Positions 1 to 64,000 of a DNA stretch of 64,000 bases are shown piece after piece; position 1 is the stretch's first letter, and every line of letters starts with the position of its first letter. The stretch spans positions 1-64,000 of the forward strand of contig NZ_JAJIUJ010000034.1 in the NCBI RefSeq assembly GCF_020880415.1, written 5' to 3'. The position numbers and the translations under genes are program-made. The notes below the pieces were generated by a model. The model made no database searches. It was not told the DNA's origin and saw only the letters and a list, made by a program, of their open reading frames with translations. This stretch comes from Xanthomonas euvesicatoria pv. euvesicatoria (GTDB lineage Bacteria > Pseudomonadota > Gammaproteobacteria > Xanthomonadales > Xanthomonadaceae).

Positions 1-376
1 CCCACATCCTTGGTGAGACAAGACGCAAGGAGGACGTTTCACATATCCAGTCCCAGAAACTGGATCGCCAACGCAGGGCTCAGCATTACATCGCTGCGCC
101 ATTGATCGGCTCCACGCGGTGCAGTCGAAGAACGCGTAGATGCGAGCCAGAAACGCAAGGGCCGCCGCTGCGAAAGATCAGCAGGTCACGTCGAAACGAA
201 TCGTGATCCGATATCTTCAGTTCACGGTATGACGTGGAAGTAGCGCTTCTATCAGGCGGGCAAGGCAGGGATAGACCAGCGATGGCACGCCGGCAGCGTC
301 GCATTGATTGCATTTGAGTGTTTCGACCCCATTAGCTGCCTTGCCGGTATGTGACCGGCGCTTGTTGGATGCGCTG
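1..376. other. Left edge of window, no gene recognised
   Basis: I see no convincing coding region, RNA gene or repeat here. Short open frames on both strands have no recognisable protein character. It contains the sequence directly upstream of mutM, but no clear promoter could be picked out by eye. Confidence 0.5.
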
Positions 377-1192
377 ATGCCCGAGTTGCCCGAGGTCGAA
401 ACGACGTTGCGTGGCCTGTCGCCGCATCTGGTTGGGCAGCGGATCCATGGCGTGATCCTGCGTCGGCCCGATTTGCGCTGGCCGATTCCCGAGCAGATCG
501 AGCGCTTGCTCCCCGGCGCTACCATTACCAACGTGCGCCGACGCGCGAAATATCTGTTGATCGATACAGATGCGGGCGGCAGCGCGCTGTTGCATCTGGG
601 GATGTCCGGAAGTCTGCGGGTGCTGCCAGGCGACACCCTGCCGCGGGCGCATGACCATGTGGATATCAGTCTGCAGAACGGGCGCGTGCTGCGCTTCAAC
701 GATCCGCGTCGCTTTGGCTGCCTGCTGTGGCAATCCGGCACACAAACCCATGAGTTGCTCGCTGCGCTTGGTCCAGAACCATTATCGGACGCATTTACTG
801 GCGATTATCTCCACGCACTGGCACAAGGGCGGCGTGCCGCCGTCAAAACCTTTTTGATGGATCAGGCCGTGGTTGTCGGGGTTGGAAATATCTACGCTGC
901 CGAAAGCCTGCATCGGGCGGGAATCAGTCCGCTGCGCGAGGCGGGAAAAGTGTCGCTGGCGCGGTATCGGCGTCTGGCTGACGCAGTGAAAGACATCCTG
1001 GCGTATGCCATCCAACGCGGCGGGACTACCTTGCGCGACTTCATCAGCCCGGATGGTGCGCCTGGCTATTTCGAGCAGGAACTCTCTGTGTACGGGCGCG
1101 AAGGCGAGGCCTGCAAGCAATGTGGGCGGGTGTTGAAGCACGCGACGATTGGTCAACGCGCCACGGTGTGGTGCGGGAGCTGTCAGCGATAA
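377..1192 (+). CDS. mutM: Formamidopyrimidine-DNA glycosylase (Fpg/MutM)
   Basis: Bifunctional base-excision repair enzyme that removes oxidised purines such as 8-oxoguanine and cuts the abasic site. The start is placed at 377 because the protein then begins MPELPEVET, where the processed Pro (catalytic amine) and Glu are the family hallmark; an upstream in-frame ATG at 308 would add 23 unconserved residues. The region of the conserved Lys in the RRAKYLL stretch is present, and the C-terminus carries a complete zinc finger with the pattern CKQC followed about 16 residues later by CGSC. Length is 271 residues, normal for the family. It stands alone, followed by about 550 bases without a gene. 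Identification is secure from the N-terminal motif and the zinc finger. Confidence 0.97.
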   Translation: MPELPEVETTLRGLSPHLVGQRIHGVILRRPDLRWPIPEQIERLLPGATITNVRRRAKYLLIDTDAGGSALLHLGMSGSLRVLPGDTLPRAHDHVDISLQNGRVLRFNDPRRFGCLLWQSGTQTHELLAALGPEPLSDAFTGDYLHALAQGRRAAVKTFLMDQAVVVGVGNIYAAESLHRAGISPLREAGKVSLARYRRLADAVKDILAYAIQRGGTTLRDFISPDGAPGYFEQELSVYGREGEACKQCGRVLKHATIGQRATVWCGSCQR

Positions 1193-1742
1193 GCGCGATA
1201 TCGCGCCGACGCGGTGTTTGAGCACTGGTACTCTCGCGATCGTGTCACGATCGTTGCCGCGCAAGTCACAACAAAGCGACTCCGAGCAACTCTCCATATG
1301 GCTCGCCTGCGGGCGTGCTACACGCGTCTGCTCTGCGCAATGCTGTGACGGTCGACGCGGCTCTCTTGGGCACCGTAGCTTTCGGCATGCACTGGCTGGT
1401 TGCGACGCATGCGGTCGGGCCGCCCGAGACTACTGAATCGATTGCTGTACCGCACCCGTAAAGCGGCCAGCTAGCTGCAAGAATCCTCGCGATCGTTACG
1501 CTCGCTCTGGATACCGGCATCGGACGTGCGCTCCAACCTGCACGTCCGGGCGCATGTGCCGACCGCACGGAAACCCTCTTGTGCTCGAGTCCCTCGAGAG
1601 TGCTCAGCGCCCTGCGTGGCCAGTTCTCCAGGCAAACATAGTGCGATGTCGCACCTGAGCTCCAGCGGAGGTACAGCAAGCAGCCGCGAGCAGCGGTGTC
1701 CTGGTGTCCAGGTAGGCGGCGGGCCACAATCGTGAGGTCCTC
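1193..1742. other. Gene-free stretch between mutM and DUF4380 gene
   Basis: About 550 bases with no open frame that resembles a known protein on either strand. Overlapping long frames run through it only because of high GC. It may hold decayed sequence, but I could not match any fragment to a family. Confidence 0.4.
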
Positions 1743-2861
1743 ATGTGGAAGCGCTGTATGTCCAGCCCCCGACAGCTTGTCATTCCTCTGATCCTTATCG
1801 GTGCATGTGCGCTGGTAGCGATGCCGTCGACCGGCGCGATGACGCCCTCTTCGAGCGCGGCAGCTGCCGTAGAGCGTCTCCAGTTGAAGACCAACGCGAT
1901 AGAGCTGAGCGTCACGCCGGCATTTGGCGGGCGCGTGCTGTCGTTCCATCTGCGCGGCCAGCCCAACGTGTTGAAGGTCGGTGCGGCAGTGGAGCAACAG
2001 CCTGCGCCCGAGGTGTCGGCCACTGCGGGGGATATTCCCTATTTCGGCCATGATGTGTGGGTCGGGCCGCAGAGTCAGTGGTGGTTGCACCAGCAGCTCA
2101 ACCACGAGCGTCAGGCGGCGGCCGCGGTGTGGCCGCCGGATCCGTATCTGTCCCTGGCGCAGACGCGCGTCAGCATGCGTCGTCATGACGTGGTGGAATT
2201 TGAAGGGGTGCCCAGCCCGCTGACCGGGGTGCAATTGCGCAAGCAGATCAAACGTTCTGCAGCGCGTGCGGATACCGTCGACATCCAGGCCAGCGCACGT
2301 AATATCGGCGCGTAGCCAATTGCCTGGGATCTTTGGTTCAATACGCGGGTTGCGGCAACGACGCGGGTGTTTGTGCCCGTTGCCGCTGCTGCGGATATCC
2401 GGCTGCAGCCGCCGCGCGAGCCCGGCACGATTGCGCCGCGCTATCAGCATGAGCGCGGCCTGCTCGCGCTGCGCGCCGATACGCGTCCAGACCAATTGAT
2501 CCAGCGCGGCAAGCTATTGCTGCAGCCGTCGGCAGGATGGATGGCCGGGTTCGCAGGCGGGCAGGTCTTGGTGATTCGCTTCGCGCATCAACCGCTGTCG
2601 GCGATCCATCCCGAGCAAGGCCAGGTGGAGTTGTATCTGGATGCGCCACCCCGGCATCCGGAACAGGGATTGCTGGAAATGGAGGTGCACGCGCCGTATC
2701 GGCAGCTTGCGCCAGGTGCGCAAATGCAGGCACAGGAGCAGTGGACGCTGCTGCGCTATAGCGGGCCGGATGAGGAACAGGCGCAGCGGCGGTTCCTTTG
2801 CAGCCAGGCCAACGCGCTGGCGCTGGCCAATGCGTGCGATGCGCCGCCTGCGCCTCGCTGA
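1743..2861 (+). pseudogene. DUF4380-type exported protein, interrupted by one in-frame TAG
   Basis: The reading frame from ATG 1743 runs to a TAG at 2313-2315, and exactly the same frame stays open after it to a TGA at 2859-2861, giving about 372 residues if read through. The protein on both sides is continuous in character (DIQASARNIGA, stop, PIAWDLWFNTRVAATTRV), which is what a single CAG-to-TAG change would give. The N-terminus is a signal or lipoprotein-like leader (LILIGAC). The body resembles DUF4380 proteins, uncharacterised and predicted to be beta-sandwich and possibly sugar-binding: a 'TPAFGGRVLSF' type opening and aromatic-rich core. Its role is unknown. It sits upstream of opgD with a 62-base gap, so cotranscription is possible. 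Confidence 0.8.
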
Positions 2862-2923
2862 GATGCGAATTCACGTCGATGCCGGGCTGTGGCTATGATG
2901 TCGCCCATTCCCTGACCAGATCG

Positions 2924-4531
2924 ATGCGCATGCAACGACGCCACTTCCTGAAGAATGCTGCTGCCGCATTGGCCGCGCTCGGTTTGCCGACGTTGCCGCA
3001 GTGGGCGCTGGCGGCCAAGGCCGTTGGTCTGCGTCGACTCGGGCAACCGCAACCCTTCGACTACGCCTGGTTGAAAGGGCAGGCGCGCGCGCTGGCGAAG
3101 GCGCCTTATAAAAGCCACAAGCAGGTATTGCCGGGGCCGCTCGAGGCGCTGAACTGGGATCAGTATCAGTCCATCCGCTATCGCCAGGACCACGCGTTGT
3201 GGGCCGATGGCAACGGCAAATTCCAGGCCAAGTTCTTCCACCTGGGACTGTATTTCCATACCCCGGTGCACATTTACGACATCGTCGATGGCAAGGCACA
3301 GCAACTGGCCTACGACCCGGCGGCATTCGATTACGGCCGCAGCGGGCTGGGCGGCAAGCAATTGCCAAAGGATCTGGGCTTTGCCGGTTTCCGGCTCAAC
3401 ACACGCAAGGACACCGACCGCGACTTTTCGGCATTCCTGGGTGCAAGCTATTTCCGTGCGGTCGGCAAGGAAGGCCAGTATGGGCAGTCGGCACGCGGGC
3501 TGGCCATCGATACCGGTACCGGCGGGCCGGAAGAGTTTCCGGATTTCATCGCCTATTACCTGGAGCAGCCGGCCGACGATTCGGACACGGTGGTGGTGTA
3601 CGGCTTGCTGGATTCGCCCAGCGTTGCCGGCGCGTACCGCTTCGCCATCACCAATGGCGATGTGCTGCTGATGGATATCGACAGCGCGCTGTACCCACGC
3701 AAGGCGATCGAGCGGCTGGGTATCGGCCCGTGCACCAGCATGTACCAGGTCGGCGAAAACGATAACCGGATGGACTGGGATTGGCGTCCGGAAATTCACG
3801 ACACCGATGGCCTGGCGATGTGGACCGGCGGCGGCGAATGGATCTGGCGCCCGTTATGCAACCCGCCGCATCTGCGTTTCAACATGTTCGTCGACGAGAA
3901 CCCGCGTGGGTTCGGGCTGCTGCAGCGCGACCGCAACTTCGACCATTACCAGGACGATGGCGTGTTTTACGAAAAGCGCCCGTGCCTGTGGGTGGAACCC
4001 AAGAGTGGTTGGGGCAAGGGCTCGGTGCAGCTGGTCGAGATTCCGACCGTGGACGAGACCTTCGACAACATCGTGGCGTTCTGGAACCCGCAAGCCAAGC
4101 CGCAGCCGGGGCAGGAACTGCTGATGGGCTACCGGCTGTACTGGGGCGCGCAGCCGCCGGCCAGCTCGCCGTTGGCGCATTGCGTGGCGACCCGAACCGG
4201 CCTCGGCGGCATCGTCGGGCAAAAACGCAGCCATTTCTCCTGGCGCTTTGCGGTGGATTTTGCCGGCGGCGAACTGGCCGCGCTGGCGAAGGACGCAAAG
4301 GCCAAGGTGGAGGCGGTGTTGCAGGTGTCGCGCGGCACTACTGAAATCGTGTCGGCGCGCCCGCTGCACGAGCTCAAGGGCTATCGGGCGATGTTCGACC
4401 TGGTGCCGCCGGACGAGGGCACCCAGCAGATCGATATCCGCCTGTATCTGCGCGCCAATGGCAAGCCGCTCACCGAAACCTGGCTGTACCAGTGGACGCC
4501 GCCGCCGCCGAGCGAGCGCAAGATTTACTGA
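2924..4531 (+). CDS. opgD: Glucan biosynthesis protein D, Tat-exported
   Basis: Periplasmic protein of the OpgG/OpgD family that shapes osmoregulated periplasmic glucans. The start at 2924 (MRMQRRHFLKN; an alternative ATG is at 2930) gives a twin-arginine signal with the RRHFLK motif followed by an Ala/Leu-rich h-region and a cleavage region near WALAAKA, as expected for OpgD. A longer frame starting upstream would bury this signal. The mature part has the family features YKSHKQVLPGPLEALNW near the start, YFHTPVHIYDI, and the GENDN and WIWRPLCNPP stretches in the C-terminal half. Length is 535 residues, in line with other OpgD proteins. The gene stands between the broken DUF4380 gene and a convergent histidine kinase. 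Confidence 0.95.
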   Translation: MRMQRRHFLKNAAAALAALGLPTLPQWALAAKAVGLRRLGQPQPFDYAWLKGQARALAKAPYKSHKQVLPGPLEALNWDQYQSIRYRQDHALWADGNGKFQAKFFHLGLYFHTPVHIYDIVDGKAQQLAYDPAAFDYGRSGLGGKQLPKDLGFAGFRLNTRKDTDRDFSAFLGASYFRAVGKEGQYGQSARGLAIDTGTGGPEEFPDFIAYYLEQPADDSDTVVVYGLLDSPSVAGAYRFAITNGDVLLMDIDSALYPRKAIERLGIGPCTSMYQVGENDNRMDWDWRPEIHDTDGLAMWTGGGEWIWRPLCNPPHLRFNMFVDENPRGFGLLQRDRNFDHYQDDGVFYEKRPCLWVEPKSGWGKGSVQLVEIPTVDETFDNIVAFWNPQAKPQPGQELLMGYRLYWGAQPPASSPLAHCVATRTGLGGIVGQKRSHFSWRFAVDFAGGELAALAKDAKAKVEAVLQVSRGTTEIVSARPLHELKGYRAMFDLVPPDEGTQQIDIRLYLRANGKPLTETWLYQWTPPPPSERKIY

Positions 4532-4706
4532 GAAGCGCCGGGCGGGGCGGCCGGCGACGCTTGTTGCGGGCATCGCGGGGCCAGCGCGGTCGCATGCGGC
4601 AATGCGGCGCCAGGGGACGCGTGGCCAGCTGCGGCATGCAGCATGCGGTTGGAGCGCCATCTGTTGTCGGACGTGTTTGCGGGACGATCGTCGCTGCGTA
4701 AAGCAC

Positions 4707-5852
4707 TCAGGCCGGCGCCGAGGTGCCGACCAGGTGAAGTCGTCCGCGCGGACGTGTGCAGGCCAGCTCCACGCGGAAGCAGGTGCCGTCCTTGCCGCTG
4801 ATGATGCGTAATTCGCCTTGATGGGCCTTTGCGATCTGCGCTGCCATATGCAGGCCCAGATCGACATCCGGTAGCGCACGTCCGCCGGTATGCACATGGG
4901 TGGAAGCGTGCAGCACATCCAGCCGCCGTGGATCGATCCCATCCAGATTGCAGACTTCGATGCGTAGCCGGCCATGTTCGGTGACCGCGACCGCCTTGAT
5001 CAGCGAACTTTGCGGCCCTTGCACGACCGCGTTGATCATCAGGCTGCCGAACATCTGCGCCAGCCGAATCGCATCGCCGTGCACCGGCTCGTCGATGGCC
5101 ACATGCGTGGACAGCACCTGGTTGGGGTAGGCGGCGCGGGTTTCGTCCACGACCTGGGAGAGTGCATCGACCAAGTCGCTCCCGTCGCCATAGTCCAGCT
5201 GCAACCAATCGAGTTCGATGCCGCGAGCGAAATCGCAGGCGAAATCGATCAGTTCTTCCATGCGCCGCAGGCTACGCTGCAGCGAGCGGATGGAGCTGCC
5301 GTAGCGATGGTCGAGTTGGTCGATGGACAGCATATCCACCACCGCATGCATGGACTGCAATGGGTTGCGCAGGTCGTGCCCGAGAATGCCGATGAATTCT
5401 TCGCGCAAGCGCGCCGAGGCGCCAACACGGCCCAGTTCGCTGCGGGCGCGCCGCGATTCCAGCGCGCACAAGGTGCCGAACACGCTGCCATCGTCGAACC
5501 TGATCGGCACCGAGACGTAGCTCTCGAAGCCGTAGAGCCGCGGCGAGGGATGATCGCGGTAGACCGGGTCATCCGATGCGTGCCCGAACCACACCGCATT
5601 GCCTTTCACCCGTACGCTGTCGCAAAACGTGGTGGCCAGCGGAAGTTCGTCGCCCGGACGCAGGCCGAAGGACAGTGCATCGTGCACCTGGCAGGTGATC
5701 CAGCGCGCGTCGGTGACGCGGGCCACGGCGGCAAATCCCATCCCGGTCAGGCGGGTGAGCACGCTCAACACGTCGGCGACCGAGGAGAGCCGGCCAACAC
5801 GCGCGATATCGGCGCGCAATGCGGGAGGCAGTGGATCCATGAGTGCCTCCAA
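4707..5852 (-). CDS. GAF-domain sensor histidine kinase
   Basis: Cytoplasmic two-component sensor kinase of 381 residues. An N-terminal GAF domain (about residues 20-150) is followed by a HisKA domain with the H-box LGHDLRNPLQSM near residue 160, and a C-terminal ATPase domain with an N-box (SLMINAVVQG), a G1-like DGID segment and a DLGLHMAAQIAKAHQG G2 region. The ATP-binding boxes are somewhat divergent from textbook versions, so activity should not be taken for granted. No transmembrane segment is apparent and no response regulator gene is adjacent, so it is an orphan kinase. The start ATG at 5852 was chosen as the first Met; a second Met four codons later (MDPLPPALR) is equally plausible. 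Signal and partner are unknown. Confidence 0.88.
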   Translation of the reverse strand: MEALMDPLPPALRADIARVGRLSSVADVLSVLTRLTGMGFAAVARVTDARWITCQVHDALSFGLRPGDELPLATTFCDSVRVKGNAVWFGHASDDPVYRDHPSPRLYGFESYVSVPIRFDDGSVFGTLCALESRRARSELGRVGASARLREEFIGILGHDLRNPLQSMHAVVDMLSIDQLDHRYGSSIRSLQRSLRRMEELIDFACDFARGIELDWLQLDYGDGSDLVDALSQVVDETRAAYPNQVLSTHVAIDEPVHGDAIRLAQMFGSLMINAVVQGPQSSLIKAVAVTEHGRLRIEVCNLDGIDPRRLDVLHASTHVHTGGRALPDVDLGLHMAAQIAKAHQGELRIISGKDGTCFRVELACTRPRGRLHLVGTSAPA

Positions 5853-6268
5853 AGAGTGGACGCTTGCCAGTTTACAGGACCGCGGTTGCGCCCGGTTGTG
5901 TGGTGCGCCGCTGTCTCACAGGCGCCACGATACGCCTGTCTGATGGCGCCCGCGACGCCGGCGTGACCGCATGCCCGCACGGGTTTAGCAGCGCCTGAAA
6001 AGCGTATAGAGCGTGGCCGGCGGTCGCGGCTGGCTGTCGACGAACGCGGTGCCGCACCGTGTGCTGATGTGTGGTTGTAGCCGCTGGCGCCAGTGCGGCG
6101 GTGAGCGTTTGGTGTTGGCGAACGACCAACGGCGATGTGCAAACCCCTGCTTCCAGCGCGATATCGCAGCGCAAACGAGGATGCGCGCACACGCTGCTCC
6201 GGGGCAGTGCTGTCCTGGATGCACCACGGCAGCGCGGATGGCCGCGAGTGCGTTACCAGGCCCCGGCG
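5853..6268. other. Gene-free stretch between histidine kinase and tdk
   Basis: About 415 bases with no frame recognisable as protein on either strand. It must contain the promoter of the leftward histidine kinase and the 3' end region of tdk, but no clear promoter boxes or terminator hairpin could be assigned by eye. Confidence 0.4.
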
Positions 6269-6898
6269 CTAGGCGACGGGCAGCGGCAAGGCGATCTGCA
6301 GCGGATCGATGCGGCCTTCGCCACGCATGATCTTCTTGAACTCGGCCCGGCTGACCGACACATAGCGCTCGTTGCCGCCGATCTCCACCTGCGGGCCGTC
6401 CTGCACCGCGTGCCCGTGTGCATCCACGCGGACGGTCATGGTGGCCTTGCTGCCGCTGTGGCAGATGGTCTTGATTTCTTCCAGCTCGTCGGCCCAGGCC
6501 AGCAGGAACTGGCTGCCCTCGAACAACTCGCCACGAAAATCGGTACGCAAGCCGTAACACAGCACCGGAATCCGCAGCCGGTCGACCACCTCGCTCAACT
6601 GCCAGACCTGCGCGCGGCCGAGGAATTGCGCTTCGTCCACCAGCACGCAGTGCAACGCGCCGTCGTTGTGGATGTCGCGTTCGACCAGCTGCTGCAACTC
6701 GGTGTCGCGCTCGAAGATACGCCCGTCCGCGCGCAGGCCGATCCGCGAGGCGACCACGCCGCTGCCGGCGCGGTGGTCGAGCTTGGGCGTGAGGATCAGC
6801 GTGCGCATGCCGCGCTCGCGGTAGTTGTGCGCCGATTGCAGCAAGGTGGTGGTCTTGCCGGCATTCATCGCCGAATAGTAGAAATAGAGCTTGGCCAT
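6269..6898 (-). CDS. tdk: Thymidine kinase
   Basis: Phosphorylates thymidine to dTMP in the pyrimidine salvage pathway; cytosolic. The start [21 protein letters not shown] has the P-loop (AMNAGKTT), and the body has LVDEAQFL (the magnesium/active-site DE segment), [15 protein letters not shown] (lasso-type substrate region) and the [11 protein letters not shown] segment, all matching type II thymidine kinases. Length is 209 residues, normal. The usual structural zinc-binding cysteines are largely missing: the first pair region reads KTICHSGSK, with one Cys, and the second region reads YVSVSR where a Cys is expected. The protein ends soon after. Function is still very likely because the catalytic motifs are intact. 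Confidence 0.95.
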
Positions 6899-7103
6899 CG
6901 GGCGATTTTAACGGGCCAGGCAGCAGGATGCGGCGCCTGTGTGCGCTGCGCTGGCGCGGTCGGGCGAGGTCGACGCCTGCCGTCGAGCGTGTGGGAGCAG
7001 CCTCCGGTTGTGGGCAGGGCTAGCCGCACTGGAGACATGAATCCATCGCGTCGGCCAGCCGCGGGCAGCCCCGGTACAATGGCGCGCTCTGTCGGAAGCC
7101 TCT

Positions 7104-9080
7104 ATGTACGGTCTCAATCCCCCGCAAAGCGCCGCCGTGCTGCACTGCGAAGGTCCCCTGTTGGTGCTGGCCGGCGCCGGCAGCGGCAAGACGCGCGTGA
7201 TCGTGGAAAAGATCGCGCATCTGATCGCCATCGGCCGCTATCCGGCCAAGCGGATCGCCGCGATCACCTTCACCAACAAATCCGCCAAGGAAATGCGCGA
7301 GCGTGTGGCCAAACGCATTCGCGGCGACGGTGCCGACGGCCTGACGATCTGCACCTTCCACGCACTGGGCCTGAAGTTTCTGCAGATCGAGCACGCCGCC
7401 GCCGGTTTGAAGCGCGGCTTTTCGATCTTCGATTCGGACGATGCCGCCGCGCAGATCAAGGACCTGATGCATGGTGCCAAGCCCGATGCGATCGAAGATG
7501 CCAAGAACCTGATCTCGCGCGCCAAGAATGCCGGCCTGTCGCCGGAGCAGGCGATGGCGGCCGCACGCAGCACCCGCGAAAAGGAAGCGGCCGGCTTGTA
7601 CGAGCGCTACCAGGCGCGGCTGACCACCTTCAACGCAGTGGACTTCGACGACCTGATCCGTCTGCCGGTGCAGATCCTGGAAGCCAACGAAGACATCGTG
7701 ATGGGCTGGCGCGAGCGCATCGGCTACCTGCTGGTGGACGAGTGCCAGGACACCAACGATGCGCAGTACCGGCTGCTGAAGATGCTGGCCGGGCCGCGCG
7801 GCAACTTCACCTGCGTGGGCGACGACGACCAGAGCATCTATGCCTGGCGCGGCGCCAATCCGGAAAACCTGCAGCAGATGGCGCGCGATTATCCGGCGCT
7901 GGAAATCATCAAGCTGGAACAGAACTACCGCTGCTCCAATCGTGTGCTGCGTGCGGCCAACGCGTTGATCGCGCACAACCCGCATGAGCATTTGAAGACC
8001 TTGTGGAGCGACCAGGCCGACGGCGAGCGCATCCGCGTGTGGGAATGCCGCGACAGCGAGCACGAAGCCGAAAAGGTCGCCGCGGAGATCTCGTTCCTGG
8101 GTACCGCCAAGCAGGTGCCGTGGAGCGACTTCTGCATTCTGTTCCGTGGCAATTTTCAATCGCGGCCGCTGGAAAAAGCGCTGCAGCTATTGCGCGTGCC
8201 GTATCACCTCACCGGTGGTACCGCGTTTCTGGAGCGGCAGGAGGTCAAGGACTTGCTGTCGTGGTTGCGGTTGATCGTCAACCCGGATGACGACGCGGCG
8301 TTCTTGCGTGCCGTGCAGTCGCCCAAGCGCGAAGTCGGTGCGACCTCGCTGGCGCGTCTTGCCGAACTTGCCAGCGCCAAGTCGGTACCGATGTCGCGCG
8401 CAGCCGAGTCGATGGGCGCCTTGCAGCATTTACCGCCGCGCGCAGCCAACGGTTTGAGTGCGTTTACCGACATCCTGCGCGACATGCGCGAGCACTCGTC
8501 TAGCATGCCGGCCGGCGAGCTGGTGCGCCTGCTGGCCGACAAGTCCGGTTTGCTCAACGACCTGCGCAATCAGTCGAAAGACGAGACCGGCTTCCAGCGG
8601 CGCAAGCGCAATCTGGACGAGCTGGCCGAGTGGTTCGAGGGTGGTCCGCGCGGTGCAAGCGCCAGCGATCTGGCTGCGCAGTTGGCGTTGCTGTCGCGCA
8701 ACGACAAGGACGATGGCGGCAACCAGGTGCGCATGATGACCATGCATGCGTCCAAGGGACTGGAATTCCGCTATGTCTTCATCGTCGGCTGCGAAGACGG
8801 CGTGCTACCGCATGAAGTGAGCCTGGAAGAAGGCAATCTGCAGGAAGAGCGCCGCCTGCTGTACGTGGGCATCACCCGCGCCAAGGAGCAGCTGTGGATG
8901 AGCCACAGCAAGCTGACGCGCAAGTTCGGTGAGCATGTGCGACTGAAGCCGAGCCGGTTTTTCGATGAGATTCCGGCCGAAGAACTGCAGCGCGATGGTG
9001 CCGACCCGGTGGCCGACGCCGAGCGCAAGAAGGAACGCGCCAGTGCGGGATTGGCTGCGATCCAGGCATTGTTCGACTGA
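7104..9080 (+). CDS. rep: ATP-dependent DNA helicase Rep
   Basis: Superfamily 1 3'-to-5' helicase that helps replication forks past obstacles. The seven helicase motifs are visible: LAGAGSGKT (motif I, near residue 25), the Ia region ITFTNKSAKEM, VDECQDTN (motif II), GDDDQSIYAWRGA (motif III), LEQNYRCSNRVL (motif IV), MTMHASKGLEFRYVFIVG (motif V) and LLYVGITRAKEQL (motif VI). Length is 658 residues, close to E. coli Rep and shorter than UvrD. The start ATG 7104 gives MYGLNPPQSAAV, as expected for Rep. It stands alone and is transcribed rightward, about 200 bases from the divergent tdk gene. Confidence 0.96.
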   Translation: MYGLNPPQSAAVLHCEGPLLVLAGAGSGKTRVIVEKIAHLIAIGRYPAKRIAAITFTNKSAKEMRERVAKRIRGDGADGLTICTFHALGLKFLQIEHAAAGLKRGFSIFDSDDAAAQIKDLMHGAKPDAIEDAKNLISRAKNAGLSPEQAMAAARSTREKEAAGLYERYQARLTTFNAVDFDDLIRLPVQILEANEDIVMGWRERIGYLLVDECQDTNDAQYRLLKMLAGPRGNFTCVGDDDQSIYAWRGANPENLQQMARDYPALEIIKLEQNYRCSNRVLRAANALIAHNPHEHLKTLWSDQADGERIRVWECRDSEHEAEKVAAEISFLGTAKQVPWSDFCILFRGNFQSRPLEKALQLLRVPYHLTGGTAFLERQEVKDLLSWLRLIVNPDDDAAFLRAVQSPKREVGATSLARLAELASAKSVPMSRAAESMGALQHLPPRAANGLSAFTDILRDMREHSSSMPAGELVRLLADKSGLLNDLRNQSKDETGFQRRKRNLDELAEWFEGGPRGASASDLAAQLALLSRNDKDDGGNQVRMMTMHASKGLEFRYVFIVGCEDGVLPHEVSLEEGNLQEERRLLYVGITRAKEQLWMSHSKLTRKFGEHVRLKPSRFFDEIPAEELQRDGADPVADAERKKERASAGLAAIQALFD

Positions 9081-9350
9081 GTTCTCCTGAGCCGCGCGGG
9101 CAGCTTTGGGCCACATGAGGTGAGTCTGGCAGGCAAGGCGGCGCTGGGCGCCTGCCGGAGGCACTGCGGGTGAGTGCGTGGCACACATCGGTTGCCAGGC
9201 GTGCCTGACGCTGAGCCTCCCGGGCCGGCTGCCCTGCGCGGCACGCGTGCGCAAGGTGCGGGTACTGCAGCGTGTCCATGCATGCTGTCGTCAGACTTGT
9301 CAGTGCCACTGCCGCACGGCAGTCTGAGGTTCCCGCCAACGGAGTGCGCC

Positions 9351-9887
9351 GTGACCGTCATCCTCGAAACCGCACGCGTGCGCTTGCGTCTGCTCGATCC
9401 CGAGCGCGATGCCGAGGCAATGCTGGCGCTGGTCAACGATCCTGCGTTCATCGCCGGCATCAACGACCGCGGTATCCGCACCCGCGAGCAGGCGCGCGAG
9501 CATGTGCGCGAATGGGCGCAGGCGCATCAGCAACAACACGGCTTCGCGCACTGGGCGCTGGAAACGCGCGAGGCAGGCACCTTCATGGGCACCTTGGGCC
9601 TGCTGTGCCGCGAGACCTTGCCGGTGCCGCATATCGGTTTTGCGCTGTTGCCCGCGTATCGTGGCAAGGGCTATGTGACCGAAGCCGGGCGCGCGGTGCT
9701 GGAGCATGCACGCCAGGTACTGGGATTGACGCAGGTGTGCGCGATCGTCTCGCCAGGCAATGCGGAGTCGATCCGCGCGCTGGAAGCACTGGGGCTGCGC
9801 TATGAGAGCCTGCGGGTGCTGAGTCCCGGCACCGAGGCCGTGGCGTACTACACGATCGACCTCGGCCCTGGTGGCGTGGACAGCTGA
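9351..9887 (+). CDS. GNAT-family N-acetyltransferase (RimJ/RimL-like)
   Basis: Acetyl-CoA dependent N-acyltransferase of about 178 residues; the substrate is unknown. A GTG start at 9351 is preferred because it follows an aacggag ribosome site and gives VTVILETARVRLRLL, the usual beta-1 opening of RimJ/RimL-like proteins. Longer in-frame starts upstream add low-complexity residues. Conserved elements are FAHWALETREAGTFMGTLGL in the middle, the acetyl-CoA pyrophosphate loop GFALLPAYRGKGYVTEAGRAVLEHA, and the C-terminal 'AIVSPGNAESIRALEALGLRY' helix-strand. It is followed 51 bases later by the broken DUF4272 gene and may be cotranscribed with it. Confidence 0.88.
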   Translation: MTVILETARVRLRLLDPERDAEAMLALVNDPAFIAGINDRGIRTREQAREHVREWAQAHQQQHGFAHWALETREAGTFMGTLGLLCRETLPVPHIGFALLPAYRGKGYVTEAGRAVLEHARQVLGLTQVCAIVSPGNAESIRALEALGLRYESLRVLSPGTEAVAYYTIDLGPGGVDS

Positions 9888-9938
9888 GCGGGGCTGCGTC
9901 ACCCTGCCGGCTGTTTTCCACCGCACAGGGAGGCCCGC

Positions 9939-10975
9939 ATGGCACTGTTGGTCAACGCCTATTCCACGCTACGCACGCCCCTGTGGCCGGACTTCCTGCC
10001 GCAGGCTGCCTTGCAGCATCGCGACCACGCCGACCCGGAACTGGCCGCGCATCTGCACGGCTTTGTCGGCTATGTGAATCAGGCCGGCGATGGGCAGATG
10101 ACGCAGGCGCGCTATCACCTGATGCGGCATGTGCAGCGGGTGCGGCAGCACTTCAGCTTCGAGGTGGACGATGCGGACCTCGGCGCGCTGGCGCAGTGGG
10201 CCGAGCACGCCAATGCGGTGTGTTTCCTGGCCGACGGTAGCGTGCGCGACCCGCAGGGGCGGGTGCTGATCAGCCAGGGCGAGCCGGCCATCGACGACGA
10301 TGCGCAGGTACCGTATCCGCCCGATGCGTTGCAGCGGCGCGCGCAACAACTTTCCGTGCTGGCCGCGCAAGGCATCCGCGTACCGCCCAGCCTGCCGCCG
10401 GTGCCCGGCGAGGCCGAAGCGCGCGTGCGCGATGCGGCAGTCGTCAGTCGACGCATGCTGGCGTTGTTTTTGCGGTGGCGCTGCGTGCAGAGATCCTGGC
10501 CGCTGGCGATACGCCGCCGTCGCTGGCCGAGGTGGAGACGCGTCTTCCCGGCGTGGCAGATGCGCTGTCGCCGCAGGAGCGCGCGTTCTTCGCCCAGCCA
10601 GCGCCGGATGCGCAGGCGCTGGCCAACTTCGGCTGGCGTTACGAAAGCCTGGCCGTGCTGCAATGGGCCTTGGGTCTGGCCGACACGCTGCCGGAACCCA
10701 ACGCGCTGTGCGATGTACCCCTGGTTGCACAGCGCGCGCTGGACAACGCACAAGCCGCCGAGCGCCCGACGCTGGCGCGACGCCCGCTCGCCGAGCTGCT
10801 GGACACGCTGGACCGCCACCTGCGCCTGCACTGGGCGGTCCGCCAGGCCGGCCAATCCGGTCAGCCGGTCCCCGCCGGCATCGTGCCGGGCGTGGTGTAT
10901 GAGCGGCATTACGCGCTCAATTGGCTACTGCACTTCGAAGACGCCGAGTGGGACGAGGTGGACACGCCGACCTGA
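9939..10975 (+). pseudogene. DUF4272 domain protein, frameshifted in a T tract
   Basis: The N-terminal part (ATG 9939, MALLVNAYSTLRTPLW) is in one frame up to about 10470 and ends with a VVSRRMLALF segment. The continuation VALRAEILAAGDTP, through to the stop at 10975, is in another frame. The switch falls at a run of five T residues (10467-10471): removing two bases or adding one would join the halves into one protein of about 345 residues. The C-terminal half has the DUF4272 pattern (FGWRYESLAVLQWALGL, HYALNWL). DUF4272 proteins are uncharacterised. Either the gene is broken in this strain, or the tract holds a sequencing error or a phase-variable site. A tract of five T is short for phase variation. 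Confidence 0.82.
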
Positions 10976-11254
10976 CGCTGGCGTGCCCCGACCCCGGCGT
11001 TCGAGCGCGGGCAGTGCGGTTGCACCGACGCGGCAGGACTGGCCGGTGCATCCATCCAACACGCGCACACACTGACATCGTGCGGCCGGGCGACAAGACC
11101 GTGCGGGTCTTGGAGGCGATGCCGCATGCCTCTGCGTGCCGTGGTGCGTATCGAGCGATCCGGCAACTGCCGGGTCACCCAAGTCAGCTGACGTCGATGC
11201 TGCAGCACACCTGCCGCGCTGCCGCTACGGCCGTCGGTGGGTGCCGCCCACAGA

Positions 11255-11923
11255 TCAGGCGCCAGCTGCCTCCAGCCGCGCCTGTACCGCGGCAAGCGCC
11301 TCCTGCAGTTCGACGACCGTCGCTTCCAGCGCCTGCATCCGCGCGTCCAGGTCGCTGCTGTCGCTGCCACTGGGCGCGCTCGGTGCCGCACGCGCGGCAG
11401 CGGCCTGCAGCGCCTCCACATCCAGCTCGCCGCTGAGCAGATGCATGTAACGGTCTTCGCGCTGACCGCTGGCGCGCGGCAGTTGTGCGGCCAGGCCGCG
11501 CTGGATCAGCCGCTCCAGGTGATGGCGCACGTCGTCGGCATCGTTGAAACGCGCCAGGCGCTCGCTACGTGCGTACAGCTCGCCCAGCGTCTGCGGGCCG
11601 CGTAACAGCAGCAGGCCGATCAGTGCGACTTGCTGGCGGGTCAGATCCAGCACGCTGCCCAGGCGGTGCTCGTAACGCTCGGCACGCGAAGAAAACTGCT
11701 GGCGCACCAGGCCCAGGGTTTCCAGCTGGCGCAGCGCGTGGTGCACCACGCCAGTCTGCAGATTCAGCACCGGCTCGCGTGCGGTTTTCTGGTTGGCGGC
11801 CACCTGCGCGGCGTTGACGGTGAGCGGGTACGCGTCCGGCGTGGTGGCCTCCTTTTCGATCAGGCATCCCAGCACGCGGGCCTGGGCGGTATCGAGGACG
11901 GGCGGGGGCGAGGTCTCTGTCAT
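11255..11923 (-). CDS. YceH family protein (UPF0502)
   Basis: Winged-helix type conserved protein of 222 residues with no established function. The family signature is clear: near the start '[20 protein letters not shown]', followed by [19 protein letters not shown], then '[15 protein letters not shown]' and [10 protein letters not shown]. The start ATG at 11923 gives [15 protein letters not shown]; longer frames upstream have no family similarity. The C-terminal 45 residues form an Ala/Glu-rich coiled-coil-like tail ([18 protein letters not shown]), which is common in the family. It is divergent from the acid phosphatase gene. Confidence 0.9.
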
Positions 11924-12263
11924 GGATGACTCCGGGAGGCGATCAGCGCACAAGGATATGCCGATCCGCTGCCGGCGTTCTTCCGCTGCGACGCTATGCA
12001 AGGCGGCCGACGCCATCGACGGTGTCGCGCATGTCAGCGTCGTGCGCCGGCAACGGGCGTGGGCATCCAGGAACGGGCACGGCACATATTCGCCATCGTG
12101 TGGAAGACCGATGCAGCCACGCGGTTGGACGACCGGTATTGCGGCGACCGTCGTCCGTGCGCCCCTGTCATTTCGATGGCGGCGCCATCGGCCAGCGCGA
12201 GCGGTACGGCGCGAACCGGCTAAAATCGCACGCTTTATTGTCGACCCTGTCCCGGTGGATGCC
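11924..12263. other. Divergent intergenic region, YceH-like / acid phosphatase
   Basis: About 340 bases separating the two divergent genes. It should hold both promoters, but I could not assign reliable boxes. No coding capacity is recognised. Confidence 0.4.
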
Positions 12264-13214
12264 ATGCGCCCCTCGCTTTACGCTCCGTTGTCCTTCATCG
12301 CCTGCACCGCGCTGGCCCTGGGCGCCTGCAAGCCCGCCGACACGCAGCCAGCCCCGCACGCGCAGGAAGCCACCGCAACTGCCGATGCCGACGCCAGCGC
12401 TGCGGCCAGCAAGGCCGCAACGTCGTCCACCACTGCACCGGCCGGCGACGACAACCTCAATGCGGTGCTGTGGATGCAGCGCTCGGAGGAATACCGTGCC
12501 GTGGCCGAGCAGACCTATCGCGCTGCGGCCGACAAACTGGACGCTGCACTCAAGCAATCCAACTGGGACGCGTTGGTGCCGGAGGAACGCGGCAATGCCG
12601 CCACCGGCCTGAAGCCGGCGGTGGTGCTGGATGTGGACGAGACTGTGCTTGACAACTCGCCCTACCAGGCGCGGCTGCTGCGCGATGGCAAGGAATACGA
12701 CGAGCTGAGCTGGGACCAGTGGGTGGCCGAGAAGAAGGCCACTGCCATTCCCGGCGTGGTGGATTTCGCCAAGGCCGCCAATGCCCGCGGCATCACCCTG
12801 ATCTACATTTCCAACCGCGCGGTGCACCTGAAGGACGCCACCTTGGCCAATCTGCGCAGCGTGGGCCTGCCGGTGGCCGATGACAGCGTCTTTCTCGGCC
12901 TGGGCACGGTGGTGCCCGGCTGCGAGCAGAACGGCAGCGAAAAGAACTGCCGCCGCCAGCTGGCCGGACAGAAGTACCGCGTGCTGATGCAGTTCGGCGA
13001 CCAGCTGGGCGACTTCGTGCAGGTCACCGCCAACACCGGCCAGGCGCGTGGCGCCTTGCTGCAGCAGTACCACGACTGGTTCGGCGAACGCTGGTGGATG
13101 CTGCCCAACCCCAGCTACGGCGGCTGGGAGCCGGCGCAGTTCAACAACGACTACGCGCAACCCTGGCAAAAGCGCCACGACGCCAAGCGCGCTGCGCTGG
13201 AGGTGGCCCGATGA
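12264..13214 (+). CDS. HAD class IIIB acid phosphatase, lipoprotein e(P4) family
   Basis: Probable membrane-anchored periplasmic phosphomonoesterase of 316 residues. The start ATG 12264 gives a lipoprotein signal with lipobox LALGAC at residues 17-22, followed by an Ala/Thr-rich linker. The HAD nucleophile motif [11 protein letters not shown] near residue 120 has both catalytic Asp residues, and motif II lies in [10 protein letters not shown]. The C-terminal HAD motif is in [10 protein letters not shown]. The stop TGA overlaps the pyrF start as ATGA (13211-13214), so the two genes are translationally coupled. Known members dephosphorylate nucleotides such as NMN, and pairing with a nucleotide-synthesis gene fits nucleotide salvage; the exact substrate here is inferred. 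Confidence 0.92.
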
Positions 13215-13942
13215 GCCGCGCGCCCTTGCCGCTGGCCGCGCATGAGCGGCTGATCTTCGCGCTGGATGTGCCCGGCCACGATGAAGCGATCGCCTGGGTG
13301 GACCGGCTCGGCGATTCGGTGTCGTTCTACAAGATCGGCATGGAGCTGCTGGCATCGGGCGAGTACTTCCACGTGCTCGATGCGCTGGCCAAGCGCGACA
13401 AGCGCGTGTTCGTGGACCTCAAGTTCTTCGACATTCCCGCCACCGTGGCCGGCACCATCCGCCGCCTGGCGCAGTGGCCGGTGAGTTATTGCACGGTGCA
13501 CGGCTGGCACGCCGGCATGCTGCAGGCCGCCGCCGAGGCCAATCACGGTGACATGCGCCTGCTGGCGGTCACGGTACTGACGTCGATGGGCCGCCCGGAC
13601 CTGGCGGCAATGGGCATCGACCGTGAACCGGTGGACGTGGTGGTGGAACGCGCGCTGGCTGCGCAGGCCGCCGGGATCGATGGCGTGATCGCTTCGGGGC
13701 AGGAAGCCGGCCCGATCCGCCGCGCCACTGGCCCGGACTTTTCGATCGTCTGCCCCGGCATCCGCCCCGGCGGCCCGGTCGGCGACGACCAGCAACGCAC
13801 GGTCGGCGTGGCGCAGGCCTTCACCGACGGCGCCGACGCGATCGTCGTTGGCCGCCCGATCCGCCAGGCGAGCGACCCTGCAGCCGCTGCCACCGCCATC
13901 CAGGACGAGATCCGCGCGGCACTGCCGCAGAACGGAAACTGA
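13211..13942 (+). CDS. pyrF: Orotidine 5'-phosphate decarboxylase
   Basis: Converts OMP to UMP, the last step of UMP synthesis. The protein is a 243-residue TIM barrel of the longer bacterial type. Key motifs are LIFALDVPG at the first strand, [17 protein letters not shown] with the catalytic Asp-x-Lys-x-x-Asp array, the TVHGWH segment, and VCPGIRPGG for phosphate binding. The final barrel strand [14 protein letters not shown] completes the phosphate site. ATG 13211 overlaps the upstream phosphatase stop by four bases. The candidate small RNA gene begins about 100 bases downstream. Confidence 0.96.
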
Positions 13943-13995
13943 TCGGGCCGAAGCAGCGGCCAGCTTCCAAATAAATCAATAGGTAGGCGGCAACA

Positions 13996-14014
13996 ATTAA
14001 AGCATTGCTTTAAT
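13996..14014. promoter_or_regulatory. Perfect inverted repeat overlapping a -35 box
   Basis: ATTAAAGC and GCTTTAAT are exact reverse complements separated by ATT. The AT-rich palindrome stands out from its GC-rich surroundings and overlaps the candidate -35 element of the small RNA promoter, a position that suits a repressor or activator site. The binding protein is unknown. Confidence 0.5.
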
Positions 14015-14033
14015 GTGAAAGTCTCGTTAACAT
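14005..14033 (+). promoter_or_regulatory. Candidate sigma-70 promoter of the small RNA
   Basis: A TTGCTT -35-like element (14005-14010) is followed after 17 bases by TAACAT (14028-14033), a fair -10 element. This would start transcription near 14040, just before the three hairpins described for the small RNA. The -35 matches consensus only in TTG, so the call rests on spacing and on context. Confidence 0.45.
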
Positions 14034-14039
14034 GCCAGC

Positions 14040-14131
14040 GTCCGATGTCAGTCGGAAGCTGTGCCACTCATTGTCCACCGGGCTTGTCCCGGTTTTCGAA
14101 GGGATCGGGCCTTGTGTCCGATCCTTTTTTT
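14040..14131 (+). ncRNA. Candidate small regulatory RNA, three stem-loops with terminator
   Basis: A roughly 92-nt transcript is predicted between the promoter at 14005-14033 and a U-rich terminator. Stem 1 is TCCGA/TCGGA with a six-base loop (14041-14056). Stem 2 is ACCGGG/CCCGGT with loop CTTGT (14077-14093). Stem 3 is GGATCGG/CCGATCC with a nine-base loop, followed by seven T (14102-14131). About 20 unpaired bases lie between stems 1 and 2. No open frame with a ribosome site is seen within it. The layout of promoter, modular hairpins and Rho-independent terminator in an intergenic gap is typical of trans-acting sRNAs. I do not recognise a named family, and it could instead be a leftover pyrF 3' region. 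Confidence 0.55.
14102..14131 (+). terminator. Rho-independent terminator
   Basis: A seven-base-pair GC-rich stem (14102-14108 with 14118-14124) is directly followed by seven T residues (14125-14131). It would end the candidate small RNA and any read-through from pyrF. Confidence 0.75.
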
Positions 14132-14349
14132 GGCCGTCACGTTCGCGTGTCGTGGCGACCGACATCAGTGGCTGGCTGCGTGGTGGCATAGATCGCGCGT
14201 TACCCGCGGCACCAGGCGAGCATGCATCGCCTGGACGCACGCGCGAAGCGCGCCGTTAGCGCACGCTTGGATCCCTGCGTTCGTTATCGGTCATGCGCAA
14301 CTGCCACCACCTTCAGCATCAGTTCCAGCCGCAGTGCAAACCAAGGCAC

Positions 14350-15870
14350 TTACGGTAACGCAGCCGCCTTGCAGTAGCGGTCGATGAATTGCTGGTGGCT
14401 TGGCATCACATCCACGCAGCGGCTGATGGTCTGCGCCACGCTGGCCAGAAAGCCTTCGGCGTCGCGGTCGGGCACCTGGTCCACCAGCGGGTGATATCCC
14501 TGCGGCAGGATGCCCTGGCCCACCAGTACCTGCACCCAGCTGATTTCGGCAAACATTTCTTCGGCATTGCGATAGAAGCGCCCGCTGTCGCGGAACAGGT
14601 CCAGCGTGGTCTGCAGCTCCGGGGTGATCGGCATGTGGCGGCAATGCCGCCAGAACGCGCTGTCGTCGCGCTCGGTGGCGTGGTAGTGCAGCAGCAGAAA
14701 GTCGCGGATGCGGTCGAACTCGAATGCAAGCCGGTCGTTGTAGCGCTGCACCAGCACCGGGCTGATGCCCTCGCGCGGAAACAGCTCCAGCAACTTGGAA
14801 ATGCCGGACTGGATCAGATGGATGCTGGTCGATTCCAGTGGCTCCAGAAATCCGCTGGCCAGGCCCAGTGCGACGACATTGCGGTTCCAGCACTGCTTGC
14901 GCCGCCCGGTGGTGAAGCGCAGCGGGCGCGGGTCGGCCAGCGGCTTGCCGTCCAGATTGGCCAGCAACGTGGCGGCCGCTTCGTCGTCGCTGATGTGCGC
15001 GCTGCAGTACACATAGCCGTTGCCAGTGCGGTGCTGCAGCGGAATGCGCCATTGCCAGCCGGCTGCGCGCGCAGTGGAGCGTGTGTATGGCGTGGGCGGG
15101 CCAACCTTTTCGCAGGGCACTGCCAGCGCGCGATCGCACGGCAGCCAGTGGGTGAAGTCGTGATAGCCGGTGTGCAGCGCCTCTTCGATCAAGAGCCCAC
15201 GGAAGCCGGAGCAATCGATGAACAAGTCGCCGTGCACCGTCTGTCCGGACGCCAGTTGCAGCGATTGCACATGGCCGCTTTCCGGATGCAGCTGCACCTG
15301 CTCGACCAACCCTTCGATGCGGGTCACGCCGCGCTGCTGCGAATACCGGCGCAGAAAGTGCGCGTACTGCGTGGCGTCGAAGTGGTACGCGTAGGCGATG
15401 TTGGCCAGCGGCGAGTTGGCCGGCACATCGCCGGCGGAGGTCATGAACTTGCCGCGCGCAGCCGCCACGGTATTGAGCGTGTACGCCCCCAACGGCTGTG
15501 CTCTGCCGCGTGCGTGTTGCTTGATCCAGTATTGGTGAAACGGCAATAGCCCCAGCGGGTGCCCGATCTGGGTGCCGAAGCCATGCATGTACGCGGTTCC
15601 CGGGCGTTGCCAGTCGACGAACTCGATACCGAGTTTGAAGCTGCCCTGGGTCTGGCGCACGAACTCGGCCTCATCGATGCCGAGCAGGTTGTTGAAGGCC
15701 TTGATGTGCGGCACGGTGGCTTCGCCCACCCCGACGGTGCCCAGCTGGTCGGACTCGATCAGCTGCACCTTGAAAGTGGGCCCGAGCACGCGCGCAAACG
15801 CGGCGGCCGCCATCCAGCCGGCGGTGCCGCCGCCGACAATGACGATGTTGCGAAGTGGAGCGGGAATCAT
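14350..15870 (-). CDS. Tryptophan-halogenase family flavoprotein
   Basis: FAD-dependent protein of the flavin-dependent halogenase superfamily, 506 residues. The N-terminal dinucleotide fold reads IVIVGGGTAGWMAAAA. The conserved Lys region is in GSFKLGIEF, and the halogenase signature WQWRIPLQHR (WxWxIP) lies near residue 270. 'LASGFLEPLESTSIHLI' carries the Glu that pairs with the Lys in true halogenases. The start at 15870 (MIPAPLRNIVIVG) places the FAD motif at the N-terminus; longer frames upstream are not conserved. In xanthomonads and Caulobacter such proteins are commonly found next to TonB-dependent receptors in carbohydrate-uptake clusters, as here, where it follows the two Oar-like genes. 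The true substrate is unknown and halogenation is not proven. Confidence 0.88.
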   Translation of the reverse strand: MIPAPLRNIVIVGGGTAGWMAAAAFARVLGPTFKVQLIESDQLGTVGVGEATVPHIKAFNNLLGIDEAEFVRQTQGSFKLGIEFVDWQRPGTAYMHGFGTQIGHPLGLLPFHQYWIKQHARGRAQPLGAYTLNTVAAARGKFMTSAGDVPANSPLANIAYAYHFDATQYAHFLRRYSQQRGVTRIEGLVEQVQLHPESGHVQSLQLASGQTVHGDLFIDCSGFRGLLIEEALHTGYHDFTHWLPCDRALAVPCEKVGPPTPYTRSTARAAGWQWRIPLQHRTGNGYVYCSAHISDDEAAATLLANLDGKPLADPRPLRFTTGRRKQCWNRNVVALGLASGFLEPLESTSIHLIQSGISKLLELFPREGISPVLVQRYNDRLAFEFDRIRDFLLLHYHATERDDSAFWRHCRHMPITPELQTTLDLFRDSGRFYRNAEEMFAEISWVQVLVGQGILPQGYHPLVDQVPDRDAEGFLASVAQTISRCVDVMPSHQQFIDRYCKAAALP

Positions 15871-15907
15871 GTCGATGCATTCCTGAGCAAGACAGCGGAC
15901 GGACACA

Positions 15908-15933
15908 CGAACGGGGCCAGCTGGCCCCGTTCG
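15908..15933. promoter_or_regulatory. 26-bp perfect palindrome between Oar-like gene and halogenase
   Basis: The two 13-base halves (beginning CGAACGGGG and ending CCCCGTTCG) are exact reverse complements with no spacer. On the leftward transcript it forms a very stable hairpin 42 bases after the receptor stop codon and 38 bases before the halogenase start. No T run follows, so it looks like an mRNA-stabilising or attenuating intercistronic hairpin and not a complete terminator. Confidence 0.6.
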
Positions 15934-15975
15934 AAATACCACATGCCCGTGTCGGCGCATGTGGCAATGCGCGCA

Positions 15976-18900
15976 TCAGAACTTGGCGCCGATCTCCAGC
16001 ACGACGCTGCGCGGCACGTAGTTGATCTCGCCACTGGTGTTGATGGCGATGTCCGGAGCGAACTGACCATTGCTGCCGAAGCCGTTGTAGGCGTAAGCGC
16101 TGTAGTTCTTGAAGTTGAACGCGTTGAGCAGGTTCACACGTGCGTTGAGCTTGAAGTCGCCGGCCACGGTGAACTCCTTGGTGGCCTGGAAGTCCACCGT
16201 GCGGTAGCCCCAGATATCGCCGCCGACCAGGAACTTACCGCTACCCGGCGGGGTGACGCCGACCTGCTGGCAGGTGGCGCCATCGGGATCGGTGAAGCCG
16301 AAGCAGGCGATCGTGTTGATCGGCTCGGGCGTGGCCAACACCAGCTTGGCACCGAAGGTCACGCCCCACGGACCATCGATCGAACCGGAAGCGACAAAGC
16401 GATGTGCGGCCACGGCATCGGACTTCACGAACGGATAGCCGCGGATGGTGGCCTTATCGAAGCCGTAAGGCTCGTCGATGTTGCGGTTCTGGCGCGCGCT
16501 GGTGTGGGTGTAGGACAAGGTCAGGCCCCAACCGGATTCCTTGGTGTACGGCTTGTCGGCCGACAACAGCACCTGGCTGTTGCGCTGCTCCAGGCCGTTG
16601 CTGCCCAGGATGGTGTTCTGATAGCCCGGCACCGGCTCGCCCCACGGCACGTTGCCGTTCTGGAAGTAGGAGCCATCCGGATAGCGGTTGATCAAGCCCA
16701 TCGCGAAACCGTCGTAGCTCAGGATGCGCTGGAAGGTCACATCGGTCAGCCAGTCGCCCACCTGGTTGGTGATGCCGATGCTGTACTGGTCGCTGTACGG
16801 CGTCTTGAGCTTGTTGTTGAACATGAAGAGCTCGGCGCTGCCGGCGACACCGGGAATGGTGTTGAGCTGATCGATGCCGTTGAGATAGCGCGGGTCGAAC
16901 GCCACGCAGGTGCGGTCGGCGCGATAGCACGTGCCGGTGGCCGGGTTTTCGAAATACACCGCCACCGGCGACAGCGCCGCCTTGCTGGTTTCCAGCGCCA
17001 ACTGTTCGAACAGGTTGCGGTCGTACGAGCGCGCGGCACCGCCATGCACGATGGCGGCTTCGTCGCCGAAGATGTCATACGAAAAACCGAAGCGCGGCGC
17101 CCAGGCATCCTTGAAGTTCTTGCGGTTGTTGCCGGTGCTGATGTAGTCGGCCACGTTGATGCCGCTGGGCAGCAGACGGTTTGCCCACGGCTGGCCGGGA
17201 TTTTCTGCGTCGTTGGCATACAGCGCATCGACGAACGCCTGCGAGGTGACGAAGTTGGTGTAGGCCGGGGTGTCTTCGTAATCCCAGCGCACCCCGATGT
17301 TGATCATCAACTTGTCGGTGGCGGCCCAGTCGTCCTGCAGATAGATACCGTACTGCTTGGACGGCGAGACCCCCGTGGCGCGCTGGCCTGGCGTGGTGTA
17401 GGGCGCAATGAAGTCCACGCGGTACGGCGTTGAGTCAATGCTGCCATTGCTGACGCGATAGCTGAACTGCGGATTCAACGCCGCCGCATCCTGCGAGGTG
17501 AGCTCGATGTCCTTGTAGTTCACACCCATCTTGATGGTGTGTTCGCCATGCCACTGGAAGCTGGTGAAGGTCAGATCGTTCTGGATGAACCAGCCTTTCT
17601 GGCTTTTGCGCTGCGCGTTCTTGCCGCCAGCCGAACCGGTGGTGAGGAACGTGCGCTCATCGATATCGGTGGAGCCGGCACGTGGCTGGAAATAGGTGTA
17701 GACGATGCCATTGCCCAGGGTGCGCGGGGTCGGGTTGTTCTCCGAATTTTCGGTGCCGACGATGACCTCGTTGAACCAGTTGTCGGTACTGTGCTGCCAA
17801 CGCAGGTTGGTGCGCTTGTCCTTGTTGATCTTGTCGGTAGCCTGCGCGAGCGTGTTGGTACCGCCGACGTTGGCAGTCTACGTCTCGTCGCGGTAGATCG
17901 TGCTCAATTCGATGCGATCGCGATCGGTGGGCTCGAAGTCGATCTTGCCGAACAACAGGTCTTCTTCGAACGGCATGTTGGCCGGGCCATATTGGTTGGC
18001 CAGGTTGGCCGGCAACTGGCTGACGAAGGCCGCCGCCTCCGAGCTCGGCTGCACGCTCTTGGGCGCCACGTTTTCCTTGCCTTCGTAGGCAACGAAGAAA
18101 TGCATGCGGTCCTGGATGATCGGCCCGCCAAGTGCGAAGCCGTATTCCTTGGTCTGCGAGTCGATCTTGCCATTGGCTTCTTCGTCGGGCCGCTTGTCGC
18201 GCAGGTCCTGATCGGTATAGCGATAGAACGCTTCGCCGTGGAATTCGTTGGTGCCGGACTTGGTGGCCGCGGTGATCGCCGCGCCGCTGATCTGGCCGTA
18301 CTCGGCCTTGTAGTTGGAGGTAATGACCTTGTATTCGCCGATCGCCAGCTGCGGGAATGGATTGCCCTGCGTATCGCTTTGACCGGCGACGCCGCCGCTA
18401 CGCACGTAGCTCTTCTGGCCTACGCCGTCGATATACAGATTGCCGGCGCTGGCATTGGATGCACCGCCGCGCAGCTTGGTGTTGCCGTTGCCATCGACCT
18501 GAAACACCATGCCCGGCACGGTATCGGCAAACTCCAGGAAGTTACGCGTGGCCTGCGGCAACTGCTGGATCTGGCGCGCGCTGATGGTGTTGCCCACTTC
18601 CGAGGTCTTGACGTCGCGAATCATCGGCGCGCTGACCGTCACCGTATCCAGCGTGGTCGCATCACCGGCAGGCGCCGCGGCCGTCTCGGTGCCCAGATCG
18701 ACGATGGCGCTGGAGGCCACCGACAGGGTCACCGTGCGGCTGATGCCGTTGGATTCGACCTTGTAGGTGCCCGGCTGCAGCCCGACGATGGTGTAGTTGC
18801 CGTTCGCATTGACCGGCGCGCGTCGCACCGAGCCGGTGGCGAGGTTGGTGACGACGACTTCGCTGCCGCTCTGCGCGGAAGCGACCTGGCCGCGCAAGGT

Positions 18901-19011
18901 GGCGTTGCTGGACTGGGCCATGGCCGGAGTGGTGGCGAACAACGAGGCGGCCAGGGCGCAGCACAACAGGCTGCGCGCCGGCAGGGTGGAGACGGTGCGG
19001 TGATTCTTCAT
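15976..19011 (-). pseudogene. Oar-like TonB-dependent receptor, interrupted by in-frame TAG
   Basis: Outer-membrane receptor of the Oar/carboxypeptidase-regulatory-domain type. Translation from ATG 19011 (MKNHRTVSTLPARSLLCC) stops at a TAG at 17878-17880 after 377 codons, inside the early barrel (STIYRDET, stop). The same frame then stays open to 15976, so read-through would give 1011 residues, matching the 1012-residue paralogue next door. The intact parts show a signal peptide, a CarboxypepD_reg-like domain (about residues 35-105), a TonB-box-like TTLDTVTVSA segment, a plug domain and barrel strands ending in a C-terminal phenylalanine. A single CAG-to-TAG change explains the stop. The first half could still yield only a useless plug, so function needs suppression or is lost. 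Confidence 0.85.
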
Positions 19012-19018
19012 GACTTTC

Positions 19019-19031
19019 CCCCTCCCAGGGG
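19019..19031 (-). promoter_or_regulatory. Hairpin covering the ribosome site of the first-listed Oar-like gene
   Basis: On the leftward mRNA CCCCT pairs with AGGGG across a three-base loop. The AGGGG strand is part of the GGGAGGGGGAAAG Shine-Dalgarno region just before ATG 19011. The same arrangement occurs before the second receptor (22373-22385). A five-pair stem is small, so occlusion of the ribosome site is an inference. Confidence 0.4.
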
Positions 19032-19278
19032 TAAAGCGCGACGCAGTGCAGTGACTGGCGCGTTGGGTTGGTGCTTTGGTGTGGAACACAGGGACAACAG
19101 GCAACAGCAGCCGCAAGGGCTGCAAGAACAACAAGGGTCTGCGGTGACGGGTGCTTGCTCCTTCAGGCACGGGTCGAGACGGGTGAGGCAATGGCGACGC
19201 GTGGACAATGCAGTGCCGTGGCAATCACCGGGCAATGCAAGACCAACGATGCACCAGGGTGCGTGCCGTGCACGATGG

Positions 19279-19304
19279 CCAGCACAGGCGGCACCCTGTG
19301 CTGG
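19279..19304. promoter_or_regulatory. Hairpin downstream of the second Oar-like gene
   Basis: CCAGCACAGG and CCTGTGCTGG form a perfect ten-base stem around a six-base loop. It lies 24 bases after the stop of the upstream receptor (19328-22366, leftward) and before the next co-directional receptor gene. No T run follows on the leftward strand. Confidence 0.55.
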
Positions 19305-19327
19305 GCGACTGCGGCGATGCTAGCGAC

Positions 19328-22300
19328 TTACCAGATGATGCGTGCGCTCAGGAACAGCGTCCGCGGCGAGGTGGACAGCGCCCCGTACTGGTTGATGCTG
19401 GCACGCGGGTTGTAGACGCCGTCCTGGCCCCAGTCGATGGCGTACTGATCGTAGTTGCGGAAGTTGAGCGCATTGATCAGATCCCCGCGCACCTGCACGG
19501 TCAACGCCTCGGTGACATGCATGTCCTTGGACAGCGACAGATCCAGCTGGCGCGTGCCGAAGATGTCGCCGCCGGCGATGAACTTGCCGCCCGGTGCATC
19601 CACCGAGACGATGCGGATGTTCTCCGACGGCTGGCCGCCGTACTGGTCGTAGGACACCGCCTCATTGCGCGGCGGCACCGTGGCCAGGGTCAGCTTGGCC
19701 GAGGCGCTGATGCCCCAGAACAAATCGTAGATGCCGGTCAGCACCAGGCGGTGGCGCGGCACTGCGTTCAGATCCAGGAACGGGTAGTCGGCGATGGTGG
19801 CCGCATCGAACCCGTAGCGCTCGTCGTTGCCGCGGTTGCCGCGTGCGCGCGAAAACGTGTAGGCCGCCGTCAGCCCCCAGCCGCTTTCCTGGGTATAGGG
19901 CTTGTCGGCCGACAGCAGCAGCTGTCCGGTCTTGGTTTCCACGCCATTATTGCCGATCAGCAGCGAACCGAAGCCCGGCGGATTCTCGTTCCACGGCTGG
20001 CCGCCATTCTGGAAGAAATCGCCATTGGGATAACGGTTGCCCAAGGTCAGGATCAGACCGTCCTTGCTGTGAATGTAGGACACCGTGGCCGAGGTGTTCC
20101 ACTCGCCCAGCCGCGTGCGCAGGCCCAGCGAATACTGGTCGGAATAAGGCGTCTTCAGATCGTTGTTGAGCAGGTCGATCTCACCGTTGCGCACACCCGA
20201 ATTGACCAGACCGCCGAGGCTTGCCGGGTCGCTGAGGTAGGCGGGGTTCCAGTTGACGCAGGTGCCCGGCGCCGGCGTGCAGCCGGGCGCGGCCTCGGCA
20301 AAGCGGAGCGTGTACTGCGCCAGCGCCGACTTGACCTGCTCCAGCCCCAGGATGTCGAACAGGTTGCGGTCGTAGCTGCGCCCGGCACCGCCGAACAACA
20401 CCAGCGATTCGTCGCCGCGGAAATCGTAGGAAAAGCCCAGGCGCGGCGCGAAGTTGTTGTTGTCCTGCTTGCGGTTATTGCCGGTGCTGATGTAGTCGTT
20501 GATGTTGACGCCGCCCTTGGCCAGTTGCTCGGCGTAGGTGGCGCTCACCGTCGGGTCGGTGCCGGGGCCGTTCAAGGCCGCCACCACTTCCGGCGGGGTC
20601 ACGTTGTCCAGGTAGGATGGAATCTTCTCGCCATCCCAGCGCACGCCCAGGTTCAATTGCAGCTTGTCGTTGACGTCCCAATCGTCCTGGATGTACAGGC
20701 CCAGCTGCTTGCTCTTGGTCGTCACCGAGGGCGCCGCACCGGCAAACGGCAGGTTGAACTTCACCTGGTACGGAATTGCCGAGGTTCCCAGGCCATCGGC
20801 CACCGCGTAATAGAACGAAGGATTGACCGCCGAGTTTTCGCTCTGGGTCAGCTCCACTTCCTTGTACTTCACGCCCATCTTGATGACGTGGCTGCCGTGC
20901 CAGTCGATGCTGTTGAAGGTCAGGTCGTTCTGGAAGCTCGGGCCTTTCTGTCCCTTGCGCTGGATCGCCAGGCCGCTGGTGGCGTTGTCGCGGATCAGCA
21001 CATCGTCTTCGGCAACGCCGCGGGTATAGATGTTCTGGTTGCCCAGGGTGAAGGCATTGGGGTTGAACAGCACGTCCTCGTAGGAGATACGCGCCTCGTT
21101 GACGTAACGTTCGCCGAAATGCTGCCAGCGCAGGTCATAGCGCTCTTCGGTGTTGAGGTTGTTCTTGCCGGCGATGGCGGTGTTGCGGTCGCCCACGTCG
21201 TCGCGGCTCTTTTCGTCGCGGTACTTGGCGGTCAACTCCAGGCGATCGTTCTCGCCCACGTCCCAGTCGATCTTGCCGAAGTACAGATCTTCCTTGAACG
21301 GACGGGTGACTGAACCCAGGCGGCCCTGCACGCCGGCCGGCAGGTCGTCGCTCAGGGCGCTGAAGCTGTCCGGCACCGAGACCGGGTTGGCCGACACCTC
21401 GAAACCCTTGCCTTCGTAGCTGACGAAGAAATGTGCCTTGTCCTTGACGATCGGCCCGCTGAAGGCCATGCCGTATTCGTCCTGGTGGGTCTGGCGCTTG
21501 CTGCCGTCGGCATTGGGCGCACCGGCGCGCTCGTCGGCCTGACGCGCGCGGAAGTCGGTATTGGTGGTGCGCCCGAAGATCTCGCCGTGGAACTCGTTGC
21601 CGCCAGACTTGGTGGAGGCCACGATCGCGGCCGACCCCACCTGGTCGAACTCGGCCTTGTAGTTGGAGGTGATGACCTTGTATTCGCCGATCGCCAGCTG
21701 CGGGAACGGGTTGCCCGCGCTCTGCTCCTGGCCGGAGACGCCGCCGAACAGATAGCTCTTCTGGCCCACGCCGTCGATGTAGACGTTGACCGCCGAGCTG
21801 GCCTGCGCGCCACCGCGGATGCGGCTGTTGCCGTTGGGGTCGGTCTCGAACTGCATGCCGGGCACGGTGTCGGCGAACTCCAGGAAGTTGCGCGTCAGCT
21901 GCGGCACCGTGTTGATCTGCTTGAGCGACACATTGGTGCCCACTTCGGAGGTCTTGACCTCCTGCAGCGAGGTGGCGGTGACCTTGACCGTGTCCAGGGT
22001 GGTGGCGGTGCCATCGGCGGGCGTCGTCGCCTCGCCGCCACTGCCCAGATTCAGGCTCACCGACGAGGCCACCGACAAGGTCACCGTCTTCTCGGTACCC
22101 GGGCCGGCATCCACCTTGTAGGTGCCCGGCGGCAGGCCAACCAGGGCATAGCTGCCGTCCGGCCCGGTCGCCACGCGTCGCGTGGTGCCCGTGGCGACAT
22201 TGGTGGCGGTCACCGTGGTGCCTGCCTGGGACGCGGCGACTTGCCCGCGCAGGGTGGCATTGCTGGACTGGGCCATGGCCGGGCTGGCGGCCAGCAACGA

Positions 22301-22366
22301 AGCGGCAAGGGCGCAGCACAGCAGGCTGCGCGCCGGCAGGGTGGAGACGGTACGGTAGGTCTTCAT
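19328..22366 (-). CDS. Oar-like TonB-dependent receptor, intact copy
   Basis: Outer-membrane active transporter, 1012 residues. The signal peptide (MKTYRTVSTLPARSLLCC, cleavage near AMAQSS) is nearly identical to that of the neighbouring copy. It is followed by a CarboxypepD_reg-like domain (about residues 35-105, YALVGLPPGTYKVDAG), a TonB-box-like TTLDTVKVTA, a plug domain (NFLEFADTVPGMQFE; YIDGVGQKSYLFGG) and a long barrel ending ...TLFLSARIIW with a terminal aromatic residue. The Oar type imports oligosaccharides or other large nutrients, powered by TonB-ExbBD. With the LacI-type regulator upstream and the halogenase-family gene downstream it forms a substrate-uptake module. The nutrient cannot be read from the sequence. 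Confidence 0.93.
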   Translation of the reverse strand: MKTYRTVSTLPARSLLCCALAASLLAASPAMAQSSNATLRGQVAASQAGTTVTATNVATGTTRRVATGPDGSYALVGLPPGTYKVDAGPGTEKTVTLSVASSVSLNLGSGGEATTPADGTATTLDTVKVTATSLQEVKTSEVGTNVSLKQINTVPQLTRNFLEFADTVPGMQFETDPNGNSRIRGGAQASSAVNVYIDGVGQKSYLFGGVSGQEQSAGNPFPQLAIGEYKVITSNYKAEFDQVGSAAIVASTKSGGNEFHGEIFGRTTNTDFRARQADERAGAPNADGSKRQTHQDEYGMAFSGPIVKDKAHFFVSYEGKGFEVSANPVSVPDSFSALSDDLPAGVQGRLGSVTRPFKEDLYFGKIDWDVGENDRLELTAKYRDEKSRDDVGDRNTAIAGKNNLNTEERYDLRWQHFGERYVNEARISYEDVLFNPNAFTLGNQNIYTRGVAEDDVLIRDNATSGLAIQRKGQKGPSFQNDLTFNSIDWHGSHVIKMGVKYKEVELTQSENSAVNPSFYYAVADGLGTSAIPYQVKFNLPFAGAAPSVTTKSKQLGLYIQDDWDVNDKLQLNLGVRWDGEKIPSYLDNVTPPEVVAALNGPGTDPTVSATYAEQLAKGGVNINDYISTGNNRKQDNNNFAPRLGFSYDFRGDESLVLFGGAGRSYDRNLFDILGLEQVKSALAQYTLRFAEAAPGCTPAPGTCVNWNPAYLSDPASLGGLVNSGVRNGEIDLLNNDLKTPYSDQYSLGLRTRLGEWNTSATVSYIHSKDGLILTLGNRYPNGDFFQNGGQPWNENPPGFGSLLIGNNGVETKTGQLLLSADKPYTQESGWGLTAAYTFSRARGNRGNDERYGFDAATIADYPFLDLNAVPRHRLVLTGIYDLFWGISASAKLTLATVPPRNEAVSYDQYGGQPSENIRIVSVDAPGGKFIAGGDIFGTRQLDLSLSKDMHVTEALTVQVRGDLINALNFRNYDQYAIDWGQDGVYNPRASINQYGALSTSPRTLFLSARIIW

Positions 22367-22372
22367 GACTTC

Positions 22373-22385
22373 CCCCTCCCAGGGG
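22373..22385 (-). promoter_or_regulatory. Hairpin covering the ribosome site of the second Oar-like gene
   Basis: CCCCT and AGGGG pair around a three-base loop immediately upstream of ATG 22366, overlapping the GGGAGGGGGAAG ribosome site. It has the same sequence as the hairpin before the paralogue, which suggests either duplication of the leader or selection on the structure. Confidence 0.4.
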
Positions 22386-22473
22386 TCAGGCGCGTACCGG
22401 CAGCGTGGTCGGCGTGGCGCAGGGTGACGCGTTGTTTCAAGGACGAACGAGCAGCGGTAGCGGCAACGATAGA

Positions 22474-22500
22474 GTTATAAAAAACATAAGAAACCGTAAA
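22474..22500 (-). promoter_or_regulatory. Candidate promoter of the Oar-like receptor operon
   Basis: On the leftward strand TTTACG is followed after 15 bases by TATAAC, inside an unusually AT-rich segment about 110 bases before the receptor start. Spacing is short, and TCTTTA two bases earlier gives 17. This is the only AT-rich block between the regulator and the receptor gene. Confidence 0.4.
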
Positions 22501-22533
22501 GAATTTGTGAAGATGCGACAGGGTGCATAGACG

Positions 22534-23586
22534 TCAATGGCCCGGTGTGCCGCGGGCGGCGCTGGACGCACGCACGATCAGTTCCGGAACCATCTGCGAA
22601 AACGCCGGCGGCGCAGCGTCGGCAGGCGGTGCAGGCGCATCGACCAACTGCTGGCCCAGCAACAACTGCAACGCGCGCCCGCCCAGGCCGGCGATATCCA
22701 CCCGCATCGTGGTCAGCGCAGGTAGCACGTAGCGCGCCATCGGCACATCGTCGAATCCGGCCAGCGCAATGTCGTGCGGCACCTTGAGCCCGGCGTGGCC
22801 GAGCGCGAACAGGCAGCCCAAGGCCATCATGTCGTTGGCGGCGAACACGGCGTCGGGCCGCGTGTCCCGGGCCAGCGCCTGGCCGGCGCGGTAACCGGAT
22901 TCTTCGTCGAAATTGCCGGGCAAGATCCAGGGCTGCGCGGCCGGGTCCAGCGCCAGTTCGTCGCGATACCCGCGCAGGCGCTCATGCGCATCGAAGTTGT
23001 CGTCCGGCCCGGCGATGAAGGCGATGCGGCGGTGGCCGCTATCGCGCAGATGCCGGGTCATGACCCGCGCGCCGCCGTAGTTGTCCACATTGAGCACCGG
23101 GCGCTGGCTGGCGCTGCCGGCGCAGTTGAGAAGCACCGCCGGCAGGCCACCGGGCAGCGCGTCTTCATGCACGCCCGAATCGCCCAGCGACGGCGACATC
23201 ACCACCACGCCGTCCACGCGCCCGGGCAGGCGCTCCAGTGCTCGGCGCTGCGCCTGCGGGTCGCCGTGCGAGCTGGACACCAGCAGGTGATAGCCCTGCT
23301 CGCGCGCCACCTGGTCGATGCCGCGGATCAATTCGGAAAAGAACTCGCCATGCAGGTCCGGCAGTACCACCCCGATGGTGTGGGTGCGCCGGCTGCTCAG
23401 GCTGCGCGCGGCGTGGTGCGGGATGTAATTGAGCGCACGCGCCACCTGCAAGACCCGCTCGCGTACCGACTCGGCCACGTGCTGATGCCCGTTCATGGTG
23501 CGCGAGACCGTCGCCACCGACACCTGCGCTTCGCGCGCGACGTCCTTGATGGTGACGCTGCCGCCTTCGGACCGTGGCCGACTCAT
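22534..23586 (-). CDS. LacI-family transcriptional regulator
   Basis: DNA-binding sugar-responsive repressor, 350 residues. The N-terminal helix-turn-helix is VTIKDVAREAQVSVATVSR at residues 11-29, followed by the hinge helix region LNYIPHHAARSLSSRR. The periplasmic-binding-like effector domain follows (TIGVVLPDLHGEFFSELIRGI, AVFAANDMMALGC, IALAGFDDVPMARY). ATG 23586 (MSRPRSEGGSV) is the natural start. It lies directly upstream of and co-directional with the Oar-like receptor genes, so it probably controls them. A LacI-type palindrome lies 159 bases upstream of its own start, consistent with autoregulation. The effector is unknown. Confidence 0.93.
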   Translation of the reverse strand: MSRPRSEGGSVTIKDVAREAQVSVATVSRTMNGHQHVAESVRERVLQVARALNYIPHHAARSLSSRRTHTIGVVLPDLHGEFFSELIRGIDQVAREQGYHLLVSSSHGDPQAQRRALERLPGRVDGVVVMSPSLGDSGVHEDALPGGLPAVLLNCAGSASQRPVLNVDNYGGARVMTRHLRDSGHRRIAFIAGPDDNFDAHERLRGYRDELALDPAAQPWILPGNFDEESGYRAGQALARDTRPDAVFAANDMMALGCLFALGHAGLKVPHDIALAGFDDVPMARYVLPALTTMRVDIAGLGGRALQLLLGQQLVDAPAPPADAAPPAFSQMVPELIVRASSAARGTPGH

Positions 23587-23990
23587 GCTGTGGCGTTCTC
23601 CAGGTCAACGCGCTTGGCACCGCGCGCCAGGGTGAGGCGCACGGCCTGCTGGCACCGAGCGCCCGTGTCACACAGGCACATGAATGACATCAGCCCCATC
23701 TGATGGAGACCCCCAAGCGAGATGCAGCGCACGCTAGCAGGAACTGCAAGCGCTTACATGATGCGCCGCAGCATTGGGCCAAACGCAAGTGGCGCAAGGG
23801 CTGAAGCCCGATCGCTGGACAAGTTTGTCCGAATAAGACATCAGCAGCCAATGTCGGACACTGGTCGACAACGTGCCAGGAACTACGAAAACGTAACATC
23901 TACCTACCATACCGTGGCGCACGGTTTGCGCCCGCCTTGCCGCCAATGCCTCCAGACAGCAAGATGCGCCGATCGATCAGGGGGAACATC
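23587..23990. other. Divergent intergenic region upstream of the LacI-type gene
   Basis: About 400 bases between the leftward regulator and the rightward lipoprotein-plsB pair. It holds the LacI-type operator at 23745-23758. I see no coding region or other clear signal. Confidence 0.45.
23745..23758. promoter_or_regulatory. LacI-type operator palindrome
   Basis: TGCAAGCGCTTACA is a near-perfect palindrome centred on CG, the classic form of LacI/GalR-family operators (one mismatched pair at the third position). It lies in the divergent region upstream of the LacI-type gene, so autoregulation is the simplest reading. It differs from the xyl-type boxes of the xylan locus at 38174 and 38334. Confidence 0.55.
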
Positions 23991-24968
23991 GTGCGCATGT
24001 CGCTACCTACCGTCCGTGCAGGGCGGTTCCACTTCGCCGCGTGGCTGCTGCTGGCCGCGCTGTGCGTGAGCGGCTGCCAGCGCAACCAGACCGCGCCCGC
24101 ACTGCCCGGCGCCAAGGCCGAGCCGGCCGCGGCGATGCAGGCGATGACCCTGCCGTTGCGGCGCAATGATCTGGTGGCGTATGCGCGTATCCGGGTGACG
24201 CCTGCGCAATACACCCAGCTGGAGGCGGCGTGGCGCAGCGGTGTCAGCCGTTGGCCGCTGACCGAACTGCCGCTGCCCAATGAAGTCGGCGCGCTGCTCG
24301 GGTCGTTGTCGGCGCCCGATGCCGAACGCCGCCTGCAGCAGGCCTTCGATGCGCAGCTGGCCGGCCAGGCCCAGGGCATCGCGCAGGCGGCGCAATCGCT
24401 GGGCCAGTTCGGCGTGCAATACCTGCGTAGCCGCAACGACTACCAGCCCGAGCAGCGCGCCCATTACGTGCAGTTGGTCGACGCCTTGAGCGCGTGGGCC
24501 GCCACTGCGCCGCTGGCCGATCGCCCCCGCGCCAAGGCCAGCATCGCCGACCTGGTGACCGCCGCCCGTGCCACCGGCATCACCTCCGATGCCGACCTGC
24601 AGCGGCTGGGCATGGAAGAAAGCCTGCGCCGGCTCGGGCCGTTCTGGGAAACCTGCAAGAAGGTGCTCGAGCGCTACGACCTGTCGATCGACGGCAGCCT
24701 GGACGCGCTGCGGACCGGCTTGATCAAGCAGGATGCCGACACCGCCCAGGTACGGCTGCGCTATCCGCTGGCCGCCCACGATATCGATCTGAACGTCGCG
24801 CTGATCAAGCGCGAGGGCCACTGGTACCAGCTGCAGACCCAGAACGAAGTGCAGGCGCTGCTCGATGCCCAGGCCGCGCCCTTACCCAGCGCCACTGCAG
24901 TGCCCGACACCGCAGCGGTCGCGCCGGCGAAGGCTGCCGACACCGGGCAACGCCCGGCTGGGCGATAA
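23991..24968 (+). CDS. Hypothetical lipoprotein, coupled to plsB
   Basis: Uncharacterised protein of about 325 residues. A GTG at 23991 follows an agggggaac ribosome site; ATG 23997 is two codons further in and equally possible. The N-terminus is a signal with a lipobox-like CVSGC near residue 30, then a mostly helical, Ala/Leu/Gln-rich body. 'FWETCKKVLERYDLSIDGSLDALR' and YPLAAHDIDLNVALIKREGHW are recognisable conserved-looking segments without a named family. The stop TAA overlaps the plsB ATG (TAATG at 24966-24970), so the pair is translationally coupled. A role at the envelope with phospholipid synthesis is suggested only by this coupling. Confidence 0.75.
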   Translation: MRMSLPTVRAGRFHFAAWLLLAALCVSGCQRNQTAPALPGAKAEPAAAMQAMTLPLRRNDLVAYARIRVTPAQYTQLEAAWRSGVSRWPLTELPLPNEVGALLGSLSAPDAERRLQQAFDAQLAGQAQGIAQAAQSLGQFGVQYLRSRNDYQPEQRAHYVQLVDALSAWAATAPLADRPRAKASIADLVTAARATGITSDADLQRLGMEESLRRLGPFWETCKKVLERYDLSIDGSLDALRTGLIKQDADTAQVRLRYPLAAHDIDLNVALIKREGHWYQLQTQNEVQALLDAQAAPLPSATAVPDTAAVAPAKAADTGQRPAGR

Positions 24969-27634
24969 TGACCGTGATGCCAGAACAGAATCCCCTGCCG
25001 TTCCCGGACGGCCAGCCCAGCCCGCCCAGCACTGCCGCAGCCGACACCGGCGCCACGACGGCGGCCTTGCCGCTCGCCGAGCCGGTGCCGCCGGCGGTTG
25101 CGCCATCGATCGCCCCCGGCGTTGCCGCTGCGCGCAGCGCCAAGCGCCCGTGGTGGGCGCGCCTGCTCGGCCGCCTGGCCGACCCCTGGCTGAGCCTGAC
25201 CATCGAGCCGGACCAGCCCGGTCGCTACGACGACGGCCGCCCGGTGGTGTACGTGCTGGAAGACTACGGCATGTCCAATGCGCTGATTTTGGACAAGGCC
25301 TGTCGCGAAGTCGGCCTGCCGTCGCCGCTGGTGCCGTTGCCGGGCGACCCGCTGGAGCGCAAGCGGGCCTACCTGGCGCTCTCACGGCGCAGCAGCAGCA
25401 ATTCGCTGATTCCCGAGCAGCGCGGCGGCAAGACCCACTCCGATTCGCTGGCCAAGTTGCTGCAGGCGCACCGCGTGCGCGCCGACCTGGACGTGCATCT
25501 GGTGCCGGTATCGATCTTCGTCGGCCGCGCGCCGGACAAGCAGAGCGGCTGGTTCGCCGTGCTGTTCTCAGAAAACTGGGCGCTGGTCGGCCGCTTCCGC
25601 CGCCTGCTGTCGGTCTTGCTCAACGGCCGCACCACCATCGTGCGCTTCGCCCCGCCGATTTCGTTGCGCCAGACCATGGCCGAGGGGCTGCCGCCCGAGC
25701 GCACCCTGCGCAAGTTGCAGCGCGTGTTGCGCACGCACTTCCGGCGCATCCGCGAAGCGGTGATCGGCCCGGACTTGTCTACCCGCCGTTTGCTGGTGGA
25801 CCAGGTGCTGGCCGCCGAGTCGGTACGCGAAGCCATCGCCATCCAGGCCAAGCGCGACAATTCCAAGCCGGTCGATGCCTGGCGCAAGGCGCATGCCTAT
25901 GCGTGGGAAATCGCCGCCGACTATTCCAGCCCGGTGGTGCGCTCGGCCAGCTTCCTGCTGACCCACGTGTGGAACCGCATCTACGCCGGCGTGCTGGTGC
26001 ATCACCTGGACAAGCTCAAACAGGCCGCGCCCGGGCATGAAGTGGTGTACGTGCCCAGCCACCGCAGCCACATGGACTACCTGTTGCTGAGCTACCTGCT
26101 GTACGAACGCGGCATCGTGCCGCCGCACATCGTGGCCGGCATCAACCTCAACCTGCCGGTGGTCGGCACGCTGCTGCGCAAGGGCGGCGCGTTCTTCATC
26201 CGCCGCTCGATCAAGGGCAATGCGCTGTATTCGGCCGTGCTCAGCGAATACGTCGCCCAATTGGTGGCTGGCGGCTATTCCATCGAATATTTCGTCGAAG
26301 GCGGGCGCTCGCGCACCGGGCGTCTGCTGCAGCCCAAGGGCGGCATGATCGCGATGACGCTGCGCGCGTACCTGCGCCAGCCGCGCAAGCCGGTGCTGTT
26401 CCAGCCGGTGTACATCGGCTACGAAAAGTTGATGGAAGGCAACAGCTACCTGGACGAACTCACCGGCCGGCCGAAGGAAAAGGAATCCATCTGGGGCCTG
26501 CTGTGGTCCATCCCCAAGGTGCTCAAGCAGAACTACGGCCAGGTGGTGGTGAACTTCGGCGAGCCGATCGCGCTCAACGACGTGCTGGCCAGGCACGCGC
26601 CCGATTGGGACGGCCAGCCGCTGCCGGAAGACGAAAAACCCACCTGGCTGGCGCCCGCGGTGGACATGCTGTCTACGCAGATCCAGACCCGCATCAATTG
26701 CGCCGCCGACGTCAATCCGATCAACCTGCTGGCGCTGGCCCTGCTGTCCACGCCCAAGCACGCGATGGGCGAGGCCGACCTGATCGCGCAGATCGAGTTG
26801 TGCAAGAAGCTGCTGGCCGAGATGCCGTACTCGGACCGCGTCACCGTCACCCCGCATACGCCGGCGCGCATCATCACCCACGCCGAAGAGATCAACGTGC
26901 TCACGCGCGTGTCGCACCCGCTGGGCGATGTGCTCAGCGTCAGCGGCGATACCGCGGTGCTGCTGAGCTACTTCCGCAACAACGTGCTGCACCTGTTCAC
27001 CGCTTCTTCGTGGGTGGCGTGCTGCTTCCAGAACAACCGCCGCATGAGCCGCGCCGGTCTGTTGCGCCTGGGCCGCACGGTGTATCCGTTCCTGCAGGCC
27101 GAGTTGTTCCTGCCGTGGAGCGAGGACCGCTTTGCCGAACGCATCGAACAGACCATCGACATGTTCGTGCGCGAAGGCCTGCTGCTCAACGTCACCGACG
27201 ACGACGGCGGCATCCTGACCCGCAACACCGGGCAGACCGACGAAGTGTTCCGCCTGCGCGCGATCGGCCATTCGCTGCAGCAAGCGTTCGAGCGCTATTA
27301 CATCGCCATTTCGGTGCTGGTGAAGAACGGCCCCGGCGTGCTCGGTGCCGGCGAACTGGAAAGCCTGTGCCAGCAGGCCGCGCAGCGTCTGAGCCTGCTG
27401 TACGCACCGGCCGCGCCGGAGTTCTTCGACAAGACCCTGTTCCGCGGCTTCATCCAGAAATTGCGCGAGTTGCGCCTGGTGTGGCCGGACGACAACAGCA
27501 AGCTGATGTTCGACGAGCGCCTGGATGCCTGGGCCAAGGACGCCAAGTTCATTCTCGGCCGCGAACTGCGCCATACCATCGAACGCGTCAGCCCGGCAGC
27601 GGCCAAGCCGGACGTGGCTGTGCCGCCGCAGTAA
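24968..27634 (+). CDS. plsB: Glycerol-3-phosphate acyltransferase PlsB
   Basis: Inner-membrane enzyme that acylates glycerol-3-phosphate at sn-1, the first step of phospholipid synthesis. 888 residues from ATG 24968; ATG 24977 is a possible alternative. The N-terminal 60 residues are Pro/Ala-rich and not conserved. The acyltransferase blocks are complete: block I PSHRSHMDYLLL with HX4D near residue 365, block II GAFFIRRSIKGN, block III FVEGGRSRTGRLL and block IV 'LFQPVYIGYEKLMEG'. A VLEDYGMSNALILDKACRE opening marks the PlsB N-terminal domain. It is slightly longer than E. coli PlsB because of the N-terminal extension. It overlaps the upstream lipoprotein gene by one base. Confidence 0.96.
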   Translation: MTVMPEQNPLPFPDGQPSPPSTAAADTGATTAALPLAEPVPPAVAPSIAPGVAAARSAKRPWWARLLGRLADPWLSLTIEPDQPGRYDDGRPVVYVLEDYGMSNALILDKACREVGLPSPLVPLPGDPLERKRAYLALSRRSSSNSLIPEQRGGKTHSDSLAKLLQAHRVRADLDVHLVPVSIFVGRAPDKQSGWFAVLFSENWALVGRFRRLLSVLLNGRTTIVRFAPPISLRQTMAEGLPPERTLRKLQRVLRTHFRRIREAVIGPDLSTRRLLVDQVLAAESVREAIAIQAKRDNSKPVDAWRKAHAYAWEIAADYSSPVVRSASFLLTHVWNRIYAGVLVHHLDKLKQAAPGHEVVYVPSHRSHMDYLLLSYLLYERGIVPPHIVAGINLNLPVVGTLLRKGGAFFIRRSIKGNALYSAVLSEYVAQLVAGGYSIEYFVEGGRSRTGRLLQPKGGMIAMTLRAYLRQPRKPVLFQPVYIGYEKLMEGNSYLDELTGRPKEKESIWGLLWSIPKVLKQNYGQVVVNFGEPIALNDVLARHAPDWDGQPLPEDEKPTWLAPAVDMLSTQIQTRINCAADVNPINLLALALLSTPKHAMGEADLIAQIELCKKLLAEMPYSDRVTVTPHTPARIITHAEEINVLTRVSHPLGDVLSVSGDTAVLLSYFRNNVLHLFTASSWVACCFQNNRRMSRAGLLRLGRTVYPFLQAELFLPWSEDRFAERIEQTIDMFVREGLLLNVTDDDGGILTRNTGQTDEVFRLRAIGHSLQQAFERYYIAISVLVKNGPGVLGAGELESLCQQAAQRLSLLYAPAAPEFFDKTLFRGFIQKLRELRLVWPDDNSKLMFDERLDAWAKDAKFILGRELRHTIERVSPAAAKPDVAVPPQ

Positions 27635-27973
27635 GAGCGACTGACAAGACGTAGCGAGCAGTCGTCAGGTGGGTGGACGGCGGGCACGAACCGGAGCGTA
27701 CGCGTGGTACATGCCGATACCGGGCACCGGCCGCGCCCGCCTGGCGGCTGCACAGTCGTTTTGTTGGATGCTCCAGGCCGTTGGCGAATGCCTTCACGTC
27801 TTGCAGGGCGCGTCGGGTGCGTGGCGAGGTGGCGGTGGGCGAGGCGCCGGCCGCCTTTCACACAGCGGTTCCGTTCGCTTCATCGGGCGCTTGCAGCGTT
27901 CCCGTTAGCATCGCAGCACCTTTCACTGTGATCGGCTGCGCTGCATCACGGGCGCCGCCGACAGGAGACTTGC
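27635..27973. other. Gene-free stretch after plsB
   Basis: About 340 bases with no recognisable gene. There are several GC-rich inverted segments, but none with a clean stem and T run that would count as a terminator. Confidence 0.4.
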
Positions 27974-28954
27974 ATGCGCGCAGCCATCCACACCCGGTTC
28001 GGCGACCCGGCCAAGGTGCTCGAACTTGGCGAGCGGCCCACACCGCAACCCGGCAAGGGCCAGGTCCGCATCGCGATGCGGCGTTCGCCCATCCACAACC
28101 ATGACCTGTGGACGGTGCGCGGCAACTACGGCTACAAGCCCACGTTGCCGGCGATCGGCGGCAGCGAAGGGTCTGGAGTGATCGATGCGCTGGGCGAAGG
28201 CGTCCAGGACCTGCAGGTCGGCCAGCGCGTCGTCGCTGCCGGCGTGCACGAGAGCTGGGCCGACTACTTTCTGGCCGAGGCGACCGGCGTGGTCCCACTG
28301 CCCGATGCACTGGATGACGACCGTGGCTGCCAGCTCATCGCCATGCCGCTGAGCGCGTTGATGCTGATCGAGTTCCTGCATGTCCAGAAAGGCGACTGGA
28401 TTGTGCAAAACACGGCCAACGGCGCGGTTGGCAAGACCGTCGCCATGCTCGCGGCGGCACGCGACATCAACGTGATCAATCTGGTGCGTCGCGATGCCGG
28501 CGTGGACGAACTCAAGGCACTGGGGATCGGGAATGCGGTGTCGACCGCGCAGGACGGTTGGCAAGACCGCGTGCGCGCGCTGGCCGGCGATGCACCGATC
28601 GTGCGCGCGATCGACTCGGTGGCCGGCAAGGCGGCAGGCGAGCTGATGGGGCTGCTTGCCGAGGGCGGCGAGTTGATCTCGTTCGGCTCGATGACCGGCG
28701 AACCGCTGGAGATTGCCAGCGGCGATGTGATCTTCAAGCAGGCCACCGTGCGCGGCTTCTGGGGCAGCAAGGTCATGGCCGCCACCAAGTCCGAGGACAA
28801 GCGCCGCATGATCGGCGAGCTGTTGAAGGCCGCGCTCGACGGCAACCTGGCGCTGCCGGTGGAAGCGGTGTTCGATCTGGAAGACGCGGCCAAGGCGGCA
28901 GCGGCCAGTGCCGAACCGGGGCGAGGTGGCAAGGTCCTGCTGCGCGCCGGTTGA
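27974..28954 (+). CDS. Zinc-independent MDR oxidoreductase, enoyl reductase-like
   Basis: Medium-chain dehydrogenase/reductase of 326 residues, NADPH-dependent by family. The N-terminal GroES-like domain reads MRAAIHTRFGDPAKVLELG and contains 'VRGNYGYKPTLPAIGGSEGSG', which resembles the 2-enoyl-CoA/quinone reductase (MECR/ETR) branch and carries the Tyr in the NYG segment. The Rossmann fold follows at WIVQNTANGAVGKTVAMLA. The Cys/His zinc ligands of alcohol dehydrogenases are not present, so it is not a zinc alcohol dehydrogenase. It stands alone. Substrate is unknown; a trans-2-enoyl thioester or a quinone is plausible. Confidence 0.88.
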   Translation: MRAAIHTRFGDPAKVLELGERPTPQPGKGQVRIAMRRSPIHNHDLWTVRGNYGYKPTLPAIGGSEGSGVIDALGEGVQDLQVGQRVVAAGVHESWADYFLAEATGVVPLPDALDDDRGCQLIAMPLSALMLIEFLHVQKGDWIVQNTANGAVGKTVAMLAAARDINVINLVRRDAGVDELKALGIGNAVSTAQDGWQDRVRALAGDAPIVRAIDSVAGKAAGELMGLLAEGGELISFGSMTGEPLEIASGDVIFKQATVRGFWGSKVMAATKSEDKRRMIGELLKAALDGNLALPVEAVFDLEDAAKAAAASAEPGRGGKVLLRAG

Positions 28955-29583
28955 GCGGGGCGCGCGCCGATCGAAACAGCGCCAGCGCGGGGACGGAGTG
29001 GCAGGTCGCCCGCGCTGGCTGGATGGCAGTGTCGCTTGCGCGGCTGGAACTCTCAGAGCGGCTCCTAGCGAGCACTGATCTTACGTGCGCCGCGCGGTCG
29101 TATGTGTCGTGTGGCCGATGTGTGTGTTGATCCGTTGCAGCCAGCGGTCGTTCGCAGTTAGCGCTGCGCAATCAGAGTAGAGCGACTTGGCCGTTGACAA
29201 CGTTCAGCACTCGTACCCTCATCCGCCCCTTCGGGGCACCTTCTCCCGGTGGGAGAAGGGAGCTTATCGGCGCGATGGGTTTAGCCGGTTCGATGCAGGA
29301 GACGTGCAGTTCCGGCTGCGATGCAGTGAGCTTCTCCAGGTACGAGAAGGAATGTCTCGACGCGAAGCGCTAGAGCCTGCTTCGGCGAAATAAGGAAGCC
29401 GCGAACCAGCGCTTTACAGAGCGTCATCCCACCAGCACAGATCAAAGCCTTTCCTCACGTCGGGGCGAGAACGCATGGCTGGTGCGCCCCTGGCGCTCGT
29501 GCCTTCGGGTGCCCGCGTCGCAAGCACGGGCTCTGGTTGAGGGACCGTTTCTGCAGCTGACGCAAGCTACCGCCAACCAGCCA
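28955..29583. other. Gene-free stretch with intergenic repeat
   Basis: About 630 bases without a recognised gene. It contains the REP-like element at 29216-29260, and a degenerate second hairpin of the same kind near 29333-29358 (CTTCTCC and GAGAAGG arms). The rest shows no protein-like frame. Confidence 0.5.
29216..29260. repeat. REP-like intergenic palindromic element
   Basis: Two adjacent hairpins make up the element: GCCCC/GGGGC around TTC (29225-29237) and CCTTCTCCC/GGGAGAAGG around GGT (29239-29259), preceded by CCCTCATCC. This compact double-hairpin layout is a common dispersed intergenic element in Xanthomonas and other proteobacteria. Only one full copy occurs in this window. Confidence 0.65.
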
Positions 29584-29802
29584 TCACGCCGGCTCGTCGG
29601 GCACCAACTCCATCTCCAGCCGCGTGATGCAGTCCTTGATGTGCAGCTTGCGCTTCTTCAAGCGCTTCATCTGCAGCTCGTCGTCCAGGTTCGCGGGCAC
29701 GCGCTGGATCTCCTCGTCCAACGCGCGGTGGGCGCGTCGCAACTCGGCGATCTGTTCGACGATCTCGGCGGTTGACAGGGTTTCCACCCCCCGAGCATAC
29801 AC
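29584..29802 (-). CDS. Small DUF465/YdcH-type coiled-coil protein
   Basis: A 72-residue charged helical protein: HRALDEEIQRVPANLDDELQMKRLKKRKLHIKDCITRLEMEL. The LKKRKLxxKDxI pattern fits the DUF465 (YdcH/SlyX-like) family of small coiled-coil proteins of unknown function. The first start is a GTG at 29802; an in-frame GTG at 29787 (VETLSTAEIVEQ) is also possible, and the ribosome site does not settle it. It is convergent with nothing and sits between the repeat region and an exported protein gene on the other strand. Confidence 0.75.
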   Translation of the reverse strand: MYARGVETLSTAEIVEQIAELRRAHRALDEEIQRVPANLDDELQMKRLKKRKLHIKDCITRLEMELVPDEPA

Positions 29803-29939
29803 AACCCCGGGCTGCGCGCGTCACCCACGCTTGCCAAGCGGCCCGGGGCTGCGACAATGCCCGCGCGCCGCGGGGAAACGGCGGCGCGCCCCGTCCATCA
29901 TTGCCGCGCGGCTACGGCCGTCGAGAAAGGAGTCTTTCG

Positions 29940-30512
29940 ATGCGTCTGCATCCTTCCCTGCTGGCCCTGGGCCTGTTCGCCGCCGCCAACCTGGCCAGCG
30001 CCGCCGATGTCGCCAAGTACGACGGCTTTCTGTGCTGCAACCTGCGCACCGACGGCAGCTGGATCAGCGACAGCAACTACGCCGAAGACGGCAAGCGCAT
30101 GCTCCCGGTCGGCACCCCGGTCAGCGTCACCGGCTTCGGCCGCAACCGCGTCAACCTCAAGATCGCCGGCGAAAAGCAGTCCATCGGCAACGATTACAGC
30201 CGCGACCTGGACAACACCGCCTTTGCCGCCCGGTATGTCGTCACCACCGACCCCAAGCTCAAGCTCGCTACCTTCCCGCCCAAGATTCGCCAGGCGATCA
30301 ACGATGGCAAGCTCACCGGCGGCATGACCCGCGAACAGGTGCTGATGGCGGTCGGCTACCCGATCAGCAGCGAAAACCCCAACCTGGACGCCTCGCTGTG
30401 GCGCTACTGGCGCGACAGCTTCTCCGAGTACCAGGTGCAGTTCGGCCCCAGCGGCAAGCTGGTCAAGGTGACCGCCGATCCGCAGGTGATGAATTTGATC
30501 TGGGTGCCGTGA
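29940..30512 (+). CDS. Exported protein with BamE-like C-terminal motif
   Basis: A 190-residue hypothetical protein. The start ATG 29940 has a good ribosome site (gaaaggag) and gives a clean signal peptide (MRLHPSLLALGLFAAANLASA). The mature protein has an SH3-like N-terminal part (MLPVGTPVSVTGFGRNRVNLKI) and a C-terminal GGMTREQVLMAVGYPISSENP segment followed by YQVQFGPSGKLVKV. The GMTREQV...GYP pattern is shared with SmpA/OmlA (BamE) repeats, where it supports protein interactions in the envelope. Periplasmic location is likely; function is unknown. No operon partner. Confidence 0.8.
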   Translation: MRLHPSLLALGLFAAANLASAADVAKYDGFLCCNLRTDGSWISDSNYAEDGKRMLPVGTPVSVTGFGRNRVNLKIAGEKQSIGNDYSRDLDNTAFAARYVVTTDPKLKLATFPPKIRQAINDGKLTGGMTREQVLMAVGYPISSENPNLDASLWRYWRDSFSEYQVQFGPSGKLVKVTADPQVMNLIWVP

Positions 30513-30668
30513 GGCACTCAGCGGAGCAGCAGGCGCCGGCGTGAGCCGGCACCTGTCATCGCCCCACGGTTGCTGATCACTGATGTCGCGTGCGTGCGCG
30601 CTGGCGAATGCAAGGCATCGACGACACCGCGCGGGTTCATTGAACGTGCGACCCCGACGAGGGAAGAC

Positions 30669-30968
30669 ATGCACGATGGTGAATTGATTATCCCGCCCGA
30701 CGCACTGGCCGATCCGGAGGCCTTCGAACTGCTGCGTCTATGGGCCGCGAATGAACAGCTGCACGTGAGCATCAATCGCGATCTGGGTGGCGGTGCAGAG
30801 GACTTCGGCGAACTGCTTGCGGATCTGTTCGAGCATGCTTCGCGGATGTACGCACAGCGCGATGGCATGCCGCTCGCGCAATGTCGCACGCTGATGCTGG
30901 ATGACTTCTTGCGACGCGTTGCCGACCCGAGCGGTCGGCAAGAGGGAGCGCTGCCAGTCGAGCACTAG
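30669..30968 (+). CDS. DUF5076 domain protein
   Basis: A 99-residue cytosolic protein of unknown function. The start ATG 30669 follows a gaggga ribosome site and gives MHDGELIIPPDALADPEAFELLRLW, where IPPDALADPxAxE is the DUF5076 opening. The frame extends further upstream without family similarity, so the shorter start is preferred. The acidic helix 'EDFGELLADLFEHASRMYA' is also typical. No neighbour suggests a role. Confidence 0.8.
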   Translation: MHDGELIIPPDALADPEAFELLRLWAANEQLHVSINRDLGGGAEDFGELLADLFEHASRMYAQRDGMPLAQCRTLMLDDFLRRVADPSGRQEGALPVEH

Positions 30969-31181
30969 CGGCGCCGTGCAAGGCCCTTGTTGCGCGATCG
31001 CGCGTCCCGGGCAAGCCTCTATTGACTGCGATGACTCGGTTAGCAGTGCGCCGGGCACGGACGCATCGCCGTGCTGCCTTTTGGATACCATCGACGCTGG
31101 CTTTCTCGCCCAAGGGCAAAGATCCTGGCGTCACTGGCCTTCCCGACCAACACCTGATGAGAGCGTCCTGATGAGAGTGTC

Positions 31182-31535
31182 ATGCAGCGAGATCTGATTC
31201 TGTATCCCAAAGACGATAACGGCGACACGCTCTGGCATATCGCACAGCAAGGTGTCGACCTTTCAAAGCCGCGGGAAATCGCTTTTTCGGTGGTCTTCCC
31301 CAGCAAGGAATCGGCGCTGGAGTTCTCGGTGAAGATGCTTCGCTTCGAGCAGAAAGTCCGCTGCTGTCATTACCCGGAAAATACGGCGTTTCCCATGGAT
31401 GTGACGGTGTATCCGACCATGGTGCCGTCGTACAAGGCGATTTCGGCGTTCGAGGAAGACCTGGCAGCCGAGGCCAAGCCCTTGGACGGCTTGAACGATG
31501 GATGGGAATTCTTCGGGGACGCGAAGGACGCCTGA
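31182..31535 (+). CDS. RraB-domain protein (RNase E regulator-like)
   Basis: A 117-residue protein that resembles RraB, which binds RNase E and reduces mRNA decay in E. coli. Visible features are DDNGDTLWHIAQQGVDLSKPREIAF at the start, 'FPSKESALEFSVKMLRF' and 'VTVYPTMVPSYKAISAFEEDL', the alternating strand-helix pattern of this fold, and an acidic C-terminus (NDGWEFFGDAKDA). The match to RraB proper is distant, so an RNase E role is an inference. The gene is isolated, convergent with the lipocalin gene. Confidence 0.7.
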   Translation: MQRDLILYPKDDNGDTLWHIAQQGVDLSKPREIAFSVVFPSKESALEFSVKMLRFEQKVRCCHYPENTAFPMDVTVYPTMVPSYKAISAFEEDLAAEAKPLDGLNDGWEFFGDAKDA

Positions 31536-31593
31536 GCGCTCGGCCAGTTCGAGGACTGCACGGCGTGCAGATCCTCCTATCAGCGCTTTCGCA

Positions 31594-32127
31594 TCAGCGC
31601 GCTGACTGCGGCACACGTCGCAGCTGCGTCACGTCGTAGCCCATCGCCGCGATACGCTCGACCGCTTGCTGATAGTCGGCATCGGAGACCTGCGGGGTGC
31701 GCGCCATGTACCAGACGTAGTCGCGCTTGCTGCGCGCCACGATGGTCTGCGTATAGGCTGCGTCCCGCCAGGCGATCACGTACTCGGCCTTGAACGGCCA
31801 GAAGAACTGCATGCGCCAGAGCGCGCCATTGCCTTCCTTCGCCACCTGGCCGATCGGATGCATCGATTTGAGCGGCGCCTGGAAGCTGCCCTTGCGAAAG
31901 GTGAAGGTGGTCTGGATGCGACCATCCGGTCGCAGCGCGTAGCTCTCCACCGCGTCGTAGGCGCTGCGCTCGGGCCGGGTCGGAATATGCGCAATCACAT
32001 ACCAGTCGCCCATGAAGCGCGGCACATCAACGGTGTCTGCGCGGGGCAGGGCAGCGCGTGAATCGCTTGCGCCAGCACTGCCGTGGACCGCGAGCGTGAG
32101 TAACAACAGCATCGAACTACGTCGCAT
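31594..32127 (-). CDS. Lipocalin (Blc-like)
   Basis: Secreted or outer-membrane-associated lipid-binding protein of 177 residues. The start at 32127 (MRRSSMLLLLTLAVHGSAGA) gives a signal peptide; the longer upstream frame is not conserved. The lipocalin GxW motif is VPRFMGDWYVIAHIP near residue 38. Later conserved blocks are 'AEYVIAWRDAAYTQTIVARSKRDYVWYMARTP' split over two strands, and the C-terminal helix DADYQQAVERIAAMGYD. A lipobox Cys is not seen, unlike E. coli Blc, so it may be soluble. Ligand unknown. Confidence 0.88.
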   Translation of the reverse strand: MRRSSMLLLLTLAVHGSAGASDSRAALPRADTVDVPRFMGDWYVIAHIPTRPERSAYDAVESYALRPDGRIQTTFTFRKGSFQAPLKSMHPIGQVAKEGNGALWRMQFFWPFKAEYVIAWRDAAYTQTIVARSKRDYVWYMARTPQVSDADYQQAVERIAAMGYDVTQLRRVPQSAR

Positions 32128-32465
32128 GGCACTTCTACCTAAGAGGGCACGTCTCAGCAATACGTAGGTGCACTGCGTCTGGATGCGAGCCCATGCGATG
32201 TAGCTCCGGCCTGGGGGCAAGACTGGCCTTAGTGCGTGCGACACGTCGGTGCCGTTTGCCGAGTCATCTGCGTTCAAGAGCCAAATAAAGAGCCACTCAA
32301 ACGCCGGAAACGCCCAATTTATGCCGTGAGTATTGTTCAACCCTCAGCCGCCGTGATGACGACAAGGTGCGCTGAAGCATCGAGCTGAAAGGACGTTTCT
32401 TCCACCGTCAGCTGCCCAGCGATCACTGACTCGAGGGATGTCGGCGGGCGGTTTCCCAACGGCAC
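32128..32465. other. Gene-free stretch between lipocalin and GH43 gene
   Basis: About 340 bases separating two leftward genes. No recognisable protein or repeat. It marks the left boundary of the xylan locus. Confidence 0.4.
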
Positions 32466-33500
32466 TCACCAAGGCGATACCGCGTCTTCCCCATACGGGT
32501 AAATCGTCGCGATCGTTCCATCTGCAGCATGTTCCAGCGGTGCCATCTTGATGCTGCGCAGATGCGTCTGGCCGCCCGAAAGCACGCTGTCGTGATAGAA
32601 CAGATACCACTGCTCCTGGAACAAGCAGATGGAGTGATGCGTGGTCCAGCCGACCACCGGTGCGAGCAGCACGCCCTGGTAGTTGAACGGGCCGTAGGGT
32701 GAGTCGCTGGTGGCGTAGCAAATCTGGTGGGTGTCGCCGGTGGAATACGACAGGTAGTACCGACCTGCATGTTGGTGGACCCAGGGACCTTCGAAGAAGC
32801 GGCGGGCGTGGTCGTCTGCGCGCAGCGGGGCGCCGTGTTCGTCGAGGATGACGACTTCGCGGCTGGGTTCGGCCAGTTCGGTCATGTGCGCGTGCAGGCG
32901 CGCCACGCGCGGGCCAAGTGCGGGTGCCTCGCCCACCGGTTCCTGATGCGTCTGCGCGTAGACATTATCGCGGTAGTGCTGCAGCTGGCCGCCCCAGATG
33001 CCGCCGAAGTACAGGTAATGCGCGCCGTCGTCGGCGGCGAGTACGGCCGGGTCAATCGAGTAGGTTCCGGCGATGGGCTGCGGCTCGGCGACGAACGGGC
33101 CTTCGGGGCGATCGCCCACCGCCACGCCGATCTGGAATATGCCGTCGGCGCGTTTTGCGGGGAAGTACAGATAAGTCTTGCCGTTGCGTTGTGCCGCATC
33201 CGGTGCCCACATCTGCCGCTGCGCCCAGGGCACATCGCGCACATGCAGCACTTGCCCGAGGTCTTCCACCGCCGCACCTGGATGCGCCATGCGCAACACG
33301 TGGTAGTCGGCCATGTCGAAATGCGAGCCGTCGTCGCTGAAGGCCACGCCGGCATCGAGGTCGTGCGAGGGATAGATATACAGCGCACCGTCGAATACAT
33401 GTGCGGACGGGTCGGCGGTGTAGAGGTGGGTGACCAGCGGTGCGGAAATGGCGGTGCGCGCCAGCGCCTGCAGATTAGCGGCTTGCAGTTCATCGGACAT
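32466..33500 (-). CDS. GH43 glycoside hydrolase
   Basis: Five-bladed propeller enzyme of family 43, 344 residues, acting on arabino- or xylo-oligosaccharides. Opening ADPSAHVFDGALYIYPSHD carries the catalytic-base Asp region, 'AGTYSIDPAVLAADDG' carries the middle Asp, and 'HARRFFEGPWVHQHAGRYYLSYS' the acid Glu, the three expected catalytic positions in order. No signal peptide is apparent, so action is in the cytoplasm on imported oligomers. It is last in the leftward TBDR-symporter-GH43 arm, 32 bases after the symporter stop. Beta-xylosidase or arabinofuranosidase activity is inferred from context. Confidence 0.9.
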   Translation of the reverse strand: MSDELQAANLQALARTAISAPLVTHLYTADPSAHVFDGALYIYPSHDLDAGVAFSDDGSHFDMADYHVLRMAHPGAAVEDLGQVLHVRDVPWAQRQMWAPDAAQRNGKTYLYFPAKRADGIFQIGVAVGDRPEGPFVAEPQPIAGTYSIDPAVLAADDGAHYLYFGGIWGGQLQHYRDNVYAQTHQEPVGEAPALGPRVARLHAHMTELAEPSREVVILDEHGAPLRADDHARRFFEGPWVHQHAGRYYLSYSTGDTHQICYATSDSPYGPFNYQGVLLAPVVGWTTHHSICLFQEQWYLFYHDSVLSGGQTHLRSIKMAPLEHAADGTIATIYPYGEDAVSPW

Positions 33501-33532
33501 GCGCGTACCTGTGCATGAAGTGGGAGGGGAGG

Positions 33533-35020
33533 TCAGACAGTGGCGAACGGGGCGGCCTGTCGGCGCATGCCCAGTTCGTGCTCGATGCGGGTTTCCAGCG
33601 CCTTGTCGATTTCGTACAGCGCCAGCAATGCAGTGCCGAGCAGGAACGGAAGCGAGGCGTACACGCTGATGGACAGGCGGATGCCGTTGGTGACGGCCGC
33701 GCCTTGCTGCGGCAGTGCTGCGTCATAGCCATAAAACGCCAGGATGCCGGCGACCAGTGCGCCGCCTACGCTCAGTCCGATCTTCAAGCCGCACAACATC
33801 GCCGAGAAGATGATGGCGGTGGCGCGGCGGTGGTTCTTCCACTCCGAGTAATCGGCCACATCGGCGATCATGGCCCACAGCAACGGGATGGTGATGCCGT
33901 AGAAATACCCGTGCAGGACGTAGGAAGCGAACACCCAGCCGATCGCATTCGGTGGGTACAGATAGAACGCCAGCAGGAACAGCGTGGAGATCAGCAGCGC
34001 GCCGCCGAAGACATTGCGCTTGCCAAAGCGGTCGGCCAGGCGTTTGGAAAAACCGATGCCTACGATCATCGCCAGGATGCCGCCGGCGCTGAACACGCTA
34101 AATGCGGAAGTCGGTGCGTCCTGTGGCCACTGCAACGCGCTCATGCCGGCGCCAGTCAGGACGCTGTTGATGCCGGCGATGAAGCGGTTGAACCCGGCGT
34201 GGTCGAGAAACTGCGTCAACGCATTCGCGTCGAGGTAGTACTTGAAGTAGTAGATGTACATCCCGCCCTTCATCGCCAGATTGATGAAGACCAGGATGGT
34301 GAGCGCCAGCATCACCAGCCAGGGCTTGTTGCGGACCAGATCGGTCAGGTCCTGGCGCACGCTGTTGCGTTGTTCGCTGATCGGCAGCACCCGCTCGCGC
34401 GTGGTGAAGAAGGTGATCAGAAAGCACAGCGTGCCGATCGCCGCGAACAGCGCCATGGTGTTGCGAAAGCCCTGCGCCTTGTCGCCATTGCCCAGAATCA
34501 AGACCAACGGCAGCAACAGCACCTGGATGATGAACTGCGCAAAGGTCACCGCCAGAAAGCGATACGCCGACAAGCTGTTGCGCTGCTCCATGCTGCCAGT
34601 GAGCACGCCGCTCAAGGCCGAGTACGGCAGGTTGTTGGCGACGTACACCAGCATCAGCAAGGTGTAGGTGGCAAAGGCGTAGGCGATCTTGCCCTGCTCG
34701 CCGAGCGTGGGCGTATTGAAGGCGGCCAGCGACAACGCCCCGAAAGGCAGTGCGGTCCACAGAATCCACGGGCGGAACTTGCCCCAGCGGGTGCGCGTGC
34801 GATCGGCCAAAATACCGATGACCGGCGTAAACACGAACGCGCCCAACATGCCGACCACAAAGATCAGCGTCGCTGCCACGCTGGCAGGTATGCGGAACAC
34901 ATCGGTGTAGAAGAACGCCAGGAAAGTGACCAGTGTCTGGAAGATCAGATTGGCGGCCAGGTCGCCCAGGCTGTAGCCGATCTTTTCGCGCAAGGAGAGC
35001 TGCTGTGACCGATCGTTCAT
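33533..35020 (-). CDS. GPH-family sugar:cation symporter (MFS)
   Basis: Inner-membrane transporter of the glycoside-pentoside-hexuronide:cation type, about 495 residues. The start MNDRSQQLSLREKIGYSLGDLAANLIFQTL is the typical GPH opening, and DRTRTRWGKFRPWILW is the loop 2-3 signature of the family. About 12 hydrophobic segments can be counted. It likely imports xylo-oligosaccharides or xylosides produced in the periplasm and lies between the TBDR and the GH43 gene, with a 98-base gap to the TBDR that holds a strong hairpin. The start at 35020 is preferred over longer frames because the family opening begins there. Confidence 0.92.
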   Translation of the reverse strand: MNDRSQQLSLREKIGYSLGDLAANLIFQTLVTFLAFFYTDVFRIPASVAATLIFVVGMLGAFVFTPVIGILADRTRTRWGKFRPWILWTALPFGALSLAAFNTPTLGEQGKIAYAFATYTLLMLVYVANNLPYSALSGVLTGSMEQRNSLSAYRFLAVTFAQFIIQVLLLPLVLILGNGDKAQGFRNTMALFAAIGTLCFLITFFTTRERVLPISEQRNSVRQDLTDLVRNKPWLVMLALTILVFINLAMKGGMYIYYFKYYLDANALTQFLDHAGFNRFIAGINSVLTGAGMSALQWPQDAPTSAFSVFSAGGILAMIVGIGFSKRLADRFGKRNVFGGALLISTLFLLAFYLYPPNAIGWVFASYVLHGYFYGITIPLLWAMIADVADYSEWKNHRRATAIIFSAMLCGLKIGLSVGGALVAGILAFYGYDAALPQQGAAVTNGIRLSISVYASLPFLLGTALLALYEIDKALETRIEHELGMRRQAAPFATV

Positions 35021-35074
35021 GAGGTGGGGCGGACTCGAAGAATGCTGCGGAAAACGCCGCGGCGCGCATTGCGC

Positions 35075-35108
35075 CATCGGTCGCCGCTGGGAGGAACGGC
35101 GACCGATG
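35075..35108. promoter_or_regulatory. Intercistronic hairpin between TBDR and GPH symporter
   Basis: CATCGGTCGCCG and CGGCGACCGATG form a perfect 12-base stem around a ten-base loop, 11 bases after the TBDR stop. No T run follows on the leftward strand. It is comparable to the hairpins following the two Oar-like genes. Confidence 0.6.
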
Positions 35109-35118
35109 ACGACAACAC

Positions 35119-38052
35119 TCAAAAGGTACCGCGGATGCCGAGCATGACGGTGCGCCCGGGCTCATACAGGTCGTAGGTGGCGTTGGGCCAAGCGAAGGTC
35201 GTGCGCAACGGCTCGTTGGTGATATTGGTGACGTTGAGCGTGATCTGCGGCTTGGACGGCAGCCAATCCAGTGCGTAGCTCGCCGACATATCGAGCTGGC
35301 CGCGCGCGTCGGCGTTGAGGCGCGCATACGGAATGCCGTTCTGGTTTGCGCCGGAGATCACCATGTCGTCGTTCCAGGTGTAGGACAGGCGGATCGAGGC
35401 TGCGTCCTTTTCCCAGTAGACGGTGCCGTTCCAGAGGTTGGGTGCGACACCGACGGCCACCGCCGGCACGCCTTCGCCTTCGGACTGCTGGTTGACGTGG
35501 GTGTAGTTGAGGCTGAAGCCCAGGCCGTCGAACAGCTTGTCCAGCGGCTGCACCCAGATGGCCTCGGTGCCGCGGATATTGAGCACACCATCGGCATTGA
35601 CCTGCGTCTGCACATCCACGGTGGCCGCATTGGGGCCGCCGCGCTGGGCCAGGCCGGCCTGCTGGATCGGCAATAGCGTGTCGTAGTTCACGCCCAGGTC
35701 GTTGAACGGAATGCGGCGGATGCCGTTGACGGTGAAGCCGGTGATGCGCTTGTTGAACAGGGTCAGGCCCACATAGCCTTCGCCGCCGGTGTACCACTCG
35801 CCGCCGAAATCCACATTGGTCGACAGATACGGCTTGAGGTTCGGATTGCCCTGCGTGGCGGTCTGCGCGGAAGGGTCGCTGAAGTTGGTGTTGGGCAGCA
35901 TCGCGCTGGGATCGGGGCGGGTCAGCGTGCGCGAGCTGGACAGGCGCATGACCACCTTGTCGGCCACGTCCCATGCCACGTTGAACGAGGGCAGGGTTTC
36001 CTTGTAATCCGAATCCAGCACCTGCACGCTGCGGACGCCATTGATGGTGACCGGGCCGGTAATGGTCTGGTCGGTGGTCACATAGCGCACGCCGGCGTTG
36101 AAGCGCATGGTGCGGTTCCAGACATCGGCTTCCGCATTGGTCTCGATGTAGAAGCCCAGATTTTTTTCGCGGATGCCGCCGGTCGAAGCGCCGGTGTTGG
36201 CCGAGTTGCTCTCCGGTGCGGCATCGCGCAGCGCGTAGTAGTTGGTGTCGGCCAGGAAGCGGGAGAAGTCGGCCGTGATGAAACCGCCTGGGCCGGGTTT
36301 CAGATAGCTGGCCAGGGCCGCGTTCGGGATTGCCGAGCCGGCGCCGCCGTTGCACACGTTGCCGCCATTGCCGCGGCATACCACCTGTTCCCAGGCAGTG
36401 CTGTTGTCGAAGCCACGGATGGTGCGCTCGGCCATGTCGTAGGACGCGCCGATCTTGACGTTGCGCTTGTCCTCGCCGAACTGCAGATCAGCGCGCGCGC
36501 CGCGCGTTTCGGTCTGGCGCTTTTCGTTCTGGATATTGACCCGGCCACCCGTCCAGCCCCAGCCCAGGTTGGGGTCGTTGAGATCGAGCGGGCTGGTGAT
36601 GCTGGGGCGGTCGCCGCCTTCGTTGCGGTAGTCCACGGTGGTGAACGGCGAGGTGACCAGGATGCTGGGCGATTCGCGCGCGAGCCAGCTACGGGTGGCA
36701 TTGGCCTGCACATTGAGCTTGATGTCCTGCTCGGCGCCAAACAGCAGTTCCGCACCGGGATTGACGCTCCAGAACTTGACGTTTTCGTGGTACGGGCGCG
36801 CTTCCAAAAAGTACTGCGCGTTGGCGAAGGTGGCGCTGGTCACCACGTTGTTCTGATCCAGCTGCATGCCGAGCGGAATCATGTTGCCGTTGCGGCCGAT
36901 CAGATTCATGCTGATCCGCTCGGTGGTGCGCTCGGCTTCGGAGTACAGCGTGTCCAGGTAAAAATGCATGCTGTCGGAAGGGCGCCATTCCAGCGACATC
37001 ACCGATGCATCGCGGTCGCGATCGCCACTCATGTAGACGCTGCGGCCCAGACGCGGGATCAGCGCGTCGCTGATCTGGTCGATGCTCAGGCCCGGGTTGC
37101 GCGCCAGCAGCCAGGCGGCGTCGATGGTCTCGCCGGTGGTGAGGCCGCTGCCGGCAGTGGCGGGCACAGTGTCTGGAATGCGCCAGTTGCCGCCGCCATT
37201 GACGTTGCACGCCGCCGGTTGGTTGGTGGCTGGCGTTCCTGCCGGCGGCGCGAGACCGCACTGGGTGTAGGTGAGGCCGGGGTTGGTCCAGCCCACGCTC
37301 TCGAAACCGCGCACGCCGAGTTTGCTGCGGACCGACGCCACACCGAACAGTGCACCGAAGGTGCCTGCTTCATTGGTCCAGCTGCCCATGAAAGCGCCGC
37401 GTGGGGTAGTTTTTTCGCTGGTGCTGTTCCAGTCGGCCTGCGCCTGATAGGTGAAGTGCACGCCGGGGCGGTCGAACGGGCGCGCGCTGCGCATGTCCAC
37501 CACACCGGAAACGCCGCCTTCGAGCATGCTCGCGGTGGGTGTCTTGCTCACCGTGAGCTGGGTGAAGAATTCGGTGGGGAACAGATTCAGATCGACTTCG
37601 CGGTTCTGGTTCTGCGCATTCAGGCCGATCGAGGCGGTAGCGATGCTGGCGCCGTTGAGCGTGGTCTTGGTGAAGCTGGTGCCCAGGCCGCGGATGGCGA
37701 TATTGAGACCTTCGCCATTGACGTCGCGCGCCAGCTGCACGCCGGGAATGCGGTTGAGCGACTCGGCGATATTCATGTCCGGAAACTTGCCGATGTCTTC
37801 GGCAAACACCGTGTCGGCAAAGCCGACCGAATCGCGCTTGGCGTCGGTGGAGAACTGGATGCTGCGTCGGTAGCCGGACACGGTGACGGTATCCAGCTGG
37901 GTCACCGCATCGTTATTGCCGGCAGTGGCTGGCGGGGTTTGCGCCGTGCTCTGGGCATCGGCGGACTGTGCCCAGGCGGCGGTGCTGGACATGCCCAGCA
38001 GGATGGATCCCAACGCGCAGGACAACGCGGTTCGTGCGTAGCTGTTCTTCAC
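35119..38052 (-). CDS. TonB-dependent receptor of the xylan locus
   Basis: Outer-membrane receptor, about 977 residues, expected to import xylo-oligosaccharides. A GTG at 38052 is preferred because it follows a GGGAAGGGATTACG ribosome site and gives VKNSYARTALSCALGSILLG, a clean signal peptide cleaved near AWAQSA. A TonB-box-like QLDTVTVSGYRRSI follows. The plug domain reads 'EDIGKFPDMNIAESLNRIPGVQLARD' and 'IAIRGLGTSFTKTTLNG'. The C-terminus ends in a beta-strand with a terminal Phe (VMLGIRGTF). It faces away from the hexuronate transporter, and a xyl-type box lies about 120 bases upstream. Resembles the TBDR of the xylan cluster described in X. campestris (from memory). Confidence 0.93.
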   Translation of the reverse strand: MKNSYARTALSCALGSILLGMSSTAAWAQSADAQSTAQTPPATAGNNDAVTQLDTVTVSGYRRSIQFSTDAKRDSVGFADTVFAEDIGKFPDMNIAESLNRIPGVQLARDVNGEGLNIAIRGLGTSFTKTTLNGASIATASIGLNAQNQNREVDLNLFPTEFFTQLTVSKTPTASMLEGGVSGVVDMRSARPFDRPGVHFTYQAQADWNSTSEKTTPRGAFMGSWTNEAGTFGALFGVASVRSKLGVRGFESVGWTNPGLTYTQCGLAPPAGTPATNQPAACNVNGGGNWRIPDTVPATAGSGLTTGETIDAAWLLARNPGLSIDQISDALIPRLGRSVYMSGDRDRDASVMSLEWRPSDSMHFYLDTLYSEAERTTERISMNLIGRNGNMIPLGMQLDQNNVVTSATFANAQYFLEARPYHENVKFWSVNPGAELLFGAEQDIKLNVQANATRSWLARESPSILVTSPFTTVDYRNEGGDRPSITSPLDLNDPNLGWGWTGGRVNIQNEKRQTETRGARADLQFGEDKRNVKIGASYDMAERTIRGFDNSTAWEQVVCRGNGGNVCNGGAGSAIPNAALASYLKPGPGGFITADFSRFLADTNYYALRDAAPESNSANTGASTGGIREKNLGFYIETNAEADVWNRTMRFNAGVRYVTTDQTITGPVTINGVRSVQVLDSDYKETLPSFNVAWDVADKVVMRLSSSRTLTRPDPSAMLPNTNFSDPSAQTATQGNPNLKPYLSTNVDFGGEWYTGGEGYVGLTLFNKRITGFTVNGIRRIPFNDLGVNYDTLLPIQQAGLAQRGGPNAATVDVQTQVNADGVLNIRGTEAIWVQPLDKLFDGLGFSLNYTHVNQQSEGEGVPAVAVGVAPNLWNGTVYWEKDAASIRLSYTWNDDMVISGANQNGIPYARLNADARGQLDMSASYALDWLPSKPQITLNVTNITNEPLRTTFAWPNATYDLYEPGRTVMLGIRGTF

Positions 38053-38173
38053 CGTAATCCCTTCCCTAACAGGTAGCAGATGTCCCACGCATCGCCCCTG
38101 CGCAGGGAGTGCCGCTGCCGTTGCGCGGCGCGACGATGGTGCGATGGGGGAGACGGACGATCAGTGCATTTGA

Positions 38174-38187
38174 TGTTAGCGCTAACA
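38174..38187. promoter_or_regulatory. xyl-type operator, TBDR side
   Basis: TGTTAGCGCTAACA is a perfect 14-base palindrome centred on GC. It differs by one base from TGGTAGCGCTAACA, the xyl-box that I recall for the LacI-type regulator of xylan genes in X. campestris. It lies 122 bases upstream of the TBDR start. Repression by a LacI-type protein encoded elsewhere is the likely mechanism. Confidence 0.75.
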
Positions 38188-38333
38188 AATTCGGAACATC
38201 ACGCTGCAGGGCAGCATAGATGCGTGCACGCGCCGGCAGGTCGCCGGCCAACCCACGCCGTCGCGCCGGACGCGCTTGCGTACGGAGGCGCAGTGCTGCA
38301 CTGCGCGATGGATTTATCGCGATGCCGTGGTAA

Positions 38334-38347
38334 TGGTAGCGCTATCA
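38334..38347. promoter_or_regulatory. xyl-type operator, transporter side
   Basis: TGGTAGCGCTATCA matches the recalled xyl-box TGGTAGCGCTAACA at 13 of 14 positions. It lies 166 bases upstream of the hexuronate transporter start and would serve the rightward arm of the locus. Confidence 0.7.
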
Positions 38348-38512
38348 TCCGTGGCACAAGGCCACCTTCGTGCAGGTGCAGTGGTCGATGAATCGAACCG
38401 AAGAACACGGCAGCGACGGACCCGATCGGCACCTGATGGGTGCACGCTTGCAGGACATCGGCCAATCCGCGCAGGAAGCCGGCGCGCTGGCGCGCCCGCA
38501 TAGGCCACGCGC

Positions 38513-39826
38513 ATGAGCGAGGTGCCCGCCGCGGCCCCGGGGGCCGCAACGGCAAGGCTCGGCCGGGTGCGTTGGCGGGTCTGCGCCCTGCTGCTAGCCG
38601 CCACCACCATCAACTATGTGGACCGCCAGGTACTGGGCGTGCTGGCGCCGTTCCTGCAGACGCAGATCGGTTGGAACGAAATCCAGTACGGCTATATCGT
38701 CACCGCATTCCAGGCGGCGTATGCGCTGGGCTTGCTGTGCAGCGGTGCGGTGATCGACCGCTTCGGCACTCGGCTCGGCTATGCGCTGGCGATCGGCCTG
38801 TGGAGCCTGGCGGCGATGGGGCATGCCTTGGCCACCAGCGTGGTGGGGTTTGCGATTGCGCGGTTTTTCCTGGGCCTTGGCGAATCGGGCAATTTTCCTG
38901 CAGCGCTCAAGACGGTGGCCGAATGGTTCCCGCGCCGTGAGCGCGCGCTGGCCACCGGCATCTTCAATTCCGGCTCCAATATCGGGGCCATTGTTGCCCC
39001 ATTGTTGGTGCCGTTGATTGCCACCGCCTGGGGCTGGCAGGCGGCATTCCTGTTCACCGGCGTGCTCAGTGCAACCTGGTTGGCGGTGTGGTGGTTCAGC
39101 TATCACCCGCCCGAGCAACAACCCCGGTTGTCTGCTGCAGAACTGGCGCACATCCGCAGCGATGCGCATGAGCCGGTGCAGCGCCGGCTGTCGTGGCTAC
39201 AGGTGCTTCGGCATCGGCAAGCCTGGGCGTTTGTGCTGGGCAAGTTCATCACCGACCCGATCTGGTGGTTCTTCCTGTTCTGGCTGCCGAAGTTCCTGCA
39301 CGCCGAATATGGCCTGAGTCTGCTGCAATTGGGCGTGCCCTTGATCGTGATCTTCGTGCTGGCCGACATCGGCAGCATTGCCGGTGGTTGGGTGGCCGGG
39401 CGTTTCATCGCACGTGGCTGGAGCGTCAACCGCGCACGCAAGACCGCGATGCTGATCTGCGCGATTTCCGTCGTGCCCATCGTCTTTGCCGCACGCGCCG
39501 ACAACCTGTGGCTGGCGGTCGCGCTGATCGGGCTGGCCACCGCCGCCCATCAGGGCTGGTCGGCGAATCTGTTTACGCTGCCTTCGGACATGTTTCCGCG
39601 CCACGCGGTTGCCACGGTGGTGGGCATCGGCGGTTTTGCCGGTGCGGTGGGCGGCATGCTGATCGCCACCTTCATCGGCTTTCTGTTGCAAGCCACCGGC
39701 AGCTATGTGCCGGTGTTTCTGATGGCAGGCTCTGCCTATCTGCTGGCCTTGGCCGTCGTGCACACGCTGGTGCCGCGGCTGGAGCCGGCGCAGTTGCCTG
39801 CCGATCCAGCGCCGACATCGTCCTGA
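38513..39826 (+). CDS. exuT: Hexuronate transporter (MFS, ExuT-like)
   Basis: Inner-membrane carrier of the anion:cation symporter branch of MFS, 437 residues with about 12 hydrophobic segments. Family marks are 'TTINYVDRQVLGVLAP' in the first membrane segment, RFFLGLGESGNFPAALK in the fourth, and EWFPRRERALATGIFNSGSNIG. Substrate by family and context is glucuronate or methylglucuronate released from glucuronoxylan. It heads the rightward arm: xyn10 starts nine bases after its stop. A decayed fragment of a second copy of this gene lies at 40906-41223. Start ATG 38513 leaves a short Ala/Pro-rich cytoplasmic tail. Confidence 0.9.
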   Translation: MSEVPAAAPGAATARLGRVRWRVCALLLAATTINYVDRQVLGVLAPFLQTQIGWNEIQYGYIVTAFQAAYALGLLCSGAVIDRFGTRLGYALAIGLWSLAAMGHALATSVVGFAIARFFLGLGESGNFPAALKTVAEWFPRRERALATGIFNSGSNIGAIVAPLLVPLIATAWGWQAAFLFTGVLSATWLAVWWFSYHPPEQQPRLSAAELAHIRSDAHEPVQRRLSWLQVLRHRQAWAFVLGKFITDPIWWFFLFWLPKFLHAEYGLSLLQLGVPLIVIFVLADIGSIAGGWVAGRFIARGWSVNRARKTAMLICAISVVPIVFAARADNLWLAVALIGLATAAHQGWSANLFTLPSDMFPRHAVATVVGIGGFAGAVGGMLIATFIGFLLQATGSYVPVFLMAGSAYLLALAVVHTLVPRLEPAQLPADPAPTSS

Positions 39827-39835
39827 GGTGAGCCT

Positions 39836-40828
39836 ATGCACAAGCGCGCAGTAGCACTGGGGTTATTGATGGTGGCCGGCATGGCCGCGCCAACCCACGC
39901 GGCACCGCTGGCAGCGGCGGCGTCCAAATTCCTTGGAAGTGCGTACGGCGCGCAGCAGGCGCCGGGGTTTGCGCAGTACTGGAACAAGCTCACCCCGGAA
40001 AACGGCGGCAAATGGGGCAGTGTGGAGGCGGTGCGCGACCAGATGGACTGGAGCACGCTGGATGCGGCATACCGGTTTGCCCAGGCCAATCAGATGCCAT
40101 TCCAGATGCATGTCATGGTGTGGGGCAACCAGCAGCCGGAATGGATCAAGACCTTGCGGCCGGCCGAGCAGCGCCGCGAGATCGAGCAATGGTTTGCCGC
40201 CGTTGCGCAGCGCTACCCGGAGATCGCGCTGCTGGAGGTGGTGAACGAGCCACTCAACGACCCGCCCAGCAAGGCCGATACCGGCGGCGGCAATTATCTG
40301 CAGGCGCTGGGGGGTAACGGCGATAGCGGCTGGGAATGGGTGCTGCAATCGTTTCGGCTTGCGCGCCAGCATTTTCCCAACACCAAGTTGATGATCAACG
40401 ACTACAGCATCACCAATAGCGCGCAGGCCACGCAGAAGTATTTGCAGATCGTGCGGCTGCTGCAGCGTGAGAACCTGGTCGATGCGATCGGGGTGCAGGA
40501 GCATGCCTTCGAGACCACGCCGGAGGTGGCGATGTCGGTACATCGCGACAATCTGGATGCGTTGGCCGCCACCGGCCTACCGATCTATATCACCGAGTTC
40601 GATCTGGACGGGCCGACCGATGCGCAGCAACTGGCCGACTATAAGCGTGTGTTTCCGGTGTTCTGGGAACACCCGGCAGTGCATGGCCTCACCCTGTGGG
40701 GCTTTCGGCCCGGCTTGTGGCGCGACAAGGAAGCTGCCTACCTGATCCGCGCCGACCGCACCGAACGTCCGGCGCTGGCGTGGCTGCGCGACTACGTTGC
40801 AGCCCATCCCGGTGCACCTGCGCCATGA
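39836..40828 (+). CDS. GH10 endo-1,4-beta-xylanase, first copy
   Basis: Periplasmic or secreted family 10 xylanase, 330 residues, cutting the xylan backbone. Signal peptide MHKRAVALGLLMVAGMAAPTHA. The GH10 'KLTPENGGKWGSVE' segment, the catalytic acid/base Glu in LLEVVNEPLND (residue 138) and the nucleophile Glu in IYITEFDLDG (residue 254) are present. Aligned with the second copy (41324-42301), both catalytic Glu fall at the same residue numbers, so the two are colinear paralogues. It begins nine bases after exuT. Confidence 0.95.
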   Translation: MHKRAVALGLLMVAGMAAPTHAAPLAAAASKFLGSAYGAQQAPGFAQYWNKLTPENGGKWGSVEAVRDQMDWSTLDAAYRFAQANQMPFQMHVMVWGNQQPEWIKTLRPAEQRREIEQWFAAVAQRYPEIALLEVVNEPLNDPPSKADTGGGNYLQALGGNGDSGWEWVLQSFRLARQHFPNTKLMINDYSITNSAQATQKYLQIVRLLQRENLVDAIGVQEHAFETTPEVAMSVHRDNLDALAATGLPIYITEFDLDGPTDAQQLADYKRVFPVFWEHPAVHGLTLWGFRPGLWRDKEAAYLIRADRTERPALAWLRDYVAAHPGAPAP

Positions 40829-40905
40829 CAATTATTGATGCGCGCCGCGCTCACAGACCTTTGTCTGGTGTCCTGACCTTATGCCGATGCGCGCACGTCA
40901 TCGTG

Positions 40906-41223
40906 TTGGCTGCATGCGCCGTGTGGCAAATAGCCGCGCTGACCGCGCTGACCGCGCTGACCGCGCTGACCACTGCCGCACACCAAGGCGGGTCGGCATG
41001 TCCTTTTACGCTGCTTGCTGACCTGCTTGCTTGTCCTGCAGTCGCAAGAATGGACAGCCTCGGCGCCATCCTGATCACACCGCTCATTGGTTTCGTTTTG
41101 CAGGCCATCGGCGGCTACATTTCGAAATTTTTTTACGGTGGGTGCGGCCTACATTCTGGCGCTGGCGGTGGTGCACCGCCTGGTGTCACGACGCAGCCGG
41201 CGCGAGTGGAGCAACCGGCCTAG
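40906..41223 (+). pseudogene. Decayed C-terminal fragment of a second exuT copy
   Basis: One frame reads VWQIAALTALTALTALTTAAHQGGSA and later 'ITPLIGFVLQAIGGYISKFF', matching the intact transporter's LWLAVALIGLATAAHQGWSA and 'IATFIGFLLQATGSYVPVFL'. The match then jumps to another frame at a T7 tract (41128-41134) and continues TVGAAYILALAVVHRLVSR, against the intact copy's AGSAYLLALAVVHTLVPR. The fragment lacks the first ~320 residues and has an internal deletion. It lies exactly where a duplicated transporter would sit, between the two GH10 paralogues. It cannot encode a working protein. Confidence 0.8.
40936..40971 (+). repeat. Four tandem 9-base repeats
   Basis: The unit GCGCTGACC is repeated four times with no errors, encoding ALTALTALTALT in the frame of the exuT fragment. 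The matching place in the intact transporter has a single such unit, so the array probably expanded after the gene had decayed. Confidence 0.8.
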
Positions 41224-41323
41224 ACGCGGTTCCAGGTGTCTGCGCACTTGGCGTCGATCCGACGCACGTCAGCGCACCTGCTCCTTTCCGTAGCTGCCTT
41301 GCTCACTTATCGAGGATGCCAAC

Positions 41324-42301
41324 ATGTTGAAACTCCGTTATCCGCTCACGCTTGTGCTGTTGCTGGGCGCGTATGCGTCCGCTGTTGCCGGGCCCATCGC
41401 TGCCGGCAAGCAGCGCGTCCTGGGCAGCGCCTACAGCCCACAGCAAGCGCAGGGCTTCACCAACTACTGGAACGCCGACGTGCCCGAAAATGCGGGCAAA
41501 TGGGGCAGCGTCGAGCCCGTGCGCGGCCAGATGAACTGGGGCCCGCTCGACGAGGCTTACCAGTTGGCCAAGCGCAACCACATGCAATTCCAGTTCCATG
41601 TCGGGCTCTGGGGTGCCCAGCAGCCGACGTGGGTGCGCAACCTGCCGCCAAACGAGCAGCTTGCGGCGATCGAGCACTGGTTTGCCGCGATTGCGCAGCG
41701 CTACCCCGACATCGACTTGATGCAGGTGGCCAACGAGACGCTGCCGGGTCACAACCAGCCGGACAATCGCCGCAGCGATACGGGCAACTATCTGCGGGCA
41801 CTGGGCGGCACCGGGGCGACCGGCGTGGACTGGGTGCTTGAGGCATTCCGCCTGGCACGCAAGTATTTCCCCCATACCAAGTTGATGATCAACGACTACA
41901 ACGTCACCGAGTACAACGACCAAGCCAGGCAGTATCTGCACACCATCCAGCTGCTGCAGCAAGAACACCTGATCGATGCGATCGGCATCCAGGGGCACCT
42001 GTCGAGCAACGGCCCCTCAGTTTCGGTGCAGCGCGCCAACCTCGACCTGTTGGCGTCCACCGGACTGCCGATCTACATCACCGAGTTCGACCTGGATGGG
42101 CGTACCGACGCTCAGCAGTTGGCAGCCTGGCAGCGTTTCTTCCCGATGTTCTGGGAGCATCCGGCCGTGCGTGGCGTGAACGTGTGGGGTTTCCGTCACG
42201 GTCTATGGCGTGAAAATGAAGGTGCGTATCTGATCAATTACGACGGCAGCGAACGCCCGGCCTTGACCTGGCTACGCAGCTACGTTGCCAGCAGGCCCTG
42301 A
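41324..42301 (+). CDS. GH10 endo-1,4-beta-xylanase, second copy
   Basis: Family 10 xylanase of 325 residues with signal peptide MLKLRYPLTLVLLLGAYASAVAG. The acid/base Glu lies in LMQVANETLPG (residue 138) and the nucleophile in IYITEFDLDG (residue 254), the same numbers as in the first copy. It has ETLPGHNQPDN where copy one has EPLNDPPSKADT, so the active-site loop differs and the specificity may differ. Start ATG 41324 follows a cgaggatg ribosome site. It arose with the transporter fragment by tandem duplication. Confidence 0.94.
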   Translation: MLKLRYPLTLVLLLGAYASAVAGPIAAGKQRVLGSAYSPQQAQGFTNYWNADVPENAGKWGSVEPVRGQMNWGPLDEAYQLAKRNHMQFQFHVGLWGAQQPTWVRNLPPNEQLAAIEHWFAAIAQRYPDIDLMQVANETLPGHNQPDNRRSDTGNYLRALGGTGATGVDWVLEAFRLARKYFPHTKLMINDYNVTEYNDQARQYLHTIQLLQQEHLIDAIGIQGHLSSNGPSVSVQRANLDLLASTGLPIYITEFDLDGRTDAQQLAAWQRFFPMFWEHPAVRGVNVWGFRHGLWRENEGAYLINYDGSERPALTWLRSYVASRP

Positions 42302-42341
42302 CCGGGCTTCCTTCTCATTGTCCATAGGGCTGATATCGATC

Positions 42342-43760
42342 ATGCGTTCTTCCGTGTTGTCCTTGCATCCCGATCGTTTGCTGCCGGCCGATCCCGGCAC
42401 GCGCGCGATCGCCCGCCGCCTGTACGCACAGGTTGCAACGCTGCCGATCATCAGCCCGCATGGCCACACCGACCCGGCCTGGTTCGCCACCAATGCACCG
42501 TTTGCCAACGCCACCGAACTGTTGTTGGTGCCGGACCATTATGTATTCCGCATGTTGTACAGCCAGGGCATCGACCTCGATGCCCTGGGCATCCCGCGCG
42601 CAGATGGAACCCGCGCAGCAGTCGACCCGCGTGCGGCATGGCGCGTGTTTGCCGAGCACTACACGTTGTTGCGCGGCACGCCGTCGGCGCTATGGCTCAA
42701 TCATGTGTTCCATGATGTCTTCGATTTGCGTATCCGTCTCGATGCCGGCACCGCCGATCACTATTACGACCACATCACCGCCGCGCTGCAAACGCCAGCA
42801 TTCCTGCCGCGTGCGCTGTTCGAGCGCTTCAATATCGAGGTGATCGCCACCACCGAATCGCCGCTGGATCGGCTGCAGCACCATGCGGCCATTGCCGCCA
42901 GCGGTTGGCAGGGACGGGTGGTGACGGCGTATCGCCCTGACCCGGTCGTGGACCCGGAGCACGAGCAGTTCGCCGGCGCGCTGCAGCAGTTCGGCGCGCT
43001 CACCGGTGAGGACGTGCTCAGCTGGGATGGCTACTTGCGCGCGCATCGGCAACGGCGTGCGTTCTTTGCCGCGCACGGCGCCACCTCGACCGATCACGGG
43101 CACCCCAGCGCCGCGACCGCCGATCTGTCGCCGGTCCAAGCGCAGCGCCTGTTCGATACGGTGGTGCGCGGTGAGGCCACGCCGGAGCAGGCCGAACTGT
43201 TTCGTGCGCAGGTGCTGACCGAAATGGCGGCGATGAGCCTTGACGACGGCCTGGTGATGCAGCTGCATCCGGGCTGCTTCCGCAATCACAATCGGCAGCT
43301 GTTCGAGCAGTACGGACGCGACAAGGGCGCCGACATTCCGATGCGCACCGACTACGTGCATGCGTTGAAGCCCTTGCTGGATCGGCATGGCAACGACCCG
43401 CGCCTGCGCCTGATCGTGTTCACCCTGGACGAAACCAGCTACAGCCGCGAGCTGGCGCCATTGGCCGGGCATTACCCCTCCCTGCTGCTCGGCCCGGCGT
43501 GGTGGTTCCATGATGCGCCGGAGGGCATGTGGCGCTTTCGCGAGCAGACCCTGGCCAGCGCCGGCTTCTACAACACCGTGGGCTTCAACGACGATACCCG
43601 CGCATTCCTGTCCATTCCCGCGCGGCACGATGTGGCGCGGCGCGTGGACAGCGCCTTCCTGGCCAAACTCGTTGCCGAGCACCGGCTGGAAGAGGACGAG
43701 GCAACCGAGGTGGCAATCGACCTGGCCTACCGCCTACCCAAGCAAGCGTACAACTTGTGA
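42342..43760 (+). CDS. uxaC: Glucuronate isomerase
   Basis: Converts D-glucuronate to D-fructuronate, the entry step of hexuronate catabolism, 472 residues. Start ATG 42342 (MRSSVLSLHPDRLLPADP) matches the family. ISPHGHTDP near residue 40 carries the metal-binding His-x-His, and MQLHPGCFRNHNRQLFEQYGRD and LLGPAWWFHDAPEGMWRFRE carry further conserved active-site segments. TVGFNDDTRAFLSIPARHD is near the C-terminus. It follows the second xylanase by 40 bases. The next enzyme, UxuB, is at the far right edge of the window. Confidence 0.96.
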   Translation: MRSSVLSLHPDRLLPADPGTRAIARRLYAQVATLPIISPHGHTDPAWFATNAPFANATELLLVPDHYVFRMLYSQGIDLDALGIPRADGTRAAVDPRAAWRVFAEHYTLLRGTPSALWLNHVFHDVFDLRIRLDAGTADHYYDHITAALQTPAFLPRALFERFNIEVIATTESPLDRLQHHAAIAASGWQGRVVTAYRPDPVVDPEHEQFAGALQQFGALTGEDVLSWDGYLRAHRQRRAFFAAHGATSTDHGHPSAATADLSPVQAQRLFDTVVRGEATPEQAELFRAQVLTEMAAMSLDDGLVMQLHPGCFRNHNRQLFEQYGRDKGADIPMRTDYVHALKPLLDRHGNDPRLRLIVFTLDETSYSRELAPLAGHYPSLLLGPAWWFHDAPEGMWRFREQTLASAGFYNTVGFNDDTRAFLSIPARHDVARRVDSAFLAKLVAEHRLEEDEATEVAIDLAYRLPKQAYNL

Positions 43761-43844
43761 GGTGGCGTAAACGGAGGGCGGCAGTGCCGAGGCGTGCGCA
43801 CGCGGCGCCACTGCATCCTGCGCAGCGGCAGGATCGGTGAACTG

Positions 43845-46616
43845 ATGCGTGCACACGCCAAGCACAACGTCACACGAGCGCTGCGCGCAGGTTATGCAGT
43901 ACGTGCCTGCACGGGGCTTTTCTGGCTCTGCAGTGCATGGCCCATCATCGCAGCACCGCACGCTGCCAGCGACGCCTCGCGCGAACGTATTTCGCTGGAT
44001 GCGCAGTGGCGCTTTCATCGTGGCGACCCACCCGCAAACCAGGAAATCCTGGACTACGATGTGCGCCCGCAGGTGGTGCGCAGCAGCGATGGCAGGGTGG
44101 CCGATGCGCAGCCGGAACAAGCGCAGCTCATCGATGCGCCCGCCGTGCGCGTGCTCAAGCCGTGGATCCTGCCCACCGCCAACGGTTTGATCGCAGACCC
44201 GGCCCAACGGCACATACGCCCTCCAGGCAATCCGGGCAGCACGGTGGCGTATGTGCAGCCGCACTTCGACGACAGCGCATGGGAAACCGTGGACCTGCCG
44301 CATGACTGGGCCATTGCCGGGCCGTTCCTGGCAGATGGGCCTTACGGTGGCATGGGTCGGTTGCCGAGCTGGGGCATCGGCTGGTATCGCAAGAGCCTGG
44401 ACATCCCGGCCAGCGATCGCGGCCGCGCGATGTTTCTGGATCTCGATGGTGCGATGTCTTACGCCACGGTCTGGCTCAACGGCAAGCTTGTCGGCGGCTG
44501 GCCGTACGGTTACAGCTCCTGGCGCGTGGATCTGACGCCGTATGCGATTGCAGGCAAGCGCAATCAGCTGGTCATTCGCCTGGATAACCCGCCCGAGTCG
44601 GCGCGTTGGTATCCAGGCGGTGGGCTGTATCGCAACGTGTGGCTGACCAAAGCGGCGCCGTTGCATATCGCGCACTGGGGCACGCAGCTGACCACGCCGT
44701 ACGTCTCGGCCGATGCGGCGCAGGTGCAGCTGACCGTCACCTTGGACAACGCCGCCCGCAGCGCAACCCAGGCGCAGGTGCGCACAGCGATTTATCTGCT
44801 CGACGATGCAAGCGACCGGCCCAGTGGCGAAGCGGTCGCGCGCATTCCCGCGCAGCCCATCAGTGTCCCTGCCGGCGGCACGGCGCAGGTGCAAGGCAGC
44901 ACCCGGATCGATGCCCCGCGCCTGTGGGGGCCTCCACCCACCCAGCACCCGCATCGCTATGTGGCCGTCACCGAGGTCGACCAACAGGGACGCGTGGTGG
45001 ACCGCTACGAAACCCGCTTCGGCATTCGCAGCATCGTGTTCGACGCCGACAAGGGCCTACTGGTCAACGGCGAGCACGTGCCGATCCGCGGGGTGAACAA
45101 TCATCACGACCTGGGCGCGCTCGGTGCAGCGTTCAACAGGCGCGCCGCCGAGCGACAGTTGCAATTGCTGCAGCAGATGGGCGCCAACGCCATCCGCATG
45201 AGCCATAACCCGCCTGCGCCCGAATTGCTCGATCTGACCGACCGCATGGGTCTGCTGGTGGTGGATGAGGTGTTCGACAGTTGGGAGATGAAGAAGACCC
45301 CGCTGGACTTTCATCTGGTGTTTCCGCAGTGGCATGCCGCCGATCTGCGCGCGATGCTGCGCCGCGACCGCAACCACCCCTCGGTGATGCTGTGGAGCGT
45401 GGGCAACGAGGTTGGCGAGCAATACACCGGCCAACAGGGCGCGGCGATTGCGCGCACGCTGCGCGCCATCGTGCATGCAGAAGACCCGACGCGCCCGGCC
45501 ACGGTGGCGATGAACTACGCCTCGCCCGAGATGCCGCTGCCCGCTGCGCTGGATGTCGTCAGCCTCAATTACCAGGGCGAAGGCATCCGCGATGCAGCCG
45601 AGTTCGAGGGTACCGAGCGCATCCGTAAACCGCCGCAATACCCCGCGTTCCATGCACGGTTTCCACACAAGGCCATTGTCAGCAGCGAGACTGCCTCGGC
45701 ACTGAGCAGTCGTGGCGTGTACCTGTTTCCGGTCACTGCGGACAACAGCGCACCGGTACGCGATGGCCGTGGCGGCGATTCGGTGGCGCATCAGGTCAGC
45801 GCGTACGAACTGCATGCGGTGGACTTTGGCTCCAGCGCGGACAAGGTGTTCGCTGCGTTGGATCAACACCCTTACGTGGCCGGTGAGTTCGTCTGGACCG
45901 GGTTCGATTACCTGGGCGAGCCCACCCCGTATTACAGCTCGCGCAGTTCCTACTCGGGCATCTTCGATCTGGCCGGCTTCCCGAAGGACCGTTACTGGCT
46001 CTATCAGTCGCGCTGGCGTCCGGAACTGCCGGTGGCGCATCTGCTGCCGCATTGGAGCTGGCCAGGGCGCGAAGGACAGGTCACGCCCGTGCATGTGTTC
46101 ACCTCCGGCGACGAGGCCGAACTCTTCGTCAACGGCGTTTCGCAGGGGCGCAAGCGCAAGGCGCCACGGCAGTACCGGCTACGCTGGGACGCGGTGGTGT
46201 ACCAGCCGGGCGAATTGCGGGTGCAGGCGTACAAGGACGGCAAGCCGTGGGCCAGCGAGCGCGTGCAGACGGCAGGCCGCGCCGCGCGCATGCAGCTGAC
46301 GCCGGATCGGTGCAGTATCCGCGGCGACGGACAAGACCTGAGCTTCATCACCGTGCGCCTGCTCGATCGCGACGGACGTCCCGCACCGACCGCGGGCGAC
46401 CGCCTGCGCTTCCGCATCGAAGGCCCTGGCGAGTTGGTGGCCACCGACAACGGCGACCCCACCAATCTGGAAACGTTCGCTGCGTCGCAACGTCATGCCT
46501 TCAATGGGCTGTGCCTGGCGATCGTGCGTGCCAAGGCCGGGGCGCGTGGCACGATCACCGTGCATGTGGAATCGGACACGTTGCAAGCCGCACAGACCCA
46601 GGTGGCGGTGCAGTGA
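43845..46616 (+). CDS. GH2 family glycoside hydrolase
   Basis: Retaining beta-glycosidase of family 2, about 923 residues, acting on side chains or galactosyl/glucuronosyl residues of xylan oligomers. The start ATG 43845 gives a membrane-type signal (YAVRACTGLFWLCSAWPIIAAPHA). The jelly-roll domain contains VDLPHDWAIAGPF; the TIM barrel contains 'GVNNHHDLGALGAAF', the acid/base Glu in LWSVGNEVGEQY, and the nucleophile-type Glu in AIVSSETASALS. A DUF4982-like domain (TPVHVFTSGDEAELFVNG) is near residue 770. It lies 84 bases after uxaC and overlaps or abuts the third GH10 gene. The substrate is inferred only from context. Confidence 0.92.
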   Translation: MRAHAKHNVTRALRAGYAVRACTGLFWLCSAWPIIAAPHAASDASRERISLDAQWRFHRGDPPANQEILDYDVRPQVVRSSDGRVADAQPEQAQLIDAPAVRVLKPWILPTANGLIADPAQRHIRPPGNPGSTVAYVQPHFDDSAWETVDLPHDWAIAGPFLADGPYGGMGRLPSWGIGWYRKSLDIPASDRGRAMFLDLDGAMSYATVWLNGKLVGGWPYGYSSWRVDLTPYAIAGKRNQLVIRLDNPPESARWYPGGGLYRNVWLTKAAPLHIAHWGTQLTTPYVSADAAQVQLTVTLDNAARSATQAQVRTAIYLLDDASDRPSGEAVARIPAQPISVPAGGTAQVQGSTRIDAPRLWGPPPTQHPHRYVAVTEVDQQGRVVDRYETRFGIRSIVFDADKGLLVNGEHVPIRGVNNHHDLGALGAAFNRRAAERQLQLLQQMGANAIRMSHNPPAPELLDLTDRMGLLVVDEVFDSWEMKKTPLDFHLVFPQWHAADLRAMLRRDRNHPSVMLWSVGNEVGEQYTGQQGAAIARTLRAIVHAEDPTRPATVAMNYASPEMPLPAALDVVSLNYQGEGIRDAAEFEGTERIRKPPQYPAFHARFPHKAIVSSETASALSSRGVYLFPVTADNSAPVRDGRGGDSVAHQVSAYELHAVDFGSSADKVFAALDQHPYVAGEFVWTGFDYLGEPTPYYSSRSSYSGIFDLAGFPKDRYWLYQSRWRPELPVAHLLPHWSWPGREGQVTPVHVFTSGDEAELFVNGVSQGRKRKAPRQYRLRWDAVVYQPGELRVQAYKDGKPWASERVQTAGRAARMQLTPDRCSIRGDGQDLSFITVRLLDRDGRPAPTAGDRLRFRIEGPGELVATDNGDPTNLETFAASQRHAFNGLCLAIVRAKAGARGTITVHVESDTLQAAQTQVAVQ

Positions 46617-46663
46617 TGCGATCCAGTGCAATCGAAACCTGTGACCTCTCAACGGACCTGCTC

Positions 46664-47848
46664 ATGCACATCAACCGCGCCAACCTCACCAAACGCCTGG
46701 GATTGCTGATCGCCGGCCTCAGTGCAGTGTGCACGCTGCAGGCCCTGGCCGCGTGCGGGACGCCCGGCACCTCGCTCAAGCAGGCGTATGCGCAAGGGTT
46801 TCTGCTGGGGACTGCCGTCAATGCCGATATCGTCTCCGGCAAGGACGCAGCCTCCGCTGCGTTGGCGGCCTGTCACTTCAATGCGGTGACCGCGGAAAAC
46901 GTGATGAAGGCCGAAGTGGTGGCGCCGCGTCGTGGGGTGCAGGATTTCAGTGCAGCCGATGCATTCGTGGCCTACGCACAGCGCAATCGGCAGTTCGTGG
47001 TCGGTCACACCCTGGTCTGGCACAACCAGACACCGGAGTGGTTCTTCACTACCGCCGATGGTCGGCCCAATACGCCGGCACAGCAGCTGGAACGCATGCG
47101 TGCGCATATCGCGGCGGTGGCCGGGCGTTACACGGGCAAGGTGCAAGCCTGGGATGTGGTCAACGAAATCATCGACGAAGACGGCAGTTACCGTTCGACC
47201 AACTGGGTACAGCGCGTGGGCGACGGCGACACGGTGGTCCGCAATGCCTTCACCTTCGCACAGCGCTATGCACCGGATGCGCAGCTCTACTACAACGATT
47301 TCAATGCATGGCGGCCGGCCAAGCGTGATGGCATCGTGCGCATGGTCAAGATGCTGCAGCAGGCTGGTGTCCGTATCGATGGCGTGGGCATGCAAGGCCA
47401 TTGGGGGCTGAACTACCCCAGCTTGCGCGACATCGAGGACGCGATCGATGCGTACGCTGCGCTTGGCGTCAAGGTCATGATCACCGAGCTGGACATCGAT
47501 GTGTTGCCGCTCACCAAGGAAGGCCAGATCATCGGCACCGGCATGGCGCACAAGCAGTTTCAGCTGCCGGAATTCAAGCGCTTTCTCGACCCCTATCGCG
47601 ATGGTTTGCCTGCCGACGTGCAGGCGCAATTGCGCGACCGGTATGCCGAGCTGTTCGCGCTGTTCTGGCGCAAGCGCGACAAGATTGCGCGCGTCAGCGT
47701 GTGGGGCGTCAGCGATGACATGTCGTGGAAAAACGATTACCCGGTACCTGGGCGCACCAACTATCCGCTGCTGTTCGATCGCAATCATCAACCCAAGCCG
47801 GCGTTGGATGCGGTGTTGGCCGTGCCCACCGCAACCGCTGCACGCTAG
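46664..47848 (+). CDS. GH10 endo-1,4-beta-xylanase, third gene, longer type
   Basis: Family 10 xylanase, 394 residues from ATG 46664, which gives a conventional signal peptide (MHINRANLTKRLGLLIAGLSA, cleavage near ALAACG). ATG 46616 overlaps the GH2 stop as ATGA and is a possible alternative start. The conserved WDVVNEIIDEDGSYR carries the acid/base Glu and 'VKVMITELDIDVLP' the nucleophile. The family segment 'TAENVMKAEVVAP' and 'FVVGHTLVWHNQTPEWFF' are of the common secreted-xylanase kind, distinct from the two shorter copies. It completes the rightward xylan arm. Confidence 0.94.
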   Translation: MHINRANLTKRLGLLIAGLSAVCTLQALAACGTPGTSLKQAYAQGFLLGTAVNADIVSGKDAASAALAACHFNAVTAENVMKAEVVAPRRGVQDFSAADAFVAYAQRNRQFVVGHTLVWHNQTPEWFFTTADGRPNTPAQQLERMRAHIAAVAGRYTGKVQAWDVVNEIIDEDGSYRSTNWVQRVGDGDTVVRNAFTFAQRYAPDAQLYYNDFNAWRPAKRDGIVRMVKMLQQAGVRIDGVGMQGHWGLNYPSLRDIEDAIDAYAALGVKVMITELDIDVLPLTKEGQIIGTGMAHKQFQLPEFKRFLDPYRDGLPADVQAQLRDRYAELFALFWRKRDKIARVSVWGVSDDMSWKNDYPVPGRTNYPLLFDRNHQPKPALDAVLAVPTATAAR

Positions 47849-48059
47849 CGGCTGCCGGCCCAAGAGCTGCTGACCACCACGCCCGGGCACAGGCGAGCAC
47901 GGCCGATGTTCGGTGCGGCATGGATGGCTCGAAACACCGCATTCCTGCGTGCCGTGCACCTCATAGATGCATGCGCGCGATGCATTGGTGGCCGCTATGC
48001 GCAGTCGCCTGCACACGCATGATGGCATCATGCCCCCAACCATGAGACAGGACTGACCG

Positions 48060-49097
48060 ATGCGCTTGCCGTCTTATCTGCTGTTGGCCGTGCCGTTGCT
48101 GGCGGTGCTTGCTGCCTGCACCAAGCAGACTCCACCGACGCCGCGTTTTGCGGCCATCGGCCAGCTGCAGACATTCGACCGCCGCTTCGGTGATGTGGTG
48201 GCAAGCGATGCGCGCATCGAGAAGCTCACCGAAGGCTTCACCTGGTCCGAAGGCCCGGCATGGGTACGCAAGGGAGGCTATCTGTTGTTTACGGATGTGC
48301 CGGAAAACAAGCTGTATCGCTGGTCCGAACAGGCCGGCCTGTCGGTCCTGCTCTCGCCCTCCGGCTACACCGGCCCGGAACTGCCCACGCTGCGCGAAGC
48401 CGGCGCCAATGGTCTGTACGCCGAGCCCGACGGCACGGTGCTGCTAGCCGATTCCGGCACGCGCATCCTGGCCAGGCTCGATCCGGTCACGCGCAAGAAG
48501 ACACCGCTTGCGACTGCCTTCGAGGGCCACCGCTTCAACAGCCCCAACGATGTCGTGCGGCGCAGCGATGGCGTGGTGTTCTTCACCGACCCGCCGTACG
48601 GGTTGAAGGATCTGGATAAATCGCCGGTCAAGGAGCTGCGCTTCAATGGCGTCTATCGCCTGGACACCGATGGCAGCGTGCATCTGCTGGACGATAGCCT
48701 GAGCTTTCCCAACGGCATTGCCCTGTCGCCGGATGCGCGCACCTTGTACGTCTCCAACTCCGATCCGCAACGGCCGATCTGGATGGCGTATGCACTGGAT
48801 GCACAGGGTGCCGTCACCGGCAAGCGCGTGTTCGCCGATGCGTCCGACCTGATCGCCAAGGATGTTCCCGGCCTGCCCGACGGCATGGCGGTTGCCGCCG
48901 ACGGTACGTTGTTTGCCACCGGCCCCGGCGGGGTGATCGTTTTCGATCCCGCCGGCCAACGCCTGGGTCGCATCGCCACCGGCGAGGCCGTCTCCAACTG
49001 CGCCTTCGGCAACGATGGCCACACGCTGTACATGACCTCGCACGCGATGCTGGCGCGCGTGCGCGTGAAGTCGCTGGGCCTGCAGTTCGTGCGCTAG
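48060..49097 (+). CDS. SMP-30/gluconolactonase-like lipoprotein
   Basis: Six-bladed propeller lactonase of 345 residues, predicted lipoprotein (signal with LAVLAAC near residue 20). Characteristic segments are 'FTWSEGPAWVRKGGYLLFTDVPENKLYRW', FNSPNDVVRRSDGVVFFTDPPYG and FPNGIALSPDARTLYVSNSD; the Glu, Asn and Asp in these are the metal site of the family. It opens acid-sugar lactones, which fits release of glucuronic or aldonic acids in the locus. It is 211 bases after the third xylanase, so its link to the operon is less certain. Confidence 0.9.
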   Translation: MRLPSYLLLAVPLLAVLAACTKQTPPTPRFAAIGQLQTFDRRFGDVVASDARIEKLTEGFTWSEGPAWVRKGGYLLFTDVPENKLYRWSEQAGLSVLLSPSGYTGPELPTLREAGANGLYAEPDGTVLLADSGTRILARLDPVTRKKTPLATAFEGHRFNSPNDVVRRSDGVVFFTDPPYGLKDLDKSPVKELRFNGVYRLDTDGSVHLLDDSLSFPNGIALSPDARTLYVSNSDPQRPIWMAYALDAQGAVTGKRVFADASDLIAKDVPGLPDGMAVAADGTLFATGPGGVIVFDPAGQRLGRIATGEAVSNCAFGNDGHTLYMTSHAMLARVRVKSLGLQFVR

Positions 49098-49606
49098 ACG
49101 ATCGCGGCGATGCCGCTGCATCGCCTCGCGATGGACACGCACGTCTGGCCGCATGCGTGTCTGACCGCAGCGCCAATCGCCTGGTACTGCCGCCGTGTCG
49201 GCTGCCTTGTGTACTGCCTCGGTCAATCGTCCAGCCGCCACAGGCCGCTTGCTTGCAGACAAGGCCAGCGGCCATGACGCGCGCCCGCACGACGCGTCCT
49301 CGCCCGTAGCGCCACCGCTGCCGGTCTTACCGAGCAGCGTGGTGCCCGCACCTCCGACCGCCGGCCGCAGCGCCTGCGAGCCAGGCCTTTTACCTGGCTC
49401 ACCGCACCAACGTGGCGACCGCAACCGTGGTGCGGCGCGTCAAAACAGGCGTGCACCGAATCGCTCTTGCACCGCGCAACGCCTGCTGTGCCAAGGCGTG
49501 CAGCTGTCCAGGCAATCGCCACGCTTGAGCCTGTTGCAAAAAGGTAATCATCGCTATACGGTAGTTTTCACTACTGTCATGAGCGGGTGCCCGCGGGGTT
49601 GCGGCA
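49098..49606. other. Gene-free stretch before the DUF2147 gene
   Basis: About 510 bases without a recognisable gene. Near its right end lies an inverted repeat, ACGGTAGT and ACTACTGT (49558-49577), 30 bases before the DUF2147 start, a plausible operator or promoter element. Confidence 0.45.
49558..49577. promoter_or_regulatory. Imperfect inverted repeat upstream of DUF2147 gene
   Basis: Eight-base arms ACGGTAGT and ACTACTGT with one mismatch surround TTTC. It ends 29 bases upstream of the ATG, a position suited to a repressor site over the promoter. The binding protein is unknown. Confidence 0.35.
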
Positions 49607-50053
49607 ATGAACGAAGCTTGCGTTTCCCGGTTGCTGCGCACCCTGGCGTGCGTTGTCGTAGCGGCGCTGCCGCTGATGCCTGCGCTGGCGGCAGCGTCCT
49701 CGCCGGTACAGGGCCTGTGGCTGACTGCGGCCAAGGACGCCGTCATCGCATTTGCGCCGTGTACCGATGCCGCCAGCGCGATGTGCGGAAAGGTGGTGTG
49801 GGACAAGGACGCCGGCACGCCGAAGGACACCTGCGGTGTGCAGATCGCGCGCCTGGAGCGCGACGACAACGGCACCTGGCGCGAGGGTTGGGCATTCGAT
49901 CCGCGCAGCGGCAAGCGCTACAAGGCCACGCTGCGGAGCAAGGGCGACAGCCTGACCCTGCGCGCGTTCATCGGCGCCGAAGTGCTCGGCGAAAACATGC
50001 TGTTCACCCGCGTGCAGGCCCTGCCATCCACGCCGGTGTGCGCCAGCCACTAG
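49607..50053 (+). CDS. DUF2147 exported protein
   Basis: A 148-residue exported protein: signal peptide to about residue 28, then the DUF2147 beta-barrel with 'SPVQGLWLTAAKDAVIAFAPC', a CGKVVWDKDAG stretch, the segment 'REGWAFDPRSGKRYKATL' and a LRAFIGAEVLGENMLFTRV C-terminal strand with the family GENxxFxR. DUF2147 proteins are periplasmic and of unknown function. It lies 82 bases before the outer-membrane protein gene and points the same way, so it may belong to the operon. Confidence 0.9.
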   Translation: MNEACVSRLLRTLACVVVAALPLMPALAAASSPVQGLWLTAAKDAVIAFAPCTDAASAMCGKVVWDKDAGTPKDTCGVQIARLERDDNGTWREGWAFDPRSGKRYKATLRSKGDSLTLRAFIGAEVLGENMLFTRVQALPSTPVCASH

Positions 50054-50135
50054 CTGCGGCCAGCGCCACATGCGCGCGCAGCACCGGCCGCCGCGATCGC
50101 GGCGGTTCTCACTCACATCCACCGGGGGAATCCAG

Positions 50136-51053
50136 ATGGCGAAGATCCATGTCGGCGCGGTTGTCGCGTGTGCGTTGCTGCAAGGTGCGGCTTGCCTGCC
50201 GGCGCAGGCCCAGCAAGCCGACCCGGCCAGCGAGGGCAGCGTGGCGACCTATCAGTTCGACAACCAGGTCAAGCTGATGAGCGAACAGCGCACGCGCGGC
50301 ATCTCCGATTCGTTGATGCGGCCCTCGGCCAAGTGGAGCACCCAGTTCGTGCATGCCAGCGGGCTGGTCGCCTTGCTGGAAGTGGCCGGGGTCAGCAAGA
50401 AGCAGTTCGTCAATGGCGACGGCCTGGGCGTCACCCTGGCGGGCGGTTATCGCTTCGGCAATCCGGACCGCTGGCACGCCGGCGTGGGCTTGGCCACCGA
50501 GCGATTCCCGGGCGCACGCTTCATGGCGCCGCACAGCATCGACCTGGAAACCGGCACCCCGACCGACGTGCGCACGACCAACTACAACAGCGACTTCGCC
50601 GTGATGGAGCTGGGCTACGGCATCGTCGAAGGGCGCGTGTTGTATGTGGTGTCCAAGACCTACCGCGGTGCCGATACTGGCGGCGTGTGCGGGCAGATCC
50701 TGCGCTTCTCGATCGATCCGACCGCCGCATTGCAGTGCTACGCGCGCGGCGAACAGGATTCGCGTGGCACCGTGTTGGCCGACCTCAATACCCAGTTGCC
50801 GTTGCTGCCCTCGCTGCTGCCGTCCACGACGCTGCGCCTGCATGCCGGCTACCAGAAACTGGCCAACTTTCGCGAAGGCAACTTCGCCGATTACCAGATC
50901 GGCATCACCCATCGGCGTTGGGGCCTGGACTGGAACCTGGACTGGCTGACCACCAACACCAACGCGCACCAGTTGTACTGGGTGCAGGACGGCGAGCGTA
51001 TCCGCAAGACCGACGGCGATGCGCTGGTGTTCTCGATCGGCTACACGTTCTGA
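50136..51053 (+). CDS. TIGR02001-like outer-membrane protein
   Basis: A 305-residue predicted outer-membrane beta-barrel. Start ATG 50136 follows a gggggaatcc ribosome site and gives signal peptide MAKIHVGAVVACALLQGAA, cleavage near AQAQQA. The mature start 'VATYQFDNQVKLMSEQRTRGISDSLMRPSAKW' resembles the opening of TIGR02001 proteins (strand, then RGIS). The C-terminus ends in a terminal Phe strand (FSIGYTF). The stop overlaps the kinase ATG (TGATG, 51051-51055). As a possible diffusion channel it would suit an uptake and breakdown operon. Confidence 0.75.
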   Translation: MAKIHVGAVVACALLQGAACLPAQAQQADPASEGSVATYQFDNQVKLMSEQRTRGISDSLMRPSAKWSTQFVHASGLVALLEVAGVSKKQFVNGDGLGVTLAGGYRFGNPDRWHAGVGLATERFPGARFMAPHSIDLETGTPTDVRTTNYNSDFAVMELGYGIVEGRVLYVVSKTYRGADTGGVCGQILRFSIDPTAALQCYARGEQDSRGTVLADLNTQLPLLPSLLPSTTLRLHAGYQKLANFREGNFADYQIGITHRRWGLDWNLDWLTTNTNAHQLYWVQDGERIRKTDGDALVFSIGYTF

Positions 51054-52699
51054 TGCGCACCCAAACGCTCGCAGACGACACCGGCGGCAATGCGCCGCTG
51101 GTGCTGGCGGTGGACCTGGGAACCTCTGGCTGCAAATGCGCGTTGGTGACGCTGGACGGCAAGGTGCTCGCCTGGGCGTTCGAACCGGTGCAACTGCACG
51201 TGCAGGGCGTCGCTGCCGAACAAGACCCGCACGCGTGGTGGGACGCGTTCAGCGCCACCGCCGCTGCCGTGGTGCAGGGCGATGCGGCACTGCGCCGACG
51301 CGTGGTGGCCGTGTGTTGCTCGACCCAGGGCGAAGGCACCGTCTGCGTGGACCATAACGGCCAGGCGCTCGGGCGCGCCATGCTGTGGCTGGACATGCGC
51401 GGCCAGGCGGCCATCGCCCGGCGTCTGCAGGGGCGTTGGCTCAATGTGCGCGGCTACGATCCCCTGCGCCTGTGGCGATGGTTGCGCCTGAGCGGTGGCG
51501 CGCCTGCGCGCAGCGGCAAGGATTGCGCCGGCCACATCGCCTATCTGCGCGATCACCAGCCCGTGCGTTACCAGCGCACGCACAAGTTTCTCAACGTGCT
51601 CGATTACATGAACCTGCGCCTGACCGGCCGGTTCTGCGCCACTCCCGATTCGATGCTGACCACCTGGGTCACCGACAATCGCGACCCGCACCATATTCGC
51701 TACGACGCGGGCCTGCTGGACATGGTCGGCGTGGAGCGCGACAAGTTGCCGGACCTGGTGCCGTCCACTGCCGTGCTGGGTCCGCTGCTGCCGCAGGTGG
51801 CCCAGGCGCTGGGCCTGTCGCCGCAGACCGTGGTGGTGGCCGGCGCGATCGACACGTCGGCCGTGGCGGTCGCCGCGGCGGTGGAAGACCACGCCGCGCA
51901 CCTGTACCTGGGCACCTCGTCGTGGTTGGGCGCGCATGTGCCGCGCATGAAAACCGACGTGCGCAGTACGATCGCCGCGGTGCCGTGCGCGGTGGAAGGG
52001 CGCTATCTGGCGATCGCCCTGCAGACCACCGCCGGTGCCAACCTGTCCTTCCTGCGCGACCGCATCCTGTTCCATGCCGACGAACTGCTCAGCGACGAGC
52101 AGCGCCCGGACGTCTATGAAGTGCTCAATCGCATCGCCGCACGCGTGCCCGCAGGGTCCAACGGGTTGATCTACATGCCCTGGCTGTTCGGCGAACGCAC
52201 GCCGGTGGAAGACCCGAGCCTGCGTGCGGGCCTGATCAATCTCTCGTTGATGCACAGCCGCGAGGACATGATCCGCGCGGTGATGGAAGGGGTGGCGTTC
52301 AACACGCGCTGGATGATGGAGCCGTTCGCGCGCCTGCTTGGCTGCGACCCAGGCACGATTGCCGCGGTCGGTGGCGGCGCGCAGTCGGATCTGTGGTGCC
52401 AGATCATCGCCGATGTCAGCGGCCGGCCGATCCGGCAATTGCACAATCCGATCCAGGCCAACGCAGTGGGCGCGGCCTTCATCGCCGGGGTCGGCCTGGG
52501 CCGGCTCGGCTTCGGCGACCTGGCGGCATTGCAGCGCCCCCGGCGGGTCTACGAGCCGGATGCGGGCACGCGTGCGCTGTACGACGACCGCTACGCGGTG
52601 TTCAAGGACCTGCAGCGCACCTTGGCGCCGATCTACCGACGGCTCAATCCCTCCACGCCTGCGCCCGCCCCGGAGGTCGCCACGCATGTTTGCCCTTGA
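51053..52699 (+). CDS. FGGY-family carbohydrate kinase
   Basis: Phosphorylates a sugar, polyol or related compound; 548 residues. ATP-phosphate motif VLAVDLGTSGCKCALV near residue 20, the substrate-side segment 'MLWLDMRGQ', the catalytic-Asp region AIDTSAVAV, and the C-terminal adenosine motif 'AAVGGGAQSDLWCQIIADV'. The closest type by eye is xylulokinase-like, but FGGY specificity cannot be read by eye. It overlaps the upstream barrel gene by one base and the downstream aldolase by 14 bases, so tight coupling is likely. A kinase followed by a class II aldolase is a common sugar-phosphate pathway order. Confidence 0.9.
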   Translation: MRTQTLADDTGGNAPLVLAVDLGTSGCKCALVTLDGKVLAWAFEPVQLHVQGVAAEQDPHAWWDAFSATAAAVVQGDAALRRRVVAVCCSTQGEGTVCVDHNGQALGRAMLWLDMRGQAAIARRLQGRWLNVRGYDPLRLWRWLRLSGGAPARSGKDCAGHIAYLRDHQPVRYQRTHKFLNVLDYMNLRLTGRFCATPDSMLTTWVTDNRDPHHIRYDAGLLDMVGVERDKLPDLVPSTAVLGPLLPQVAQALGLSPQTVVVAGAIDTSAVAVAAAVEDHAAHLYLGTSSWLGAHVPRMKTDVRSTIAAVPCAVEGRYLAIALQTTAGANLSFLRDRILFHADELLSDEQRPDVYEVLNRIAARVPAGSNGLIYMPWLFGERTPVEDPSLRAGLINLSLMHSREDMIRAVMEGVAFNTRWMMEPFARLLGCDPGTIAAVGGGAQSDLWCQIIADVSGRPIRQLHNPIQANAVGAAFIAGVGLGRLGFGDLAALQRPRRVYEPDAGTRALYDDRYAVFKDLQRTLAPIYRRLNPSTPAPAPEVATHVCP

Positions 52700-53366
52700 A
52701 CAACGCCAGCGCGTGGTCGCGCTGTGCATCGAACTGTCGCGCCGCGGCTATCTGGCCGGCACCGGCGGCAATGTCGCCTTGCGTATCGATGCCGAGTGTT
52801 TCGCGGTCACTCCCTCGGCGATCGACTACCTGAGCATGCAGGCCGAGGATATCTGCATCGTCCGCACCAAGGACCTGCACCAGCTCGACGGCACGCGCAC
52901 GCCGTCGGTCGAAACCGGCCTGCATGCGCAGGTGATGCGGCGGCGCCCGGACGTGGGTTGCAGCATCCACACCCACCAGCCGGTCGCCAGCGCCTGCACC
53001 CTGCTGGGCGCGCCGTTGGAGGTGACGCAACCGGCGTTGCGCCGGCTGCTTGGTGCACGGATTCCGATCGCCGGCTACATGCCGTCGGGCACCGGCCTGC
53101 TGGCCCGCCTGCTGGCCCGGCAGCTGCAGCCCACCGTCAACGCCTATCTGCTGCGCAATCACGGCGTGGTCTGCTGCGGCACCAACCTGGAGGCGGCCGT
53201 CACCGTGGTCGAAGCGTTGGAGCTGGCCGCGCGCAGCCACCTGCAGACGCAGATCCAGGCGCGTGCGGCGCGCGAGCCCGACCTCGCTGCCGGCCTGCTG
53301 CGGGTGCTGACGGCGCTGGATTCCAGCCGGCACACGTCCGGCGCGTCCTCCCTTTCCCAGACATGA
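52686..53366 (+). CDS. Class II aldolase/adducin-family protein
   Basis: Zinc-dependent aldolase of the fuculose-/ribulose-phosphate type, 226 residues. The opening RRGYLAGTGGNVALRID carries the phosphate-binding GTGGN loop, 'SIHTHQPVASA' carries the His-x-His zinc pair and LLRNHGVVCCG the third His. The family normally cleaves or epimerises phosphorylated sugars, matching the upstream kinase. It starts within the last 14 bases of the kinase gene and overlaps the aminotransferase ATG by four bases. Confidence 0.9.
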   Translation: MFALEQRQRVVALCIELSRRGYLAGTGGNVALRIDAECFAVTPSAIDYLSMQAEDICIVRTKDLHQLDGTRTPSVETGLHAQVMRRRPDVGCSIHTHQPVASACTLLGAPLEVTQPALRRLLGARIPIAGYMPSGTGLLARLLARQLQPTVNAYLLRNHGVVCCGTNLEAAVTVVEALELAARSHLQTQIQARAAREPDLAAGLLRVLTALDSSRHTSGASSLSQT

Positions 53367-54826
53367 TGGCACCGACAATGAGCGTGACTTCCGCGATTTC
53401 GCAATGGCCCGATGTGGACCAGCTGTATCGCCGCTTCGATGCGTTGGTCAAACAGCCGATGCGGCCGGTCCGGCGCGAAGGCATGGACAAGGTGATGCGC
53501 TACTTCGAGCAGCGCTGCCAAGGCTCCAAGCAGTTGGGCGACGCCGCGCAGCGGGTGATTCCCGGCGGCGTGCAGCACAACCTGGCCTTCAATTACCCGT
53601 TCTCGCTGGCGATGCGCAGCGCCGAGGGCGCCTACCTGACCGACGTCGACGACAACCGCTACATCGATTTCCTGCAGGCCGGCGGACCGACCTTGCTCGG
53701 CTCCAACCCGCCGGCGTTGCGCGCACGCGTCAACGAGGTGCTGGACCAGTGCGGACCGGTGACCGGACTGCTGCACGAATACGAGGTCAAACTGGCCGAG
53801 CTGGTCTGCGCCAGCATGCCGGCGGTGGAGATGGTGCGCCTGCTCGGTTCGGGAACCGAGGCGGTGATGGGCGCGGTGCGCCTGGCGCGCGCGTATACCC
53901 GCAAGCGCTGGATCATCAAGATCGGCGGTGCGTATCACGGCTGGAGCGACCAGTTGGTGTACGGCCTGCGCCTGCCCGGCACCGGCCGCATGGAAGCGAT
54001 CGGCATTCCGCGTGGGGCGACCGCGCATACCCAGGAATGCCTGCCCAACGATCTGGACGCGTTGCGCCGCAAGCTGCAATTCAATCGCCTGCGCGGCGGC
54101 ACCGCGGCGGTGCTGCTGGAACCGCTGGGGCCGGAGAGCGGCACCCGCCCGGTGCATGCGGACTACAACCGCCAGGTGCGCGCGCTGTGCGACGAGTTCG
54201 GGGCGCTGCTGATCTTCGACGAAGTGGTCACCGGTTTCCGGTTGGGCCCCGGCGGTGCGCAAGGCTACTTCGGCGTTGCGCCGGACATCACCGTGCTGGG
54301 CAAGTGCCTGGCCGGCGGCTATCCGATGGCCGGGGCGATCGGGGGCCGCCGCGAGGTCATGATGAGCCTGGTGGGCGGCATCGGCACGACCGCGCGGCGC
54401 GCCTTTGTCGGCGGCACGCTCTCGGCCAATCCGCTGTCCTGCGTGGCCGGCTACTACGCGTTGCTGGAAGCGCAGCAGAACGATGCCGCCGGCCGCGCCG
54501 GTCGCGCCGGCGATCGCCTGCGTGCGGGTCTGGAGGCGATCATCCAGCGCCGCGGATTGCCGTACGTGGTCTACAACATGGGCTCGATCGTGCACCTGCA
54601 GACCTCCGGCGTGCTGCTGCTGGACACCGGCAACCTCTACAAACTCTGGCGCGTGCGCAACGAAGCCAAGGCGCGCAAGCACATGATGGAAGAGATGGGC
54701 GCGGCGTATTCGGCGCATGGCCTGATCACCCTGGCCGGTAGCCGCATCTACACCAGCATGGCCGACACCGATGCGGTGATCGACGAGGCCCTGAACCGTT
54801 TCGACGATGTCTTCGCACTGGTCTGA
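53363..54826 (+). CDS. Class III aminotransferase, glutamate-1-semialdehyde mutase-like
   Basis: PLP-dependent enzyme of about 487 residues. ATG 53363 overlaps the aldolase stop; ATG 53366 and 53378 are also in frame. Catalytic Lys in TVLGKCLAGG (about residue 314), PLP-stacking region 'LFDEV'-type LLIFDEVVTGFRLGPGG, phosphate-site GSGTEAVMGAVRLARAYT, and the conserved opening RVIPGGVQHN of the glutamate-1-semialdehyde aminomutase branch. It is not the housekeeping HemL by context and has an extra N-terminal 70 residues. It presumably adds or moves an amino group on a product of the neighbouring aldolase pathway; substrate unknown. Confidence 0.88.
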   Translation: MMAPTMSVTSAISQWPDVDQLYRRFDALVKQPMRPVRREGMDKVMRYFEQRCQGSKQLGDAAQRVIPGGVQHNLAFNYPFSLAMRSAEGAYLTDVDDNRYIDFLQAGGPTLLGSNPPALRARVNEVLDQCGPVTGLLHEYEVKLAELVCASMPAVEMVRLLGSGTEAVMGAVRLARAYTRKRWIIKIGGAYHGWSDQLVYGLRLPGTGRMEAIGIPRGATAHTQECLPNDLDALRRKLQFNRLRGGTAAVLLEPLGPESGTRPVHADYNRQVRALCDEFGALLIFDEVVTGFRLGPGGAQGYFGVAPDITVLGKCLAGGYPMAGAIGGRREVMMSLVGGIGTTARRAFVGGTLSANPLSCVAGYYALLEAQQNDAAGRAGRAGDRLRAGLEAIIQRRGLPYVVYNMGSIVHLQTSGVLLLDTGNLYKLWRVRNEAKARKHMMEEMGAAYSAHGLITLAGSRIYTSMADTDAVIDEALNRFDDVFALV

Positions 54827-54830
54827 GCCG

Positions 54831-55472
54831 ATGAACGCCACCGATGCCCTGCGCGACACCTGGCTGCAGACCCGCGAACGGCTGCAGGCCTCCCACTTGC
54901 TCGGCGACGATGACGCGGCCTTGTCGGTGCGTTGCCCGGGCGCCACGCAGATGTGGATCGGCAGCGCCACCGCGTCAACGCCGCTGCTGCTGGACTGGCG
55001 CGAGGATGCCGCGCTGGATGCGGCGCAGCGCCTGCATGCGCAGGTCTATGCGCAGCGTGGCGATGTGGGGGCGGTGGCGTGGTCGGCCGGTGCCTTCGGC
55101 CACTGCCTGGCCGACTGCGGCGGCGCGTTGCCGCAGGTGTTCGACGAACAGGCGCGGCATCTGGGGCCGATGCCGCCGCCGGTGCGCGCGGCCGACGCGG
55201 CGGCCACGCTGGCCGGGGCGATCGGCAATGCCGTGCTGGTGGCACGGCGGCCGCTGTGCCTGGGTACCAGTGCGCGTCGCCTGGCGCTGAACATCGCGTT
55301 GTTCGAAAAGTGCGCAAAGGCGTATGTGCTGGCGGCGGCCACCGGAGGACCCACCCGGCAGCTGCCGTGGTGGGTGCGTCGCATCGCCAACGGGCGTCTG
55401 CGCAAGGACCAGGTACGTGCGAGCGCCGCATTCGCCAATGGCGCCCTGCCCACCGAAAGCACGGCCTACTGA
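54831..55472 (+). CDS. Degenerate class II aldolase-like protein
   Basis: A 213-residue protein whose fold can be traced against the aldolase three genes upstream: 'RLQASHLLGDDDAALSVRCPG' corresponds to the loop after the first helix, VAWSAGAFGHCLADCGG to the place of the His-x-His zinc pair, and 'VLVARRPLCLGTSARRLALNIALFEKCAKAYVLAA' to the RNHG-containing C-terminal part. The zinc-binding histidines are absent, so ordinary aldolase chemistry is unlikely; it might be a partner subunit. Assignment to the family is by remote similarity only. It starts four bases after the aminotransferase stop. Confidence 0.6.
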   Translation: MNATDALRDTWLQTRERLQASHLLGDDDAALSVRCPGATQMWIGSATASTPLLLDWREDAALDAAQRLHAQVYAQRGDVGAVAWSAGAFGHCLADCGGALPQVFDEQARHLGPMPPPVRAADAAATLAGAIGNAVLVARRPLCLGTSARRLALNIALFEKCAKAYVLAAATGGPTRQLPWWVRRIANGRLRKDQVRASAAFANGALPTESTAY

Positions 55473-55481
55473 GGGCATCTC

Positions 55482-56690
55482 ATGCGCAGCAGTCATCCAC
55501 CCGCGTTGTCCGCCGTGGCCGTTCCCGCCTCGCAGGGATTGCCGTCCGGTTTGTTGATCGGTTCGATCGCCCTGCTCATCCTGGGCGTGCAGCCGATCCT
55601 GCTGGGAACATTGGTCGAGCAGAAGCTGATCACGCTCTCCGGCGTGGGCATCGTGGCAATGGGGGAGATCGTCGCGCTCGGCCTGGGCGTGGCGCTGGGC
55701 GATGCGCTGTTGCCGCACCGCTGGCAGCGCCAGGTCGCCGTGCTGGCGGCGCTGTTGGCGGCACTGCTGGACCTGGCCACCACCCAGGCGGTCGGCGACA
55801 CCGCATTCGTGCTGGTACGCGCAGCTGCCGGCCTGGCGGAGGGGCTGCTGCTGTGGGTGGCGACCCTGACCATCGTGCGCGCGGCCAAGCCGGATCGGGT
55901 CACCGCGGTGTTCATGCTGACCCAGGCGGTGGCGCAGATCGCACTGGCGAACCTGCTGGCGTTGTGGGTGCTGCCGTCCACCGGCTGGAAAGGCGGTTTC
56001 GTGGCGCTGGGCGCGGTGACGCTGTGCGCGGCCCTGCTGACACCGTTGCTGCCGGCGACCCTGTCTGCGGTGAGCGCAACCGCGCCGGCCAGCCGCGTGC
56101 GCTGGTCGCCGACAACCCTGTTGCCCTTGCTGATTGCCTTCGTGCAGATGGCCGCGACCGGCGCGCTGTGGGCGTACCTGGAACCGTTGGGGTTGCGCGC
56201 GGGCCTGGATGCCGGGGCGGTGCAGGCGCACACCTCGCTGGTGCTGGCGATGCAGATCGTCGGCGCGCTGGCGGCGATCTGGTGGGTGCGCCGGCTCGGT
56301 CACGCGCGCACCCTGGTGGTCGGCAGCCTGGTGCTGGCAGCGGTGGCGGCCATCATGGCGCGTGCGGCGCCGGCCGGCACTGCCGCGTTCACGGTTGCCT
56401 GCGTGGGCTTCGGCCTGGTCTGGATGTTCCTGATGCCCTTCCACGTGGGCCTGGCGTTCGGTGCCGACGCGCATGGCCGGGTGGCGGTGCTGGTGCCGGC
56501 GGTGCAGTTGCTGGGATCGGCAGCTGGCCCCTTGCTCGCTTCGCTGCTGCTACAGCACGATGATCCGGCTCCGGTACCGGCGTTCAGTCTGGCCGCCGCA
56601 TTGCTGGCGGCGGTCCTGGCGGCGGCAGCCGGCCGCGACCAGCGCCGCCGGGCGCCGGCCGGAGCGCAGCAGAACAGGGGGGATCGATGA
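55482..56690 (+). CDS. MFS transporter
   Basis: Inner-membrane carrier, 402 residues with about 12 hydrophobic segments. The segment 'AAGLAEGLLLWVATLTIVRAAKPDRVTAVFMLTQ' is MFS-like; no sugar-family signature is obvious. Starts nine bases after the aldolase-like gene, so it belongs to the operon, as importer of the substrate or exporter of a product. Direction and substrate cannot be read from sequence. Confidence 0.85.
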   Translation: MRSSHPPALSAVAVPASQGLPSGLLIGSIALLILGVQPILLGTLVEQKLITLSGVGIVAMGEIVALGLGVALGDALLPHRWQRQVAVLAALLAALLDLATTQAVGDTAFVLVRAAAGLAEGLLLWVATLTIVRAAKPDRVTAVFMLTQAVAQIALANLLALWVLPSTGWKGGFVALGAVTLCAALLTPLLPATLSAVSATAPASRVRWSPTTLLPLLIAFVQMAATGALWAYLEPLGLRAGLDAGAVQAHTSLVLAMQIVGALAAIWWVRRLGHARTLVVGSLVLAAVAAIMARAAPAGTAAFTVACVGFGLVWMFLMPFHVGLAFGADAHGRVAVLVPAVQLLGSAAGPLLASLLLQHDDPAPVPAFSLAAALLAAVLAAAAGRDQRRRAPAGAQQNRGDR

Positions 56691-56792
56691 GCGACAGCGT
56701 GTGCGGAATGGGCCGCAGCGTGCCGGCGCGTCCGGCGCGCCGGTCGCGGATGCGTTTGCAGTGTGTGCGCTTGCAGCAGGGGCGTGCGCGTC

Positions 56793-58229
56793 ATGCACGC
56801 TGACCTGGACGTCTGCGCCGAGGACATCGCGGCACTGTTCGCCGCCCAGCAGCCGGTGGCCGCGGCCTGGCGCAGTTCCACCGCCGCGCAGCGGCGCGAG
56901 CGCCTGCGCGCGTTGCGCAGCGCGCTGCTGGCGCGGCGGCAGGCCCTGTATGCCGCCTTTGCCGGCGACTTCGGCAAGCCGGCACTGGAAGTGGAGCTGA
57001 GCGAGCTGTTGCCGGTGGTCGACGAAATCGCCGCCGCCATCGCCGGGCTGCCGCGCTGGATGCGCCCGCGCAAGGTGTCGCCCACCTTGCTGACGCTGGG
57101 CACGCACGCGCAGATCGGCTATCAGCCCAAGGGCCGCTGCCTGATCATCGGACCATGGAATTATCCGGTTGCCACCGTGCTGGGGCCGCTGGTCTCGGCG
57201 CTGGCGGCAGGCAACACCGCCATCCTCAAGCCGTCCGAATTCACCCCGCAGGTCAACGCGGTGCTGCGCGAGCTGCTGGCCGAGGCGTTCGACCCTTCCG
57301 AAGTGGCGATGGTGCAGGGCGGGGTGGCCACTGCGCAGCGCTTGCTGGCCTGCCCGTTCGACCATGTGTTCTTCACCGGCTCACCGGCAGTGGGGCGGCA
57401 GGTCATGGCCGCCGCTGCCGCCCAGCTGGCCTCGGTGACGCTGGAGCTGGGCGGCAAATCGCCGGGCATCGTCGACCGCAGCGCCAACCTGGAACGCGCC
57501 GCGCAGGTGCTGGTGTGGGGCAAGCTGGTCAATGCCGGGCAGACCTGCGTCGCGCCCGATACGCTGTTCGTGCATCGCGAGGTCCGCACGGCGCTGCTGC
57601 AGCGGTGCCGCGAACTGCTGGCGCAGCGCTACGGCAGCAGCGCGGCGGCGGTGGCTGCCAGCCCCGACCTGGCGCGCATGATCCATGTCGGCCATGCGGC
57701 GCGCTTGGCGGCCCTGATCGATGAAGCGCGCGCTGCCGGTGCCGAGCTGGTGGCCGGCGGCGAGCATGACGTGGCGCAGCGTTTCATCGCCCCGACGGTA
57801 CTGGCCGATGTTCCGGAACACGCGCGCATCGCGCAGGAAGAAATCTTCGGCCCGGTGCTGCCGGTGGTGACCTTCGACCATCTCGACACCGTGCTCGCCG
57901 GGCTCGACGCCGCCGCCAAGCCGTTGGCGCTGTATCTGTGGAGCAACGATGCCGCACAGGTCGCCCGCGTGCTGGCGCGCAGCAGCTCCGGCAGCGTGGT
58001 GGTCAATCACTGCCTGCAGCAATTCATGCACACCGGCTTGCCGTTCGGCGGCATTGGCCAGTCGGGGATCGGCAGCGCGCATGGCATGCATGGATTCAAG
58101 GCGTTTTCGCACGAACGTGCGGTATTGCGCGGCGGCCGCCTGCTGACCGCGCGGGCCTTCTTTCCGCCGTATCGGGGCTGGCAGCACCGCGTGGCCACCG
58201 CATTGACCGCCTGGCTGGCCCGCCGATGA
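56793..58229 (+). CDS. Aldehyde dehydrogenase, coniferyl-aldehyde type (ALDH class 3-like)
   Basis: NAD(P)-dependent oxidation of an aldehyde to an acid, 478 residues from ATG 56793; a longer frame starts at 56763. The NAD-phosphate region 'IIGPWNYPVATVLGPL', the general-base Glu in LELGGKSPGI and the nucleophile Cys in GQTCVAPD (about residue 252) are present, with the 'EEIFGPVLPVVTF' segment later. The short size and a hydrophobic C-terminus (YRGWQHRVATALTAWLARR) resemble class 3 and coniferyl aldehyde dehydrogenases. A 102-base gap separates it from the MFS gene, so it is probably the last operon gene or has its own promoter. Confidence 0.9.
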   Translation: MHADLDVCAEDIAALFAAQQPVAAAWRSSTAAQRRERLRALRSALLARRQALYAAFAGDFGKPALEVELSELLPVVDEIAAAIAGLPRWMRPRKVSPTLLTLGTHAQIGYQPKGRCLIIGPWNYPVATVLGPLVSALAAGNTAILKPSEFTPQVNAVLRELLAEAFDPSEVAMVQGGVATAQRLLACPFDHVFFTGSPAVGRQVMAAAAAQLASVTLELGGKSPGIVDRSANLERAAQVLVWGKLVNAGQTCVAPDTLFVHREVRTALLQRCRELLAQRYGSSAAAVAASPDLARMIHVGHAARLAALIDEARAAGAELVAGGEHDVAQRFIAPTVLADVPEHARIAQEEIFGPVLPVVTFDHLDTVLAGLDAAAKPLALYLWSNDAAQVARVLARSSSGSVVVNHCLQQFMHTGLPFGGIGQSGIGSAHGMHGFKAFSHERAVLRGGRLLTARAFFPPYRGWQHRVATALTAWLARR

Positions 58230-58440
58230 CGCGCGCGGCACAGATCGCCCGCGACGCAGCGCGTATGATGTGGCTCTGGCAAACACCGGCCGTGCAGGCG
58301 CATGGCTTGGCGGTGGCATGGCGCTACTGCAGACGATGGACGCCGCCTGGCCGGCGCAATGCAGCAGCGACGCAACGGCGCAGGTGCAGTCGCGGTGGTC
58401 TGGCCGACGCATCACTCCGTGTTCGAGGAATCCCCCGCCC

Positions 58441-59187
58441 ATGTCCACGACCAAGTCCCGTCCGCGCGCGCCGCTCAAGGCGCCTGCGCCCAGGCTGACC
58501 GGCAACAAGCTCCCGGCCCAGCATCGCGCGACCGAGACCTACGAACATATCCTGGCGGTGACCGCGCAATTGCTCGGCGATGTCGGCGTGGAACGGCTGT
58601 CCACCAATCTGGTCTGTGCGCATGCCGGACTGACGCCACCGGCGCTGTACCGCTACTTTCCCAACAAATATGCCTTGTTGTCCGAGCTCGGCACGCGCCT
58701 GATGCAGCGGCAGAACGCGCTGGTGCCCAAGTGGATCACGCCGCAGGCGATGTCCGGTTCGCGCGAACAGGTGCAGCAGGCGCTGACCGGCTTGGTGCTG
58801 GAGACCTACCGGGTGACCAAGGCCACCGAGGGCGGTGTCTGGATCCTGCGCGCGCTGCGTGCGGTGCCGGCCTTGCAGCAGGTGCGCCTGGACTCGCACG
58901 CGCAGGTCACCAAGGCGCAGGTGCGCATGCTCGCCGAATTCTTCCCCGATGCAGACCCGCGCCAACTGCGTCTGGTCAGCCGCATCGTGGTGGACCTGAT
59001 CTATGCGACCGTGGAGCTGCTGTTCGATGTGCGACTGAGCAGCCGTGCGGTGGCCGAGACAGTCGGCACGATGATCGCCGGCCACGTCGAGCAGTTGCGC
59101 GATGCAACGGCCGATGTGCCGAAAGGCAGCGCTGTGGAGCGCCGGCGAGGTTCGCCACCGGCACGGCGTTCAAACCGCGCTGGGTGA
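58441..59187 (+). CDS. TetR-family transcriptional regulator
   Basis: One-component repressor, 248 residues. Start ATG 58441 (MSTTKSRPRAPLKAPAPRLTG) is preferred; the longer frame upstream is not conserved. The TetR DNA-binding helices lie in 'ILAVTAQLLGDVGVERLSTNLVCAHAGLTPPALYRYFPNKYALL', with LSTNLVCAHAGLTPPALYRYF as the helix-turn-helix. The ligand domain is unassigned. The gene follows the aldehyde dehydrogenase and is the likely regulator of the operon, an inference from position. Its basic C-terminal tail is low complexity. Confidence 0.9.
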   Translation: MSTTKSRPRAPLKAPAPRLTGNKLPAQHRATETYEHILAVTAQLLGDVGVERLSTNLVCAHAGLTPPALYRYFPNKYALLSELGTRLMQRQNALVPKWITPQAMSGSREQVQQALTGLVLETYRVTKATEGGVWILRALRAVPALQQVRLDSHAQVTKAQVRMLAEFFPDADPRQLRLVSRIVVDLIYATVELLFDVRLSSRAVAETVGTMIAGHVEQLRDATADVPKGSAVERRRGSPPARRSNRAG

Positions 59188-59319
59188 TGGGCCGGCAGCG
59201 GGCGCGGTCGTCAGAGCCTGCGAAGGACGCGCCTTCCCTGCACCGAGGCATCTGGCAGGTGCAATGCGGCTGCTCGCAGGCGCTGAATGCCGCAAGCACA
59301 CCTGCGCCGCATGCAACGC

Positions 59320-60342
59320 TCAGGGCAATGACGGCAGCACGAGCAGATCCTGCAGTTCCGGTCCGCCGCCGCGGTTGCCGCTGCCTGCGGCGATGTACAG
59401 ATCCTCGCCCACCTGTGCCGCCTGCGTGCCGTGCCTGCCGCGCGGCAAGGCCGGACCGGTCTCCCACCGCGCGGTGGCCGGGTCGTAGGACTCCACCTCC
59501 GCGTGGCCGGCGACCTGGGCCGTGCTTTCGCCGCCCAACAGCATGACCCGGCCGTGATGCGCGACGGTTGCCGCGCCCGCGCGCGGGGTGGGCAGCGTGG
59601 CATCGGCCACCGACCAGGTGGCCTGCCGCAGATCGTAGATATCCAGCTGCGGAATTGTTTGCGACAGCGTGTCGCCGGTGTCGTGCGAAGACCGGCGCCC
59701 GCCGCCCGCGTAGAGCTTGCCGTCGAGCACCACGGCCTGGAAGTGATCGCGCGCATGCGGCGCATCGGGCAGGCGCGTCCAGCGCTGGGTCCGCGTGTCG
59801 AAGGCGTCCAGCCAGGGCACATAGCCGCTGTTGTGGCCACGCGTATTGCCACCCACCAGATACAGCACTCCGTCGTGCGCGACGGTACCGGCCGAACCGC
59901 GGCGGCGATCGGCAGGAATCTCCGCGCCCGTCTGCCAGCGGTCGGTGGCCGGGTCGTAGATCAGCAGATGCGTCAACGCCGCTTCGTTGGGATAGTCGCC
60001 GGTAAACCCGCCCACCAGATAGAGCTTGCCTGCCCAGACCGCCGCCTGGGCGTGGTTGACCGCCAATGGCGGTGCGCTGCCGCGCGACCAGCGCCGGGTG
60101 CGGGTATCGAAGATATCCAGCGGGCGTTCGCCGCGACCGCCGAGCAAATACAGGCGCTCGCCAATGGCGGCCATGCTGTTTTCGTGGCGTGCGTGCGGCT
60201 CGCCCTGCGCCTGCACCGCGCGCCATTGCTGCTTGCTGGTCGATCCGGCTGGTTCGAGGTCATTGGCCTGCCCGCTGACAGGCATGCTTGCGGTCACCAC
60301 GAGCAGGAACACCGCGCAGAAAGACGTTGCCAAGCGATGCAT
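59320..60342 (-). CDS. Kelch-repeat exported protein
   Basis: A 340-residue beta-propeller protein with signal peptide MHRLATSFCAVFLLVVTASMPVSG. Repeating kelch units, about 50 residues each, carry GG doublets and Trp: 'RLYLLGGRGERPLDIFDTRTRRWSRG', 'LYLVGGFTGDYPNEA', 'LYLVGGNTRGHN', 'LYAGGGRRSS', 'VMLLGGESTAQ'. Five to six blades can be counted. Periplasmic or secreted; kelch proteins in this setting act as epimerases, lectin-like binders or scaffolds. No catalytic residues could be named. It is convergent with the TetR gene. Confidence 0.9.
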   Translation of the reverse strand: MHRLATSFCAVFLLVVTASMPVSGQANDLEPAGSTSKQQWRAVQAQGEPHARHENSMAAIGERLYLLGGRGERPLDIFDTRTRRWSRGSAPPLAVNHAQAAVWAGKLYLVGGFTGDYPNEAALTHLLIYDPATDRWQTGAEIPADRRRGSAGTVAHDGVLYLVGGNTRGHNSGYVPWLDAFDTRTQRWTRLPDAPHARDHFQAVVLDGKLYAGGGRRSSHDTGDTLSQTIPQLDIYDLRQATWSVADATLPTPRAGAATVAHHGRVMLLGGESTAQVAGHAEVESYDPATARWETGPALPRGRHGTQAAQVGEDLYIAAGSGNRGGGPELQDLLVLPSLP

Positions 60343-60637
60343 CGGTGTTCCTTGGTTGCAAAGAGCGGCCAGTCTACTTACCTGTCGACGCACCGCCATA
60401 GCAGAAAGCGGACAGAGCCGCGACGCGCGTAGCGACCGCGACAGTGCAGCGCTGTCACCACGCTGACGATGGCAGTGGTCGATCATCTGCATTGCGGTGT
60501 TGCAGCCGGATACGCAGTGCACTTCATCAAACCCAGTGCCTTTGCTGCTTGCAAGTGCCAGGGGAGACGCCGGCTCTTCACGTCCGACAGCACCGCGTAT
60601 GCAAACACTACCGCGACCGCAATGACAGGAGACCTGC

Positions 60638-61555
60638 GTGACGCGTTCCCCGACAACTTCCCGTTCGGCGACAACGCCGCCCAAGAGCGTCGCCGCTGCA
60701 GCGGCGCGTGGACTGCGCCTGCGCGAGCAGCACGGCCGTGGCGGTACCGCCGTTGGTGTGGCGCGTGCGCGCGATCTCTCCGCGCAAACGTCGCTGTCTG
60801 CACAGACCATTGGACGCATGCATTCGTACTTCGCGCGACACAGCGTGGACAAGAGCGGCAAGGGCTGGGCGGATGCCAAGGCGCCATCGGCCGGCTACAT
60901 CGCCTGGCTGCTCTGGGGCGGCGATGCAGGCCAGCGCTGGGCAGCGCGTGTGTACGCGCGCCTGCACCAGGCAAGCGCGACGAAGGGCGCCAGCAGCGGA
61001 AATGGCTCGAAAAAGACTGCTGTAAAGAAGGTTAAAGCAAAGAAGAGTGCAACCAGGCAAGCCGCAGCCAAAAAAACGGCGGCCAAGAAGTCAGCAAAAA
61101 AGACAGTCGCAAAAAAGACCGCACCGAATAAGCGCACCACGAAAAAAACGGCGGCCGCAAGCGCCTCTGCCAGAAAGACTGCATCGTCCAAGGTCGCAAG
61201 CAAGGCAAGCAAGGCAAGCAAGAAAGCTGCAGCAAGGAGCAGCGCGGCTGAGAAGAAAGGCGCGACCAAGAAAGCGCCATCAAGGCGCACTGCGGCCAAG
61301 AAGAAGAGCACCTCCACAGCTGCGAAACAGCGTGCAGGCAAGACGTCCGCGCCCTGGAGCACGTCCAGCCCAAAGAGCGCTTCGCGCTCCAAGCCACTGT
61401 CTGCATCGCAGAAGACCCAGGCCCGCAAGCGCGCAAAAGCCGCAGGCCGCCCATATCCGAATCTGGTGGACAACATGGCCGTCGCCAGCAAGCGCAGCAC
61501 GAGCAAGCGTGCGGCCAAGTCCGGCGGCACGAAACAGCGTGCAGGGAAGAAATAG
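60638..61555 (+). CDS. Basic histone-H1-like protein with phage-type N-terminal domain
   Basis: A 305-residue protein of two unlike parts. The N-terminal ~110 residues ('LRLREQHGRGGTAVGVARARDL', then 'SYFARHSVDKSGKGW' and 'PSAGYIAWLLWGGDAGQRWA') resemble a small domain I recall from phage-encoded proteins. The next 190 residues are a Lys/Ala/Ser-rich tail with many KKTAAKK-type repeats as in histone H1-like proteins, ending 'RKRAKAAGRPYPNLVDNM'. The GTG start at 60638 has a caggagacc ribosome site. Role in nucleoid binding is inferred from composition. A tail of this type often varies in repeat length between strains. Confidence 0.75.
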   Translation: MTRSPTTSRSATTPPKSVAAAAARGLRLREQHGRGGTAVGVARARDLSAQTSLSAQTIGRMHSYFARHSVDKSGKGWADAKAPSAGYIAWLLWGGDAGQRWAARVYARLHQASATKGASSGNGSKKTAVKKVKAKKSATRQAAAKKTAAKKSAKKTVAKKTAPNKRTTKKTAAASASARKTASSKVASKASKASKKAAARSSAAEKKGATKKAPSRRTAAKKKSTSTAAKQRAGKTSAPWSTSSPKSASRSKPLSASQKTQARKRAKAAGRPYPNLVDNMAVASKRSTSKRAAKSGGTKQRAGKK

Positions 61556-61652
61556 CGGTATCGTTAACGCGCGTTTGTGCGTGCTGCGCTCGGAGGTGCG
61601 GCGGCACAGGCCCGTCTCTTGTCGGCATGCCCCCGGTCCGAGGCAGTGCCGA

Positions 61653-61811
61653 CTAAGCCGTGGAGCGGTGGCGCTTGCTGTCGCCCCGGCATCGGTCCGA
61701 GCAGTACTTCACCTGGTCCCACACACGCTCCCACTTCTTGCGCCAACGAAACGGCCGCCCGCATTGCACGCAGACCTTCTCCGGTAGATCCTGTTTTTTG
61801 CGTGTTGCCAT
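61653..61811 (-). CDS. DUF2256 small zinc-ribbon protein
   Basis: A 52-residue protein, MATRKKQDLPEKVCVQCGRPF, with CVQC and YCSDRC pairs spaced like a zinc ribbon and the 'RPFRWRKKWERVWDQVKYC' block characteristic of DUF2256. Function unknown. The start CAT complement at 61809-61811 is unambiguous. It is convergent with the H1-like gene. Confidence 0.85.
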   Translation of the reverse strand: MATRKKQDLPEKVCVQCGRPFRWRKKWERVWDQVKYCSDRCRGDSKRHRSTA

Positions 61812-62041
61812 AGGCTGGAAGGACTGGGACACGTGTCGGTGCAGGGGGGTGCAAAGCATGTCATAGCGAGGTCCACTGCAAAATGCCGTCTCGGACTTCA
61901 TGCAGGCAGCTGCCCAGAACACAGCAGTACATGGGCGGGGAGACCGGCGCGCACGCTTTGTTATAGTTCGCAGGAAGCGGTTTGGCGGCACGTCTCGGAC
62001 ATCGCAAGGCGGCACGCTCACATTCTCAAACAAGGACGTGC

Positions 62042-62461
62042 GTGAAAACATTGTTGCTGGTCGCGTCGGCCCTTTTGTACGTTGCCGCACTCTGCCTTCC
62101 TGCACTGCATGGTGGTGCCGAGCACGTGAGCGGCGTTGTCCTGCTCCTGTTCGGCTGGATCCAGGTGCTCGACGGCCAATGCGTCGCCTGGTTAGGCAAC
62201 CTGCTGTTCTTCAGTGCGTGGCTCTGTTACCTCTTCAAATCAGATAGGACGGCATTGGGCCTGCTGCTGTCGGCATGCCTGATCGGCATGGATACCTTTC
62301 GTGCCACCCGCTATCTGAAAAACGAAGCCGGACACGAAGTGATGATCGACCGGATAGGCGCAGCCTTCTACGTATGGGAGCTGAGCTTTCTGGTCCTGGT
62401 GATCGTAGTGCTGATGCGTCTGTCGGAGACGCGTGGCGTCACGCGACCGAATACGGTTTGA
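62042..62461 (+). CDS. Small integral membrane protein
   Basis: A 139-residue protein with four hydrophobic segments (MKTLLLVASALLYVAAL-type start, VVLLLFGWIQVLD, LLFFSAWLCYLF, SFLVLVIVVLMR). Start GTG 62042 follows an aaggacg ribosome site. 'DRIGAAFYVWELSF' sits before the last segment. No family could be recognised. It is isolated between small genes. Confidence 0.7.
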   Translation: MKTLLLVASALLYVAALCLPALHGGAEHVSGVVLLLFGWIQVLDGQCVAWLGNLLFFSAWLCYLFKSDRTALGLLLSACLIGMDTFRATRYLKNEAGHEVMIDRIGAAFYVWELSFLVLVIVVLMRLSETRGVTRPNTV

Positions 62462-62569
62462 TACCGTAACCGCCGCCAGGACTTTTAAGGCGCGTGGGGA
62501 GCGAGCCTGTCACTTCCATCGAGCTGCTCACATAAGCGCTTCTGAAGCTTGGACACACGGAGGTTGGTC

Positions 62570-62959
62570 ATGGACACCAGCATCAATGTAGAAACGCAAA
62601 CCATCCCGACCCTGCCGAGCCGTTCGATTCCGCAGACGGTGGCGTTCTATCGGCAGCTGGGCTTTGTCGGCGATGCGCATCCGCATGATGCAGGTTACGC
62701 AATCCTGCGACGTGGCGATGTGGAGCTGCACTTCTTCGCGCATCCGGACCTGGATCCGGCCGGCTGTTATGCGGGCTGTTACATCAGGGTAGGCGATGTG
62801 GATGCCGTCCACGCAGCGATGAAGCTTGCCGCCTTGCCCGAGCAAGGCATTCCACGGCTCGACCCGGTTGGCGACAAGCCCTGGGGCATGCGTGAGTTCG
62901 CCATCGTCGATGAGAGCGGCAATCTGCTGCGGATCGGGCAGGTGATCGCGTCCGGGTGA
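62570..62959 (+). CDS. VOC/glyoxalase-fold protein (bleomycin resistance-like)
   Basis: A 129-residue protein with 'PSRSIPQTVAFYRQLGFVGDA', the opening of the bleomycin-resistance branch, followed by a segment 'AILRRGDVELHFFAHPDLDP', the 'CYAGCYIRVGDVDAVHAAM' strand-helix, and the end WGMREFAIVDESGNLLRIGQ with the conserved Glu/Asp. Members bind drugs or small aldehydes; true bleomycin binding is not shown. The ATG 62570 follows an aggttggtc ribosome site. Confidence 0.85.
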   Translation: MDTSINVETQTIPTLPSRSIPQTVAFYRQLGFVGDAHPHDAGYAILRRGDVELHFFAHPDLDPAGCYAGCYIRVGDVDAVHAAMKLAALPEQGIPRLDPVGDKPWGMREFAIVDESGNLLRIGQVIASG

Positions 62960-63040
62960 TGCATTGCGTGGGCGAGGCGACTGCACTGCTCGCCCCGCCT
63001 GATTCCACCGCTCGCCAATGAGATGGTGCTGTGCACCGTC

Positions 63041-64000
63041 TTACACGTCACCCATCGACCCAAGGGCGTGTGTCACTTCAGCAGGGGTGGCCATGCCGAG
63101 CGCTGCATAAGCCGCCTGCAAGGACGCACGAAAACGTGCGTCTGCGGGCAACGATCCGAACACCGCCTCCAATGTCAGAAAATCAGCGACATCATGACCT
63201 GCATCGCCAGTCGCGTTGCGGCCAAGCGCGCTGAGGACATCGTTCAACGGGTCGGTCAGCGGAACGCCGTTGTGCGCCTGCCTGCGGACGAAATGCAGCC
63301 ACGCCGCAACGGCCAGGCATAGGCGCTGGATCGGTCGGCCGGTAGCGAGTGCGTCGCCGATCGTGCCGAGCAGGCGCACCGGGAGTTTCTGCGAGCCGTC
63401 CCAGGCGATCTGGGCGAGCAGGTGCCCAATGGCGGGATTGCGAAAACGGGCAAGGATGGCGTCGCTGTAGCGTTGCGCATCGAAGCCCTGCATGGCCTGC
63501 AGGGTGGGCGCGATCTCCGCGCGCATCAACGTTTCCACGTATGCGGCAAGTTCGCGGTGACGCATGGCCTCGGCCACGGTTTCCAGGTCCAGCAGGCTGC
63601 CGAGATACGCCAGCGCCGAGTGCGGCGCGTTGAGCAGACGCAGCTTGGCGCGCGCGTAGCCGGCGATGTCTTCGCTCAGGGTGACGCCCACGCGCTCGAA
63701 TGCGGGGCGACCATTGCAGAAGCGGTCTTCGATTACCCACTGGCTGTAGCGCTCGCGCTGGATCGGCCAGGCATCGTGCACGCCAAGCTGGTCGTGTACG
63801 CGCGTGCGCAGCGCGTCATCGGTGGCGGGCGTGATGCTGTCGACCATCGAGCGCGGGAAGGCTGCGTGCTGCGTGATCCATTGCGCAAGCGCGGGGTCGG
63901 TCTGTTCTGCAAGCCGCACGACCGCGCGCTGCAGCAGCATGCCGTTGTCGGTGAGGTTGTCGCAGCTCAACGCAGTGAACGGCGCGGTGCCGTCGTGCCT
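63041..64000 (-). CDS. uxuB: Fructuronate reductase / mannitol dehydrogenase-like, cut by window edge
   Basis: Partial gene: the frame stays open to the window end (RHDGTAPFTALSCDNL at the edge), so the N-terminal NAD-binding half lies outside. The visible 320 residues are the C-terminal part of the mannitol dehydrogenase/UxuB family: 'SCDNLTDNGMLLQRAV', 'WVIEDRFCNGRPAFERVGV', and 'YARAKLRLLNAPHSALAYLGSL' with the catalytic Lys (AKLRLLN). In the hexuronate route UxuB reduces fructuronate to mannonate after UxaC, which is encoded at 42342 in this window. Mannitol dehydrogenase is the alternative reading. Confidence 0.82.
   Translation of the reverse strand, partial: RHDGTAPFTALSCDNLTDNGMLLQRAVVRLAEQTDPALAQWITQHAAFPRSMVDSITPATDDALRTRVHDQLGVHDAWPIQRERYSQWVIEDRFCNGRPAFERVGVTLSEDIAGYARAKLRLLNAPHSALAYLGSLLDLETVAEAMRHRELAAYVETLMRAEIAPTLQAMQGFDAQRYSDAILARFRNPAIGHLLAQIAWDGSQKLPVRLLGTIGDALATGRPIQRLCLAVAAWLHFVRRQAHNGVPLTDPLNDVLSALGRNATGDAGHDVADFLTLEAVFGSLPADARFRASLQAAYAALGMATPAEVTHALGSMGDV

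Follow-up and report, generated by a model that had tools for sequence, protein, structure and literature searches.

The closest described systems are the Hfq-dependent small RNA Xoo3 of Xanthomonas oryzae, known as sX14 in X. campestris pv. vesicatoria (Rfam family RF02233), and the xanthomonad small RNA sX13. According to the parts of the two reports available to us, Xoo3 is a 93-nt RNA with a 5' end mapped by RACE and a size of about 80 nt on Northern blots, with its highest level in early growth and a strongly lower level in an hfq mutant (PMC3039613). Its deletion altered 26 proteins on 2-D gels (18 down, 8 up), and seven sRNA deletion mutants of X. oryzae had no obvious phenotype (PMC3039613). 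Table 3 of that 2011 report, which compares Xanthomonas and Xylella strains only, places Xoo3 in the compared Xanthomonas strains and gives it as missing from two Xylella strains (PMC3039613). The sX14 level was likewise lower in an hfq mutant and was restored by hfq (PMC3771888).

Like sX14, sX13 has three stems, and its C-rich loops target G-rich motifs close to translation start sites (PMC3771888). However, sX13 is Hfq independent and its gene lies downstream of polA, unlike that of sX14 (PMC3771888); the conserved part of sX14 is a linear unpaired stretch, in contrast to those C-rich loops. Our literature searches on sX14/Xoo3, which covered titles and the beginnings of abstracts, gave nothing on sX14 outside Xanthomonas among the papers listed. 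sX14 itself is already known; its wide distribution, an IHF-like box and a dyad at the -35 element are additions that we did not find in print.

Identity and fold of the RNA

We have analyzed a 64,000-nucleotide stretch of X. euvesicatoria pv. euvesicatoria DNA (the window). The cmscan search of the window matched RF02233 at 14040-14131 on the forward strand, over the whole model (positions 1-92) and with 116.2 bits against a gathering cut-off of 80. The three-stem consensus structure and the structure line of the family were the same in the window RNA, which comprises the following features:

14040..14131, + strand: sX14/Xoo3 small RNA (RF02233; cmscan, 116.2 bits)
14041..14056, + strand: hairpin 1, a perfect stem (fold; 98.6% of alignment cells paired)
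14057..14076, + strand: unpaired stretch with GUGCCAC and GUCC, likely the base-pairing region (putative function)
14077..14093, + strand: hairpin 2, a perfect CCGG stem (fold; 75.6% of alignment cells paired)
14098..14131, + strand: hairpin 3 and T tract, intrinsic terminator (fold; 93.6% of alignment cells paired)

The original prediction, an RNA of roughly 92 nt read rightward from a promoter of its own to its own terminator, was right. Its suggestion of no known sRNA family was wrong, as the RNA is RF02233 and its X. oryzae homologue has been published. The segment 14036-14135 folded with a z-score of -4.70, and none of 200 shuffles was equally good. Of the three perfect stems originally described, the first two stood; the third folds longer (14098-14128), contains one G-U pair and is not quite perfect. 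The seven T reported after the stems were found at 14125-14131, at the end of the terminator.

A generic consensus scan of 13000-15500 returned neither a promoter nor a terminator, an argument against strong consensus sites. The predicted hexamers bear a weak resemblance to the sigma-70 consensus, and the T run is probably paired into the long stem of the terminator. Both promoter and terminator are nonetheless supported because they are conserved in relatives. Mechanical open reading frames run across the segment in the ORF list. The gene is single-copy, with no other match in its own assembly (G000). The segment is almost certainly the gene of sX14/Xoo3, a known Xanthomonas small regulatory RNA, and the explanation as a whole, that of a gene for an Hfq-dependent small RNA, is very probably correct. 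Membership in SorX (RF02784) was rejected, as the match was weak (22.8 bits, below the cut-off of 46.6). The window holds a second known Xanthomonas sRNA, sX9 (RF02228), at 27639-27712 on the reverse strand (71.1 bits, cut-off 44).

Distribution of the gene in the family and the order

Of 198 family genomes, 39 matched the Rfam model at E <= 0.001, but just 9, all from the window's genus, scored above its own cut-off; the gene proved more widespread. A model of the RNA only (R1) was built from 29 of 30 loci. The locus left out, L026, had matched the Rfam model with an E-value of 3.7e-5 and was judged false, R1 giving no match there. R1 matched 252 of 395 family genomes, in 31 of 54 genera, with one match per genome except in G160 and G358 (two each). 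Most of a family can thus be missed when the cut-off has been set on a single genus (9/198 versus 252/395 genomes). In a sample of 200 genomes of the order, 25 matched R1, all of them in the window's family.

We have submitted 72 of 108 loci to R1, and 71 matched. The covariation alignment comprised 69 distinct rows and was fitted to the structure, which favors covariation; changes on both sides were seen in 11 of 16 pairs across the three stems, with a covariation score of 0.336, whereas shuffles gave 0.146 and slid partners no more than 0.143. Such changes affected 2/5 pairs of hairpin 1, 4/6 of hairpin 2 and 5/5 modeled pairs of hairpin 3. The check suggested originally, a covariance comparison across relatives, therefore came out positive, with conserved stems and changes on both sides in all three. 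In our reading, the low share of paired cells in hairpin 2 comes partly from loop misalignment. Hairpins 1 and 2 have CCGG arms in common, and the minimum free energy structure pairs one with the other in 13 loci outside the window's genus (L010-L012, L015, L017-L019, L023-L025, L027, L028 and L030), which may represent an alternative fold or switch.

A second model (R2) was derived from 72 sequences of promoter plus RNA, using sequence only. Within the order sample it matched 184 of 348 genomes, of which, by row count, 82 belong to the window's family, 94 to a sister family (f12) and 8 to a third one (f3); the other 164 had no match, and no fourth family was matched. We take f12 to be Rhodanobacteraceae. 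R2 matched 111 of its 147 genomes, in 23 of 26 genera. In the class sample, 3 of 229 genomes matched, all three in the window's family, and the non-matching genomes among those listed all belong to other families.

For the two further families we have assembled 38 distant loci (35 of f12 and 3 of f3), 20 of them picked as mostly high-scoring and spread over genera and 18 being further f12 search matches. RF02233 gave no match up to E = 1 in the first 20 loci and stayed short of its gathering cut-off. Twenty-seven f12 RNAs were aligned, leaving out 11 of the 38 loci (ten of other types and L274, with a misplaced start). The aligned RNAs form three hairpins and are too conserved for covariation, with one covarying pair.

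Promoter and gene neighborhood

Upstream of the RNA, the window carries the following promoter features:

13974..13986, + strand: predicted IHF-like box AATCAATAGGTAG, a consensus match with one mismatch to WATCAANNNNTTR
13996..14014, no strand: palindrome ATTAAAGC-ATT-GCTTTAAT, centered on the first T of the -35 element, with its core TnAnGnnTnnCnTnA conserved
14005..14010, + strand: -35 element TTGCTT
14028..14033, + strand: -10 element TAACAT (TAnnnT), with T and A at +23 and +24 from the -35 anchor

The -35-like and -10-like hexamers with their 17-base spacer were all present as first described, and so were the arms of the inverted repeat (13996-14003 and 14007-14014). Sixty-nine of 70 family upstreams had TTGC or TTGA where the -35 element was expected; the profile rows were anchored on TTG, so that the invariance of the -35 element there is by construction. 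The T and the A of the -10 element were each kept in 68/69 family rows and in 95% and 82%, respectively, of the 38 distant loci, where the -35 element was picked by its fit to the dyad and the -10, a choice that favors those scores.

In the TTG-anchored rows, the dyad TnAnGnnTnnCnTnA around the first T of the -35 element was kept in the family and in the distant loci. The palindrome originally placed over the -35 element thus held as a conserved dyad, whereas its exact form is an extended case found in the window and was rejected as a general feature. A search of the window's own genome on both strands for further copies of the dyad (up to 3 mismatches) found only the sX14 place, and the reversed control found 4. 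With one place in the genome, no regulator can be inferred for the dyad; some factor may nevertheless read it.

The original prediction had overlooked the IHF-like box. We have searched 70 distinct family upstreams for WATCAANNNNTTR, which we take to be the IHF consensus, and found 48 exact, 21 one-mismatch and 1 two-mismatch copies; 69 of the 70 thus carry it with at most one mismatch, compared with 0.27% exact and 4.6% one-mismatch copies in letter shuffles. The box lies at a fixed place, 31-32 bp before the TTG of the -35 element, in 67 of the 70. All 38 distant loci had it at that distance (16 exact, 21 with one mismatch, 1 with three). This conservation exceeds what shared descent would give, because several flanking and intervening columns carry just 0.02-0.18 bits. 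The alignments showed that the predicted promoter keeps both the IHF-like box and the -35 dyad.

The own genome encodes IHF alpha, with the ihfA family TIGR00987 above its cut-off. We slightly favor direct IHF control of the sX14 promoter; the case is weakened in that it comes from a consensus match only, the window's own copy having one mismatch. IHF would then bend the DNA at about -60 and help RNA polymerase at a weak promoter. A G+C-rich stretch between the -10 element and the start is a trait of stringently controlled promoters. The G+C-rich stretch found there in sX14 may fit the early-growth expression.

The genes around sX14 in the window are:

12270..13214 (start approximate), + strand: e(P4)-type acid phosphatase/5'-nucleotidase (TIGR01533, 218.1 bits, cut-off 216.05)
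13211..13942, + strand: pyrF, a frequent upstream neighbor (NF001273 / TIGR01740 over cut-off)
14350..15870, - strand: tryptophan-halogenase-like flavoprotein, a local neighbor only (PF04820)

Within ±1.5 kb, the e(P4) phosphatase was the most widely kept neighbor (63/71 family loci), pyrF lay upstream in 50/71, and neither was found in four (L006, L021, L100 and L102); the halogenase-like gene occurred in 21/71. In L021 (G034, a 2.3-Mb genome), sX14 is also shorter and A+T-richer. Although synteny had not been used in the search, the phosphatase, pyrF or both lay upstream and on the same strand in 36 of the 38 distant loci; L273 and L275 had neither, and in L270 the phosphatase was more than 1 kb off.

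In the window, 98 nt separate the pyrF stop from the start of sX14; among 12 loci measured, this gap was 61-98 nt in 11 and 171 nt in the remaining one. This closeness would be compatible with a cis element, a pyrF 3' UTR/terminator or an attenuator with no trans role. Nevertheless, sX14 has its own conserved promoter, its 5' end was mapped by RACE in X. oryzae, in the available part of the report (PMC3039613), and it is present in loci that showed no pyrF upstream, which makes a cis element very improbable compared with a separate sRNA gene. In six loci of Stenotrophomonas or related bacteria (L022, L064, L130, L143, L146 and L147), about 1.1-1.2 kb separates pyrF from sX14; in the three viewed (L022, L064 and L130) the promoter boxes remain beside the RNA.

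Among the best 80 PyrF loci, 61 carried sX14 at E <= 0.001, their titles being mainly Xanthomonas, Stenotrophomonas and Pseudoxanthomonas, and one Arenimonas match was marginal (E 0.002). Two titles, Bacillus subtilis (L141) and Rhizobium (L175), go with PyrF proteins 82% and 69% identical to the window-family query, and these assemblies are probably mislabeled or contaminated. Eighteen PyrF loci had no match. Two of them, from Arenimonas (L187 and L188), show by eye the same promoter followed by CCACAAC, GUCCUCCGG or AUCCUCCGG, and a terminator. Neither of two promoter patterns was found in the other 16, of which 13 were viewed over 230 bases after pyrF and three (L125, L161 and L185) were not; sX14 may fall outside the examined stretch in unmatched loci, since it lies about 1.1 kb further from pyrF in some matched ones.

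The distant loci could, in principle, hold an unrelated RNA under a homologous promoter. R1 scores them weakly (best E-value 0.0062) and found none outside the family in the 200 order genomes, so that the case for homology of the distant RNAs comes from promoter, place and layout. On the other hand, the distant loci keep the place, the promoter and the spacing, and show the same order of a hairpin, a pyrimidine-rich unpaired stretch, a CCGG hairpin and a terminator. With filters off, 16 of 18 distant loci had their best R1 match at the correct place and on the correct strand, though with E-values of 0.0062-3.1 and with one of the 16 overlapping just partly; in L293 the match there was second-best and L270 gave none. 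The Arenimonas copies also go part-way as intermediate sequences. We consider an unrelated RNA unlikely, and we offer the f12 and f3 loci as orthologous genes, not as members of Rfam RF02233. The presence of the same gene in most of the sampled family is well supported, as is its presence in two further families on the grounds of place, promoter and layout. An sRNA gene with place and promoter kept across three families gives comparative leverage for finding its regulator and targets.

The unpaired stretch and its candidate targets

The unpaired stretch that joins hairpins 1 and 2 includes several invariant or near-invariant columns. GCCAC and GUCC are conserved there in much of the family, the main f12 type has GGCCAUUUCCCUUCCGG, and the other f12 and f3 loci have a C-rich run (UUCCCCCUCCGG and similar). 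We read the stretch as a putative pairing region for ribosome-binding and start sites, by analogy with the C-rich loops of sX13. Hfq would stabilize sX14 at its U-rich 3' end, and the stretch would pair with translation-start regions of mRNAs. On this evidence, sX14 rather likely acts by pairing in trans.

The stable hairpins and the diffuse protein changes published for the deletion mutant (PMC3039613, as far as its text was available) might instead suit an RNA that titrates a protein, such as an RsmA-type regulator. Against this, we saw no repeated GGA loop motif in the sX14 sequence, the conserved unpaired stretch is linear, and the Hfq dependence given in the available parts of both reports fits base pairing better (PMC3039613, PMC3771888). 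Titration is accordingly quite improbable next to pairing in trans. A search of the window's own genome for targets with an 18-base wobble pattern gave 122 places, the gene itself included, versus 124 for the reversed control, and yielded no target. Two near-strict complements, one about 150-160 nt before a small ORF and one in a seemingly repetitive autotransporter-like sequence, were rejected.

We have then compared the stretch with the dksA translation start. In the window genome dksA ranked 24/45 by energy, giving no support. The energy test used 200 letter shuffles of the stretch in 78 genomes, of which G190 and G347 were dropped, and some of its start picks were wrong (e.g., G021 and G598); the genome's own stretch against its own dksA start reached p <= 0.05 in 8/55 genomes inside the family, most of which lend dksA no support either, and in 12/21 outside it (19 of f12 and 2 of f3). 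Consequently, dksA was rejected as a general target.

The dksA start codon (GUG or AUG) and the RNA pentamer (GCCAC or GCCAU) differ together between families. Among 53 genomes with a dksA start GUGGC, 44 have GCCAC in the stretch and 13 have GCCAU, and among 20 with AUGGC, 14 have GCCAU. This co-difference is weak because it is essentially one switch, in two clades and over five bases. Moreover, f12 genomes differ in the base that precedes the dksA start, with no change in the RNA. We have considered whether sX14 might be the Xanthomonas form of an ancient, order-wide riboregulator, with a promoter kept better than the RNA and an anti-translation-start stretch re-aimed in evolution, and regard this as a doubtful proposal.

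For the sister family, dksA is a lead only; if true, the pairing would link the RNA with the stringent response. The stretch is complementary there, over 13 bp, to the ribosome-binding site and start codon of dksA. The rank of dksA in 13 genomes of the main f12 type was 3 to 27 of 134, a background of crude start picks that may include frames over the RNA gene. Scanning 15 f12 genomes with a 14-base pattern, one mismatch being allowed, returned 33 places, versus 10 for the reversed control; sorted by hand, 11 were the RNA gene itself, 16 lay elsewhere and 6 fell at the dksA start. The complement of the stretch was thus present at the dksA translation start in 6 of the 15 genomes, the sixth being G551.
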